Source: Cephalotus follicularis
Lineage: Eukaryota > Streptophyta > Magnoliopsida > Oxalidales > Cephalotaceae
Reading direction: 5' to 3'
DNA: 64,000 bases
Assembly: GCA_001972305.1 (NCBI GenBank)
Contig: BDDD01001620.1
Coordinates: forward strand, 124,001-188,000
Positions within the stretch are counted from its first letter, which is position 1; the number at the start of each line of letters is the position of its first letter. The notes under the pieces are model-generated. The model had not been told where the DNA came from. It saw only the letters and a list, made by a program, of their open reading frames with translations, and did not search any database. Both the position numbers and the translations under genes were made by a program. Below are positions 1 through 64,000 of the stretch, one piece after another.

Positions 1-159
1 AGGAACTTCATATAACTAGGAGTTACATGTCCTTTTAAAATAACAGATAATAACTCCCTGGCAGTTATCTAACTGCCTGGGAGTTAGATAGAACCCACCC
101 ATTTCATGTGGGTGGTTCATGGGTCATGGGTCGGGTCAGACCCGACCCATATACTAACA
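1..159 (-). repeat. 3' LTR (partial) of the non-autonomous Copia-like element
   Basis: Matches 2553-2711 with one difference by eye and ends in ACTAACA. The rest of this LTR lies left of the window. Confidence 0.9.
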
Positions 160-844
160 GCTCCCACTCGCCCACATGACAAGTATCTCTACAATCAAAT
201 TCTCAAACTCTCATAACTCTTCATACAGGAAATGGAACGTGCGACCTCACGAGAAGAACACATCTTCTTAATGTTGTATTAAGTCATCACAAAACTAACA
301 CAACATATAGTTATTAAAATAAAAAATATATATATCTCATTTATGCCCCAGAAAATTCGATTACACCGGACATAGCATTTTCAATCCCTCGTATAATGAA
401 CAATGCTATACCCCTATATATTTATCATGTTCTCATGACTTGACTCAGGAACTAAATCCGATACAGTCGCCTAGGCTATGAGTTACATAACATGATGTAT
501 TATCGTACTTTCTTCCCAAAACACTCATGTCAATAAAAATTGACTCAACTGCTTTCCTAGACATGTCCCATGAAATCGTATTAATCATGATTATAGGGTA
601 CATACTAAGGTAGCAACATTGGGTTTCCTCTTCTTGACATAGTTTCTAGTCAATAAGGGCACAAGAAGAATCATGTGAAAAATGATTCAAGCTGGTCCCA
701 CATTTCCTTAGCTGTGGCGCAGTGCTCATAAGCGCCAATAAGATCGTCATGCATGCAGCTTAGCAAAGTAAAGCGCGCACAACGGTCCTTTTTGGACCAT
801 GTCTCAAAAGCCTCAAGATCTCGGCGAGATTGTGCAGTATTTCC

Positions 845-994
845 TTATGGTGGTCTGGTCATTATTGTAGTGAGATGCTCAAAAAGTTCTTGCTCGTTAA
901 GTAGAAAAGTCATTTTCTTATGCCAAATATCATAATTGGTGCCAGTTAACTTTTCACCTTTATTAAGGTCAGCAATAATGTTTTTCGTGGCCAT
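845..994 (-). pseudogene. Copia gag N-terminal piece
   Basis: The minus-strand peptide starts MATKNIIADL and holds KLTGTNYDIWHKKM and FLLNEQELFE. This is the usual start of plant Copia gag proteins (a Copia-like N-terminal domain followed by the UBN2-type region). It is the only recognisable coding part of the surrounding element. It is a short remnant of gag, not a working gene. Confidence 0.75.
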
Positions 995-1479
995 ATTATC
1001 ACTGCAATTAGAATACACAAAATGACATATAAACACATTCTTTTTATTTATTCAAAAACGCTTAATTATGAAAAATACATTTTTATTTCACACAGTGAGA
1101 TCGAAAACTCGCATAAGGCTCATGATCATCTCCCACGTATGTGAATTAAATATATATTTTGCATAATTGTTTCGAACAAATGTATATAACTGAAAAGGCA
1201 TTTTATTCAATTATTAACCACAATCCTTGACTTATAACAATAAATATTAAATAAATCTCAATTCTAAATAATTTAATCATTCAATTTAAATTATAACCAA
1301 AATTTACTGTGTACAAAGCATAACAACATATAAGTCAATTTAATACCAAAGTTCAATAAACATGTAACCGTGTATCAAATAAATTGAAACAACCAGTAAT
1401 TAACTACTTATTTACGTTTAATAAATAGAACAAAACTAACAAACCAAAAAAAAAATCCCTTTCATCCCTTTCATAGCGC

Positions 1480-1790
1480 CTGGCGCACATCATCGCAGAG
1501 GAAGCGATCGGGCGACAGCGCAGAGGAGAAGAGAGAAATCGACGCCATCGACGCCGGGCGTGCGAGGTGTGCGGCGCGATTCGACGCTAGCCGTCTTCAC
1601 CATGGCGCCAGGCACTGGACAGAGGAAGAGAGAGGGCTGGACACTGGGCTTTCGAGCGCCTGGTCGCCGGAAGAGAAGGCGTTCGGCGCTGGTCCTCAAC
1701 GCCAACGGTAAGCCTATGCCTCTGCCTCTTCTTTCCTCTTCTTCCGACTTCTCCCCGGTGGCAAAGCGAACGCTTGCCACCACAGGCGTT
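1480..1790 (+). other. GC-rich island inside the Copia-like element
   Basis: This stretch is much richer in G and C than the AT-rich sequence on both sides and is open on both strands. On the plus strand it ends in CCAACG followed by GTAAGCCT, which resembles a plant splice donor, and a pyrimidine-rich stretch follows. It may be a captured piece of a host gene or an element leader. No protein family was recognised. Confidence 0.4.
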
Positions 1791-2325
1791 TTTGTTTTTG
1801 ATTTTGTTTTTTATAATTTTGTTTAATTTTGTAATTTAAACAAAATCAATTTCATCAATTTCTTTGTCATGTATAACAGAAATTATGTGTAAACTTTGGG
1901 CCTGTGATTCTCAATTCCTCATGTGCACTTTTCTTGTATCAATTTTGAATCTGTGTGTGTGAAAATCGTGTTCATTGTTCACCAAGAAAAGTAAGACATT
2001 AATTTTCAGTGATTATAAATTGCAATTCATCGATTCCTATGTTCTTGTATTATTTTGAAATCAGTAAAATTTGGGTCAGTGATTCTTGTGCCATACACTA
2101 TGTTTCACAGTGCACAATAAATCATCGTCGATGTCACTGATGAACACTGGTCAGTGCGATTCCTCCCTCAATCGATCGCACTGGTGTTCGTCATGTTCGT
2201 TAGATGTAGTACAGTGAGAATCGTTATCCCAAACGCATGTGCGTTGTAATTAGCCCCAAATCAGATATCATAATAATACAATAATTGATTGCATATTCTA
2301 ATGATTTAGTCTAATCTCAAATTAA

Positions 2326-2341
2326 CCATGCTCTGATACCA
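2326..2341 (-). other. Primer binding site, Met-tRNA type
   Basis: On the minus strand this reads TGGTATCAGAGCATGG, the classic plant Copia primer site. It lies one base inside the 5' LTR, which fixes the strand of the element. Confidence 0.9.
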
Positions 2342-2342
2342 A

Positions 2343-2711
2343 TGTTAAATAAACATAATTATGACTAACATAATTACAGGAAACTTACAAATACTTTGAG
2401 ATTGCTTGTTCTTGATCCAAGGAGATACTACTAGAGTTTCTCCGTATAAATCACGTTCACAAATCCTAGAAACGATTAGTGATGTTTCTAGAGTTAAGGA
2501 AGATAATTTGTTTTTAGAGATTTGGGAGAGAACCACAGTTTTTGTTCTGCAGAGGAACTTCATATAACTAGGAGTTACATGTCCTTTTAAAATAACAGAT
2601 AATAACTCCCTGGCAGTTATCTAACTGCCTGGGAGTTAGATAGAACCCACCCATTTCATGTGGGTGGTTCATGGGTCATGGGTCGGGTCAGACCCGACCC
2701 ATATATTAACA
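2343..2711 (-). repeat. 5' LTR of the non-autonomous Copia-like element
   Basis: 369 bp, beginning TGTTAAAT and ending ATTAACA. Its last third holds three inverted repeats in a row: AACTCCC(T)GGCAGTTA with its partner, CCACCCA/TGGGTGG, and the exact palindrome GGGTCGGGTC/GACCCGACCC. Confidence 0.9.
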
Positions 2712-2757
2712 GAAACTACTAGTCATGTGGTTGTGTTTAGCTTATATATCCATGAGG

Positions 2758-2957
2758 TTAGGGATGATGATGAGGTGGATCGAGACAGATTTTGCCATCC
2801 CCGGTCCCGCTCCTGCCCCGTCAAAGAAATGGCGCCCCGCCTCCGTCCCGCCCCACCATCCAGAAATGAAACTCTGTCTCGTCCCCTCCCCGCTCTTTAA
2901 CGAGGTGGGGACATGGATGGCAAAACCCGTCCCGCTCCGTCCCATTGTCATCCCTAA
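2758..2957. mobile_element. Short hAT-like MITE
   Basis: About 200 bp, C-rich, bounded by the inverted ends TTAGGGATGA and TCATCCCTAA. The ends and the C-rich repeated body (cccgtcccgctccgtccc type) resemble dicot hAT-derived MITEs. No clear 8-bp target duplication was seen, so the class is tentative. Confidence 0.5.
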
Positions 2958-3061
2958 CTGTAAGTAATGAATGTCACTGCTAAAGTCTAATATGACAAAT
3001 ACAAAGAGCTTATGTCATGACTGATACTGAATTTCGTATTGTGCAAAATAAAGATTGAACA

Positions 3062-3408
3062 TATATATATATGAGCTATATATTGTTAATATACATGAGC
3101 AGTACATTAGCTGTTTGTATGGCCTAACGGATCCAACTATGGAAGTTGGGGATGACCAAAGCAAAAATTTTAAATAATTGGGAGGCTTAAAAAAAATTTC
3201 CATGTATAAATTTTTTTTTCTAATTTTTTATAGATAGAAATTAAAAAAAAAAATCATTGGGGGGCCAGAGCCCTATGTGTCCCTCCTGGATCCGTCCTAG
3301 ACCTTAGTATTAATTGTCGTTATCTTCGTTATGACTTTCTGTTATTCAGTTATACACACGCAGAACAACATAGTTATATTTCTCTCTCTTCTATTTCGCA
3401 TTATATCA
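3062..3408 (+). repeat. 5' LTR of old Copia element, split by a MITE
   Basis: It aligns with the 3' LTR at 11946-12119 through shared stretches such as TATATTGTTAATAT, TTAGTATTA and GTTATATTT. It is longer only because a MITE of about 170 bp sits inside it. A degraded TGGTATCAGAG-type primer site follows directly. Confidence 0.8.
3127..3295. mobile_element. MITE inside the Copia 5' LTR
   Basis: 169 bp with the exact inverted ends ACGGATCCA and TGGATCCGT, flanked on both sides by CCTA. The interior has A- and T-runs and the phrase GGGGGGCCAGAGCCC, typical of a common dicot MITE group. Comparison with the uninterrupted 3' LTR shows it is an insertion. Superfamily not settled. Confidence 0.65.
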
Positions 3409-4290
3409 TGATATCAAAGAAATAATATTGCTCATCCCAAAGGTTTCAAAGTATCTTAGGAGCAATCGATCATGTGTGACCTTTATCCCGGTGTTGCTAT
3501 TTTTCGTTCCATCTTTTGTCAGGATTTTCTAACAACACCTCTAGCACGCTTGGAAGCGCAAGATCAAGCTGAGTTGATCTGCAAATGTTCACCGTTGTCG
3601 AACCATCCAATAACCACCACGCGCCGTCACAATGTGTGATTTTTCTGTCGTTCTCTAATCTCTACATTGGTCAACAGCAACCATACCACAAGGAAGCCAC
3701 TATTCTGATCAGTATCTCCTCCAAATTTCATGGCCAACGGACCAATAATGGCCCCGCACACACTGCATGGGCCACTACGTGCGGCTGGACAATTTTGTTT
3801 CTATCAGAATATTCTAGAAAATATTCTCTACCCAATTTTTATTTTGACCCAGCCCTAACCAGACTCAAGCCAACCCGAGTCCAGTTGAGCCGACCTAAAT
3901 CAGCCGAACCGGATTAAAAAAAAAAAGCTCTTACTTTTGTCATGTCTTGTTCTTCACTAACCATGTTAAGTAATTATCATAGTGATATTTCTCAACAAAT
4001 AACAATTATATTTGATGACCCTAATTAATTATCTATGTTGTCTACTGCAATTAATAAAGAGTTTTTTGAAAGGGAGAAAATTATGGCGTATTGTTAGTGG
4101 GCATAAACATGCTCCAACTAAAAGGCAAAATGAATATGACGAATCTTTTGCTGATCGTCTAGAAGAAGACAGTGCAAATTGTCGAATCTTAACCTGGTTC
4201 ACCAACACATCTATTTCTTAGGTAAATATGCATTTTGGTCGATTTGATTTAGCAAAAGAAGCTTGAGATTTTCTTGCTAGTTGGCATACT

Positions 4291-6153
4291 TGACACGCCC
4301 GGACCCAGCTCGCTGGGATCCGTCGCGTATACTACGAGATCAAGCCTCCTATCAGAGACTCACCTCGTAGGTTCATCATAACAGAACTTCAGAAAATACA
4401 TTTTTAAAGCAGAGAAATTCTTCAAAACATAAAGGAAACATAAAAGTTTCTTGAAAAACTTAAAAATAATTCTAACTCTTAATTTTTTACGAAAATCGGG
4501 CATGTAGTATTCGTTTATCGGACTATGCCCCATGTAAAGAAAAACACAGTTTGTAATAATGGGCTCAGCCCTCAACAACCACACTCCCGAAGGAAGAAAC
4601 AGTTTATAAAATGGACTCAACCCTCAGCAGATCACAATTTAAACAGAAAACAAGTATGGGTTGGGCTCTGCCTTAACCATATTATCAAAACTTAAAACCT
4701 GAATAGGGCTAAGCCCTTTTTAAACAAAACCATAAAACATTTATCTTAAAACATAAGTAATGCAGAATTTAAAACATTGATGCAGTGATGCTATGCATAT
4801 GTTGACTCTGTTAGGCATGCCCTTGTGGTCTCACCTCAGCAGACTGACTGACTCCAGCTGACAGAGCTCAGTAGACTAACATGTCAGAACTAAAAACAGA
4901 AAACAGAGGAGGGGGTTAGTCCACAGGACTAGTGAGATGGAACAAAAAGACTCCGCAGAGTTTTGCTCGCATATAAATATCTTTGCGAAAATGTTACAAC
5001 TAAAAGTAAAATAAAACTTAAACTGAATTTCAGAAACAAAATGAAAATCAGAAATAGTATAAACTTCAAAATCCAAATTATAAACAGATTATAAAACAAT
5101 TTCTAACAGAATTAGCAGAAAGTCAGATTCTTTTCCCAAAATAGATTTAATTCCTCAGAACTCAGATATATGTAGTATTTAAAATAGTTTAAACAAAATA
5201 AATATATAAAGATGTCATGGGTCTACTAAGTAAGGTTGACGCATAGGCCCCGTCGGGCAGAACGTCCAGCAGAAATAGTGGCAATGACACCGTCGTGTCA
5301 AAGCATCAGAACAGAAGGTCATACACGTGTAGACAAAACCTCTCATGGGCATCAGATATGTAACCAATACAATACCGAGATTACCATACATCTAAACATA
5401 TTTAACAGATTTCAGAAGTGCAGAATCATCAATTCCTCAAAGCAGACTTTAAACAGATACAGAAATCATCAGAGTCGTCAAAACAGATTTCAAATAGATC
5501 CAGAAATAATTTTTTTATCAAATACAGATATAACCGAAAATAACATCATACTATGACTATCATCATGTGAGCATTTGAAAATATTAAAAGAAAGTTTCAG
5601 ACATTAAAACTTTAACAGATTTCAGAAACGAACCCAAAAACCAAGTTCATTCAGAAACAGAAATAAATAAGCGAACACGCTTATACCTTCATAACATTAA
5701 AAACATTTCAGAGTAAAAAGGGTTAAAGAAAGGCGTTCCACTCACAGAACAGACGAGCAAGTCCCACGACTGGTCGCCTCCATAGCCGACCTCAATGGCA
5801 GAATCCTCTGCCAACAGACAGACAGACAAATAGCAGACTATCAGACTCAAACACTTACTAAGACGTGCAATGCTTTATACGATGAAATGCATGCAGATGT
5901 CAGAAAACTAAAACCGACCTATATGGTCAACAGCAGTAGAAATCTACTAGTTAAAAACATCATTTAAACCTTTTTATTAAACTCTTTCGAAAATATTAAA
6001 GCGCGTCCAAGTGGTTGTCCATGTTATCCAATTTCGAGTCATATAAGCAATTCGAGTCATATAAGCAATTCAAGTTCATAATATCTCATAAACAGATACA
6101 GAATTACTGAATAGTAATGCCACGTGTCCGTCCTCCGGGCGCGGGGTGTTACA
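4291..6153 (-). repeat. LTR-like copy 1 of the nested remnant
   Basis: Starts TGACACGCCCGG and ends GGGTGTTACA on the plus strand. Its stretch at about 5358-6070 matches 6538-7245 in copy 2, including AACAGATTTCAGAA, CATGTGAGCATTTG and CCAAGTGGTTGTCCA. Near 4489-4532 it holds a stem-forming phrase (GGGCATGTAG ... CTATGCCC) also found in the solo LTR at 43.6 kb. Confidence 0.6.
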
Positions 6154-6515
6154 TCAAGTGATAATGCCGCTGGATATGTTTGGACCGTTGGTGAGACCTG
6201 GGCTCCTTGGCTTGTGCAATAGCCCCATTATTGTCACAGTGGAGAACTACAGGACGACTAATGGTTGGAACCACTCCAAGTTCATAGCTATGAATTTACG
6301 ATCCAAACACCTTCCTTTGCAACATCTGAGGCTGTTATATACTCTGCTTCCGTAGTTGAGTTAGCTGTAGTTTCCTGTTTTGAGCTTCTCCAACTCACAG
6401 CACTGCCATTCAGGATATAGACATATCCCGACACTGATTTGTGATCATTCGGATCACTATTGAAACAAGAGTTAGTGTATCCCTCCAATTTCAACTCACT
6501 ATCTCCTCCATATTA
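6154..6515 (-). pseudogene. Copia RNase H fragment, different lineage
   Basis: The minus-strand peptide reads through the Copia RNase H core: LEGYTNS, KSVSGYVYILNG, SAVSWRSSKQETT, NSTTEAEYI, then CDNNGAIAQAKEPRSHQRSKH. The wording is Tork/Tnt1-like and differs from the RNase H of the surrounding plus-strand Copia, so it comes from another element. Its left end coincides exactly with the CA end of LTR-like copy 1. A (TA)n run follows on the right. Confidence 0.8.
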
Positions 6516-6535
6516 TATATATATATATATATATA

Positions 6536-8303
6536 ATACAATACCGAGATCACTATGCATCTAAACATATTTAACAGATTTCAGAATACATAATACAGAA
6601 TCTCAGATTTCAGAACACAAAATCCTCAAAATAAACTTTAAAACAGATTTCAGACATACGAAAATCATCAACGTCATCAAAACAGATTTAAACAAATAGA
6701 GGAAATCATTTTCCTTATCATGTACAGATATAGCCGAAAATAGCGATATAGTATGACTATTACCATGTGAGCATTTGAAAACATTAAAAGAAAGTTTAGA
6801 CATTAAAACTTAAACAGATTTCAGAAATTAACTAAAACCAAGTTCATTCAGATACAGAAAACAAATAAGCGAACACGCTTAAACAATTTAAACATTTAAA
6901 AGCATCTCAGAATAAAAAGAGTTAAAGAAAGGCGTTCCACTCACAGAACAGACGAGCGAGTTCCTCGATTGGTCGCCTCCATGGCCGACCTCAAATACAG
7001 GATCATATGCCAACAAACAGACAGCAGACTATCAGACTCAAACACGTACTAAGACGTGAAATGCTTTATACGATGAAATGCATGCAGATGTCAGAAAACT
7101 AAAACCGACCTATATGGTCAACAGTAGCAGAAATCTACTAGTTAAAAACATCGTTTAAACCTTTTTATTAAACTCTTTCAAAAACATTAAATTCCAAGTC
7201 CAAGTGGTTGTCCAGGTTATCCAATTTCGAGTCATATAAGCAAATCAACTTCATATTACCATAGAAACAGATATAGAATTTCAGAATTCAACAAAAAACA
7301 GAACTTACGAAACATAGTTCAGAATTTACCGAAAGCAGATGGAACGGGGCACGGAGTCAGAATTTTGAAGCCGAACCGGAACGGATCACGCCTGCATGAA
7401 AAATGGAGTCAGAAAACTGTCAGAAACAGGTCGCCGGAGGCTGCCGGCTGGTGAGCCCACGCGTCGCCACTGCCCGGCGGGTGACAGCCACGCGCGGTCG
7501 CAGGTCAGTCGCAGAGAAAGTCGTACCTGGTGCGTCGGAGGACGGAGATCACAGATATGAGGTGCGTTGGTCACGGCGCCGCCGCATCTGGCCGGAACGG
7601 ACGCATTAGACAGCGGTTGACTTCGCCGTCGATCTGCGTTGCCGGTGTCATCGCAGATCCAGGCTAGTCGTGTTTGAACTTCCATGACGCCAAGAGTCCG
7701 AATATGGGCTCGCCTTGCCGTGACGGTCACCGGAGACGGCGGATCGACGTAAAACATAGGCAGAGAGAGAAGAGCTCATTGCGGGCGCATGGCGCGGTTG
7801 CCGGCGCCGGGGTAGGGTGCGGCGTGCTTAGGAGGCAGAGGAGGTTTGACTGGTACCTTCGTCGACGTCATCTCGGCACTGACGCCGGCGGTAGAAGCAG
7901 AGAGAGAGAGAGAGAGAAACGGGGAGAGAGAGAGAGATATGAGAGAGAAACGGGGAGAGATGAGAGAGAAGCCAAAAAATGAAATAAACATAGCATTTTT
8001 CCTTTATATTTAGCCAAAACGGACTAGGTTTTGCCCAGAATTTAACCGACACGGACAAAAATTGGATGTTTAGGACATACCACTTGGCCTATTTTTTCCG
8101 AATCAGCAGTCATTTCAGTAAAACGTCATTCAATTTATCGTAAAGGAAAATAATTTGTTATGCAAAAAAATCATCAGAAAGAAATCACACTAGCAAAATT
8201 TTATTAATGCCGTGATGCATATGTCATGTATGTCAGAAAAACAGACAGACAGAAACCACGTAGGCTCCACAGACACAGACTGTACTAGGACACGGATATC
8301 ACA
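6536..8303 (-). repeat. LTR-like copy 2 of the nested remnant
   Basis: Its left part matches copy 1. Its right part (7320-8000) is a GC-rich leader-like stretch, read on the minus strand, with a long CT/GA run at about 7896-7970. The right end reads GGATATCACA directly before the ATACT target repeat. Confidence 0.55.
7896..7970. repeat. GA-rich microsatellite
   Basis: Two blocks of GAGAGA separated by AAACGGGG. It lies inside LTR-like copy 2 and is purine-rich on the plus strand. Confidence 0.85.
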
Positions 8304-8899
8304 ATACTTCTGCAGATCTTGCTAATCAATACTAGATTCTGAGCAATCTTAGCCGTCTCGACAAGAATCTAGACAGTTCATTGATGATTTCCATTTGCAT
8401 ATGAGTTATTACTGGGGATTGCTTGTTATGTCTGAACCTAAGTGGCACTGCCAAGAGAATCATAATTTATTTGCAGAATATTGAGACAAACTTCGGTTGA
8501 CTCAATTTCTGATGGCTCTCAGGGATATTTTTGAGCCTACTAGAGCTTCTCTTCTGAACAAGAAACATTTTTCATCTTTGGATACAACTATTTCTGAGTT
8601 GATATTGGAAGAAACTAGGCGTCACAACCATATATCAATAATCTGCTCTTGTTATCGTTGCTACACCCTTTACACCACCAAAAAAGCCTGGAACTTCAAA
8701 AAAGCCTCATTACACTCATTTTCAGAAGAATGGACATACTGTGATAACTTGTTGGGATCTCGTTGGTAAACCTCCTAATCACAATACTGTTGTCGCAAAA
8801 TCACTACAGCTCATTCCAGCACTAAGTCTTTTTCTCAAATTCCTCAGCTTTCTACAATTGACCTTGAAGTTTTGTTTAATCAGGTTATGTCCCGCTCTG

Positions 8900-11845
8900 G
8901 TTCTTTTTCTTTGTCTGTCACGTCAGGTAACTTTTGGTTAATTGATTCTACTTGCTGTAATCATATAACCTTAGATCCCTATCTTCTTACTGGTAAATCT
9001 GTTACTCATAATGGACCCGCTATCCACACAACCAATGGTTCTATAGTATGCATGTCACTCATACTGGAACTGTTCAAACACAAAATCTTTCTATAACTGA
9101 TACATACCCTATCCCTCATATTTCTCTAAATATTCTTTCTATTGGACAATTATGTGATATTAGGTATGATTTGCTGTTTTCTCATCATGGTTGTGTTATT
9201 CAGGATCCTCAGACGAGTCAACGAATTGGGACAAGCCGTGAGATTAGTCAAAAGTTTGAGCTCACTTCTCTAAAGCCTCTCATTGGTCTCTCTGTTGTGG
9301 CTCGTCCTTCTTCCTTTCTTCATCTTTGGCGCTCCTGGTGTGGTCATGCCTTTATTTCTAGGGTTAAATCTCTCGTCTCTAGTGGTTTGTTAGGGTCTTT
9401 TTGGAGGTAATAATGTTGATTGCATGTCTTGTAAACTTGGGAAACAAAGTGCTTTACTTATCCTGCTAGTGATTCATATTCTTCAGACCCTTTTGATCTC
9501 ATCCACTTTGATATTTAGGGACTTGCACCCACTCCTTCTCTTGGAGGCGCGCTTTATTTTAATATTTTTGTGGATGATTTCTCGCGTTATAGTTGGATGT
9601 ATTTGTTTGAACAAAGATCTGAAGTTTAATGTATTTTTTGCGACTTCAATAATACGATCAACACTCAATTTTCCCCCCAAAATAAAATGTTTAGATCTGA
9701 TAATGCTGCCGAGTATACTGATTCTTCTTTTTAGTCAATTTTAAAAGAAAATGGGACACTAGCACATAGGTCGTGCCCTGGCACTTCACAACAAAATGTA
9801 TGGCTGAACGAAAACATCGTCATATTCTCTACAATATTCGTACTCTTCTTACCTCTGCTTCATTTTCCGAGCAGTTTTGGAGAGAAGCTGCCCTTACAAC
9901 AGTTTATACCATCAATAGAGTTCCAACACCCACTGTTGATAATAAATCCCCATATGAATGTGTTTACAATACTCCACCAAACTATCACCTTCTCAAAGTT
10001 TTTGGGTATGCATGTTTCATCCTGTTTCAACTACATGAACATACCAAACTTGAACCTAGGACTCATCTTTGTTGTTTCCTTGGTTATGGAATAGAACATA
10101 AAGGCTTTAGGTGTTATGACCATATGTCCAAACGACTTCGCATTTCTCAACATATTGTTTTCTGGGAACATAAATAATTTACCAACTTGTCTAGTATGGC
10201 ATCTTCCTCATCTCCTTGTATTTTTATTGACTCTTCTGTTGATCTTTTTCCCGAATCTATTGAGTCTTCTATAGGGACCTTGAGCTTGCCTCCTGATCAA
10301 TCTGCAGTACTATTAGACTCTGTTGATCCTTCTCCGGATCCTGATGACTTACCTCCTATCACATCTTATGTCACTCCTCCATTTCGTCGCTCCACTCAGG
10401 TAAACAAACCAAACACCCAACTTAGTAATTTTCATTGTTATGATACCTTGGCTACCCTTCATGAGCCTCACAATTTTCGCAAAACTCGTTCTAACCCTCT
10501 TTGGCAACAAGCAATGACAGAAGAACTACTAGCTTTACAAAAAAATCACACGTTGGATCTGATTGACTTGCCTCTTGGAAAGACCGTCATTGATTGAAAA
10601 TGGATCTATAAAATCAAGGCTCAGTCTAATGGCTTTGTGGATTGTTATAAAGCATGTCTGGTGATCCGAGGATTCACTTAGGAGTATGTGATTGATTATA
10701 AGGAGACCTTTGCTCCAATTGCACGTCTTACTTCACACTGTTCCTTGCTTGTCGTTGCTGCATCTTGCAGATGGCAGGTTTTTCAAATGGATATGAAGAA
10801 TGCCTTCTTGAATGGTGATTTGATTGAGAAAGTTTATATGCGTCCCCCTCCTAGATTTAATCAATCTTCCAGTCAAGTTTGTCATCTTCGACATGCTCTC
10901 TATGGTCTTAAACATGAGCTTCGTCTTTGGTTTGCCAAATTTAGCTCTACTCTTGCTAAACCTGGCTTCACCTCTAGACCCTATGACTCGACATTGTTTA
11001 CTCGTTCTACATCAACTGGCTATACTCCTTTGTTGTTGTATGTTGATGACATGATTATTAATAGAGATGATTTAGTAGGTATTCAGGATCTCAAGACCTT
11101 TCTTCATTGTTAGTTTGAGATGAAGGATTTGGAAACAATTAGCTACTTCTTGGGTCTTGAGGTTGCTTCCGACTTTGCCAGTTATCATTTGTCTCAAGCC
11201 AAATATGCTTCATATATTTTGGCTCGTGCTGGTTTGACTGATAGTAAAATTACTACCTCTCCACTTGAGCAGAATGTCAATTTACGACATACTGATAGGA
11301 CCCCACTTCCTAGTCCTATACTTTATTGACAGTTCACTTAGTCAATTTATGTCTGCTCCTTGGTCTACACATTTCTCGGCAGTTCTTCGTATTTTATGGT
11401 ATGTCAAAGTAACTATGTTTCTTGGCCTCCATTTTTCTTCTGAGTCTTTTCTTGACCTTTATGCCTTCTGTGATGTTGATTGGGCAAGTGATCCTACCGA
11501 TCGTCGTTCGACTATTGGTTAATGCTTCTTCCTTGGCACTTACTTGATCTATTGGCATAGTAAGAAGCAAACAGTTTTTTCTCGATCTAGTACCGAAGCC
11601 AAATATCGAGCTCTTGCTGATGCAACCTCTGAGCTCCTTTGGCTTCATTGTCTTCTTCAAGATATGGGTGTTTCTCATTCCATCAATACCCCTATTTATC
11701 GTGACAATCAGAGTACAATTCAGATTGCTTAAATTGATGTGTTTCATGAGAATATGAAACACATTGAAATTGATTGTCACCTGATTCCTCGTCATATTCA
11801 ACACAACGTCTTTTGACTTGTTTCTGTCATCTCTACTGATCAACT
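8900..11845 (+). pseudogene. Copia pol region (PR, IN, RT, RNase H)
   Basis: Parts in order: protease core with FWLIDSTCCNHIT (about 8930-8975); GAG-pre-integrase and integrase (about 9050-10170, with MAERKHRHIL and FGYACF); reverse transcriptase (about 10500-11110, with YKETFAPIARL, MDMKNAFLNGDL and LLLYVDDM); RNase H (about 11440-11735, with DVDWASDP and SSTEAKYRALA); and a tail with DQLADIFTK. The order PR-IN-RT-RH is diagnostic of Copia. The reading frame is broken many times and the gene is dead. Confidence 0.9.
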
Positions 11846-11945
11846 TGCAGATATCTTCACCAAAACGTATCTACCTGGACAGTTTTGTTTTTTGGCTTCC
11901 AAACTCAACTTAGGTTTTACATTCCCAACTTGAGTTTAAGGGAGA

Positions 11946-12119
11946 TGATATATATGAGATGTATATTGTTAATATTTATGAGATGTAGATTAGTTGTTCA
12001 TATGACCTTAGTATTAGTTATCGTTATCTCTATAATTATTGTTTTTATTCTGTTTAGTCCTATAAACAGATCCTTCACACAGAGTTATATTTATCTATCT
12101 TCTATTTCCCATTGTATCA
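11946..12119 (+). repeat. 3' LTR of old Copia element
   Basis: 174 bp, TGATATAT ... GTATCA, directly after the purine-rich tract TTTAAGGGAGA. GAACA follows at 12120-12124 and matches the left target repeat. Confidence 0.85.
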
Positions 12120-12268
12120 GAACATGCTACTTTTGCAATGTTACAACCATGTGCAATAACTGGATTGAAGTATCTTGGCGGCGATATATATATATATATC
12201 AGTTAAAGGAGATAAGCAAAGCAAGTGGAGATATAAACAAAATGGGCACTTTCATCAAATACGCAGTG

Positions 12269-13564
12269 CTAGATTGAGCACAATACTCTGGGGTAAGTCA
12301 TGCCTCCATTGGTAACTTCAAACATAGTCCGATCTGCCATAAATTAATCAACACGAGACATAAGATAAAACTATATCATGAATTAGATAAACAAATTCAC
12401 ATTTATCACACAAATGTTTAAATTCTGATATTCATATGCTAAAAGTTCGACAATGTAGCTCATTAAAAGAACATGTTTGAGAGATCTCTTATTTGCTAAA
12501 TTTAAATACATAGGAAAAACCATCAATACCCGATTTTCCTCTATTGAATAACGGAATAATATGCTTAAGACATTATACACATCAAAGGCAAAACTGGAAA
12601 AGAGATATATAGGATATAAGCACACCAAATGCTCAAGTATATGGATCACCAAGCCCAAGTAGTTTGTCATTCTTCTCGAAGAAGTGTGATTGACATAGAT
12701 GATCGCGCTTTAACTCCTAAAGATGCACGATGCTGCAAGTAGCATCACCCATTTTTGCTCACATTCTGACCAATGCCTCCATCTATGTAATTATTAAGTG
12801 TCATATTGAGAAAACAATACTTAATGCAACCCCTGATTGTTTATTTACCTATCTTGTATAGAACAACCCAAGGTACCTCTGCATTTTTTTTTTTTACCTG
12901 CCAAAGTATATGTTCATGAATATAAGTCTTGGCTCAAATATTTGAACAACCCCAACCCAGCACCTTTCCAGATTCTTGTCAAATTGCCTCACTCAAATTC
13001 ACTTTTACCAAATTTCATCACCTCGCTTTCAAAATTGGTATTAATCTAATTAGATGTATCACAACGTTAAGTTCATAAACAGAAGGGAAAAAGTGAGAAA
13101 CTTAGATGAACATTTTCAAATGCCATAAGAAAGCAGTCTATATTTTTCTGTTATGGGACATAAATAACTAAACTATGGAAATAAATTTTGAATCAATAGA
13201 GCAATCTAATTTTTTTTGGTAGAAACTTCTTCATAGCTTTGAGATAGAGGGATTGTTGGCTACCAATAATGAGAACACTATTGCAACATCCACACTTAGG
13301 GTTAAAATAACAAGACCAGAGAGGCATACAAATATGAAGGTTATTACGATAGGAGAACAAATAAAAGACATAATTACTATGCAACCAAATACCATACATA
13401 AACTTACCACATTATTTCACCACGGGCATTTTGGGCACCATGAAGCATAGCTTGTTGTACATGGCTGCCTTGACTAATATAATGAGCAGTAGTGTGGTGT
13501 GGGGTAGTGAGCTCCTTCATTGGTTCACTGATTTGAACTTGTTTGAAAAATTGGATCAAACAAT
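12269..13564 (-). CDS. Possible exons of an unrecognised host gene or fragment
   Basis: Three short minus-strand blocks look more coding-like than their surroundings. Block 1 (13564-13408) reads CLIQFFKQVQISEPMKEL then TTPHHTTAHYISQGSHV and ends at a GTAAGT donor. Block 2 (12716-12633) follows a CTTTAG acceptor and reads ELKRDHLCQSHFFEK then NDKLLGLGDPYT and a stop. Block 3 (12333-12269) follows an ATGGCAG acceptor and reads TMFEVTNGGMTYPRVL and a stop. No family was recognised, blocks 2 and 3 cannot both be last exons of one transcript, and no convincing first exon was found. This may be a gene tail, a fragment or chance. Confidence 0.22.
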
Positions 13565-13875
13565 CTTAAGATTATGATCTTTTCTGCTCAGTCTGAAGGA
13601 TAAATATCACGAGATTCTGAAATGAAAAATTGAGCAAACAATAATGTTAGCTGTGATTACTACAAACTAATTGATAAGATTTATTAAAACAGAATTATGG
13701 TTATAGGGCAGTAAATTATAGGGTAAAATATAAGTAATAGGAAATATTTGGACACGTGATCAGGAGAGGAGATAATGTGGAAGCGGTTGGGGCCATTTTG
13801 AGTAGGATTGATGAATGTCTTTGTTCTCCATCATCATTGCTTCCTTATACAATCAATTGATCGATCTATAGTTAT

Positions 13876-13879
<4 letters not shown>

Positions 13880-13911
<32 letters not shown>
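13880..13911. repeat. (AG)n microsatellite
   Basis: About 16 AG units in a row in AT-rich spacer DNA. Confidence 0.95.
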
Positions 13912-13915
<4 letters not shown>

Positions 13916-14725
13916 AAGTGTGTTAGGCAATTTGGATTTAGTAACCAAAAGCAAATACTTATTTATGATATGACCTCTCAATCAAGTGGAGAATTGCAAC
14001 AAAGCACATAAGAGAAGGGCACGAAAATTGACAGACATAGTTTACTAATGTGTAAATGAAGATTAAGGTAGAGGTCGTTACCAAATTCTTGTATAAGAAC
14101 AAACAGAACTTGTCACTAATTACGTTCTTCTCTTTTAGAAATATGACTGACATATAGATATATATGCTACCAATTCTCCTTGATGGTAGTTTTCTATGAT
14201 TACCACATGGGTGGCTCTGATTATCCATTTGAAATCACGGTTAGTTTGACATGAAGTGGTGAAACAAATGATAATAACATGGGGGGCGAATGTCTCTGAC
14301 AATTGGATTTTGTGCAGAAGAGGTGGAGGGAACAAAATGCTACGGTTGCTAGCTAGCATAAACAGAGAGCATGAGTTAAGTTCCATTACTGTATGCATTG
14401 GTAATTCAACTCTGTCCTATTTATAAAATCAACCTTGAAGGGAGAAATCAGAGCATGTAGGCAATAATCAAATCAACTACCATTAGTGTCATAAATAAAA
14501 AAGAAGACGACACATTTTGTTTATAACCTCACCAAGTCAACCATTATATTACAAGGAGAAGGAAAAGTAAAGTACATCGGTGACAATTCTTTCAAATTTA
14601 TATTAAATTTTTGAAAAGTTCTCCTAAATTTTCAATCAAAATGCCAAATATCCTCCCTCGTTCATTCCGTAATCACTTTTCAACCTCAATTTATTATTTA
14701 TTAAAACTTTAGTTACTTTTATTTT

Positions 14726-15682
14726 TGTTGATACAAAAATCCATTCTCTCAACAGTATCCTACGTGGAGGACTTTTATTTGTTAAGAGAAACGCTAACCA
14801 AGGATGCCTGTGAGGAAGAATTTGATCTCGGACACCTGCACAAGGTAACAATAATGGTGGAAAGTCCAGGAGGTTGTACTCCCGGGGACACTCCGACGCT
14901 CAAGTTAGACAAGGTGCAGATGAAATTAATACTCTCTTGAATGTAAAAATTGCTGACCTTTGTTCAGTATGTTGAACTTGTATTTATAGTGGAGTTTTGT
15001 AACTGATAGAGCGTGTAAATCGGATTTGATCATTATCCCCTAGGAAATGCCGAGGATCTCGGACATTCCCTTATCTCCGCCTGTAATCTTGCTGTTTTCC
15101 TTAGTTTGTAGTTGACTGTGACTCTATCCCTTTATTTGGATAAGTGTGGATCCCGTGAATCCAGGTGCAGATAACTCCCTTATCCCGTAGTTAAGGTTGA
15201 GGTCCTCCGTGATAGAATTGTAGAAGAAATCAACTATGATACTGTCGCCGAGGTTGTATGCCCCTCAATGTTTCCTTCTCCTCCTCAGTAATATGTGCTT
15301 AAGTAGCCAAGTCCCCCTTTAGTCCGAGGACCAAAGCAATTTTGGTATGTCCGAGGAGGAGCTTCTCAGTTTCTGTGTAGTGGAGGGAGTTCCTCCTGTT
15401 CTCCACCTGATAGATACTTTGGGCCGAGGGAGTCCTCGGCCCTCACACCATGAGTATGGTCTTCTGCCATTGAGTCCGAGGAGTTTCCTCGGACTTGTGG
15501 TCTCAGTGTGTTGTCCTCAACAAATAATGATCCTCGGCCCTAGGTCCGAGGAGGACATTCTTTGTCATGTGTGTGCTCCTCGGCATCCCCTGCTTGTCAA
15601 GCTTGTAATCCCTTTTGGACAACTGGTCAAGTCTGCAGTGGACACGTGTCTTTGCTATTATAAGCATATTTTTCCTCCATCA
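14726..15682 (-). repeat. Element A 3' LTR
   Basis: 957 bp, TGTTGATACA ... CTCCATCA. On the minus strand a TATA box (CTATAAATA, 14981-14990) lies about 700 bp into the LTR, and the conserved leader box (14864-14907) follows it. The upstream U3 part (15322-15585) is packed with CCGAGG/CCTCGG cores. Confidence 0.95.
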
Positions 15683-15697
15683 TATGCCCCCCTGGTC
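15683..15697 (-). other. Element A polypurine tract
   Basis: On the minus strand this reads ACCAGGGGGGCATA directly before the 3' LTR. It is the expected plus-strand primer, and B, C and D carry near-identical tracts. Confidence 0.8.
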
Positions 15698-16084
15698 CTT
15701 GTTCTCTAAGCTTGGTCAGAGGAGGAGGACCAGAGTTGAGAGCCGTGGCCCAGGCAATACTCCTCTGCAGTATGTCGTGTTAGCTTCTCCTTGCACAAAT
15801 GGTCCGAGGCTGAGAGTATAACCTTTGTTGTTCCTCTGCCACACCCCCTAGTCTTCTTGAGCCAAGGACTAGAGCTTGTCCTTTGGTCTGCCTTCATTGT
15901 CATTAAATAGCCTCGAGTTTTGAACTGGCATGATTAGCCTTTAAGTTGCGTATTGAGTACGCTTCATACGTGGCATGTGCAGAGCAGTTCCCGCCTCTGC
16001 CTTTTCGTTTCCCGCGCCTGATTTGACCTTCTGTCTTCCCACTGTTGGATCTTATGCGAGGTGGAGGGTCAGGATCCGAGGATG

Positions 16085-16900
16085 GGGTCTATAAAAGCTT
16101 TTGCTTTTCTCATAACAACTTTCGCTTCTTCAACTTTAAGAATTCACAGATCTTTGAGAGCTTTGTCGAGTTTCGAGGAGAAGAAACAGGCAGTTGAGGA
16201 CTTGGAGGAGAGGACAGCCGAGATGAAGGTGCTGGAGGCCAAGCTGAAACTAGCTGAGGAGAAAAACCATGGCCTGGTGGCCGAGCTTCAAAGGCAGCAG
16301 AGGAAAGAGAAGGAGCAGCTGAAGAAGGAACAGCATCAGGCCGTGGCCGACTTTAAGAACTCGGAGGAGTTCAAGGAGTTGCTGAGGTCCACCGTGGAGG
16401 AGTTTAAAGGCTCGGAGGAATTTGATGAAGCAGTCTTCCAGGAGTCGTCCGAGTACTTTCGCCGAGGCTTCTATGCCTGTCGGAACTGGGTCGCTTCTCT
16501 GAAGCCTGATCTTCCCTTGGATGAGGTGGTGTATTGTCAGTCTGCCGATACATTTGACTTCTACCCCGAGGGAATCGATGAGGTGGAGGACAGGGTCCGC
16601 CAGAGGTTGGCTCAAGAGGCCTCAGCTGCTCCCGTGGGCGAGGTGCCAACCCCTACTTCTCCAGAAGTGGTCATTCTCGCTGAGGATCCTGCTGTTGTTC
16701 CTTCTTCCTCGGCTGCTGAGGACATTTTTGCTGGTGTTGGTGATCCTCCTCTTCCTTCAACTGCGGCCTTTTTTGCTCCACTACCTCCTCCCGAAGATCC
16801 CTTGGCTGAGCAAGAAAATACTCCTCAGCTTTAGCTTTTATTTTTACCTTGTCTTGTACTAGTTTTTCCTTTGTAACCTTCATGGATCATGAATAAAAAA
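16085..16900 (+). pseudogene. Element A opposite-strand ORF (aORF), short form
   Basis: An open frame running against the element, between integrase and the 3' LTR. A TATA-like TCTATAAAAG lies at 16085-16095 and an AATAAA at 16892-16897. The protein part (frame ends 16834) is a charged coiled coil (EEKKQAVEDLEERTAEMK) followed by KNSEEFKELL, SSEYFRRGFYACRNWV and an acidic, proline-rich tail. The same C-terminal plan (NFRRGYYTCRN, FIPEGIEEAEDEA) appears in elements B and C. Such extra opposite-strand ORFs are known in plant Tat elements; their role is unknown. Here only the C-terminal half of the plan is present. Confidence 0.75.
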
Positions 16901-17509
16901 TTTCCTTTCTCATTCTCTGACTTTGCATTTAAATTTTTCTGCTAAGTGTTGTGGTTGATCTCTGCTTGTTGAACTTGTTGATAATTCCCTTAGGAATTTT
17001 TGTCTTCATAGTAATCTCGGACTTCACACATAAGAGAACACTCAATCTTCAAAAGAACTTAAGTAACTTAACAAAAATATAGGTGCAAGAGGCTCTGTCT
17101 TCTCGGACTTGATCTTCAATTGCACCCTTGTATACTTGAACTTTGAAAATATACAGTGGTAATTCCCTTGGGAATTTTCTCCTCGTTGTGACCTCGGACT
17201 TCTGGCATAAGTGGGAAACTAACTCCACAGAGGTTTAAGTAACCAATAATAAAAAGTACAAGCCCTTGCGTTCTCGGACTTAATCTACTCCAGATGTGTT
17301 TGAACTTTGAGTGTGTATGTATACTGATAGTTCCTTAGAACTTTTAACTTTATACAAATCACTAACCTTTGGTAGGCGAGGTCACAAAAGCTTGATAGTC
17401 CCCGTAGGACCCTTCATCTTTGAGAGTACTTTAATTTGATAGTATCTCAGTCTTCACAGTATCTTTATTCTCATAGTTTGAGTTCTTGGTCTGCTCGGAC
17501 AAGTTCTCA

Positions 17510-17700
17510 CGGGTTTGCCGAGGAGAGCATCGTCTGACCTAGGGTGTTCTAGGACAGGTCGGCTGAGCTTTCAGTCCACTTAGAGACACTTGTATTAAAG
17601 TGCTCAGTCCGACGAGCTTGATCGTTGCGAGTTCCCATGGATTCGCCTTTCAAGTCACGACTTTAGGCCTGGTTGGACAAGTTCTCATGGTGTTGCCAAC
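17510..17700. repeat. Element A: three spaced palindromic motifs
   Basis: Copies of an AAGTTCCCATGGGTTTGCC-like motif start near 17510, 17629 and 17678 (spacing 119 and 49). The same trio at nearly the same spacing occurs in B, C and D. Confidence 0.7.
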
Positions 17701-17759
17701 CAGTGTTTGCTCACTTAGGAGTCTTGATGCTTCCTTAGAAGTCTTTGTTGATAAGTGTA

Positions 17760-17845
17760 GATGCTCCTCGGAAGGAGTCTTTTTCTTGCTCCTCGGAAGG
17801 AGGCTTTTATTGTGCTCCTCGGAAGGAGGCTTTTGTTTGTGCATC
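17760..17845. repeat. Element A short tandem of CTCCTCGGAAGGAG motif
   Basis: Three near copies of TGCTCCTCGGAAGGAG plus a T-rich spacer. It stands where D has its 25-bp array and B/C have related CCCGGGGGAGG motifs. Confidence 0.8.
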
Positions 17846-18128
17846 CTTGGATGCTCTTGAACGTCTGTTTGGCTGGTCTACGTAAGACCTCGGCCCATGT
17901 TGATTTTCTTCTTTGAGAATTAGCCTAAGTAAGGCTTAGGAAACCTCGGATCTTGGTGCCCCCTTGAGGGCATGGTCCGAGATGCTTTAAGTTGAACTGA
18001 GGGAACTGATCGGTGGCTGTTCAGAGGTTTGAGGACTTGAACATTGGACCTCCGGTCCCTTGCAAACTTGGAAATATAGAAAACAAATCTTGAAAAATTT
18101 CGAACTTTCATTGAAAATTTCTTACAAT

Positions 18129-19832
18129 TTATTGATAGTACTTCCTCAGATGCTCGGCATTCCAAGCTCTGGCAATCTCCCTACCCCCCAAAGTTTCAAG
18201 TTTGAATGTTCCTGGGCGGAGGACCCTTTTGATCTTGTATGGGCCTTCCCAGGCAGGGGCTAACTTTCCTCTGGTACCAGTAGGATCTGCCACTGCTGAG
18301 TTACGTAGGACTAGATCTCCTTGCCTTAGTGGTCTTGGGCTTACTTTCTTGTTGTAATAATGACTTACCCTTTGTTTATAGGCTGCAACTCTGATCACCG
18401 CCTTATCTCTGAGTTCTTCCACTAGGTCGAGGATGCTTCTCAGCCCTTCTTCATTGTTGTCTTCAGTGAAGTGCACAACTCTTGGTGATTGTACTCCAAC
18501 CTCCACTGGTATCACGGCTTCTGCTCCGAAACACAAGCTGTATGGGGATTCCCCTGTTGTAGTCCGAGGGGTGGTTCTATATGCCCACAGCACGCTTGGT
18601 AACTCCTCGGTCCACCTTCCTTTGCTGTCTTCTAGCCGCTTTTTCAAGCCCGAGATGATTTCTCTGTTGATCACCTCGGCTTGACCATTACTTTAAGGGT
18701 AGGCTACTGAAGCAAGCCTATGCTCTATCCTCCATTCTCTGCAAAAGTCCCGGAAGGCTTGGCAATCAAACTGCTTACCATTATCTGTGATAATGGTCAT
18801 TGGAACTCCGAATCTGCAAATTATTGACTTCCACACAAAACTCTCTGTGTTCTTCTCTGTTATTGTGGCCAAAGGCTCTGCCTCCACCCACTTAGTAAAG
18901 TAATCAACTGCCATAATGAGAAACTTCCTCTGGCCCGTAGCCATTGGTAGTGGTCCAACGAAGTCCATTCCCCATTGTACGAAGGGCCACGGGGCCGTTA
19001 TTGAGGTCAGAGGTTGAGAAGGCCTTCTGCTTATATTGGCATTCCTCTGACACTTGTCACACTTCCTCACTAAGTTTATAGCGTCTTGATGCATAGTCGG
19101 CCAGTAGTAACCTTGCCTTAACAGCTTGTGAGACAAAGTCCTGCCCCCAGTGTGATTCCCACAAATTCCTTCATGAACTTCCCTCAGAGCGTAATCGGCC
19201 TCTGAAGGGTTTAAACATCTAAGCCAAGGAAATGAGAAAGACCTCTTGTAGAGAATTCTATCTCGGAATTGGAATCTGTTTGCTCTGTAAACTAGCTTCC
19301 TCGCCTCTGATGGGTCCTCGGGCAGGAGCCCATCCCTTAGCCAAATAACAAAGGGAGTCATCCAATTTGGCTCCTGTGGATCATCTATGTCCATTACCTC
19401 TGCTTGAGAGATGGTTGGACGCTCCAGGTAATCAACTACCACTGTTTGGTTTTTCTCCAACTCCTCTGCTGTTGCTAGCTTTGATAGTTGGTCTGCTCTG
19501 ACATTCTCTGCTCTTGGCACTTTCACAATCCTCAACATTTCAAAGGCTGTCCGTATACCTTGAAAATGGGATAAGTATTTTGTCATGAGGTCTTCTCTGG
19601 CCTCATACTCTCCATTCGCCAAGCCAACCACTAACTGAGAATCACTTGAGGCTTCAATCCTCTGCACTTCCAAGTGTTTAGTAATTGTCAATCCAGCTAT
19701 CAGAGCTTCCCACTCAGCTTCATTATTCGTGGCTTTGAATTTGAATCTCAAAGCATACTCCAACGTCCACCCATCTGGACTCGTTAATACCAATCCTGCT
19801 CCACTGCCAGTGAGGCATGAGGATCCATCCAC
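18129..19832 (-). pseudogene. Element A RNase H and integrase region
   Basis: The minus-strand frame opens with a Gypsy RNase H domain (DGSSCLTGSGAGLVL, ATNNEAEWEALIAGL, SSDSQLVVG). Integrase follows: the zinc-binding HHCC type region (HEGICGNHTGG ... CDKCQRN), the core with WGMDFVGPLP, DYFTKWVEAEPL and ITDNGKQFDC, and the C-terminal part (PYKIKRVLRPGTFKLE). RNase H before integrase marks Gypsy. The region is broken. Confidence 0.92.
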
Positions 19833-19849
19833 TGATAACTTTCACATCT

Positions 19850-21582
19850 CCTTCTCGTTCTCGGAAGGGTTCTCCTCCATACACTCCGTAGGGTTCTCTT
19901 CTCTGCTCTCTTCTTCCTTGAGGAGCATCTCTGTCAACATACTTGCGTAGATGTCCCTTTCTGATCAAATCCTCAATCTGATTTTTCAACTGCCTGCACT
20001 CCTCGGTGTCGTGGCCGTGGTCACGATGATAACGGCAGTACTTCTCTACACTTCTGTTCTCTGCCGGGGCCCTCATCTTCTCAGGCCACTGGAAAGGGAC
20101 CTTATCTTACTCCACTGCAAGTATTTTAGTACGTGTGTCCAGGAGGGGGGCAAAAGTGTTGTAAGAAGGTATGGGTGCTCCTCCCCTGGATGTGCCTTCT
20201 CGTCTGGAAAGCTTATGTCTGAGGTCTCCTTTGGACAGGTCTGACCTCTCCTTCCTCTTCTCTCTTCTCTCGGGAGCATTTCGTGAAGGCTCCCTTCTCT
20301 CCTCCTGCTGGCCAGTCCAAGGAGCTTTTTGCTTCCTGGCCAACATCTCTTCCTCGGCATTCACATACCTCTCCGCCCTCTTCAACAGGTCTGCCATGTC
20401 CTTGGCTGGTTTCTTCAGCAGGGAGAAAGTGAACTTAGAGTTGCTCCTCAGCCCATTATTCAAGGCTGCTAGAGCAAAGGACGGCTCCAGGTCCTTAACT
20501 GTAAGAGATTCTTTATTGAACCTAGTGAGGTAATCTCTCAATGTATCATCTTTACCCTACACCACATTGATGAGGTGGGTAGAGTTTCTCCTCTGCGTTG
20601 TGCTGTTGAGGAACTTCGTCACAAATAGCTCCGTAAACTGATCGAAGCTCCTCACTGAATTCTTGGCCAAGGTGAAGTATCATGATTGGGCAGCTCCATT
20701 TAAAGTCACTGGGAACCCTCGGCAAAGCATGGCGTCCGAGGCCTGATGCATCCACATTGCCTGGATATAAGTGCGTACATGCTGGATGGGGTCCGTGGAC
20801 CCATCGTACTTATCGAGATTTGGGTTTCGGAACCCACTGGGGACTGGCTCTGCTGTTATCTCAGTTGTGAAGGGGTGTGCATTGATATTTTGCACCTCGG
20901 ATAGGTGCCCCCTTTGTTGTTCCACTCCTCGGAACCTCCTTTCAATGTCTGCCAGCCTCCTGTTCACTGCCTGCTCTACCTCTTCAATGTTCCTAACTCT
21001 GCTAGAAACATGTGACCCTCCAGCCACTGAGGCTGGGGGGTTGGCCCTACTTCCTCGGGCAGTACCAGCTCTGCGTGGAGCATTAGAACGCACTTGTGCC
21101 TCCTCTGCTCCCCTATCCTGCTGCCGAGGATCCACATCCATGGGCTGGTACTGAGAGTGTCCTCTCTTGGGATCGTTGGGATGATCCCTAGCAGTCGAGG
21201 ACTCAGCTCTCTGAGACGCATTGATCTCAGCTCTCCTTCCCAGGGGATTGTCGTCCCCTGACCGCCTAGGGGGAAGTTCGTCTCCCCTTGGTGGGTTTCG
21301 CCTGGCACCTCGTGGGTGCCTTGTCTCCACCTCTGGCCTATGAGGGCCAGAAACTCCTCGGACCACTGGGTGAGCAGGCCCGGCTTGTTGTTGGTTGGCC
21401 AAAGTTGTGACCAACAGATCTGTGATACGCTCCATCCCTTGGAGGAGCTGATTGAGTTGCTCCCCTGTAACGGGAGCTTGTTGTTGTGCCACCACTTGGG
21501 CGACTTCTTCTGGAGGAGCTATGACCTCCTGGTGTTGTTGGCTGCCAGTGGCTCCAACTAGGGTGTTCTTCCTTGGAGGCAT
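19850..21582 (-). pseudogene. Element A gag region
   Basis: It begins MPPRKNTLVGATG at 21582, about 45 bp inside the 5' LTR. A long charged N-terminal part (RPEVETRHPRGARR) is followed by the retrotransposon gag core (TEITAEPVPSGFRNP, LDKYDGSTDP, MLCRGFPVTL, SLTVKDLEPSFALAAL) and a Cys/His knuckle-like stretch (KYCRYHRDHGHDTEEC). Gag would form the particle shell. The region is broken. Confidence 0.9.
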
Positions 21583-21607
21583 GATCGGTGATGACTTTTT
21601 GTAGCGT

Positions 21608-21626
21608 TTCCCACAGACGGCGCCAA
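21608..21626 (-). other. Element A primer binding site
   Basis: The minus strand reads TTGGCGCCGTCTGTGGGAA next to the 5' LTR. This is the common primer site of plant Tat/Athila-group Gypsy elements. Confidence 0.9.
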
Positions 21627-21627
21627 C

Positions 21628-22584
21628 TGTTGATACAAAAATCCCTTCTCTCAACAGTATCCTACGTGGAGGACTTTTATTTGTTAAGAGAAACGCTAAC
21701 CAAGGATGCCTGTGAGGAAGAATTTGATCTCGGACACCTGCACAAGGTAACAATAATGGTGGAAAGTCCAGGAGGTTGTACTCCCGGGGACACTCCGACG
21801 CTCAAGTTAGACAAGGTGCAGATGAAATTAATACTCTCTTGAATGTAAAAATTGCTGACCTTTGTTCAGTATGTTGAACTTGTATTTATAGTGGAGTTTT
21901 GTAACTGATAGAGCGTGTAAATCGGATTTGATCATTATCCCCTAGGAAATGCCGAGGATCTCGGACATTCCCTTATCTCCGCCTGTAATCTTGCTGTTTT
22001 CCTTAGTTTGTAGTTGACTGTGACTCTATCCCTTTATTTGGATAAGTGTGGATCCCGTGAATCCAGGTGCAGATAACTCCCTTATCCCGTAGATAAGGTT
22101 GAGGTCCTCCGTGATAGAATTGTAGAAGAAATCAACTATGATACTGTCGCCGAGGTTGGATGCCCCTCAATGTTTCCTTCTCCTCCTCAGTAATATGTGC
22201 TTAAGTAGCCAAGTCCCCCTTTAGTCCGAGGACCAAAGCGATTTTGGTATGTCCGAGGAGGAGCTTCTCAGTTTCTGTATAGTGGAGGGAGTTCCTCCTG
22301 TTCTCCACTGGATAGATACTTTGGGCCGAGGGAGTCCTCGGCCCTCACACCATGAGTATGGTCTTCTGCCATTGAGTCCGAGGAGTTTCCTCGGACTTGT
22401 GGTCTCAGTGTGTTGTCCTCAACAAATAATGATCCTCGGCCCTAGGTCCGAGGAGGACATTCTTTGTCATGTGTGTGCTCCTCGGCATCCCCTGCTTGTC
22501 AAGCTTATAATCCCTTTTGGACAACTGGTCAAGTCTGCAGTGGACACGTGTTTTTGCTATTATAAGCATATTTTTCCTCCATCA
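21628..22584 (-). repeat. Element A 5' LTR
   Basis: 957 bp, about 99% identical to 14726-15682. ATTTT follows at 22585-22589. Its outer end is 373 bp upstream of the PRPL10 start codon, and its own transcription points away from that gene. Confidence 0.95.
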
Positions 22585-22882
22585 ATTTTATAAAAAAAAA
22601 AATCAAAACACTTACTTTTATAGATCACATAATTTAATTCGTTAAAATTCTTTTTATAAATTTTAATATTTGACAAAAAAAATTTACGACGTCTACAGCA
22701 GTTCTAAAATATATTTATCAAACACATATTAACTTTTTGATAATACCATTTACTAAAATTACTTTAAAAAAACATTTTTTTATTAAACAGGACTTATATT
22801 TTTTTTTTTTAAAAATTAGACCAAAAACGACGTTGTTGAGGTTGTTTTGAAAAGGGTAGAAACCAAAACGCAGCGTTTATGG

Positions 22883-22889
22883 TATAAGA
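22883..22889 (+). promoter_or_regulatory. TATA-like box of PRPL10
   Basis: TATAAGA about 70 bp upstream of the start codon. An AAACGCAGCGTTT near-palindrome lies just before it (about 22866-22878). Placement fits a core promoter; this is inferred from sequence only. Confidence 0.45.
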
Positions 22890-22957
22890 TAAGACCCTGG
22901 CCACTTGACACTCTCTGTTTCCACCATTCCATTCATCAGTGAGACAGATAAACACCG

Positions 22958-23620
22958 ATGGAAACCACAGCTCTCCTCTCCTGCTCTTCCTATAAAACCA
23001 CACACCACTCTCACACTCCAAGACTAACCCGACCCTCAAACCCACTCTTCCTCTCGAAACCCAAACCCAATTTCATCAGAGCCGCCATTTCCCGCACCAA
23101 GAAAGAAGAAACCGTCGAAACCGTCAAAACCAATCTCGAAAACTGCTACCTCCTCGCCGCAATCAAGTACACCGGATTCACCGTCAAACAGTTCCAGGAC
23201 TTGCGGAGATCCCTGCCCGAATCCACAACACTTTTGGTGGCCAAAAACACACTCGTTCAAAAAGCTATAGAGGGCACCAAATGGGCGGCGTTAGAGCCCT
23301 GCATGAAGGGAATGAACGCGTGGTTCTTTGTGCACAGTGAAGAAATCCCAGTGGCCATAAAGCCGTACAGAGATTTCCAGAAGGAGAAGAAGTTGGATGG
23401 GAATGATTTCACTGGGGCTGTTTTCGAGGGCAAGTTTTATGGGCCGGCGGATTTTAAGGAGCTTGAGACTATGCCCACGAGAGCCGAAATTTATGCCAAA
23501 TTGTTGGGGTCCTTGCAAGGGCCGGCAATGAGCATTGTTGGGACCTTGCAGGCGCCCGCGAGGGATGTGGTCATGCTGTTGAAAGCGTATGTGAACAAGT
23601 TGGAAGAGAGTGGGCAATAG
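22958..23620 (+). CDS. PRPL10: Plastid 50S ribosomal protein L10 (nuclear-encoded)
   Basis: A 220-residue, intronless protein. Residues 1 to about 43 are rich in Ser, Thr, Pro and Lys and nearly free of acidic residues (METTALLSCSSYKTT ... PNFIRAA), a typical chloroplast transit peptide. The L10 domain follows: KTNLENCYLLAAIKYTGFTV (57-76), LRRSLPESTTLLVAKNTLVQ (82-101), and a C-terminal GPAMSIVGTLQAP and LLKAYVNKLEE helix (188-217) that in L10 proteins binds L7/L12 dimers. L10 anchors the L7/L12 stalk on the large subunit, which recruits translation factors, so the product serves plastid translation. The frame is intact. A young Gypsy element ends about 370 bp upstream. It converges with the XTH gene. 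Confidence 0.95.
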   Translation: METTALLSCSSYKTTHHSHTPRLTRPSNPLFLSKPKPNFIRAAISRTKKEETVETVKTNLENCYLLAAIKYTGFTVKQFQDLRRSLPESTTLLVAKNTLVQKAIEGTKWAALEPCMKGMNAWFFVHSEEIPVAIKPYRDFQKEKKLDGNDFTGAVFEGKFYGPADFKELETMPTRAEIYAKLLGSLQGPAMSIVGTLQAPARDVVMLLKAYVNKLEESGQ

Positions 23621-25235
23621 ATGGTGGGTGAGTCACTGCATTTGGCTTCTTTTTGTAACTGTAATAGAGTGTTTTTTTCATGTCTCCCTTTTGTGGGTGT
23701 TGTTCTTATAGTATAAATTACATGTTTATGTTTGTTATTAGCTTGCTAATTTCTTGAATTTACGTTAAGGTTTCTTTCCCCAACCACGTGATGTTGCTTA
23801 TATTTTTTTTTTTCCGTGTGATTAATGGGCATGATCTGGCTGTTTATTTTTCTTAGACAATTCCTTTATGCGATTGGCACAGAGACAGGACATGTTTTAC
23901 TACTTACTATTCGCATAAGCCACTCATGCATCAGATTTTTAACTGGGTTTATGTGAGGTCAATCGAGCTGTAGTGACCTTGGAAGTTTACTGCTCCTATT
24001 GTTTGAATGATATAGAATTCCAAACTCTGTGTTGTGTAGCCATTACTAGATGGCATGGTCTTGTTGAACGTGATGGATTTGACTGATATTAGCAGAGTAT
24101 TAGAGTGACATGGAAGCGGGTTAAGTTATTTTGTTCGACATGATATGTTCATTGATGAATTGCTGAGTTTGGATAGTAGATAGGATAGGGGCTGCACCCT
24201 AATCTAGAAATGAAAGTTCTTGATATCTGATGTGTCAATGTGAAGTCAATCTCATTTTTACCACTGCCAATTCCTAAAATGAGTCGATCACATATAGTAT
24301 ATAATAAACCTTAAGTAATTTGAATCATTTGTTTTTAGTTCAGTTGGTCAGGGTACCTTCTTTTGAGGATTTTCTTGTATGCAAAAGCAGTAGAAATTTG
24401 TGAATGTTTGTTTCAATTCTGATCATTGTTATAAAAAGTTTGCTTATGCTATGACAACTAAGCATTGCTTTGTTTTCATGTTCAACATCTTTGAGATCAA
24501 TAGTGTGATTTAGATTAAATGTTTATCTGAAACCAAAAGTATACAAGGAGTCGTAAAATTGTTTCAAGGTGATGGAAAAGAGTATGCACCCTTGTATTAT
24601 TATTTCACCGGGAGCCTTCACTGAAACTTAAGTCCACTGAAATTTAGTTTTTTAGCCACTGCTTGCAGCAAGACTGATAGAATTGAAACATACGGGTTAC
24701 CGGTATTGCTATAGAGGGAGAGAGATAAACACATTGCTTGCTAATTCAGGTTGCTGAACTTATTTTTAATATAATTTGCGATTTTTTCAATCCCACTAAG
24801 TATGCAAAGCATCCTACTTTTTAATGGAGCAAGCTACGTAGTTTTGATTAGATCTTATTAAGTGGCATGGTGATGCAGACCTTATAATAAATCTGATTTT
24901 AGTAAACTTTGAATATGAACTTACTTCCCAGGCTCAAAACCAGGTTGAGGCATGTAAGCACATGATACTTGAGGAACATAATCTGTATAGTATACCATCA
25001 TTAACACTACTAGAAGTAGTGCAGCATCATATTACATAAATTAAAACTTAAAATTGACTAATCATATGCATCTAGAGGATACACATGATTATTAATAATG
25101 ATTAAAAAATAGTAGTAATTGTAATAATACAGAATCCTTCAGCATTCAAGTGACAATGACAATGAAAGTGAAATATGTAAAAGGCCAGGGATGAAAATCA
25201 ATGATGCCCATCTTCAAATACCATAAGTTTTGATC
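23621..25235. other. Spacer between convergent genes
   Basis: About 1.6 kb of AT-rich sequence holding the 3' ends of PRPL10 and XTH. No further gene, repeat or RNA was recognised. Confidence 0.6.
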
Positions 25236-27315
25236 TTATATGTCTTTGTCTCTCTTGCACTCAGGTGACATTGAAGGGAATCTGACTCTATCAGTGCAAT
25301 AATTATAGATAGTGAATTTCTGGCGGATCCAACTCAACCTCCTGTATTGATAGGAATCAAGGTCTTGGAACTCCTTCTGGTCCCACCAGCGAGTGCCCTG
25401 GGTGGCACAGTACTTGGCTTCAACGGAGGCCTCACAGCCATCGACATGGAAACCCTTGTAGGAGGCAATGAAGGGAGCCTTAGACCAGTCAGTCTTCTCC
25501 AGTCCACCTCTGGTAGCCCAGTCATCTGCGTTCCATAGACTAGAGTATATCTTCATTGGTTGGTTGAATGGAAATTTCACTCCTAAATCTTTGCAGTTCT
25601 TGAACACCCTGATTGGTACATCGTCCACAAAGAACCTGATTTTTTTGCCATCCAATTAAGTCCATTAGTACCCCCACAGAACCTTTTGTTTCATCAGGGC
25701 CACATCAAATCTAGGAAGAGAAAAGTAATTTTTGGGTAGAACATGAGTCTATGTTAAGACTTTATAACAGTTTATGTTTTTATCAGATGTGTCTTCTTAA
25801 CAGTAATAAAGAAGTGTAAGACGCCATTTTTTGTCGGGAAGGAATCAATCGTTGAAAAACTGGGCAATCTCAAGTTTCATATATGAAAGAAACCCATCAT
25901 CACCAAATTTGAGAAAAACTGCACTGGTTGTTAATTTGTTTAATTTATCATCTTATGTGATTGGAATGGATGCATGTGAGCTGGATTCATCATCCATGTT
26001 ACTGTCTTTTTAAATTCGTTGATGATTGGCACCATTTAATAGTTAAATATTCACACTGAGAAGCATGAATAAGGGAAAATTATGACAAACTCAAACAGAA
26101 AAAGGGTAAAAGCAAAACTGGCCATGTGAGTAGAATAATTCTTGACTTCTCTTTTACAAACACTGATTTTTTATCTGTTTGCGCTTGGCAGTTTCTACTT
26201 TCTAATATTTACTTCTTTGGCCACTGTCATTTACAATATGATATACGATTTGTATTTTTTATATCTAATTATGGGATTTAATTTAATATCTTTTTAAATC
26301 ATACAAAACAATTTTTACAGCGATTATATGTATTATTATGTGTTAAAAAATAGTTATAGATAACGAGCATCATTAACAAATCGTATAAAAAACATAAATC
26401 ATACACGAAAGAGGAGTGAGCAAGAAGAGTGACGCTCTAGAACTTCTAATTTCCTAAATACATCAACTAAGTCAGCTTCCTAACAAAAACCCCTATAAAG
26501 GGCAGAAACAATTATATATCTTGCCATATATATTGCCTTTGGAAGAGTTGAAAACGAGAAGTGTGGAAGAAATTAATTTTGAAAATACTTGAAAAGAATA
26601 TTTACTAGGGGAAAAAGTGACAGAGTATGCATAGCATAGCAAGGAGAAGAAAAGGTGCTTACACTATCTGGTATAAGTTCCACAAAACAGAGTAGGAGTG
26701 GAACTCTGTGGTGGGGTCAAACCAGAGGTAAATCCTCTGTTCCCTGTTACCCGTTCCTCCTGTGAACACATTTGTTTGCAAAATGTAAGGCTGTCCACTC
26801 CTGTTTCCCAAGAACTCAAAGTCTATTTCATCATGCTCTGAGTTTTGAGAAGATAGCTGCAATAGTTAAACAAAGACCATTGTTAATCACCCAAAGCAGT
26901 TGATGATCATAAGAGTTAACAATTACTTACATAGAAAGCAGTAACAGTGCCAGCAGAGTCTCCTGGAACCAACTTTATTTGCATATTGAAGTGCCCAAAC
27001 AAGTAAGACCCTTTGGATTGGAAGCCAGTACCTTCCCAAAACAAACCCCAAAAATTCAAGTGAAGAAAAGTTGTAGTAGTATCTGATAATGTGTATTTAT
27101 CTGTGCTGAGATCAATCTTTACCTGTGTATTTATCAAGCTGAAGCTGAATCTCAGAACCTCCATTAAAGTACTTAATGTGATCAAATGCCCAAGTGGGTG
27201 CATAGTTTCTGCCAAAAGGGACAGCTACTGGCTTCCTTGGGGCAGCTCCCATTGTAACAGAAACCATAAACAGTATACCCAATAAAAGAGTCCATAGCTG
27301 AGAATAAGAAGCCAT
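25236..27315 (-). CDS. XTH: Xyloglucan endotransglucosylase/hydrolase, XTH5-like
   Basis: Secreted cell-wall enzyme of family GH16 that cuts xyloglucan chains and rejoins them to other chains, loosening or strengthening the wall. Four exons: 27315-27123, 27031-26931, 26856-26663 and 25635-25236, all with GT-AG introns, giving 295 residues (family usual about 280-300). The start at 27315 (MASYSQLW) gives a signal peptide of about 23 residues; an in-frame upstream ATG would spoil it. The catalytic motif [10 protein letters not shown] is at 106-115 (nucleophile E108, acid/base E112), followed by the N-glycosylation site N116-R-S. The C-terminal XET_C domain has the expected cysteines ([29 protein letters not shown]). 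Wording closely matches Arabidopsis XTH4/XTH5 as remembered. The frame is intact. Intron 3 is the longest, about 1.03 kb. Confidence 0.95.
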
Positions 27316-27420
27316 TTCTCTGCAATACACCAAACAAAAAAGAAGCTCTATTATTAGAACTAGGAAAGACCACTCTCTAGCTTATCAATACTATCAAAAG
27401 AACGATGCAACCCTCAATGT

Positions 27421-27430
27421 GGTATATAAG
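27421..27430 (-). promoter_or_regulatory. TATA-like box of the XTH gene
   Basis: On the minus strand TTATATACC lies about 110 bp upstream of the chosen start codon, a normal plant distance. The stretch between them is suited to a 5' leader. Confidence 0.5.
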
Positions 27431-29143
27431 TTTAGGTTCTGGAGCCTTCATTACCTAGAAAGAAAGTGAGAGAGGGAATAAGTGTGAGGAGAATGGAGGG
27501 GATGCGCTTTTGTAGTGTTTGATTTTAATCTATATAACAATAATGCACTAGTAAACTAAGGTTTATCCCTTTGGACAATGGTCAATATATTGTGATTATA
27601 ATAATAATATTAATGGTAGTAGAGCTCACATGTGAGGAGATTTTATTATCTCACTATTTCATGTGGCGGTGATGGAGGGGAGAGGTTTCGGTTTCGAAGG
27701 GTTCAATTATGTAACATTATTTGACACGTTGGTGATGTCTGTCAAATTTGAAAGTTTTTAGTTGTTTAGTAAAAGATAAAAATGGTTTTGATTGGACTTG
27801 GGGAGAGTACCGAGGACAGAAAAAGAAATGTGTGTGAAAACATTAGATCATAGTATTAGTGTGTGTGACCATGGTGCATGGAGACTTTCAAGGCGTCGGT
27901 AGTAGGCATGTCTAAACGACTGTACCGTCTCCTTCATGCGCTAATTTTATCCGAACCCGTTCATTACCTCTTTCAGGTATAAAAATCAATAATCACTACC
28001 GTCTCTCCAACAAATGAGGGTATCTCCAATAATCATTGAAGTTCATACATAAACCTTTAAATTTGTTCAAAAACTCTTAACAAGAACAGGAGAAACACGC
28101 ATAAACAAGCATCAAAAACAAAAATTGAAATGTACCCATGACTTAAAAATAAAAACTTTTAAAACCCATTTGAATTCTATAATTTTACAATTTGAAAACC
28201 AATTGACCAAAAAACCTAGGGGGATGGGTGGATATAATATATTTATTTTAGTGGTATTTACATATAATGATGGAATATTGATAATAATATCGGAACGTGT
28301 ACGGAGTGGATTTCTATATACTCGTACTCACCCCGTAAGCAAACCAGATAATAAAATTAATATCCAAAACCGTTCAAACTAAAAACACATCTCATAGAAT
28401 AGATATGGGTTCGAAAAAATCCGAGAATGGGATAAAAATGACCATCCCAGGGCGTCGGCCATAAAGCAGACCCATTCTGCCACAAATCGTTTCTTTTACC
28501 ACCGATATATGGGCCCCTATTTTATTTGGCATTTAGTCACTGATTTCTGCTTTTAAAGAACCGTCATAGTAATTTCGAGCTTTCCATCTTTTGGGCTGCA
28601 AGTTAAGTACCTCACAGCTAACACTTTAAATTGGAAAGCAGTTTCCGGCAATCAAGGACGCCTCTCGCTAGAATGATCACCCAGCTGGATGCGGCTTCGT
28701 TTCTGTTCCCTGGTCGATCATTTCATTAAGTATATCCAACCCCCTTTTTTACACGTGTTGAATTGTGTGTATAATCGAGACTCGTCTCTAAAGGGACCCA
28801 AAAAATAGAACAAAAAAAGTTGGTCTTAAGTTGGTCTTAATGAACCAAAAAAAATATATATAAAATAATGATATCATGATGTTATTGACACTAAAAGTTA
28901 TTTTATGAATAACCAAACTATACATCATTTTTAAAATACAAAAACCTTCTTGAAGATTAACATTGTTAACAAAATTTTATAAATAGACTATTTCCACTTA
29001 AATATAAGAATTAAATCACAAAAAAAAAAAATTGAATATACTTTAGGAAATCATTTGGATTGTTGGAGAGTTTATTTCTAATAATAACCTTGTTGTTGAG
29101 AGATCACAAAAAGTAAAAATAAATAAGTAATTAGTGTATTATT
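27431..29143. other. Spacer upstream of the XTH gene
   Basis: About 1.7 kb of AT-rich DNA. The first few hundred bases probably hold the XTH promoter. Around 27900-28460 a stretch with phrases such as TCCGAGAATGGGATAAAAA could be a decayed small DNA transposon, but no paired ends were found. No gene seen. Confidence 0.45.
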
Positions 29144-29705
29144 TGAAATGTGAGAAATTTTCTATTTAAAGTATAGTGACACGTGTCCTCAGGAGAAGAT
29201 GTCAGATGTCTTTTTCAGGCCTGGACATGTGGCTTAGCGTTATAATTTGAATGGCATTAATATGCCATAATCCTCGGGCGCTGCCAGCCCACTACCAGAG
29301 ATGTGCGCATGCACAACACCAAGTCTTACAAGGAAGGAGCACCAAATCCGGTGGAGATCAGGAGGAATGCCAGAGGAGTCCGGGCATTTTCCTTAGGGGC
29401 AACCATCAACTCATGTTTCTACGTTCAACAGTTATATTGGAGGTCTATAAATACAAAATAAAACGACTTCAACCAAGTCAGCCACTTTAGCACTCAAAAG
29501 AACCTAGCATTCTCTGTGCAATTACTAACTTGAGCGTCGGAGTGTCCCCGGGAGAACAACCTCCTGGACCTTCAACCTTTGTGCTCTTATTGTACAGGGA
29601 TCGTCAATCACGAAACTACCTTTCTCGGACAGATTCCAGCGTTTCCATTACAAATCAAAGCCCTTCATGTAGGGTACTGTTGATGGAAGGATTTTTGCAT
29701 CAACA
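29144..29705 (+). repeat. Element D 5' LTR
   Basis: Starts TGAAATGTGAG and ends TTTTTGCATCAACA. TATA box CTATAAATAC is near 29445, and the conserved leader box (GAGCGTCGGAGTGTCCCCGG) is near 29531. The start is set by comparison with the 3' LTR and is approximate. Confidence 0.65.
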
Positions 29706-29724
29706 GTTGGCGCCGTCTGTGGGA
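29706..29724 (+). other. Element D primer binding site
   Basis: GTTGGCGCCGTCTGTGGGA directly after the 5' LTR, the same site as in elements A, B and C. Confidence 0.9.
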
Positions 29725-30159
29725 AACGGGACAAAAAGTTATGTTAATCATACCTCTAAAGAGAACAAACACTGCCACTGCTCTCGATCAACCAGAAAAA
29801 TTGAATCGCAAAATTAGAATAGCCTCACATAGAGGCCAGGCGAAACTCGCTAAGGGGGGAAAGACGCCCTCTAAAACGGTCAGAGATTGATACATCTCTG
29901 AGGATAGAGTCTTCCACTACAAGCGCTCAAAGCCAGATGAGGATGGAAGTCCTCCCGATGACCATTCTGAGAAGCCCCCAGGAGAACATTCCGAGAAATC
30001 CTCCAGAGGACCACTCCAAGAAGCCCCTAAGAGAGCATTCCAAGAAGTCCTCCAAAGGACCACCAGTGCACCACAAACATCTTACCAAATGCTAGGGGCG
30101 TAAAAGCTGCCCAAAAAAGCACTACTCAAACGCATGCTCTAGATACACACTTCAGGAGA

Positions 30160-31260
30160 GCTCAAATGCCCTGGAGAATGCATGCTACAAGGAGACAGCC
30201 AGGGAGCAAGGTGCCATGCATCCCCGACACCCTAAGCACGCATACAACAGGGAGACAGCCAGGGAGTAAGGCGCCACGCATCCCCAGCTCCCCATCTCCC
30301 CAGCACCTCAGCACACATGCAACAGGGAGACAGACAGGGAGCAAGGCGCCATGCATCCTCGGCACCCTAAGCACGCATGCAACAGGGAGACAGCCAGGGA
30401 GCAAGGCACCACGCATCCCCAGCTCCACAGTGCCATGGATGCTTTCTACAGGGAGCCCGGCGCTCCTCGCCACCTCAGCTCCTCAGCGACATGGATGCCT
30501 TCTACAGGGAGCCCGACGCTCCTCGGCACATCAGCTTCTCAGCACCATGGACGCCTTCTACAGGGAGCCTAGCGCTCCTCGGCACCTCTGCACCTCGGTG
30601 CCTTCCTTTCTCAGCTCCTCAGTACGCCATGCATGCTACAGAGAAGGGACGCCATCCCCGGCGCCTTGCCTCCGTAGCACCATGGACGCCATCCCCGGCA
30701 CCTTGCTTCCACAACACCATGGATGCCTTCTATAAGGAGCCCGGCGCCCCTCGGCACCTCTGCACCCCTACGCCTTCCTTCCTCAGCTCCTCAGCACGCC
30801 ATGCATGCTGCAGAGAAGGGACGCCATCCTCGGCGCCTTGCCTCCGTAGCACCATGGACACCATCCCCGGCACCTTACTTCCACAGCACCATGGATGACA
30901 TCCCCGGTGCCTTGCACCTCGGCTCATCAACACCTCTGCATCCCATGGAGCCCAGCGCCATGCATCCTTGAATCCTTAGCACCACAGCCCAGCGCCATAC
31001 ACGCATGCGTCAGGGACACCTCTGCACCCCATGGAGCCCGATGCCATGCATGCTATAGTTCTATGCATCCTCAACATCATGGAGCCCGGCGCCATGCATC
31101 CTGGCATCCTCAGCACCATGGAGTACAGTGCCTTGCTTCCTCAGCATCTTAGCAAGCCATGCATGCTACAGTTCCATGCATCCTCTGCCAGGGAGCCAGG
31201 TGCCTTACATCTCAGCTCCTAAGCACCTCAGCACAGCCAGGGAGCCCGGCGCCTAGCATC
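30160..31260 (+). repeat. Complex GC-rich tandem repeat block in element D
   Basis: Three repeat types are interleaved. The first is about four copies of a roughly 60-bp unit with CAACAGGGAGACAGCCAGGG. The second is about three copies of a roughly 59-bp unit with GCCTTCTACAGGGAGCCCGG. The third is a duplication with a shift of about 188 bp (30577-30750 against 30765-30895). Open frames up to 189 codons cross it, but they are repeat translations without a known domain. Confidence 0.8.
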
Positions 31261-31471
31261 TCGGCACCTTGGGCATGACGATGGCACCTCAATACCTTGG
31301 ACGCATGAGCAGTGGAGAGGCATGCTTAGCTCCTCGGCACATGACGTTGGAGAGTCATGGTTTGCACGTTTACATTACACTAGTGTATCCTAGGACGTGT
31401 GCATGGGTGGCAGGATGCATGCTCAGTGCATGGGTGGTAGGACGCATGCTCAGTGCATGGATGGTACAGTG

Positions 31472-31788
31472 CACCCAGGGGGCAAATCAAAAAGACCCCC
31501 CAGGGGGCAATTCAAAAAGACATCCCAGGGGGTAATTCAAAAAAGACCCCCTAAGGGGCAAAACAAAAAGACCCCCCAGGGGGCAAAACAAAAAAGACCC
31601 CCCAGGGGGCAATTCAAAAAAGACCCCCAAGAGGTAAAACAAAAAGACCCCCCAGGGGGAAAAAAAAAAAAGACCACCTAGGGGGCAATTCAATAAAGAC
31701 CCCCCAGGGGGCAAAACAAAAAGACTCCCCAGGGAGAAAATAAAAAAGACCCCCCAGGGGGCAAAAAAGACTCCCCAAGGAGCAAACA
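31472..31788 (+). repeat. 25-bp minisatellite with palindromic CCCCCAGGGGG core
   Basis: About 13 units of roughly 21-26 bp, each made of a near-palindrome (CCCCCCAGGGGGCAA) and an A-rich spacer ending in AAAGA. Elements A and B have one to three looser copies at the matching place. Confidence 0.9.
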
Positions 31789-31794
31789 CTGGTC

Positions 31795-31996
31795 GGCAAC
31801 CCCATGGGAACTTACCAGACCAGGCCTAAAATCGTGTCTTGAGAGGCGAATCCATGAGAACTCGCAACAATCAAGTTCGTTGTACTAAGCACTTTGAAAC
31901 AAGTGTCCCTACGAGGATTGCAAGCTCAGACGACCTGGTCTAGACTATAATGGACCAGACGAGACCCTGCTTGGCAAACTCATAGGAACTTGCCCG
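31795..31996. repeat. Element D: three spaced palindromic motifs
   Basis: Inverse-strand copies of the AAGTTCCCATGGGTTTGCC-like motif start near 31795, 31845 and 31974 (spacing 50 and 129). These match the spacing in A, B and C although D has no coding region. Confidence 0.75.
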
Positions 31997-32451
31997 AGCA
32001 GACCTTAAACTTGGTCTATGAACACACCAGAACTCGTAAAGACTAAATCCTTTTGCCTAAGCGCCTTTGAAATAAGGTGTCCTAAGAGGACTACAAAGCT
32101 TGGGTAATTAGGCCTGAAAATTGTAAGGCCACAACATAAAGTCTATAAGTTAGACTAAATTAAATTTCCTAAGGGAATTGTAAATGTCCGAGAAGAGCTC
32201 AAGCATATCATACAATGAAAAGAAAGAGAAGAAAGCCTGGGGTGAAAAAGCTTAGTATTTTATTGATACTTGATGAGATCGCACAGACTTCTTTACAAGC
32301 AATAAGACTCCCAAGGGAGCAACCCCAGCAGGTCCACAGCTCAAAGACTCTTAAGCGAGCACTAGCATCCAAGGTCTGCTCAAAGCAAGTCTACCTCCCA
32401 AGTGCTCCTCCTCCTCTGTAAAATACAGAAAAAGAAGGACCAGGGGGCATA

Positions 32452-32952
32452 TGATATGGAAAAAATCCACATCTTATGGAGATGCTGACACGTGTCCTGG
32501 AAACCCATGGATATGGGTTGACTACCCAGATCATGGTCATAATGAGGGAGATATTCTCTCCCATTATGGATAAACAAATTGGAAAAGATAAGGAAACATC
32601 CCTAAAAATTAGGCGGTTTCCTAGGGACCATTAACTCCACCCCATGATGCTTGCTGGACAGTTACAACAAAGGACTATAAATACCCCTTACAACAATGAT
32701 ACAGGGGTTGGTCACTTCTCTCTCACATATACACTCTTCTTCTCTGTCAAACACTGACTTTAGCATCGGAGGGTCCTCGGGAGTAAAACTCCTGGGATTT
32801 CGACAGTTTGTTCACCATGTGTGCAGGGAATACAGGAGAAAGCAGGCAGCAGAGAATTGCAGAGCACTCTTCAGAACAGTGTCGTCTCTTCCCCAACAAA
32901 TAAACCCTCCGCACGCCGGAGGACTGTTGAGGACTATTTTTTTGCATCAATA
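32452..32952 (+). repeat. Element D 3' LTR
   Basis: Starts TGATATGGAAAA after the tract ACCAGGGGGCATA. TATA-like ACTATAAATACC is near 32670, the leader box is near 32757-32800, and the end reads TTTGCATCAATA. It is clearly different from the 5' LTR apart from these landmarks. Confidence 0.65.
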
Positions 32953-34069
32953 ATTGGTATTTTAAAAATATTAAAGGTTTGATATATAAGTGTTTGTTAA
33001 TGGTCAGTGCTTAATTGTTGGATGTCTTAATTCATCGTGACAGTATGGGTGATATCTTATGATAAAGGGATACAAAATTTGACAAAGACATACCTCAAAG
33101 ATGTATAGGTTTCCCTAATTTTCAACTATGAATATAAATAATATAATAAAAGGAGAGTGGTAATTATTAAATAAGTGGATTTTAACCATTATAGTTTTCT
33201 GAATGATCGAGATACAAAAGTACTATTATATTTTTAAACGATTCACGTATTTTGAAAGCTTAATGCTTATTGGTGGTAACGAGAATTCTTGACATATAGT
33301 TCATGAATACAACAAGCAAACACGAATTACATATTCTACGAATACAAATAATTTGTAAAATGATAAAGTTCTTTTTATCACATCTATCTATGTGAAAAAT
33401 ATATATAATTTTTTAATATAGTATTTGGGGGATATAAAAATATATTATTTGTCTTACGTGAACCAATGTAATTTGCTCAATGGTGTCAAAACCGAATTGG
33501 ACCAATCGGTTCAACTGAAAATACCAAGAATCAGCTGTTAAGCCAGTCCAATCACTCCTTAAAGCCGTTTTTAATCAAATTAAATATGTTAAAAACTAAC
33601 AAAAATCGGTCCAAACTGTTTTTTCAAAAGGTAAAAAAAAAAGCAAAATTAAAATCATCTCAAACTTACCATATCCAAACACTATTGTCACTTTACAAAA
33701 CCAAAACACCTATACCACAGTCAGAGTCGAAGTCCAAATACATAGCCCAAGCACATGATCATTCAAAAGCTTAATCCCTTAGCCCAAATATATTGCAATT
33801 TGTATCTATGAAGGGGGAAAATTTTAGTAGAATGTAATTGTATGTTATATTTATTTTATTTACTTGAATTTAGGGTATTTTTATAATTTGCAGGGGATTA
33901 TAATGTGTTAATATTATGAGTTTTATATAACATTTATTATGAAATATATATTTAGTTGGATTTATGTTTGACTCCGATTTAACTTTAAATTCTTAAACCT
34001 CTAGACTTTACGGTTCAAGGACCGGTTTGGTTTTAATTGTAACATTGGTTTGTATATGAAAAGAAAATT
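32953..34069. other. AT-rich spacer with a possible degraded repeat
   Basis: No gene. The stretch 33478-34052 begins with AAAACCGAATTGGACCAATC and ends with GGACCGGTTTGGTTTTAA, roughly inverted to each other, as in some dicot MITE-like repeats. The match is imperfect. Confidence 0.35.
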
Positions 34070-34305
34070 GGTAAAATACCAAAAAAAAAAAACTGAGGTT
34101 ATAGAATACTAATACTTAACCCTTCTCATTTTATAAATAACGAACATTCCCCTTGAAGCAAAATTAAGTTAAATTCATTATCAATTTCTGTTTAACAGAT
34201 GAGATATTTAATACGCATTTGCCAACCTCATGGGTGTTCTTTATTTATGAAATAAGACGAGGTTAAGTATTAGTGCTCTATAACCTAAATAAAAAGTATT
34301 TTACC
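34070..34305. mobile_element. MITE with long terminal inverted repeats
   Basis: 236 bp that nearly fold on themselves. The left arm GGTAAAATAC ... GGTTATAGA, TACTAATACTTAACC and ATAAATA reappears inverted in the right arm, giving arms of about 80 bp with few mismatches. No target duplication was recognised, so the superfamily is open. Confidence 0.75.
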
Positions 34306-34493
34306 CATAGAAAAATAATAAAATCAAACATAATAAAGACTTGTTAAAGAATTGTATTAAAGAGACATAATAGTAATATGAAATAATTCCAACCATCATA
34401 TTTTAATCTACAATGAAAGTAGTATAAATTTTTAAGTTAAATACACCACAAAAGAGAAAAAGAAAATTCTTACTCATCAGACTATATGGTTAG

Positions 34494-35564
34494 TGTTAGC
34501 CCCTTAGGCTTGGAGGCGAGACGGCTAGCATGGGTTTGGGACCTGCACCTATGTTCTCCCAGGAGGCAATAGCATGAGAGAGGCATGCTACAATGAGGGA
34601 GGCGCATGTGGGACACTTTCATGAAGGATGGTTCAAGCATGGCGAGGCAAGTGCGCGCATCGTGCGCATCAGGCAGAGCATCGCGCGGTAGGTGCACACA
34701 TTGTGCAAGGTGTGGCACACATCATGCAGAGCAGTTCGAGCATTGCGCAAGGTGTGGCGCACATCATGCGGAGCAGTCCGAGCATTGTGAGAGGTATGGC
34801 GCACATCATGCGGAGCAGTCCGAGCATTGCCCGACAGGTGCACGCATAATACTGAACGTGGTGCGTAGCATGCTGGAGCAGTGCACATCATGTGGGAGTT
34901 GACTGAGCATTGGATGGCAGGTGCGCGCATCAGGCGGGACATGGTGCGCAGCATGCGGGAGGCAGCGCGCATCAGGCGAAGCACAACACGCACATAGTGC
35001 ACATCACACGACAAGTTGGGCGCAACACTTGGGCAGGCATGCGCAACTTGCGGAGCCATGATGCATGAAGGCAAGGACATGGAGGCAGGTTGAGTTAGTT
35101 GTTCTTATGTTTTAGCCTAAGCTTGCTGGCCACTAATGACTTAGTTATGTGTTGTAAGGCCAAGGAAAAACCATATGTACATGTAACAATTATGGGTGTC
35201 AATTGTAATGGTATGAGTGCCATGTGTCCCTAACAGTTAGGAGTGTTAAATGCTCAAGTGCATGGCTGCACTATAAATAGGCGAACCAGGCTGCTTTGCC
35301 AAGACATGTGTGAGAATTCTCAAAAGGCAAACAGTTGAGCGCTTGTACTCCTTTGTAAGCTCTTGGTGAAGTAATAAAGGTTGGGATATTTCCTGTAATT
35401 GTGTGTGAGTGTGCTTTTACTTGTTGTCGTATTCAAACAGTGAGTGTGTGTGCGTGTTAAGCCTCTAAATACTTGGGGCATTGCGTAAGTTGACTGAGAT
35501 TAAGCAGGAGTCTAGTGTCATCACAGGCGAAAATTTGTAGTGCGAATTTGACCCCGTGACAGTT
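34494..35564 (+). mobile_element. Solo LTR, 1071 bp, GTTAG target repeats
   Basis: Starts TGTTAGCCCC and ends CCCCGTGACA, flanked by GTTAG at 34489-34493 and 35565-35569. It has a TATA box (CTATAAATAG, 35271-35280) and an AATAAA signal (about 35373), the order U3-R-U5 on the plus strand. No primer site or coding part follows, so the rest of the element was lost by LTR-LTR recombination. The GACA end suggests Gypsy, but the lineage is uncertain. Confidence 0.85.
34710..34837 (+). repeat. 42-bp tandem repeat in the solo LTR
   Basis: Three copies starting at 34710, 34752 and 34794, each with GGCGCACATCATGCGGAGCA and GAGCATTG. Looser copies of the same words extend over about 34640-35050. Confidence 0.85.
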
Positions 35565-35569
35565 AGCAT

Positions 35570-38170
35570 AGTGTCTATCAATAACCAAACCAGAACTTGC
35601 AAGAATCAAATTCATTTTGCTTCATTTCCATTGTTTCTCGATTAATCAGTACTTCTGTTGAGGGCTGATAAAACCATTAAGTATATCACAATGGGTTGCT
35701 CATATTTTATCATTTGCCTGATTACAAATGCCTATACCATAGAGCACTGTAGGTTGCAGCAAAATGTCGTTTTGTACACTGTTATATTAGGGAGGGTATG
35801 TGAGATACAATGGTATGTGCAAATATAAATCTATTTAGTATATCAATTTACAAAATTATTTATCTATCTAAATTTTTACTATAATATGATATTATCCAAA
35901 GTATTTATATAAAAATTTATAATAAAAAAATCAATTTAATAAAGACTATCTGAGATATTCTCTTTAAAAAGAGATCCACAAATGAGTTAAATGCATTGTT
36001 GATTTATTTACTTATTTATCGGTTGAATGTTCAGATCAGCTCCGGTTCCTCATAAATTAATAATCCGTTGTCTGTTGAACCCCACTGCAACAACATGCCG
36101 CGTGAACATTAATTAGTGAACTAAAATTAACAATTAACTCCAAACTGACACTTTTAAAGATAAGAGCCTACTGCTGTTTTGCTACCTAATGCCGTGGCAG
36201 AACTATTAGATGGCTTTTCAACTCTTTGATAGAGTATTTATAAGTGGTAATTGCTTCCTTCAAATTCTTACCTAAATTCCTGGTACGTATGATAAATTAT
36301 AATTACTAGTAGTATGTACTAGGGATGCAATTTGCTCCGTTCTCATGAGCATTTTTCTGTACTGTTCGAAATGTAACGGAATTGACATAAAGAATCGAGA
36401 GCGAGGTGGAGGGGTGACAAATATATTTTAAATTCATCTATACATAAAATTATTTATATATATTTGCATTTATATAAAAAATTGACTTCATTACACGTCG
36501 TCCCTTACTATGTTCAGATCATATATGAACGTGAAAAATATCTAATCTGTTTCCAATCTTTAAAAGGTTAGATGAATTTAATCATTTTTTAAAGTTCATG
36601 CGTGAATTTTATCTTATTCGTACTTCGGATATTATTTGAGTTAAATTCTTAGATCATATAAAGAAAATAAAATTTTATTCGATTATTACTTGAGTTAAGT
36701 TCTTAGATCATATAAAAAAAATACAATTTTATTTCTCTTTGCTTTTTATCTCTCGTTCAGTTATTCATATAAGAATTTTTCTTAATTAGATTAAGTGTTT
36801 TACTTATGATTGGTTTGGTTAGTATCGTGCCTGTATGACACTACTTCCATGCTTTCCTTATATCATTAGAATATAACTCTTTAATTATTCAGTAGCGAAA
36901 TATTAATTTATCATCCCTAAAATAGTCGGTTTTAATTTTATTTACAAATGTAAGTATAGTACAATTAACGCATTCAATTTTCATAGTCACCATTTCATGA
37001 TTCGAAATTGTGACTTTGATGAATGAATTGATAGTATTTTAACAAGTTAAAGAGATAATTTAACATCAGTTTAATCATATATATTGCTCCAGGGAAGAGA
37101 AAAAAAAAAAAAAACAAGTCCCTGTATAGCAATGGTTGATTGATCATAAAAGTCAAAACTCAAAATGCAAATCAAACAAGTGGATGGCCTACAAGGCTCT
37201 CTGCTCGGCGCAATTCATGAATATACGCATTGCTAAATTAAGCACCCAAAAGTAGCAACATCGGATGGACCCCGTCAGTGGATACGTTGAGAGATCAGAT
37301 CAGGTATAGAGAGACGCGCCCCCGTCATATCTAAAGAACCAAAAAGTCATAATGGATAGATAGTGGGTTGGCCGTTTGACGGATAGGGTAAGCTAGAGTA
37401 GTTGGGGGTCCACATGTCATAAGCACGTGGCATGGTCTGCAAATAGTGAAAACCTGAGCACATGAATCCATGTTTAACTGCCAAATCTATGATGACGGAT
37501 GCGTTGCAGGTCAGTGTTGTGTTAGGATAATATGCCATTTGATTGATGAGTTTGTTTTTTGTTTTTGTGTGATTCTCCAGCTTTTTCTCCTCTGTTTTTC
37601 CTTTTATATATATATATATATATATATAATGTTATCGTAATATATAATTCATATACTTTTTATCGTATATATTTATTAAAGACATTTGTTTTTTTTATAA
37701 AACATAGGTGAACAAACTATGATTCATTTTATAAAATAAAAAAAAGAGTATCGATATATAAAAAAGTACTATTTTATATAGATGGGTCGGTATAGGACCT
37801 CGGTTGTTAGGAAATTTGGATACCAACCTTACCCCAGCCCTTGAAATCATCTTCTTTGTTCTACGTGGTATTTATATACACTGTTTCAAGGGATTGACCT
37901 GTCGAATATTATCATATATACCAAATAATACTTTTTGGCGTTATTGATTCTCATATTTACAGTAACTAGTTTGAGTTTCAGATAGAGATGACCCGTATCA
38001 CTTATATACTAATATCGTCATAACCCGGATCCATATCATCTTGACTTCATTTTCTATTTTTCTTTTATTAAAGAAATATTATTGGAGTTCATCTTAATGT
38101 TTTATTTTTGTGGGTATTATTTAGTTAAAAATATAAAATCTTTGATAGTTAAACGCCTTGATTTTTTAAA
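35570..38170. other. AT-rich spacer
   Basis: 2.6 kb with no convincing gene. It holds a (TA)n run near 37605-37628 and a 63-codon minus-strand frame (37347-37538) of unknown meaning. Confidence 0.6.
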
Positions 38171-38175
38171 GTAAC

Positions 38176-38822
38176 TGTTGATGCAGAAATCCTTCCGTCA
38201 ACAGTACCTCACGTGTAAGGGCTTAATTTGTTTAGAGGAGAAGCGGGAATCTGTCCGAGAAAGGGTGTTTAGTGATAACTTATGATCCCTGCACAAGCAA
38301 GAGAAAAATGTAGAAGGTCCAGGAGGTGGTACTCCCGGGGACACTCCGACGCTCAAGTTAGCAGTTGTACAGAGAGTAATCAGGTTCTTTATGTGCTAGA
38401 AAAATGGCTGACCCTTGTATTGACTGTTGAACTGGTATTTATAGGAATGTCTGTGATTGATGAGCGTCCCATCAGGAGTTGGCTGCCCCTAGGGAGAAGA
38501 CGTCAGTGGCCCTGACATTTCCCTTGGTCTCCTCCCCATTTGGTGTCCATAGCCGCAAGCCCATTAAGGGATTGGAGGGTTGTGGCGGCTTGTCAGTCTC
38601 TTTCCTCACACTGATGTGACGGGGTGTCAGCCTATCTGTGTGGCTGCGCGGGCGTGCAAGACTGGCTTCCTGGCCTGTGTGGCGTGTCAGACTATCTGGG
38701 AGACCTTTTCCTTGATTGATGACAAGACGTATACCCCATGCTCTCATTCCCTGGGAGGACAGCTGTTGTCCTCCTCTCCTGACACGTGTCATTAGGCTTA
38801 TAAGGGATTTTTCCCCATATAA
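38176..38822 (-). repeat. Element B 3' LTR
   Basis: 647 bp starting TGTTGATGCAG. TATA box on the minus strand is near 38436-38444 and the conserved leader box at 38317-38360. A PPT (minus strand GGACCAGGGGGG) adjoins at about 38823-38840. Confidence 0.93.
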
Positions 38823-38940
38823 TACACCCCCCTGGTCCTAATTCTCTGGCCGTGGCAGAGGAGGGGGAGCAGAGTTGAAGAAACGGGACCGGGATTGTTC
38901 CCCGGGGGAAGATCTCCCGCGGGTCGACTAGCGGAACTTG

Positions 38941-39310
38941 CCTGGGCTGACCAGGTGAAGGGGAGAGACCCCTGCCTGGGCTGACCAGGTGAAGGGAGGA
39001 GACCGGGCTGGGGACCCCTCCTGGGCTGGCGTGCGGAACCTGCCTGGGTTGACCAGGTGAAGGGAGGAGACCGGGCTGAGGACCCCTCCTGGGCTAGCGT
39101 GCAGAACCTGCCTGGGCTGACCAAGTGAGGGGAGCGGACTGGGCTGAGGACCCCTCCTGGGCTGGCGTGCTGAGCCTACCTGGGTTGACCAGGTGAAGGG
39201 GAGGAGACCGGGCTGGGCACCCCTCTTGGGCCAGCGTGCAGAACCTGCCTGGGCTGACCAGGTGAGGGGAGCAGACCGGGCTGAGGACCCCTCATGGGCT
39301 GGCGTGAAGG
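38941..39310 (+). repeat. 68-bp tandem array, element B
   Basis: Copies of CCTGGGCTGACCAGGTGAAG plus a GACCGGGCTGGGGACCCCTC tail start near 38974, 39043, 39111, 39179 and 39248, after a partial copy at 38941. It lies just inside the 3' LTR. Tandem arrays here are a known habit of Tat elements. Confidence 0.9.
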
Positions 39311-39464
39311 ACCTTGCTAGGTTCCTGTGTTAGGTGAACTAGGTCCAAGTCTAGCAAACTACCCCAACCGTCAACAAAGTAGGGTGTGACAGGTGTCGAC
39401 TCGAGCCACCCCTCTTCACTTAATGCTCATCATCGCGCCGTTAATTTCGGATGCCTGACGCTTC

Positions 39465-39610
39465 GATGCCTGCGCAAGTCCCTTCGAGACCTTAAATGCT
39501 TGACGTCTCGATGCCTGCGCGTGTCCCTTCGAGACCTTAAATGCTTGACGTCTCAATGCCTGCGCGTGTCCCTTCAAGATCTTAAATGCTTGACGTTTCG
39601 ATGCCAGCGC
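39465..39610 (+). repeat. 45-bp tandem array, element B
   Basis: Units with GATGCCTGCGCGTGTCCCTT start at 39465, 39510, 39555 and 39600, an exact 45-bp period. Element C has only about one unit at the same place. Confidence 0.9.
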
Positions 39611-39710
39611 ATGACCCCTCGTTAACCACCCCCGAACTGACAGGGGGATCTCCACCCTTGATGGTCCATGGGATCCACAGTCCCGATTCGCCCTGGGGGC
39701 CTTTAAATAC

Positions 39711-39720
39711 CCCTTCCTTC
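39711..39720 (+). promoter_or_regulatory. TATA-like box of the element B aORF unit
   Basis: CTTTAAATAC, 156 bp upstream of the aORF start codon. Element C keeps it at the same relative place. It faces against the element's own promoter. Confidence 0.55.
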
Positions 39721-39866
39721 TCCAAGGGTTCTCTTTACGCATTTTCAAACCCTAAGAGCTATAGAGAGAGAAAGAAAAAGCTTTTGACCTTCAAACCTTC
39801 AACCTTCATCTTCCCTCTAACGCAAGAACTAAGGTGAGCCCACACATTCTCTTGTTTAAACCATCC

Positions 39867-42574
39867 ATGACCACCTCGTCCTCCTCGTCCTCTCTCTCTG
39901 GCAACCCTATGGCGAGAACGAAGCAAACAAAAAGACTCCTCAGGGGCCCTGAAGCGGTTGCCCGTGCGTCCACGGGAGTAACAGTGGCTGTCCGCCCCCT
40001 AGATATGGAGGTGGAGATGGGGGCCTCCGCCGCTGGGAATCCCAACGTTGAGGCCACCGGGGCCGGAGTCTAGGTCTTCCGGGCGGACTTTGAAGAGTCC
40101 ACCATGCACTCACACAAACTGGCGCAGCTGGCCAAGGAGTACGCCATCCCTGGCGAGCTGGACTTGGAGATCCCAGCTGACCCTCGGTCTGCTACCATGA
40201 GCCAGCCGGGGTATTTCGTGGTGTTCCAGGACGCCTTGGAGCACGGACTGAGGCTCCCCCTGCCTCCGTTCGCTATCACCGTCCTCAGGCATTACCAGAT
40301 CCACCCCTCTATGCTGCAAGCTCAGTCCTGGGGGTTTATCCTGGGGTTCCTCGTGCGGTGCCTTGAAGCGGGGGCGGTGCCCACCATTGGATTGTTCAAG
40401 GAGTTCCATACCGTGGCTCCTACTCCGAAGAAGCGCGGCTTCCACTTCAAGTCGGGTGTGAGCTGCCCGAAACTGCTGGAAGAGAACACCAAGTCAGTCA
40501 AGCACTGGAGGAAGAAGTACTTCTTGATCAAGAACATCCCTGGCTTCACGCCCTGCCCTTGGGCTGACTCGCTGGACATCGGGCGCCTGAACTAGAGGTC
40601 TTTCCTGACCAGGGAGGAGGCAGCGGATTTGAGGAGGCTCTCGGCTCTTGAGCCAGAGTACGTGCTGAAGGTCGTATCCGAGGACCGTCTGCGGAGGTAC
40701 GGGCTGAGCATGTCTGTGGGCCACAGGGCTAGGCTGGAGCTGGAGGCCGAGGAAGGACCCGTGGGGGCGCAGGGAGAGAGAGAGCGAGACGGTCATGGCG
40801 GAGCTGCTTCCTCCGCGGCCCCGCAAGGAGAGAGCCGTACTATGCTTTCTCTAGGGCTAGTTTATTTTTATGTATGTGCTAACCCTTTCTCTTTCACCGT
40901 CTCTAACTGTTTCTTTCTTTGTCTGCGCAGGGATGGCACGCCAGGACTCCGCTATTGACCTACTCAGGGCTGGGCGCGAGCAGGCCCGCTCTGAGGACCC
41001 AGAGACGCAGAGGAGGGACGCCGAATGGAGGTGGAGGGCCCTGGAGAAGTCGCGGAGGGCGACAGAGAGGAGGGCGGCTAGGAAGGCCGAGGCCAGGGCA
41101 AGGCTAGAGGAGTTACCCCAAACCATATCTGTGGAGGCCAGGGCGGCCAGTGATGCTGAGGAGAGGAAGGCTAGGGAAGCAAGGGCGGCGGCAGCCAGGG
41201 AGGCCAGGGCCGTGGCGGCCTTGGCTGTGAAGGAAAGTGAGGCCAGTGCTGCGAGGGCCCGGGCAGCCAAGGAGGTGTGTGCCGCTGAGGCGGTGCAGAA
41301 CGCTGAGGCGATAGCTGCTGAAGGGGCCGCAGCTGCCCGAGAAGTCCCGGACCCCTCCGCCAGGGAGCCCATATCTGACGGGGAGCTGGGTCATCCCACG
41401 AAGAGGCCACGGACAGAGAAAGGGAAGGCCCCCGCAGGCGAGGCCGTTGAACGCCGCCTGTGCGATCCCGACCATCCCTATCCCGCCGCGGAGCTCGGGA
41501 AGGTGAGGGATATTATGGGAGAGCTTGGGCGTGCTGGGGTGTGCCTGAGGACGTCGGGGGTCGTTACGGAGCTGGGCCGGGCAGGCATGTTCCCTTACGA
41601 GGCGGGGATGAGGGAGGAGTGGACGGTTGGCCAGCTTTGGACCAACCTCTTCCAGTGCTGCGAACGGGTAAGCCCACCTGTCTTCGACCTTCTTCTTTGA
41701 AATTGAATCTTTTTGTTGAACCTATATTGACGCGTTCTCTTTTCCACAGGCTATGGTCAACGCCCATCTCTTGATGAAGAAGACCGACCAGGAGTCCAGC
41801 CTGAACGAGCAGCTGGGGGCCGAGAACGCCGAGCTGGGCAGATCTCTGGCCGCGGCTCGCGCCCAACTGGAGGAGCTACTGGGGGCCCAGGAAAAGCTGG
41901 CGGCTGAGAAGGAGGAGGCCAAGCAGGAGGCCCATAGGGAAAGGGGGCTTAAGATTACCCTGGAGGAGCAGAGGGACAGGCTCGACGGCAGGGTGGAGGC
42001 TCTGAGTAGCCAGTTGGCCAAGTGTCAAGAGCTCAGAGATGCCAGGGTCAGGGCCACCGCAGAGAGGGCTGTCCTGGACTTCAAGGCCTCGGCGGAGTAC
42101 CGGGATGCAATGGACCAAGCCGTGGAGCTCTACAAGGCCTCTGAGGACTTCAACCGCGAGGTCCTGAAGAAATCCTCAGCCAACTTTCGCCGGGGGTACT
42201 ACACCTGCCGGAATATGGTGGACTGCTTTCCGGACCTCCCGATGGGGTCCTTCGTCTGTGGCCCTTCCGTAGCAGAGTACAACTTCATTCCGGAGGGCAT
42301 CGAAGAGGCCGAGGACGAGGCCTTCAAAGCCTTTGATGAGGAGCAGAGTCAAGCTCAGGGTCCTCACTGGTCACCCAACGGTCACGACATTGTCCCATTC
42401 GATGCATCCGTCGAGGAAGCCTTTGATGCTGAGCCCCTCTCGCGCATCATTGCCGAGGAGTCCGCCCCGGCACGGTCGGTCGAGGATGATCCAGCTCCCC
42501 CTCCCCCAACGGAAGAAGATGACCCTCCTCCCCCTCCGCCGATAGTGGACATCCCCTCAGGGGACGAGGCCTAG
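39867..42574 (+). pseudogene. Element B opposite-strand gene unit (aORF)
   Basis: It starts at ATG 39867 (MTTSSSSSSLSGNPM). The N-terminal part has the layout of the putative gypsy-type transposon family (Transposase_28-like): YFVVFQDALEHGLRLPLPPF, ITVLRHYQIHPSMLQAQSWG. The middle is an Ala/Arg/Glu-rich helical stretch (about 40935-41340) and a basic KRPRTEKGKAP segment that could be a nuclear signal. After an intron-like 41668-41749 comes a coiled coil, then NFRRGYYTCRNMVDCFPDLP and an acidic/proline-rich tail ending at 42574. A further acceptor-like signal is at 40930. Extra opposite-strand ORFs are known from Tat elements; function unknown. It is broken by a few changes. Confidence 0.75.
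41668..41749 (+). other. Intron-like segment in the element B aORF
   Basis: 82 bp, GTAAGC ... CTTTTCCACAG, T-rich inside. Element C has the matching 79-bp segment (56819-56897) with the same ends, so the signals are shared. Confidence 0.65.
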
Positions 42575-43040
42575 CATAGCCCTCCCTTTTTTTGTATTTA
42601 GCTTTGCCTTGTAACTTTTTCCTTTTTCTGCCTTGTAATTTTGATTTATCAATACAATGAAGTGTTTTTACATTTAACTTGTCCATTTCGTTTATTTGCC
42701 TTTAACAATTCACAAAGCACTTAGGAAGCATCGCGCTCCCTGGCCCCGGACTCTGCCAGCCTTGCGCGCGGTGCTTGCGCTTCTCCCGGGTCTGCACTGT
42801 CCCCTTATGGCAGTTGAATGCAAACAACACCACAATCCTATGACTTGACACGTTCGATCACTTAGGTTTTGTCGTCCTCTTAGGATGATGAAGTGTAAAT
42901 AGTATAACAGTCTATGAACTTTGATCGCCCAAGCTTGGTAGTCCCCTTGGGACACCTCGTTTTAAAGGTGCTTAGGCAAAAAAGACTTAGCCTGTGCAGG
43001 CTCTGTCGCGTTCGTAGACTAAGCTTCTGCTCTGCCCGGG

Positions 43041-43240
43041 CAAGTTCCTATGGGTTTGCCGCACAGGTTGTCGTCTGACTCAGCAAGTCGCGAGCCAGGT
43101 TGTCTGAGCTCGCAGTCCACGCAGAGACCCTTGTATTAAAGCGCTCAGTACAACGAACTTGATCGTTGCGAGTTCCCATGGATTCGCCTCTAAAGACACG
43201 ACTTCAGGTCCGGTCACGCAAGTTCCTGTGGGATTGCTGA
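43041..43240. repeat. Element B: three spaced palindromic motifs
   Basis: AAGTTCCCATGGGTTTGCC-like motifs start near 43041, 43169 and 43219 (spacing 128 and 50). Related CTCCCTGGGGGGTC and CCCCCGGGGGAGG palindromes follow at 43250-43310. Confidence 0.75.
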
Positions 43241-43452
43241 CCGGGGGATGCTCCCTGGGGGGTCTTATTGTTTCTTTGGGAGTCTTCACGTGATCCCCCG
43301 GGGGAGGCTTTTTATTGGGTGCTCCGCTGGGGAGCTTGGGTCAGTCGGCCATAAGCTGGGGTCTGGTAGAGCCCTCGGGAGTCGGTGCCAAGGCGCAGGC
43401 GCGGGCTTTACGCAGGAGTAAGAGGCTTGGCCTAGTTTTGGTCGTGCTCCCG

Positions 43453-46030
43453 TGTCACACCCGTTCCCTGTAATAACCAATATCCTACCGAGAACGGATA
43501 TGACGTTCCACATGACAACTTCCTTTCGGAAGTCACCATATGGATTTTTATAACTTAAAAATCGCTTCAAGACTTTCCAAAATTATTCATAAAATTTGAC
43601 TTTTCCAAAACTTTGAAAATTTTTCTAACTTTTAAATTTTTACGAAAATCGGGCATGTAGTATCCGTTTATCGGACTATGCCCCCTGTAAAGAAAAACAC
43701 ATTTTATAAACACACTCCCGAAGGAGGAATCAACAGGTTATAATGGGGCTCAGCCCTCAGCAAACCACATTTTAAAGTAGTAAACATGGGTTGGGCTTAG
43801 CCTCAACCATTTCAACAAGCAATAAAAGTAAATCTATAGGGCTCGCCCCTTTTAAAAGCAAAACCATAAAAGAAAACTTTTATATAAAAACATAAGTAAA
43901 TGCATGAATTAGGATAAAATTTCCGTTGAACAAGCTCAAAGCTCGGGACTTCCCAAGTACAATAAAATATCATGAATACGAATATGATCAACAATCATGA
44001 AAAGTTCGACAGCACGACTTCAATGAAATAACCAATGGCTCAACAAGGAAGTCCATTGAACAAATATCATGCTCAAGACACCAAATCAAATACATGAGAG
44101 TCTCAATAATCAAAGTATCAAGATATCAAAACTCAAAGATACGATCGTAATACAAATATCAAACATCAAAATCAAATATGTGCCCAGAAGTAATAATAAT
44201 ATGAGAGGATGCTGGTACCAATCATAGCACTGTCTCATACCTGCCGCCAAATCACATGGCAATACAATCTGCTCTACCGCCAAATCACATGGCATCATAT
44301 CATATGACCGCTAGATCCCATGACGTCATAATACAACTGCTGCAGCAATAATATAGGACAATAGGCTACAAGATGTGTACATCATCCTTCATACACCGGT
44401 GCAGAGTGCCTATGGTAAACATAACATACATACCTCGACCGATGGGACGTCGTTATTTCACGGATCTACCCTCGTCGGAATCACATCACAGAACCTCGAC
44501 CGAGGGGACGTCGTGTACCACACGGATCTGCCCTCGTCGGAATCACATATCACAACCTCGACCGAGGGGACGTCGTGTACCACACGGATCTGCCCTCGTC
44601 GGAAATCACATAGCCAATATGGTCAAATGGATGAGGGACGGAGCGTCGGCTGCACTCACACTCAGCATACCATCATAGACAATAGTATGCCGCAGATCCA
44701 GGTATGGAACCCGGGGGCAGTTCCCACATAGCATCCTATCATAGACCAATGGGCATACTAAGGAGAGTTGATCGTCGAACGTACCCTCACCATTGACCGG
44801 TAATACATATCAGAAATCTCGGTACCCAGCATCAGAATATAACATAGTATCATGACATGTCACAATATCACAAATGTGAGAAGGTGACCAAGTCACCCAG
44901 AACATCGAGCATACACCCGCTCGGAAACCATATCACAAATAACATGCTCAACACAAGACATACGGGATTGCAAATCCCAATCGAATCATAACACATCATG
45001 GAACATAAATGGGCACATGAATGTATAAGAATCTTAAGGATAAATAAAGATAGGGAGGAAATGTCCCACTCACGGATATCTCAACAAAACACAGAGAAAG
45101 TGACATTGTCACCAGAGTCAGAAATAATCATTTAGTTCACAACAATGATGTCACAATCACATTATCGTACTTTCCAAAAATCATTAGGTATAAATCAAGA
45201 ATGTCAAGAGCAGTAGCTCAAGTATAACAATACGGAGTTAGAAGAAACAAATATATCTCCGCAAGAGACCAAACGGATATAACAATAACAATAACAATAA
45301 TGATATATGTTCACAGGAGCCAATGCGGATATAACAACAAGGAGACAAAATGAATATACAATCAATCGAAATATACCGATAAAGGGTTCAAGCAAACGAT
45401 TCGGAAATTGATTCAAATTAAACTATCAATAAGGGATTCCAAGAGAAATTATGGAATCAGCATATCACAAGCCATAAAAGTCAACAAACAGGATATCAAC
45501 AAGCTTAGGATATCAACAATTCAGAATCGACAAATAGGCTATCAACAAATCATATGAATCGACAAGCTGTGGCATTTAAAAATCACAATAGAGGCAATAA
45601 AGGCATATATTAATCATCAACGAATTTCAAAGTCAATAAGATAAAGGAAGGAGATGTTCTACTCACAACATCAGAGCCGATACTTTCACGAACTAACCCC
45701 TTGAAGCTTTGAATCGACTATCGGGTTCTCATCATCGTTTCGAAACTCTAACAACCGTCACTCTGCATAAACAACACATATCCGTTACCTCTTACACATA
45801 CGTAACTAACACTGTGAGTCACTGGAGGTTTGGCCAATTTTCGGTCAACCTGCCAAAGTTTCGACGACACCTAAAACAACCCCTAAAACCACTGATCAAC
45901 TCACATTACTGATCGAAACTCACGGCGACACGCCCGGGAACGGGCAGATAATAACAATAATAACAATCACAATTAATACTATGCTTACGTCATGCAAGAC
46001 GACCTCGTAAAAGTGACACGGGGTGTCACA
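43453..46030 (-). mobile_element. Element E: 2.58 kb solo LTR inside element B
   Basis: Starts TGTCACACCC and ends GGGTGTCACA, flanked by TCCCG at 43448-43452 and 46031-46035. Element C shows the empty site. No gag, pol, primer site or second LTR was found inside, so a solo LTR is the simplest reading. It shares a stem-forming phrase and the minus-strand start TGTRACACCCCG with the remnant at 4291-8303. The exact target repeat and the nesting show it came after element B. Confidence 0.8.
44433..44615 (+). repeat. 61-bp tandem repeat in solo LTR E
   Basis: Three units starting at 44433, 44494 and 44556, each with CCTCGACCGAGGGGACGTCG and ACGGATCTGCCCTCGTCGGA. The last two are nearly identical. 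Confidence 0.9.
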
Positions 46031-46375
46031 TCCCGTCCTCAGTTCAGCCCGGCCCCTGGAGATGTTTTGTCAGGGGTGCCCCGGCAAAACCCTTGGGCTT
46101 GCCGCCGGGGTGAGGCCCCGTCCCTTCGGCGTCGGTTGAGAGTTTGGGGGTGGGGGTTGTTCCCCCTGCTTAGCGTTGTTAGGTCTGCCTTCATGGGGGT
46201 CTTTTTGGTGCTTCCCTGGCGGGGAGGCTTCGTTAGGGATGGTCGACGGCTGTTTAGGGGTTAAAGAACCCCCGACCCCTTGCAAACTTGGAACTATAGT
46301 CTTGAATATAATTTTTGAAGGAAGAGTTGAGAAAAAAGTCTTTTATTTCCTGAGTTTGTGTACATTTAACAACTA

Positions 46376-47640
46376 TTGGTAGTATTTCCTCAGATGCTCG
46401 GAATTCCAAGCTTTGGCAATCTCCCTACCCCCCAGAGTTTCAAGTTTGAATGTTCCTGGTCGGAGTACTCTTTTGATCTTGTATGGCCCATCCCAGGCAG
46501 GGGCTAGCTTTCCTCTAGTCCCGGTGGGGTCTGAAATTGCTGAGTTGCGCAGGATCAGGTCTCCTTGCCATAGTGGTTTGGGGCTCACCCTCTTGTTGTA
46601 GTAACGGCTCACCCTTTGTTGGTAAGGTGCGACTCTGATGGCGGCCTTGTCTCTGAGCTCTCCTACCAGATTGAGGAGGCACCTGAGCCCTTCTTCGTTA
46701 TTTTGCTCTGTGAAGTGCACAACCATTAGTGACTGGACACCAATCTCCACCGGTATCATGGCCTCCGCTCCGAAGCAAAGACTGAATGGGGACTCCTCAG
46801 TGGTGGTCCGGGGAGTAGTTCTATACGCCCACAAAACACTTGGTAGCTCCTCCGTCCATCTTCCTTTGCTGTCTTCAAGGCACTTTTTCAAGCCCCAGAT
46901 GATTTCTCTGTTTATTACCTCTGCTTGGCCATTGCTCCGGGGGTAGGCCACGGAGGCGAGCCTATGCTCTATTCTCCACTCTTGACAAAAGTCGCGGAAA
47001 GCCTGGCAGTCAAACTGTTTTCCATTATCTGAAACTATTATCCTGGGGACTCCGAACCTGCAGATGATGGACTTCCACACGAAGCTTTCGGTGTTCTTCT
47101 CTGTGATAGTGGCCAGGGGTTCCGCCTCTACCCACTTGGTAAACTAATCTACTGCCACGACGAGGAACTTCCTCTGGCTTGTCGCCATCAGAAGCGGACC
47201 TACGAAATCCATCCCCCATTGTGCAAAGGGCCAGGGGGCCGTTATAGATGTTAGGGGCTGAGAAGGTCTTCTGTTTATCTTTGCATTCCTCTGGCACTTG
47301 TCGCATTTCCTCATCAAATCCACGTCGTCTTGATGCAAAGTTGGCCAATAATATCCTTGCCTTAGCAGATTGTGGGACAACGTCCTGCCCCCTGTGTGGT
47401 GGCCACATACTCCTTCATGGACCTCCCTTAGAGCATAATCAACCTCTAGGGGAACCAGGCATCTCAGCCAGGGGAACGAAAAAGACCTTTTGTAGAGAAT
47501 CCCCTCACGGAGCTGAAATCTGTTCGCTCTGTACACCAGTTTCCTCGCCTCCGTGGGGTCCTCGGGTAAACTCCCATCCCTTAGCCAGTTAACAAACTGT
47601 GTCATACTGTTTGGCTCTTGGGGTAAGTCAATGTCCATCA
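46376..47640 (-). pseudogene. Element B integrase region
   Basis: The minus-strand frame shows the zinc-binding part (HEGVCGHHTGG, CDKCQRNAKI), the catalytic core (WGMDFVGPL, SDNGKQFDC, YPRSNGQAEVINRE) and the C-terminal domain (PYKIKRVLRPGTFKLE). It joins element cDNA to the host chromosome. Very similar to the integrases of A and C. Broken. Confidence 0.92.
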
Positions 47641-47799
47641 CATCTAGTCTGAAGATGGTGGTCCTGTCCAGGTAATCTATAAGCACGGTTTGATTCTTCT
47701 CTAATTCCCCTTCAGTGGCTAGTTTCGACAGCTGGTCTGCTAGGGCGTTTTCTGCCCTGGGTATCCTCGTAACTCTGAGAACTTCGAAAGTTGGCTTCA

Positions 47800-49590
47800 A
47801 ATTCTAGAAGTGTGATAAGTACTTTGCCATTGAATCCTCTCGGGGCTCGTACTCCTCGCAGTCCAGACCAACCACTAACTGAGAATCACTGGAGGCTTCT
47901 ATCCTCTGCACCTCTAGATGCTTCGCAATTGTCAGTCCGGCTATAAGAGCTTCCCATTCAGCTTCGTTGTTTGTGGCTTTGAAGCAAAACCTCAGAGCAT
48001 ACTCCAATGTCCACCCACTTGGACTCACCAGTACCACCCCTGCACCACTGCCCGTGATGCAGGAAGAGCCATCCACGGATAACTTCCAGCTCTCCCTCTC
48101 ACTTTTGGAGGGGTCCTCCTCCATACACTCCGTGGGTGTATTATTTCCAATAAAGTCGGCCAGGACCTGTGACTTGATCATTGGTCTGGCTTCAAATTTC
48201 ACATCATACTCGCCTAGCTCGACTGACCACTTAATTAGTCTGCCCGAGGTGTCAGGCTTCGTGAGAACTTGCTTGAGTGGCTTGTCAGTCAGAACTTTAA
48301 TTGTATGGGCTTGAAAGTACGGCCTTAACTTCTGGGCTGCGATGATCAAAGCATAGGCGAACTTTTCCACCTCCGGGTACCTCCCCTCAGCATCATTTAA
48401 CGCCTTGCTCACAAAGTACACCGACCTTTGAACCTTCTCTTCCTCTCTGGCCAGCACTGCACTCACTGCGCCCGGGGCGGCCGCAATGTACAAATACAAG
48501 TCTTCTCCGTCCTTAGGCTTTGAGATCAGGGGCGGGGAATCTAGGTACTCCTTCAACTTGTCGAAGGCTGCTTGGCATTCATCTGACCAGGAAAACCCCT
48601 TGGGGTCCCTCAGCACCCTAAAGAACGGGAGGTATTTCTCTGCTGACTTTGAAACAAACCTGCTCAGGGCCGCTATCCTTTCACTCAGCTTTTGCACATC
48701 CCTGATGGTTTGGGGAGGCCTTACATCTTGGACAGTCGAGATCTTCTCTGGGTTGACCTCTATTCCTCTGTCCGAAACCATGAACCTCAGGAACTTTCCT
48801 GAGGTGACCCCAAAAGTGCACTTAGAAGGGTTGAGTTTCATTTGATAACTTCTCAGCACCTCGAACGTTTCCTCTAGGTCTTTGATGTGGGGGCTCCTGG
48901 CCGGAGTTTTGACGAGCATGGAATCAATATAGACCTCCATGTTCCTTCCAATCTGGGGCTCGAAGATCTTGTTGACCAGCCGTTGGTAGGTGACCCCTGC
49001 GTTCTTTAAACCGAAGGGCATGACCTTGTAGCAATAAATTCCCCGGTCCGTGACAAAGCTGTCTTGTTTTCATCGGGTTCATGCATAGGGATCTGGTTAT
49101 ACCCTGAGTAAGTGTCCAGAAAGCTCAACATTCTGTAGCCCGAGGTCGCATCAACCAACTGGTCTATCTTTGGAAGGGGGAAGTGATCCTTCGGACAGGC
49201 TTTGTTGAGGTTGGTGAAGTCGATGCACATCCTCCACTTGCCATTCGCCTTTTTGACTACGACTGGGTTCGCCAGCCAGTTTGAGTACTGCACCTCCCTT
49301 ATGAACCCCGCCCGCATCAGCTCACTCACCTCCTCGGCTATCGTTAGCTGACGCTCATGAGCAAAGTTTCTCTTCTTATGCCTGGTCGGACTCCTGGCCG
49401 GATCCACGCTTAGTCTGTGAACCATGACGTTTGGGCTGATGCCAGGAACTTCCTCCGCCGTCCAGGCGAACACATCTCTGTTATCCCATAGGAATGTTAT
49501 TAATTCCCCCTTCTCCGCCTCTCCGAGCTGTGAGCCGACTTGGAAGACTCTCTCGGAGTTGCCCGCTTCCAAGGGCACCTGGACCACGTC
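47800..49590 (-). pseudogene. Element B reverse transcriptase and RNase H region
   Basis: Reverse transcriptase motifs occur in order: ANPVVVKKANGKWRMCIDFT, LNKACPKDHFPLPKIDQL, SGYNQIPM, MPFGLKNAGVTYQRLVN, then the palm and thumb part (KLNPSKCTFGV). RNase H follows with DGSSCITGSGAGVVL, NNEAEWEALIAGL and SSDSQLVVG. RT before RNase H and integrase is the Gypsy order. Broken. Confidence 0.92.
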
Positions 49591-49599
49591 TTCAGCAGG

Positions 49600-50094
49600 C
49601 TGTGGCCGCTAGGGTTCCATGTCCCCGCGGAGCTCCACGCTCGCTACCACAAATACCTTGTCCTTCCCTCGGTATGCGACGGACTTCTTGTAGCACTGCC
49701 GGGCCGCCTGCTGGTCTCCTCTGGCTTCTCCCACACCAAACCTCGTGGGGAACTTCATGAGCAAGTGCCTTATGGACACTATCGCTTCCATCAGGTTCAG
49801 CCCTGGTCGCCCGATTAGTGCGTTGTATGGGCTTGGCGTATCAACCACCAGGAAAGTCATCTGCACCTGGGTTTGGTGTGGAGCTGTGCCTGCAACAACC
49901 GAAAGGTCGACGGATCCTAGAGGATGGACTATCTCCCCTGCGAAGCCGACCAGGGGGGGCTTCACGGGCTTCAACTGTTCGACCGGTATCCTGAGTTGAT
50001 CAAAAGCATGTTTGTACAGAATATCGGCTGAGCTACCGCTGTCAATCAAAATCCTTTTCATGGTGAAAAGTTCCACTATGAGAGTCACCACCAC
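49600..50094 (-). pseudogene. Element B protease region
   Basis: The peptide reads MKRILIDSGSSADILYKHAF, the aspartic protease signature of Gypsy elements, then VDLSVVAGTAPHQTQVQMTF and YNALIGRPGLNLM, the two other protease landmarks. It would process the Gag-Pol chain. Confidence 0.88.
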
Positions 50095-50399
50095 TGGATC
50101 GTCATGAGGGAGACGTACTCCCTCATAGTCCGCCTCGGAGAAGGATATGACCTCCTCAACTCCGCTAGTCCTCAGCCTCTTGCTGTGATGGACCTGCTAT
50201 ACCGCCAGGGACTGCATCCAGTAGGCTTTCCTGCCATTCTTGTGGTCGCCGCTGAAAGCGACCCCCCTAGAGATGGTATGGATAACACCCCTGGGTTTTT
50301 ACTACAGCTCTTCCTCCTGCCGGGGAGCCTCCTCTCTCCTTTGCTCCCTCCTTCCAGGGGGAGCGTCTCTATCTACATACTTGCGTAAATGCCCTCTTC

Positions 50400-52024
50400 G
50401 GATCAGATCCTCAATCTGATTCTTCAGTTGCCTGCATTCCTAAGTATCGTGTCCATGGTCACGATGGTACCGACAGTATTTCTCCATGTCCCTTCTCTCT
50501 GCTGGGGACCTCAACTTCTCGGGCCACTGGATGGGGACCTTATCCTGCTCCACGACTAGTATCCTAGCACGGGTGTCTAGGAGGGGGGTGAAGTGGTTGT
50601 AGGACGGGATCGGTGCCCCTCCCTGAGTTGGGCCCTCCCTCCTAGAGAGCTTGTGCCTGAGGTCGTCCTTGGTCAGGTCCGTTCTCTCCCTTCTTTTCTC
50701 TTTCTTTCCAGGAGCATTTCGTGAATGGTCTTCTCTCTCCTCCTGATGGCCCGACCAGGGGTTTTTTTTTTTCTGGCCTCCATCTCTTCTTCTGCGTTGA
50801 CGTATCTCTCTACCCTCCTCAGCAGGTCTGCCATGTCCAAGGCGGGTCTCTTCAGAAGGGAGAAGGTGAAATAGGAGTTGTTCCTCAGGCCGTTGCTTAA
50901 TGCCGTCATGGTGAAAGATGGCTCCAGGTCCTTCACCGTGAGAGACTCCTTGTTGAACTTGGTTAGGTAGTCCCTTAATGACTCGTCCCTTCCTTGCACC
51001 ACGTTGATCAGATGGGTGGCTTTCCTCCTCTGCGTGGTGCTGTTAAGGAATTTGGTGACGAACAGCTCTGTGAGTTGATCAAACTCCTCTACTGACTTCT
51101 GGGCCAGGGTGGAGAACCAAGACTGGGCGGCTCCAGTTAGTGTGGACGGGAACCCTCGACAGAGCATGGCGTCTGAAGCCTGGTGCACCAACATAGTTTG
51201 GATGTAATTGCGGACATGCTGGAGGAGGTCCGTGGACCCGTCATATTTGTCAAGGCTGGGGAGCCGGAACCCACTGGGGATGCACTCCGCCATGATCTCT
51301 GTCGTGAACGGATGGGCGCTGAGGTTGTACACCTCCGCCAGGTATCCCTTCGGCTTCTCGGCTTATTGGAGCCTTTTCTCCACCTCCGCAAGCCTTCTGT
51401 TCATTGATTGCTCCATGTCTTCGCTTTTCCTAACCCTGCTAGAAACACGCGACCCCCAGCCACAGCGGCTGTGTGGTCGTGTCTGGTCCCCTGCTCCGCT
51501 CCTACTCTGCGCGAAGCGTTGGTGCGCGCTGGCGCCTGCTCTGCGCCTTTGGCCTCCCCTTGGGGGTCTACCTCCATTGGTTGGCGCTTAGGATGCACTC
51601 TCCTGGGATCGTTAGGTTGATCCCGGGCGGTCGAGGAATCTGCCCGTTGAGATGCGTTGATCTCAGGTCTCCTCCCCAGGGGAACATGGTCCCCTGACCG
51701 CCTAAGGGGAAGTTCGTCTCCCCTCAGCGGGTTTCGCCTGGCACCTTGTGGGTGCCGTGTCTCCACCTCTGGTCTGCTGGGACCAGAAACTCCTCGGACC
51801 ACTTGCTGGACAGGCCCGGCTGGCTGCTATTGGTTGGCCAAAGTAGCGACCAACAAATCGGTAATACGCTCCACCCCTTGGAGCAGACGATTGAGGTGCT
51901 CCCCAGTAACCGGAACCTGCTCGACGTCCATGGAAACTTGACTGATTTGGGCTGGGTCGTTCCCGGCCGTACGTTGGCTTCCACCTGCTGTGGAGTAATT
52001 GTTAGCGTTCTTCCTCGGAGGCAT
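50400..52024 (-). pseudogene. Element B gag region
   Basis: Starts MPPRKNANNY at 52024, next to the 5' LTR. Contains RPEVETRHPQGARR, the gag core (LPSLDKYDGSTD, MLCRGFPSTLTGAAQSW, LTKFNKESLTVKDLEPSFTM) and ends near the Cys/His knuckle-like part. Broken. Confidence 0.9.
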
Positions 52025-52049
52025 GATTCTAGATGACTTTTCGCTGTGT

Positions 52050-52068
52050 TTCCCACAGACGGCGCCAA
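52050..52068 (-). other. Element B primer binding site
   Basis: The minus strand reads TTGGCGCCGTCTGTGGGAA beside the 5' LTR, identical to element A. Confidence 0.9.
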
Positions 52069-52069
52069 C

Positions 52070-52716
52070 TGTTAATGCAGAAATCCTTCCGTCAACAGTA
52101 CCCCACGTGTAAGGGATGAATTTGTTTAGAGGAGATGCGAGAATCTGTCCAAGAAAGGGTGTTTAGTGATAGCTGATGATCCCTGCACAAGCAAGAGAGA
52201 AAGGTAGAAGGTCCAGGAGGTGGTACTCCCGGGGACACTCCGACGCTCAAGTTAGCAGTTGTACAGAGAGTAATCAGGTTCTTTATGTGCTAGAAAAATG
52301 GCTGACCCTTGTATTGACTGTTGAACTGGTATTTATAGGAATGTCTGTGATTGATGAGCGTCCCATCGGGAGTTGGCTGCCCATAGGGAGAAGACGTCAG
52401 TGGCCCTGACATTTCCCTTGGTCTCCTCCCCATTTGGTGTCCATAGCCGCAAGCCCATTAATGGGTTGGAGGGCTGTGGCGGCTTGTCAGTCTCTTTCCT
52501 CACACTGATGTGATGGGGTGTCAGCCTATCTGTATTGCTGCACGGGCGTGCAAGACTGGCTTCCTGGCCTGTGTGGCGTGTCAGACTGTCTGAGAGACCT
52601 TTTCCTTGATTGATGACAAGACATATACCCCATGCTCTCATTCCCTGGGAGGACAGCTGTTGTCCTCCTCTCCTGACACGTGTCATTAGGCTTATAAGGG
52701 ATTTTTCCCCGTATCA
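52070..52716 (-). repeat. Element B 5' LTR
   Basis: 647 bp, starts TGTTAATGCAG and ends CCCCGTATCA. GTAAC follows. Leader box at 52210-52255. Confidence 0.95.
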
Positions 52717-52721
52717 GTAAC

Positions 52722-53430
52722 AATTCGATTTTAACAAGATTTAGAGGATTTAAAAGAAAATGCATGTATGCTTCATTAGAAGGTGCAAATATATATATAT
52801 ATATATATATATGAAAAATAAACACATCATTATATATACTTAAAAGGAATATAAAATATTTTTCATTCTACATCCTCTTTTCTTTATATTCTTTTCTCTC
52901 AATTAATCTTCGTTGAACATTGCTTTTTTATTTTAATTTTTATAATAGATTCGCTTTGAATTTTTAAATCCCTCATAATAACGATTGGATATAAAAAAAA
53001 AGGGGGTTGAAATTCAAAAATGCAATTAACTTTAAACAATGATCTACAAAAATAAGAAATCAAATATAACGATTAGATATCTAAAAAAAAAAGTAAATCT
53101 CACACTGAATTATAAAAAAAAAAAGACATTGGGGAGTGTCCTTTAAAAGTGACAGAAGTAACCCCATAAATATATATGTTAATTCTTTAATTAATACACT
53201 GGACAATGTAGATAAATGTCAGAATTGAAAAATTGGCTACTGTTTTCATTACATCAAAATGTATGCATAACGTTTAAAAAGAAAAAAACTTCAGTCTAAA
53301 GTGTAGGAGCTAAATATGACAGAAAGTAATACACAATCATTAAGCCTAAAGGTAAGACAACTAAATAGGAAAGTGTATTAAACATGAACTGATATTAATA
53401 AATCATTAAACTTTAAAAGAATATTATAAC
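52722..53430. other. AT-rich spacer between elements B and C
   Basis: About 700 bp, no gene. A (AT)n run lies at about 52788-52812. This is the only host sequence left between two related elements. Confidence 0.7.
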
Positions 53431-54075
53431 TGTTGATGCAGAAATCCTTCCGTCAACAGTACCGTACGTGTAAGAGCTTGATTTGTTTAGAGGAGACGCA
53501 GGAATCTGTCCGAGAAAGGGTGTTTAGTGATGGTTGGTGATCCCTACACAAGCAAGAGGGAAAGGTAGAAGGTCCAGGAGGTGGTACTCCCGGGGACACT
53601 CCGACGCTCAAGTTAGTAGATGTACAGAGAGTAATCAGGTTCTTTATGTGCTAGAAAATGGCTGACCTTTGTATTGACTGTTGAACTGGTATTTATAGGA
53701 ATGTCTGTGATTGATGAGCGTCCAATCGAGAGTTGGCTGCCCCTAGGGAGAGGGCGTCAGTGGCCCTCACATTTCCCTTGGTCTCCTCCCCATTTGGTGT
53801 CCATAGCCGCAAGCCCATTAATGGATTGGAGGGTTGTGGCGGCTTGTCAGTTTCTTTCCTCACACTGATGTGACGGGGTGTCAGCCTATCTGTGTGGCTG
53901 CGCGGACGTGCAAGCCTAGCCTCCTGGCCTGTGTGGCGTGTCAGACTGTTTGGGAGACCTTTTCCTTGATTGGTGACAAGACATACTCTCCATGCGCTCA
54001 TTCCCTGGGAGGACAGCTGTTGTCCTCCTCTCCTGACACGCGTCATCAGGCTTATAAGGGATTTTTCCCATATCA
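53431..54075 (-). repeat. Element C 3' LTR
   Basis: 645 bp, TGTTGATGCAG ... CCATATCA, close to both LTRs of B. Leader box at 53571-53616. Confidence 0.93.
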
Positions 54076-54189
54076 TACACCCCTCATGGTCCTGCTTCTC
54101 TGGCCGTGGCAGAGGATGGGGAGCAGAGTTGAAGAAACGGGACCGGGATTGTTCCCCGGGGGAAGATCTCCCGTTGGGCGGCTAGCGGA

Positions 54190-54600
54190 ACTTGCCTGGG
54201 CTGACCAGGTGAAGGGAAGAGACCGGGCTGGGGACCCCTCCTGGGCTGGAGTGCGGAGCCTGCCTGGGCTGACCAGGTGAAGGGATGAGACCGGGCTGGG
54301 GACCCCTCCTGGGCTGGCGTGCAGAGCTTGCCTGGGATGACCAGGTGAAGGGAAGAGACCGGGCTGGGGACCCCTCATGGGCTGGCGTGCGGAGCCTGCC
54401 TGGGCTGACCAGGTGAAGGGATAAGACCGGGCTGGGGACCCCTACTGGGTTGGCGTACGGAACCTGCCTGGGCTGACCAGGTGAAGGGAAGAGACCGGGC
54501 TGGGGACCCCTACTGGGATGGCGTGTGGAACCTGACTGGGCTGACCAGGTGAAGGGATGAGATCGGGCTGGGGACCCCTCCTGGGCTGGGGCGTGGGACC
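54190..54600 (+). repeat. 68-bp tandem array, element C
   Basis: Six copies starting at 54195, 54263, 54331, 54399, 54467 and 54535, an exact 68-bp period, with the same unit as in element B. Confidence 0.92.
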
Positions 54601-54890
54601 TTGCTAGGTTCCTGTGTTGGGTGAACTAGGTCCAAGTCTAGCAAACCAACGCAACCGTCAACGAGGTAGGGTGCGACAGGTGTCGCCTCGAGCCACCCCT
54701 ATTCACTTAATGCTCATTATTACGCCGTAAATTTTGGATTTTTTAAACGTCCCTTCAAGACCTTAAATGCTTGATGTCTCGATTCCTGCGCATGTCCCTT
54801 CGTTAACCACCCCTGAACTGACAGGGGGATCTCCACCCTTGATGGCCCCTGGGATCCACGGTCCAGATTCACCCTGGGGGCCTTTAAATA

Positions 54891-54900
54891 CCCCCTCTTT
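54891..54900 (+). promoter_or_regulatory. TATA-like box of the element C aORF unit
   Basis: CCTTTAAATA, 166 bp before the aORF start codon at 55057. The surrounding GGGGGCCTTTAAATACCCC is shared with element B. Confidence 0.55.
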
Positions 54901-55056
54901 CTCCAAGGGTTCTCTTTACGCATCCTCAAACCCTAAGACCTACAGAGAGAGAAAAAAAAGCTTTTGACCTTTGAACCTTCAACCTTCATCTTCCCTCCAG
55001 CGCAAGAACTAAGGTGATCCCGTCTCCGTTCATCCCTTCTCCTGTCTAAACTATCC

Positions 55057-57942
55057 ATGACCACCTCATCCTCCTCGTCCTCTCTCTCTGGCAACCCTAT
55101 GGAGAGAACGAAGCAAACAAAAAGACTCCTAAGGGGCCCTGATGCGGTCCCAAGTGCGTCCACTGGAGTAACAGTGGCTGTCCGCCCCCTAGATATGGAG
55201 GTGGAGGTGGGGGCCTCCGCCACTGGGAACCCCAATGTTGAAGCCACTGGGGCCGGAGTCCAGGTCTTCACGGCTGACTTTGAAGAGTCCACCATGCGTC
55301 CATACAAACTGGCGCAGCTGGCTAAGGAGTATGCCATCCCTGGCGGGCTAGACTTGGAGATCCCAGCTGACCCCCGGTCCGTTACCGTGAGCCAGCCGGA
55401 GCACTTCGTGGTGTTCCAAGACGCCTCGGAGCACGGACTGAGGCACCCCCTGCCTCCGTTCGCTATCACCGTCCTCAGGCATTACCAGATCCACCCCTCC
55501 ATGCTGCAAGCTCAGTCCTAGGGGTTTATCGTGGGGTTCCTCATGCGGTGCCTTGAAGCGGGGGCGGTGCCCACCATTGGATTGTTCAAGGAGTTCCATA
55601 CCGTGGCTCCTACTCCGAAGAAGCGCGGCTTCCACTTCAAGTCGCGTGTGAGCTGCCCTAAACTGCTGGCAGAGAATACCAAGTCAGTAAGTACTTCCTG
55701 GTCAAGAACCTCCCTGGCTTCACGCCCTGCCCTTGGGCTGACTCGCTGGACACCGGGCGCCTGAACCAGAGGTCTTTCCTGACCAGGGAGGAGGCAACGG
55801 ACTTGAGGAGGCTCTCCGCCCTTGAGCTGGAGGACGTGCTAAAGGTCGTGTCCGAGGACCGTCTGCGGAGGCACGGGCTGAGCATGTCTATGGGCCGCAG
55901 GGTTAGGCTGGAGCTGGAGGCCGAGGAGGGGCCCATGGGGGTGCAGAGAGAGAGAGAGCAGGACAGCCATGGTGGAGCTGCTTCCTCGGCGGCCCCGCAA
56001 GGAGAGAGCCGTACTATGCTTTATCTAGGGCTAGTTTGTTTTTATGTATGTTCTAGAACCTTTTTCTTTCAAAGTCCCTAACTGTTTCTTTCTTTGTCCG
56101 TGCAGATATGGCACGCCAGGACTCCGCGATGGACCTGATCAGGGTCGGGCATGAACAAGCCCGCTCTGCAGACCCTGATAAGCAGAGGAGGGATGCTGAG
56201 CGAAAGCGAAAGGCCATGGAAAAGTCATAGAGGGCGGCCGAAAGGAGGGCAGCCAGGCAGGCCGAGGCCAGGGCTAGGCTGAAACAACTGCCCCAGACTA
56301 TCTCAGGAGAGGCCAGGGCGGCCAGTGATGCTAAGAAGAGGGAGGCCCGGGAGGCAAGGGCGGCGGTGGCCAGGAAGGCCAGAGCCGCGGTTGCCATTGC
56401 TGCGAAGGAGAGGGACCCTGAGGAGGTGTGTGCCGCCGAGGCGGTGCGGAACCCTGAGGCGAGAGCTGCTGAATGGGCCGCAGCTGTCCGAGAAGTCCCG
56501 GATGCCTCCGCCAGGGAGCCCATGTCTGACGGGGAGCTGGGCCGTCCCACGAAGAGGCCACGAACAGATAAAGGGAAGGCCCCCGAGGGTGTGGCCGTCG
56601 AACGGCGCCTGTGCGATCCCGACCATCCCTATCCCGCCGCGGAGCTCGCGCAGGTGAGGTATATTCTGGGAGAGCTTGGGCGTACTAGGGTGTGCCTGAG
56701 GACGCCGGGGGTCGCTACGGAGCTGGGCCGGGCAGGCATGTTCCCTTACCAGGCGGGGCTGAGGGAGGAGTGGACGGTTGGGCAGCTTTGGACCAACCTA
56801 TTCCAGTGCTGCCAACGGGTAAACCCATCTGTCTCGACCTTCTTCTTTGAACTTAATTTTTTTGCTAAGCTCGTACTGATGTGTTTACTTTTCCACAGGC
56901 TATGGTGAACGCCCATATCTTGATGGAGAAAAAAGACCAAGAGTCCAGCCTAAACGAGCATCTGGGGGCCGAGAACGCCGAGCTGGGCAGATCTTTGGCC
57001 GCGGCCCGCGCCCAGCTGGAGGAAGTACTGAGGGCCCAAGAGAAGCTGGCGACTGAGAAGGAGGAAGCCGTGCAGGAGGCCCGGAGGGAAAGGGGGCTCA
57101 AGATTTCCTTAGCAGAGCGGGCGGATGGGCTCGACGGCAAGGTGGAGGCTCTGAGTAGTCAGCTGGCCAAGTGTCAAGAGCTTGGAGACGCCAGGGTCAG
57201 GGCCGCTGCAGAGAAGGCTGTCCTGGACTTCAAGGCCTCGGCGGAGTACCGGGACGCAATGGACCAGGCCGTGGAGCTCTACAAGGCCTCTGAGGACTTC
57301 AACCGTGAGGTCCTGAAGAAATCCTCAGCCAACTTTCGCCGGGGGTACTACACCTGCCGGAATATGGTAGAGTGCTTTCCGGACCTCCCGCTGGGGTCCT
57401 TCGTCTGTGGCCCTTCCGTAGCTGAGTACGACTTCATTCCGAAGGGCGTCGAAGAGGCCGAGGATGAGGCCTTCAGAGCCTTTGACGAGGAGCAGAGTCA
57501 AGCTCAGGGTCCCCACTGGTCGCCCAACGGTCACGACATTGTCCCCTTCGATGCATCCGCCGAGGCAGCCTTTGATGCTGAGCCCCTCTCGCGGATCATT
57601 GCTGAGGAGTCCGCCCCGGCACGGTCAGCCGAGGATGATGCAGCTCCCCCTCCCGGTCTCAGCCTTGAAGACTGTAGGAAGTCTAGAGGGGGGGTGAATA
57701 GACTTATAAAAAATAATCTAGCAATTATACAACAAATAAAATTAATTACTCAAATTCACAATGCGAAAAGTAAAGAGTAGGGTTTAGAAAGTGCAAACGG
57801 ATTTATAGTGGTTCGGCAAACCGCCTACGTCCACTCCCCAAGGCCTCCCCTTGAGTATTCACTATGTATGCCCCAATCCGGGCTTGGAACTCCAATCCCC
57901 CCCGCCGATAGTGGACATACCCTCGGGGGACGAGGCCTAGAG
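55057..57942 (+). pseudogene. Element C opposite-strand gene unit (aORF)
   Basis: Same plan as in element B: start MTTSSSSSSLSGNPM, a gypsy-type transposon-like domain (LAKEYAIPGGLDLEIPADP, FVVFQDASEHGL, VLRHYQIHPSMLQ), an Ala/Glu-rich helical middle, a basic KRPRTDKGKAP patch, an intron-like 56819-56897, a coiled coil (EEVLRAQEKLATEKEEA), NFRRGYYTCRNMVECFP and an acidic tail. An AATAAA lies at 58019-58024. A 250-bp repeat sits in the tail. Broken by a few changes. Confidence 0.75.
57653..57899. mobile_element. Short dispersed repeat inserted in element C aORF
   Basis: About 247 bp not present in element B at the matching place. It contains GTCTAGAGGGGGGGTGAATA and GTGGTTCGGCAAACCGCCTA, wording seen in common dicot dispersed repeats. 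Family not settled; ends and target repeat are unclear because of the C-rich site. Confidence 0.6.
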
Positions 57943-58408
57943 TAGCTCTTTTCTTTTTTGTTTTTAGTTTCACCTTGTAACTTTCTCTTTTTCTCAGCAT
58001 TGTAGTCTTTGAGTTATTAATAAAATGGTGTGTTTTTATTTCAAACTTGTCCATGTTGTTTATTTTCCTTTAACAATTCACAAAGCACTTAGGAAGCATC
58101 GCGCTCCCTGGCCCCGGGCTCTGCCAGCCTTGCGCGTTGCGCTTGCGCTCCTCCCGGGCCTGCACTGTCCCCTTAGGGCAGTTGAACGCAAACAACATCA
58201 CAATCCTATAACTTGACATGCTCGATCACTTATGTTTTGCCGTCCTCTTAGGATGATGAAGTGTAAATAGTATAACAGTCTCTAAACTTTGATCGACCAA
58301 GCTTGGTAGTCCCCTTGGGACACCTCGTTTTAAAGGTGCTTAGGCAAAAAAGACTTGTCCTGTGCAGGCTCTGTTGCGTTTGTGGACTAAGCTTCTGCTC
58401 TGCCCGGA

Positions 58409-58608
58409 CAAGTTCCTATGGGTTTGCAACGCAGGTTATCGTCTGGCTCAGCAAGTCACGAGCCAGGTTGTCTGAGCTCGCAGTCCGAGCAGGGACACTT
58501 GTATTAAAGCGATCAGTACAACGAACTTGATCGTTGCGAGTTCCCATGGATTCGACTCTCAAGACACGACTTCAGGTCCGGTCGCGCAAGTTCCTGTGGG
58601 ATTGCCGA
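58409..58608. repeat. Element C: three spaced palindromic motifs
   Basis: AAGTTCCCATGGGTTTGCC-like motifs start near 58409, 58537 and 58587 (spacing 128 and 50), the same as in element B. Confidence 0.75.
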
Positions 58609-59169
58609 CCGTGGGATGCTCCCTAGGGAGTCTTATTGTTTCTTTGGAAGTCTTCACGTGATCCCCCGGGGGAGGCTTTTTGTTGGGTGCTCCGTTGGGG
58701 AGCTCGGGTCAGTCAGCCATAAGCTGAGGTCTGGTGGAGCCCTCGGGCGTTGGTGCCTGGGTCCGGGCCCGGGCTTTATGCAGGAGTAAGAGGCTTGGCC
58801 TAGTCTTGCTCGTGCTCCCGTCCTCAGTTTAGCCCGGCCCCTGGAGATGTTTTGTCAGGGGTGCCCCGGCAAAACCCTTGGGTACGCAGCCGGGGTGAGA
58901 CCCCGTCTCCTCGGCGTCGGTTGAGTGTTTGGGGGTTGGGGTTGTTCCCCCTGCTTAGTGTTGTTAGGTCTGCCCTCCTGGGGTCTTTTTGGTGCTTCCC
59001 TGGTAGGGAGGCTTCATTAGAGTTGGTCGGCGGCTGTTCAGAGGTTGAAGAACATGAACATTGGACCTCCGGCCCCTTGCAAACTTGAAACTATAGTCTT
59101 GAATACAATTTTTGAAGTAAGAGTTCAGAAAAAAAGTCTTTTATTTCCTGAGTTTGTGTACATTTAATA

Positions 59170-60420
59170 ACTATTGGTAGTATTTCCTCAGATGCTCAGC
59201 ATTCCAAGCTCTGGCAATCTCCTTACCCCCCAGAGTTTCAAGTTTGAATGTTCCTGGTCGGAGTACTCTTTTGATTTTGTATGGCCCCTCCTAGGTAGGG
59301 GCTAGCTTTCCTCTAGTTTCGGTGGGGTCTGAAATTGCTGAGTTGCACAGGACCAGGTCTCCTTGCCTTAGTGGTCTGGGGCTCACCCTCTTGTTGTAGT
59401 AACGGCTCACCCTTTGTTGGTAAGCTGCAACTCTGATGGCGGCCTTGTCTCTGAGCTATCCTACCAGATCGAGGAGGCATCTGAGCCCTTCTTCGTTATT
59501 TTGCTCTGTGAAGTGCACAACCCTTGGTGACTGGACACCAATCTCCACCGGTATCATGGCCTCCGCTCCAAAGCAAAGACTGAATGGGGACTCCCCGGTG
59601 GTGGTCCGAGGAGTAGTTCTATACGCCCACAAAACACTTGGTAGCTCCTCCATCCATCTTCCTTTGCTGTTTTCAAGGCGCTTCTTCAAGCCCGAGATGA
59701 TTTCTCTGTTTATTACCTCTGCTTGGCCATTGCTCTGGGGGTAGGCCACAGAGGCGAGCCTATGCTCTATTCTCCACTCTTGGCAAAAGTTGCGGAAAGC
59801 CTGGTAGTCAAACTGTTTCCCATTATCTGAAACTATTATCCTGGGGACTCAGAATCTGCAGATGATGGACTTCCACATGAAGCTTTAGGTGTTCTTCTCT
59901 GTGATAGTGGCCAGGGGTTCTGCCTCTACCCACTTGGTGAAATAATCCACTGCTACAATGAGGAACTTCCTCTGGCCTGTGGCCATTGGAAGTGGTCCTA
60001 CGAAATCCATCCCCTATTGTGCAAAGGGCCAGGGGGCCGTTATAGACGTCAGAGGCTGAGCAGGTCTTCTGCTTATGTTCGCATTCCTCTGACACTTGTC
60101 ACCTATCCTCACCAAATCGACGGCGTCTTGGTGTAAGGTTGGCCAATAATAGCCTTGCCTTAGCAGCTTGTGGGACAACGTCCTGCCCCCTATATGGTTG
60201 CCGCACACTCCTTCATGGACCTTGCTTAGAGTATAATCAGCCTCTAGGGGAGGCAGGCATCTCAGCCAGGGGAACGAAAAGGACCTTTTGTAAAGGATCC
60301 CATCACGAAGCTGAAACCTGTTCGCCCTGTACACCAGTTTTCTTGCCTCTACGGGGTCCTCGGGTAAACTCCCATCCCTTAGCCAGTTAACAAACGGTGT
60401 CATCTAGTTTGGCTCCTGGG
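59170..60420 (-). pseudogene. Element C integrase region
   Basis: Contains SFSFPWLRCL, HEGVCGNHIGGRTLSHKLL, YYWPTLHQD, PQSNGQAEVINREI and FSLCFGAEAMIPVEIG in the same order as the integrases of A and B. Broken, with more changes than in B. Confidence 0.9.
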
Positions 60421-60479
60421 GTAAGTCAATGTCTATCACATCTACCCTGGAGATGGTGGGCCTGTCCAGGTAATCTATC

Positions 60480-62200
60480 AGCACGGTCTGATTCTTCTCT
60501 AACTCTCATACAGCGGCTAGTTTTGACAGCTTGTCTGCTCGGGCGTTTTCTGCCCTGGGTATCTTCGTAACTCTGAGAACTTCGAAAGTTGGCTTCAACT
60601 TCTGGAAGTGTGATAAGTACTTTGCCATTGAATCCTCTCGGAGCTCGTACTTCCCATAGGCCAGACCAACCACTAGCTAAGAATCACTGGAGGCTTCTAT
60701 CCTCTGCACTTCTAAATGCTTCGCAATTGTCAGCCCGACTATAAGAGCTTCCCATTCAGCTTCGTTATTTGTGGCTTTGAAGCCAAACCTCAGAGCATAC
60801 TCCAGCGTCCACCCACTTTGACTCACCAGTAGCACCCCTGCACCACTGCCTGTGATGCAGGAAGAGCCATCCACTGATAACTTCCAGCTCTCCCTCTCGC
60901 TCTCGGAGGGGTCCTCCTCCATACACTCTGTAGGTGTTTTATCTCCAACAAAGTCGGCCATGACTTGTGACTTGATCGCTGGTCTGGCTTCGAACTTCAC
61001 ATCATACTCGCCTAGCTTGACTGACCACTTAATTAGTCTGCCCGAGGTGTCAGGCTTCGCGAGAACTTGCTTGAGCGGCTTGTCAGTCAGAACTTTGATT
61101 GTATGGGCTTGAAAATACGGCCTTAACTTCTGGGCTGCGATGATCAAAGCGTAGGCGAACTTCTCCACCTCCGGGTACCCCCCCTCAGCATCATTTAACG
61201 CCTTGCTCACATAGTACACCGACCTTTGAACCTTCTCTTCCTCTCTGACCAGCACTGCACTCACTGCGCCCGGGGTGGCCTTAAGGTACAAATACAAGTC
61301 TTCCCCGTCCTTAGGCTTTGAGATCAGGGGCGGGGAAGCCAGGTACTCCTTCAACTTGTCGAAAGCTACTTGGTATTCATCTAACCAGGAAAACCCCTTG
61401 GGGTCCCTCAGCACCCTAAAGAACGGGAGACATCTCTCTGCTGACTTCGAAACAAACCTAATCAGGGCCGCTATCTTTCCATTCAGCTTTTGCACATCCC
61501 TGACGGTTCAGGGAGGCCTTAGATCTTGGACCACCTAGATCTTCTCCGGGTTGGCCTCTATTCCTCTGCTCGACACCATGAACCCCAGGAACTTCCCTGA
61601 GGTGACCCCAAAAGTGCACTTAGAAAGGTTGAGTTTCATTTGATATCTTCTTAGCACCTCAAATGTTTCTTCTAGGTCTTTGATGTAGGGGCTCCTGGCC
61701 GTAGTTTTGACGAGCATGTCATCAACATAGACCTCCACGTTCCTCCCAATCTGGGGCTCGAAGATCTTGTTGACCAGCCGTTGGTAGGTGGCCCCTGCGT
61801 TCTTTAAACCAAAGGGCATGACCTTGTAGCAATACATTCCCAAGTCCGTGACAAAAGCTGTCTTGTTTACATCAGGTTCATGCATAGGGATCTGGTTATA
61901 CCCTGAGTAGGCGTCCAGGAAGCTCAATATTCTGTAGCCCGAGGTTGCATCCACCAACTGGTCTATCTTTGGAAGTGGGAAGTGATCCTTCGGGCAGGCT
62001 TTGTTGAGGTCGGTGAAGTCAATGCACATCCTCCACTTGCCATTCGCCTTTTTGACCAGGACCGGGTTCGCCAGGCAGTCTGAGTAATGCACCTCCCTTA
62101 TGAACCCCGCCCGTATGAGCTTGCTCACCTCCTCGGCTATCGCTAGCTAACGCTCAGGAGCAAAGTTTCTCTTCTTCTGCTTGATCGGAGTCCTGGCCGG
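60480..62200 (-). pseudogene. Element C reverse transcriptase and RNase H region
   Basis: Reverse transcriptase with ANPVLVKKANGKWRMCIDFT, PKDHFPLPKIDQLVDATSGY, MPFGLKNAGATYQRLVNKIF and VEVYVDDMLVKT, then RNase H with DGSSCITGSGAGVLL and NNEAEWEALIVGL. The palm motif YVDD is easy to see here. Broken. Confidence 0.92.
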
Positions 62201-62229
62201 ATCCACGCTTAGTTTGTGAACCATGACGT

Positions 62230-62892
62230 TTAGGCTGATGCCAGGAATTCCTCCGCCGTCCAGGCAAACACATCTCTGTTATCGAGGAGGAATGTTATTA
62301 ATTCCCCCTTCTCCACCTCTCCGAGCTGTGAGCCGACTTGGAAGACTCTCTCGGAGTTGCCCGCTTCCAGGGGCACCTGGACCACGTCTTCAGCAGGTTG
62401 TGGCCGCTCGGGTTCCATGTCCCCGCGGAGCTCCACGCTTGCTACCATAAATACCTTGTCCTTTCCTCGGTCTGCGACGGACGTCTTGTAGCACTTCCGG
62501 GCCACCTGCTGGTCTCCTCTGGCTTTTCCCACACCAAACCTTGTAGGGAACTTCATGAGCAAGTGCCTCGTGGACACTATAGCTTCCATCAGGTTCAGCC
62601 CTGGTCGCCCGATTATTGCATTGTATGGGCTTGGCATATCAACCACCAGGAAAGTCATCTGCACCTGGGTTTGGCGTGGAGCTGTGCCTTCAACCACCGA
62701 AAGGTTGATGGATCCCTGAGGATGGACCATCTCCCCTACAAAGCTGACCAGCGGGGTCTTCACGGGCTTCAACTGATCGATCGGTATCTTGAGTTGATCG
62801 AAGGCATGCTTGTACAGAATATCGGTCGAGCTGCCGCTGTCAATAAAAATCCTTTTCATGGTGAAAAGTTCCACCATGAGAGTCACCACCAC
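62230..62892 (-). pseudogene. Element C protease region
   Basis: Protease signature MKRIFIDSGSSTDILYKHAF, then INLSVVEGTAPRQTQVQMTF and YNAIIGRPGLNLMEA. A linker toward reverse transcriptase follows (FQVGSQLGEVEKGELITFL). Confidence 0.88.
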
Positions 62893-63225
62893 TGGATCAT
62901 CATGAGGGAGACGTACTCCCTCATAGTCTGCCTCGGAGAAGGATATGACCTCCTCATCTCCGCCAGTCCTCAGCCTCTTGCTGTGATGGACCTGTTGTAC
63001 CGCCAGGGACTGCCTCCCATAGGCTTTCCTGCCATTCTTGTGGTCGTCGCCGGAAGCGACCCCCCCAGAAATGGTGTGGATAACACCCCTGGGTTTTTGC
63101 TGCAGCTCTTCCTCCTGCCAGGGAGCCTCCTCTCTCCTTTGCTCCCTCCTTCCCCGGGGAGCATCTCTATCTACATACTTGCATAAATGCCCTCTTCGGA
63201 TCAGGTCCTCAATCTGATTCTTCTG

Positions 63226-64000
63226 TTACCTGCATTCCTCAGTATCGTGTCCATGGTCACGATGGTGCAGGCAGTATTTCTCCACGTCCCTTCTCTCTGA
63301 TGGGGACCTCAACTTCTCGGGCCACTGGATGGGGACCTTATCCTGCTCCACGGCTAGTATCCTGGTATGGGAGTCTAGGAGGGGGGCAAAGTGGTTGTAG
63401 GATGGGATCGGTGCCCCTCCTTGAGTTGGGTCCTCCCTCCTAGAGAGCTTGTGTCTAAGGTCGTCCTTGGTCAGGTCCGTTCTCTCCCTCCTCTTCTCTT
63501 TCTTCCCAGGAGCCTTTCGTGAATAGTCTTCTCTCTCCTCCTGATGGCCCGACCAGGGGGTTTTTTGTTTTCTGGCCGCCATCTCTTCTTCCGCGTTGAC
63601 GTATCTCTCTGCCCTCCTTAGCAGGTCTGCCATGTCCAAGGCGGGTCTCTTCAGAAGGGAGAAGGTAAAAGAGGAGTTGTTCCTCAGGCCGTTGCTCAAT
63701 GCCGCCATGGCGAAAGATGGCGCCAGGTCCTTCACCGTGAGAGACTCCTTGTTGAACCTAGTTAGGTAGTCCCTTAATGACTCGTCCCTTCCTTGCACTA
63801 CGTTGATCAGATGGGTGGCATTTCTCCTCTGCGTGGTGCTGTTCAGGAATTTGGTGACGAACAGCTCCGTGAGTTGATCAAAGTCCCCCACTGACCTCTG
63901 GGCCAGAGTCGAGAACCATGACTGGGCGGCTCCAGTCAGTGTGGACGGGAACCCTCGACAGAGCGTGGCGTCTGAAGCCTGGTGCACCAACATAGTTTGG
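63226..64000 (-). pseudogene. Element C gag region (continues outside the window)
   Basis: Gag core MLVHQASDATLCRGFPSTL, AAQSWFSTLAQRS, SLTVKDLAPSFAMAAL, charged C-terminal part and Cys/His knuckle-like KYCLHHRDHGHDTEEC. The N-terminal part and 5' LTR lie beyond 64000. Confidence 0.9.

Follow-up and report, generated by a model that had tools for sequence, protein, structure and literature searches.

The Mason-Pfizer CTE is a structured transport RNA for unspliced retroelement RNA, and elements of the RTE/MTE type are placed downstream of pol. Retroviruses also have dimerisation sites composed of repeated hairpins with palindromic loops, and in rice the elements Dasheng and RIRE2 combine a gene-less element with a coding partner of like type. 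For the IAP RTE and the musD MTE, the available text of PMC12786077 describes structured cis-acting RNA within an LTR element and the nuclear exit of unspliced RNA. The available text of PMC11963269 describes, for the plant Retand lineage, an extended stretch separating pol from the 3′ LTR in which tandem repeats occur, and antisense ORFs encoding a Transposase_28 domain. A structured module is not described in that text, the terms "hairpin" and "secondary structure" are absent from it, and the passage located with "palindrom" is a reference title.

The window, which is the whole 64-kb stretch of Cephalotus follicularis DNA analysed here, contains four elements (A to D), and the counts given below are drawn from the 1.58-Gb genome of this one species. 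The arrangement of A and B matches the Retand layout as given in the available text of PMC11963269, and between pol and the 3′ LTR a structured module is observed whose place recalls, by analogy, the IAP and musD transport elements. The module differs from these in being a tandem duplication of a branched unit, with export as its putative role. No Rfam match to it and no description of it were found in a full-text literature search that covered few subscription papers. Element D and its coding relatives resemble Dasheng and RIRE2, where likewise an element without genes is matched by a similar type of coding partner.

Architecture of the elements and the motif trio

The sense strand is minus in A and B and plus in D, judging by which LTR is followed by the PBS and which is preceded by the PPT (Table 1). 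On the minus strand of B the RVT_1 and RNase H domains are followed by rve, the order of a Ty3/gypsy pol, and A has an RNase H-type domain followed by rve. Element C extends past the window edge; its pol is assigned by similarity to pieces of B, and it has an ORF region homologous to the antisense ORF region of B. A Pfam search of the antisense ORF of A gave no match. Placement in an RT tree aside, the pol order together with the antisense ORF would class A, B and C as LTR retrotransposons of Tat/Retand type. ARAGORN finds no tRNA genes in the window. A nested insertion of 2.6 kb in B (43453-46030), with TG...CA ends and a 5-bp target duplication (TCCCG), is absent from C and resembles a solo LTR; because of it the distance from module to pol is stretched in B.

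The module is located in the gap between the ends at which pol and the antisense ORF region converge, starting ~0.35 kb (B) or 0.5 kb (A and C) past the antisense ORF stops. The same place is usual elsewhere in the genome: in 28 of 30 loci with 1.5-kb flanks the 3′ end of the integrase lies in antisense orientation on one side, and antisense-ORF matches are among those listed at 27 of the 30. Among the listed matches, L023 has the antisense ORF only and L024 has neither antisense ORF nor integrase. An independent, SINE-like mobile element was considered and rejected, given the integrase 3′ end beside the module in those 28 of 30 motif-2 loci; also against it, L023 aligns with A through the antisense ORF, the module and the end of pol, and L024 matches D.

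Table 1. Positions of features of elements A to D within the window
Feature	Element	Positions	Strand	Remarks
LTRs	A	14726-15682 and 21628-22584		identity 99.1%
Motif 1 core	A	17500..17519	+	motifs 2 and 3 begin at 17628 and 17678
Module	A	17380..17746	+	profile HMM match
Unit 2	A	17528..17664	+	R2 156.6 bits; copy used to build R2
LTRs	B	38173-38820 and 52067-52714		identity 96.3%
Antisense ORF region	B	40074..42574	+	three stop-to-stop ORFs
Transposase_28 domain (PF04195)	B	~40218-40415	+	in antisense ORF region; E 3.3e-11
pol (RT, RNase H, integrase)	B	46373..49069	-	convergent with antisense ORF region
Motif core starts	B	43041/43169/43219	+
Module	B	42923..43287	+	profile HMM match
Unit 1	B	42906..43033	+	R2 match, E 0.0041
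Unit 2	B	43069..43205	+	R2 138 bits; copy used to build R2
Motif core starts	C	58409/58537/58587	+
Module	C	58291..58655	+	profile HMM match
Unit 1	C	58262..58401	+	weak R2 match, E 0.055
Unit 2	C	58437..58573	+	R2 136.5 bits; copy used to build R2
PBS	D	29707..29725	+	same 19 bases in A (21608, minus) and B (52050, minus)
PPT	D	32439..32448	+	counterparts in A (15687, minus) and B (38827, minus)
Motif core starts	D	31992, 31864	-	third core (TAAGTTC) another 50 bp along
Module	D	31745..32109	-	profile HMM 370.8 bits; D itself in profile-building set
Unit 1	D	32000..32138	-	R2 match, E 7.6e-6; not in R2-building set
Unit 2 (branched, motif 2)	D	31828..31964	-	R2 155 bits; copy among the 68 building R2
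Motif 0 (CGAGTTC, degenerate)	D	32030-32036	-	within unit 1
Array of ~25-bp units (short palindrome and T-rich stretch)	D	31474..31765	-	adjoins module

The preliminary description reported three imperfect palindromes at fixed spacing in each of the four elements, and the trio is indeed present in all of them, with cores of CAAGTTC or CGAGTTC. The spacing is constant at 128 and 50 bp in A to D. Of the two gaps first reported, that of 49-50 bp stands as 50 bp throughout, whereas the range of 119-129 bp is replaced by a uniform 128 bp; the false value of 119 in A arose because the start of 17510 given for its motif 1 is 10 off. The literal palindrome, GGCAANNNNNCATGGGNTTTGCC, is not matched anywhere in the window when 3 mismatches or fewer are allowed. 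A fuzzy search of the window with the compact form, GGCAAGTTCCCATGGGTTTGCC, recovers all 12 motif sites and 5 other matches at up to 6 edits. In the 1.58-Gb genome the compact form is matched 3578 + 3606 times at up to 3 mismatches compared with 1 + 3 for the reversed pattern, the exact motif-2 form 2127 + 2054 times compared with 1 + 1 for its control, and a 26-base pattern joining the stem before motif 2 to the motif 2 start 2635 + 2631 times compared with 2 + 1. The occurrence of the motifs is not due to chance, because the genome holds thousands of matches against a handful in the controls.

Seventy loci were picked solely for motif 2. Of these, 68 have a core resembling motif 1 upstream, no more than 1 bp from its expected distance, and 56 have one resembling motif 3 at the expected distance downstream, in a loose core search (up to 5 substitutions) for which a reversed-core control over whole loci matched 8 of 70. 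By alignment, the motif-3 core is deleted in 6 of the 14 loci that do not show one. With 68 and 56 of the 70 loci keeping the expected distances, the spacing does not vary freely in the larger set.

A tandem module with a conserved branched fold

The trio belongs to a larger module of ~365 nt, which consists of a ~175-nt unit duplicated in tandem, the two copies having diverged. In either copy a branched fold bears one motif hairpin and a further motif hairpin comes after it, giving four motifs in the module, the first of which (motif 0, in unit 1) is degenerate. The hairpin apex common to the motifs reads AAGTTCC.ATGG on the plus strand of the window. The preliminary description already contained the idea of a module, but it had overlooked that the module is duplicated in tandem, that it holds a fourth, degenerate motif and that it lies between pol and the antisense ORF region. 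All 70 loci picked by motif 2 match the module profile, which the same loci helped to build. The duplication is apparent from the sequence alignment of unit 1 with unit 2, which in 101 of 102 copies is better than each of five shuffles, and a motif-0-like word is present in 48 of the 102 compared with 6 after shuffling. The 102-copy alignment omits four partial module copies (L077, L136, L116 and L093).

Covariance model R2, describing unit 2, was built from the 68 of the 102 copies that make up alignment A2 (34 left out) with a given structure of 43 pairs; it followed an earlier model, R1, which relied on the fold made by the tool and held just 12 base pairs. Sets of 44, 10 and 2 sources were searched with R2. 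The model detects unit 1 with E below 0.06 in 4 of 12 module copies, namely L024 (E 5.7e-7), D, B and C, and unit 1 of A gives no R2 match at E up to 1. Rfam covariance models have no matches in the window, and the best Rfam match to the module of B reaches 13 bits, short of the gathering score of 45, at an E of 4.1.

Arrays of ~25-bp units start near the module end at several loci and differ between copies in number and sequence; that of A (17762-17851) is composed of a palindrome followed by a T-rich stretch on the plus strand. Two modules or module motifs are found on one strand ~0.5-1.1 kb apart in L004 (219-581 and 1275-1637), and like pairs occur at C28:1084256 and 1084786 and at C4810:15499 and 16023.

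The branched secondary structure of the module is well supported. RNAalifold predicts 84 pairs on both strands from the 102 copies, and 87.2% of the cells in these pairs are Watson-Crick compared with 17-30% for slid partners and 24.6% in simulated alignments; alternative Watson-Crick pairs fill 238 cells, whereas simulation gives 136 on average and 217 at most. The consensus energy of unit 2, set against 100 column shuffles per strand, has a z of -7.5 (plus) and -6.7 (minus). In a further comparison 93.2% of cells are paired (29.1-43.5% with slid partners), 84 cells show double changes (37.2 when shuffled) and the covariation score is 0.120 (0.088 when shuffled), the latter two levels never being reached in 500 shuffles. 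Two Watson-Crick types occur in 8 of the 11 pairs that are fixed within subfamilies and variable between them; among the 8 compensatory pairs, 4 are adjacent in one helix and 4 are also unpaired in another subfamily. Pairs carried over from unit 2 to unit 1 are still Watson-Crick in 1972 of 2604 cases (slid partners, 2645 of 9540); 180 of the 1972 are altered on both sides between the units, and the remainder of the 2604 comprise 144 G-T, 209 A-C and 279 unpaired. Paired columns are better conserved than unpaired ones (0.90 compared with 0.79).

Stricter statistics are less favourable. An R-scape-like test of 65341 column pairs yields no significant pair, with a null maximum above the observed maximum, and the 16 pairs with two Watson-Crick types fall within the simulated null (mean 13.5, maximum 21). 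Within subfamilies, where changes are read as decay and the copies are mostly taken as dead, rescued changes are not in excess (238 compared with a mean of 229.8 and maximum of 241). The level of 11 pairs changed on both sides is attained in 68 of 500 shuffles and that of 40 further pair types in 181 of 500, and after shuffling the paired share remains as high as 91.3%, compared with 93.2% observed. Single sequences fold mildly better than their shuffles, with a mean z of -2.47 on the plus and -2.11 on the minus strand (34 of 102 copies).

Wobble pairs choose no strand, with 364 G-T and 422 A-C cells, 69 and 67 rare deviants, and at least 10% G-T in 10 and at least 10% A-C in 9 of the 84 pairs; single-sequence energies favour neither strand. 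The sense RNA of pol is favoured as the putative active strand on an argument from retention, because D retains PBS, PPT and module whereas neither the pol queries nor those for the antisense ORF match it.

Conservation was profiled over 619 ordered copy pairs from different subfamilies in bins around motif 2, which served as bait, hence the bin containing it is favoured. Between -100 and +99 the aligned share of each bin is 93-100% and the identity 77-80%, similar to the integrase side (400 to 1399; 61-84% aligned, identity 79-83%), whereas the antisense-ORF side (-1400 to -301) is 7-23% aligned. The unit-1 half (-300 to -101) is 27-72% aligned, and integrase-like conservation holds for the unit-2 half of the module only. 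Compared with the antisense-ORF flank, the motifs are the better conserved.

Gene-less relatives and the distribution of the module

The LTRs of D differ from each other, as first noted. Of the coding parts reported as lost, RT, RNase H, integrase and antisense-ORF queries from A and B find no match in D, and two short pieces match the start of the gag frame of A, a frame that begins in the LTR. The open frames of D (234 and 175 amino acids) lie in a tandem-repeat stretch and have no Pfam match. What D keeps is the PBS, the PPT and the module, the structured stretch being short, local and common to the coding relatives. L024 matches D at 87-89%. Element D (29148-32520) looks mosaic, as its 5′ LTR matches the LTR beside the L024 module at 89% and its 3′ LTR is different; the similarity between D and L024 ends ~70 bp beyond the module, where another family takes over.

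In D a segment joins the module directly to the PPT. Among the best 40 of 2430 first-look candidates scored for this segment, one is D and the other 39 have identities of 88-92%. The module is present in 10 of 10 neighbours fetched from these 39 relatives, each with unit 2 and a cut-off unit 1 that R2 matches with E from 3.3e-7 to 3.9e-4. Such D-like copies are recognised by the module-PPT junction; on 10 contigs with both matches, a chosen D-like internal match lies 0.5-1.9 kb from the module-PPT segment.

No module is seen in 30 Transposase_28 loci with 1.5-kb flanks (L039-L068), flanks that are mostly too short to judge. Windows taken 1.6-3.6 kb downstream of 8 Transposase_28 places contain the module in 3 (L114-L116) and not in 5 (L109-L113). 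L110 and L111, which have a distant integrase, show no module with the gap between antisense ORF and integrase covered bar ~100 bases; L109 and L112 have no integrase match, and L113 stops short of the gap. The best genome Transposase_28 matches are ~26-39% identical to the antisense ORF of B (one short piece, 53%), and the integrase of L059, L110 and L111 is ~36-52% identical where matched. L039-L068, L110 and L111 are classed from their sequences as a putative second, distant Retand-type clade, with no module in the two members whose gap is covered.

Contig C5651, which carries L113, has an integrase 89% identical to that of A, with the end of antisense ORF 1 650 bases off, and the gap between them (L147) contains no module and no antisense ORF 2 or 3. 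A deletion is read here because the module and antisense ORFs 2 and 3 are both missing between the ORF 1 end and the integrase; C5651 keeps the Transposase_28 ORF and appears to be a natural deletion. The module is therefore present in 3 of 4 A/B-like elements with the gap covered, and the fourth lost it with most of its antisense ORF region.

Candidate functions of the module

The earlier suggestion of a conserved non-coding module, perhaps a structured RNA, agrees with the conserved island, the fold and the retention in D-like copies. The module is probably a signal needed for copying of the element, and the reading to which we give slightly more belief than doubt is that of a cis-acting RNA structure in the genomic RNA of Tat/Retand-type elements, serving export or packaging. 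A protein-binding RNA element would by analogy be expected to look much like this, with branched units that hold, in duplicate, a recurring hairpin whose apex hardly varies. The two tandem branched units would present up to four hairpins with a common apex, to which Gag, an antisense-ORF protein or a host protein would bind in the full-length pol-sense RNA. The bound full-length RNA would then leave the nucleus unspliced and/or be packaged, and gene-less derivatives would need the module to be copied in trans. Export and packaging of the full-length RNA stand jointly first and are inseparable here; their place as the step served lies just on the probable side. It is decidedly improbable that the binding partner forms a pair of the Rev/RRE kind, in which the antisense Transposase_28 protein would bind the sense-RNA hairpins and the gene-less relatives would keep the target.

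Action of the structure in the antisense transcript, as a 3′ UTR after the Transposase_28 ORF region that controls stability or 3′-end formation, is unlikely. It would fit the short distance at which the module follows the antisense ORF stops in A, B and C, the conserved G-T pairs that lengthen stems of the motif hairpins on that strand only, and the lone A/B-like element in which the module and most of the antisense ORF region are lost together; D and the module-PPT junction copies, however, keep the module without an antisense ORF there, and G-T is not favoured over A-C overall. A double-stranded DNA array, consisting of sites for dimeric proteins, such as that of the antisense ORF, or of cruciform-forming palindromes and acting in transcription or chromatin, is quite unlikely. 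The branched, nested pairing over ~135 nt and the compensatory change of stem sequences between subfamilies are at odds with such an array, even though wobble pairs show no strand preference, the Transposase_28 domain is predicted to bind DNA (available text of PMC11963269) and the antisense-ORF protein of maize Grande is nuclear (available text of PMC7264820). The protein-binding array raised in the preliminary description survives in part, in that proteins may bind the hairpins, whereas an array of palindromic DNA sites fails to explain the branched and nested pairing.

Dimerisation, the other function proposed at the outset, is weakened. A retroviral-type signal with palindromic loops would be in keeping with repeated hairpins bearing CATG-type apices, but the self-complementary CCATGG loop needs CCCATG, which is seen in the motif-1 loops of 24 of 102 copies, the motif-2 loops of 60 of 102 and the motif-3 loops of 36 of 83 (19 more being gapped). 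With the loop palindrome inconsistently retained, kissing-loop dimerisation was rejected, and a dimerisation signal is considered very improbable. It is likewise very doubtful that the module is a neutral relic, reflecting the recent spread of a few source copies and an accident of pairing in an old inverted-repeat cluster: the covariation is mostly between few subfamilies and the strict phylogenetic test is negative, yet the module still aligns in copies whose antisense-ORF flanks have become too divergent to do so, and much of the pairing persists in the second of the tandem units.

A cis-acting RNA structure for export or packaging would give the region between pol and the 3′ LTR of Retand-type elements, hitherto unexplained, a part with a likely function. 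The module sequence provides a signature that links gene-less families to their coding partners. With its motifs present thousands of times and kept by gene-less relatives, the module offers a target of 365 nt on which export, packaging and trans-mobilisation could be tested in plants.
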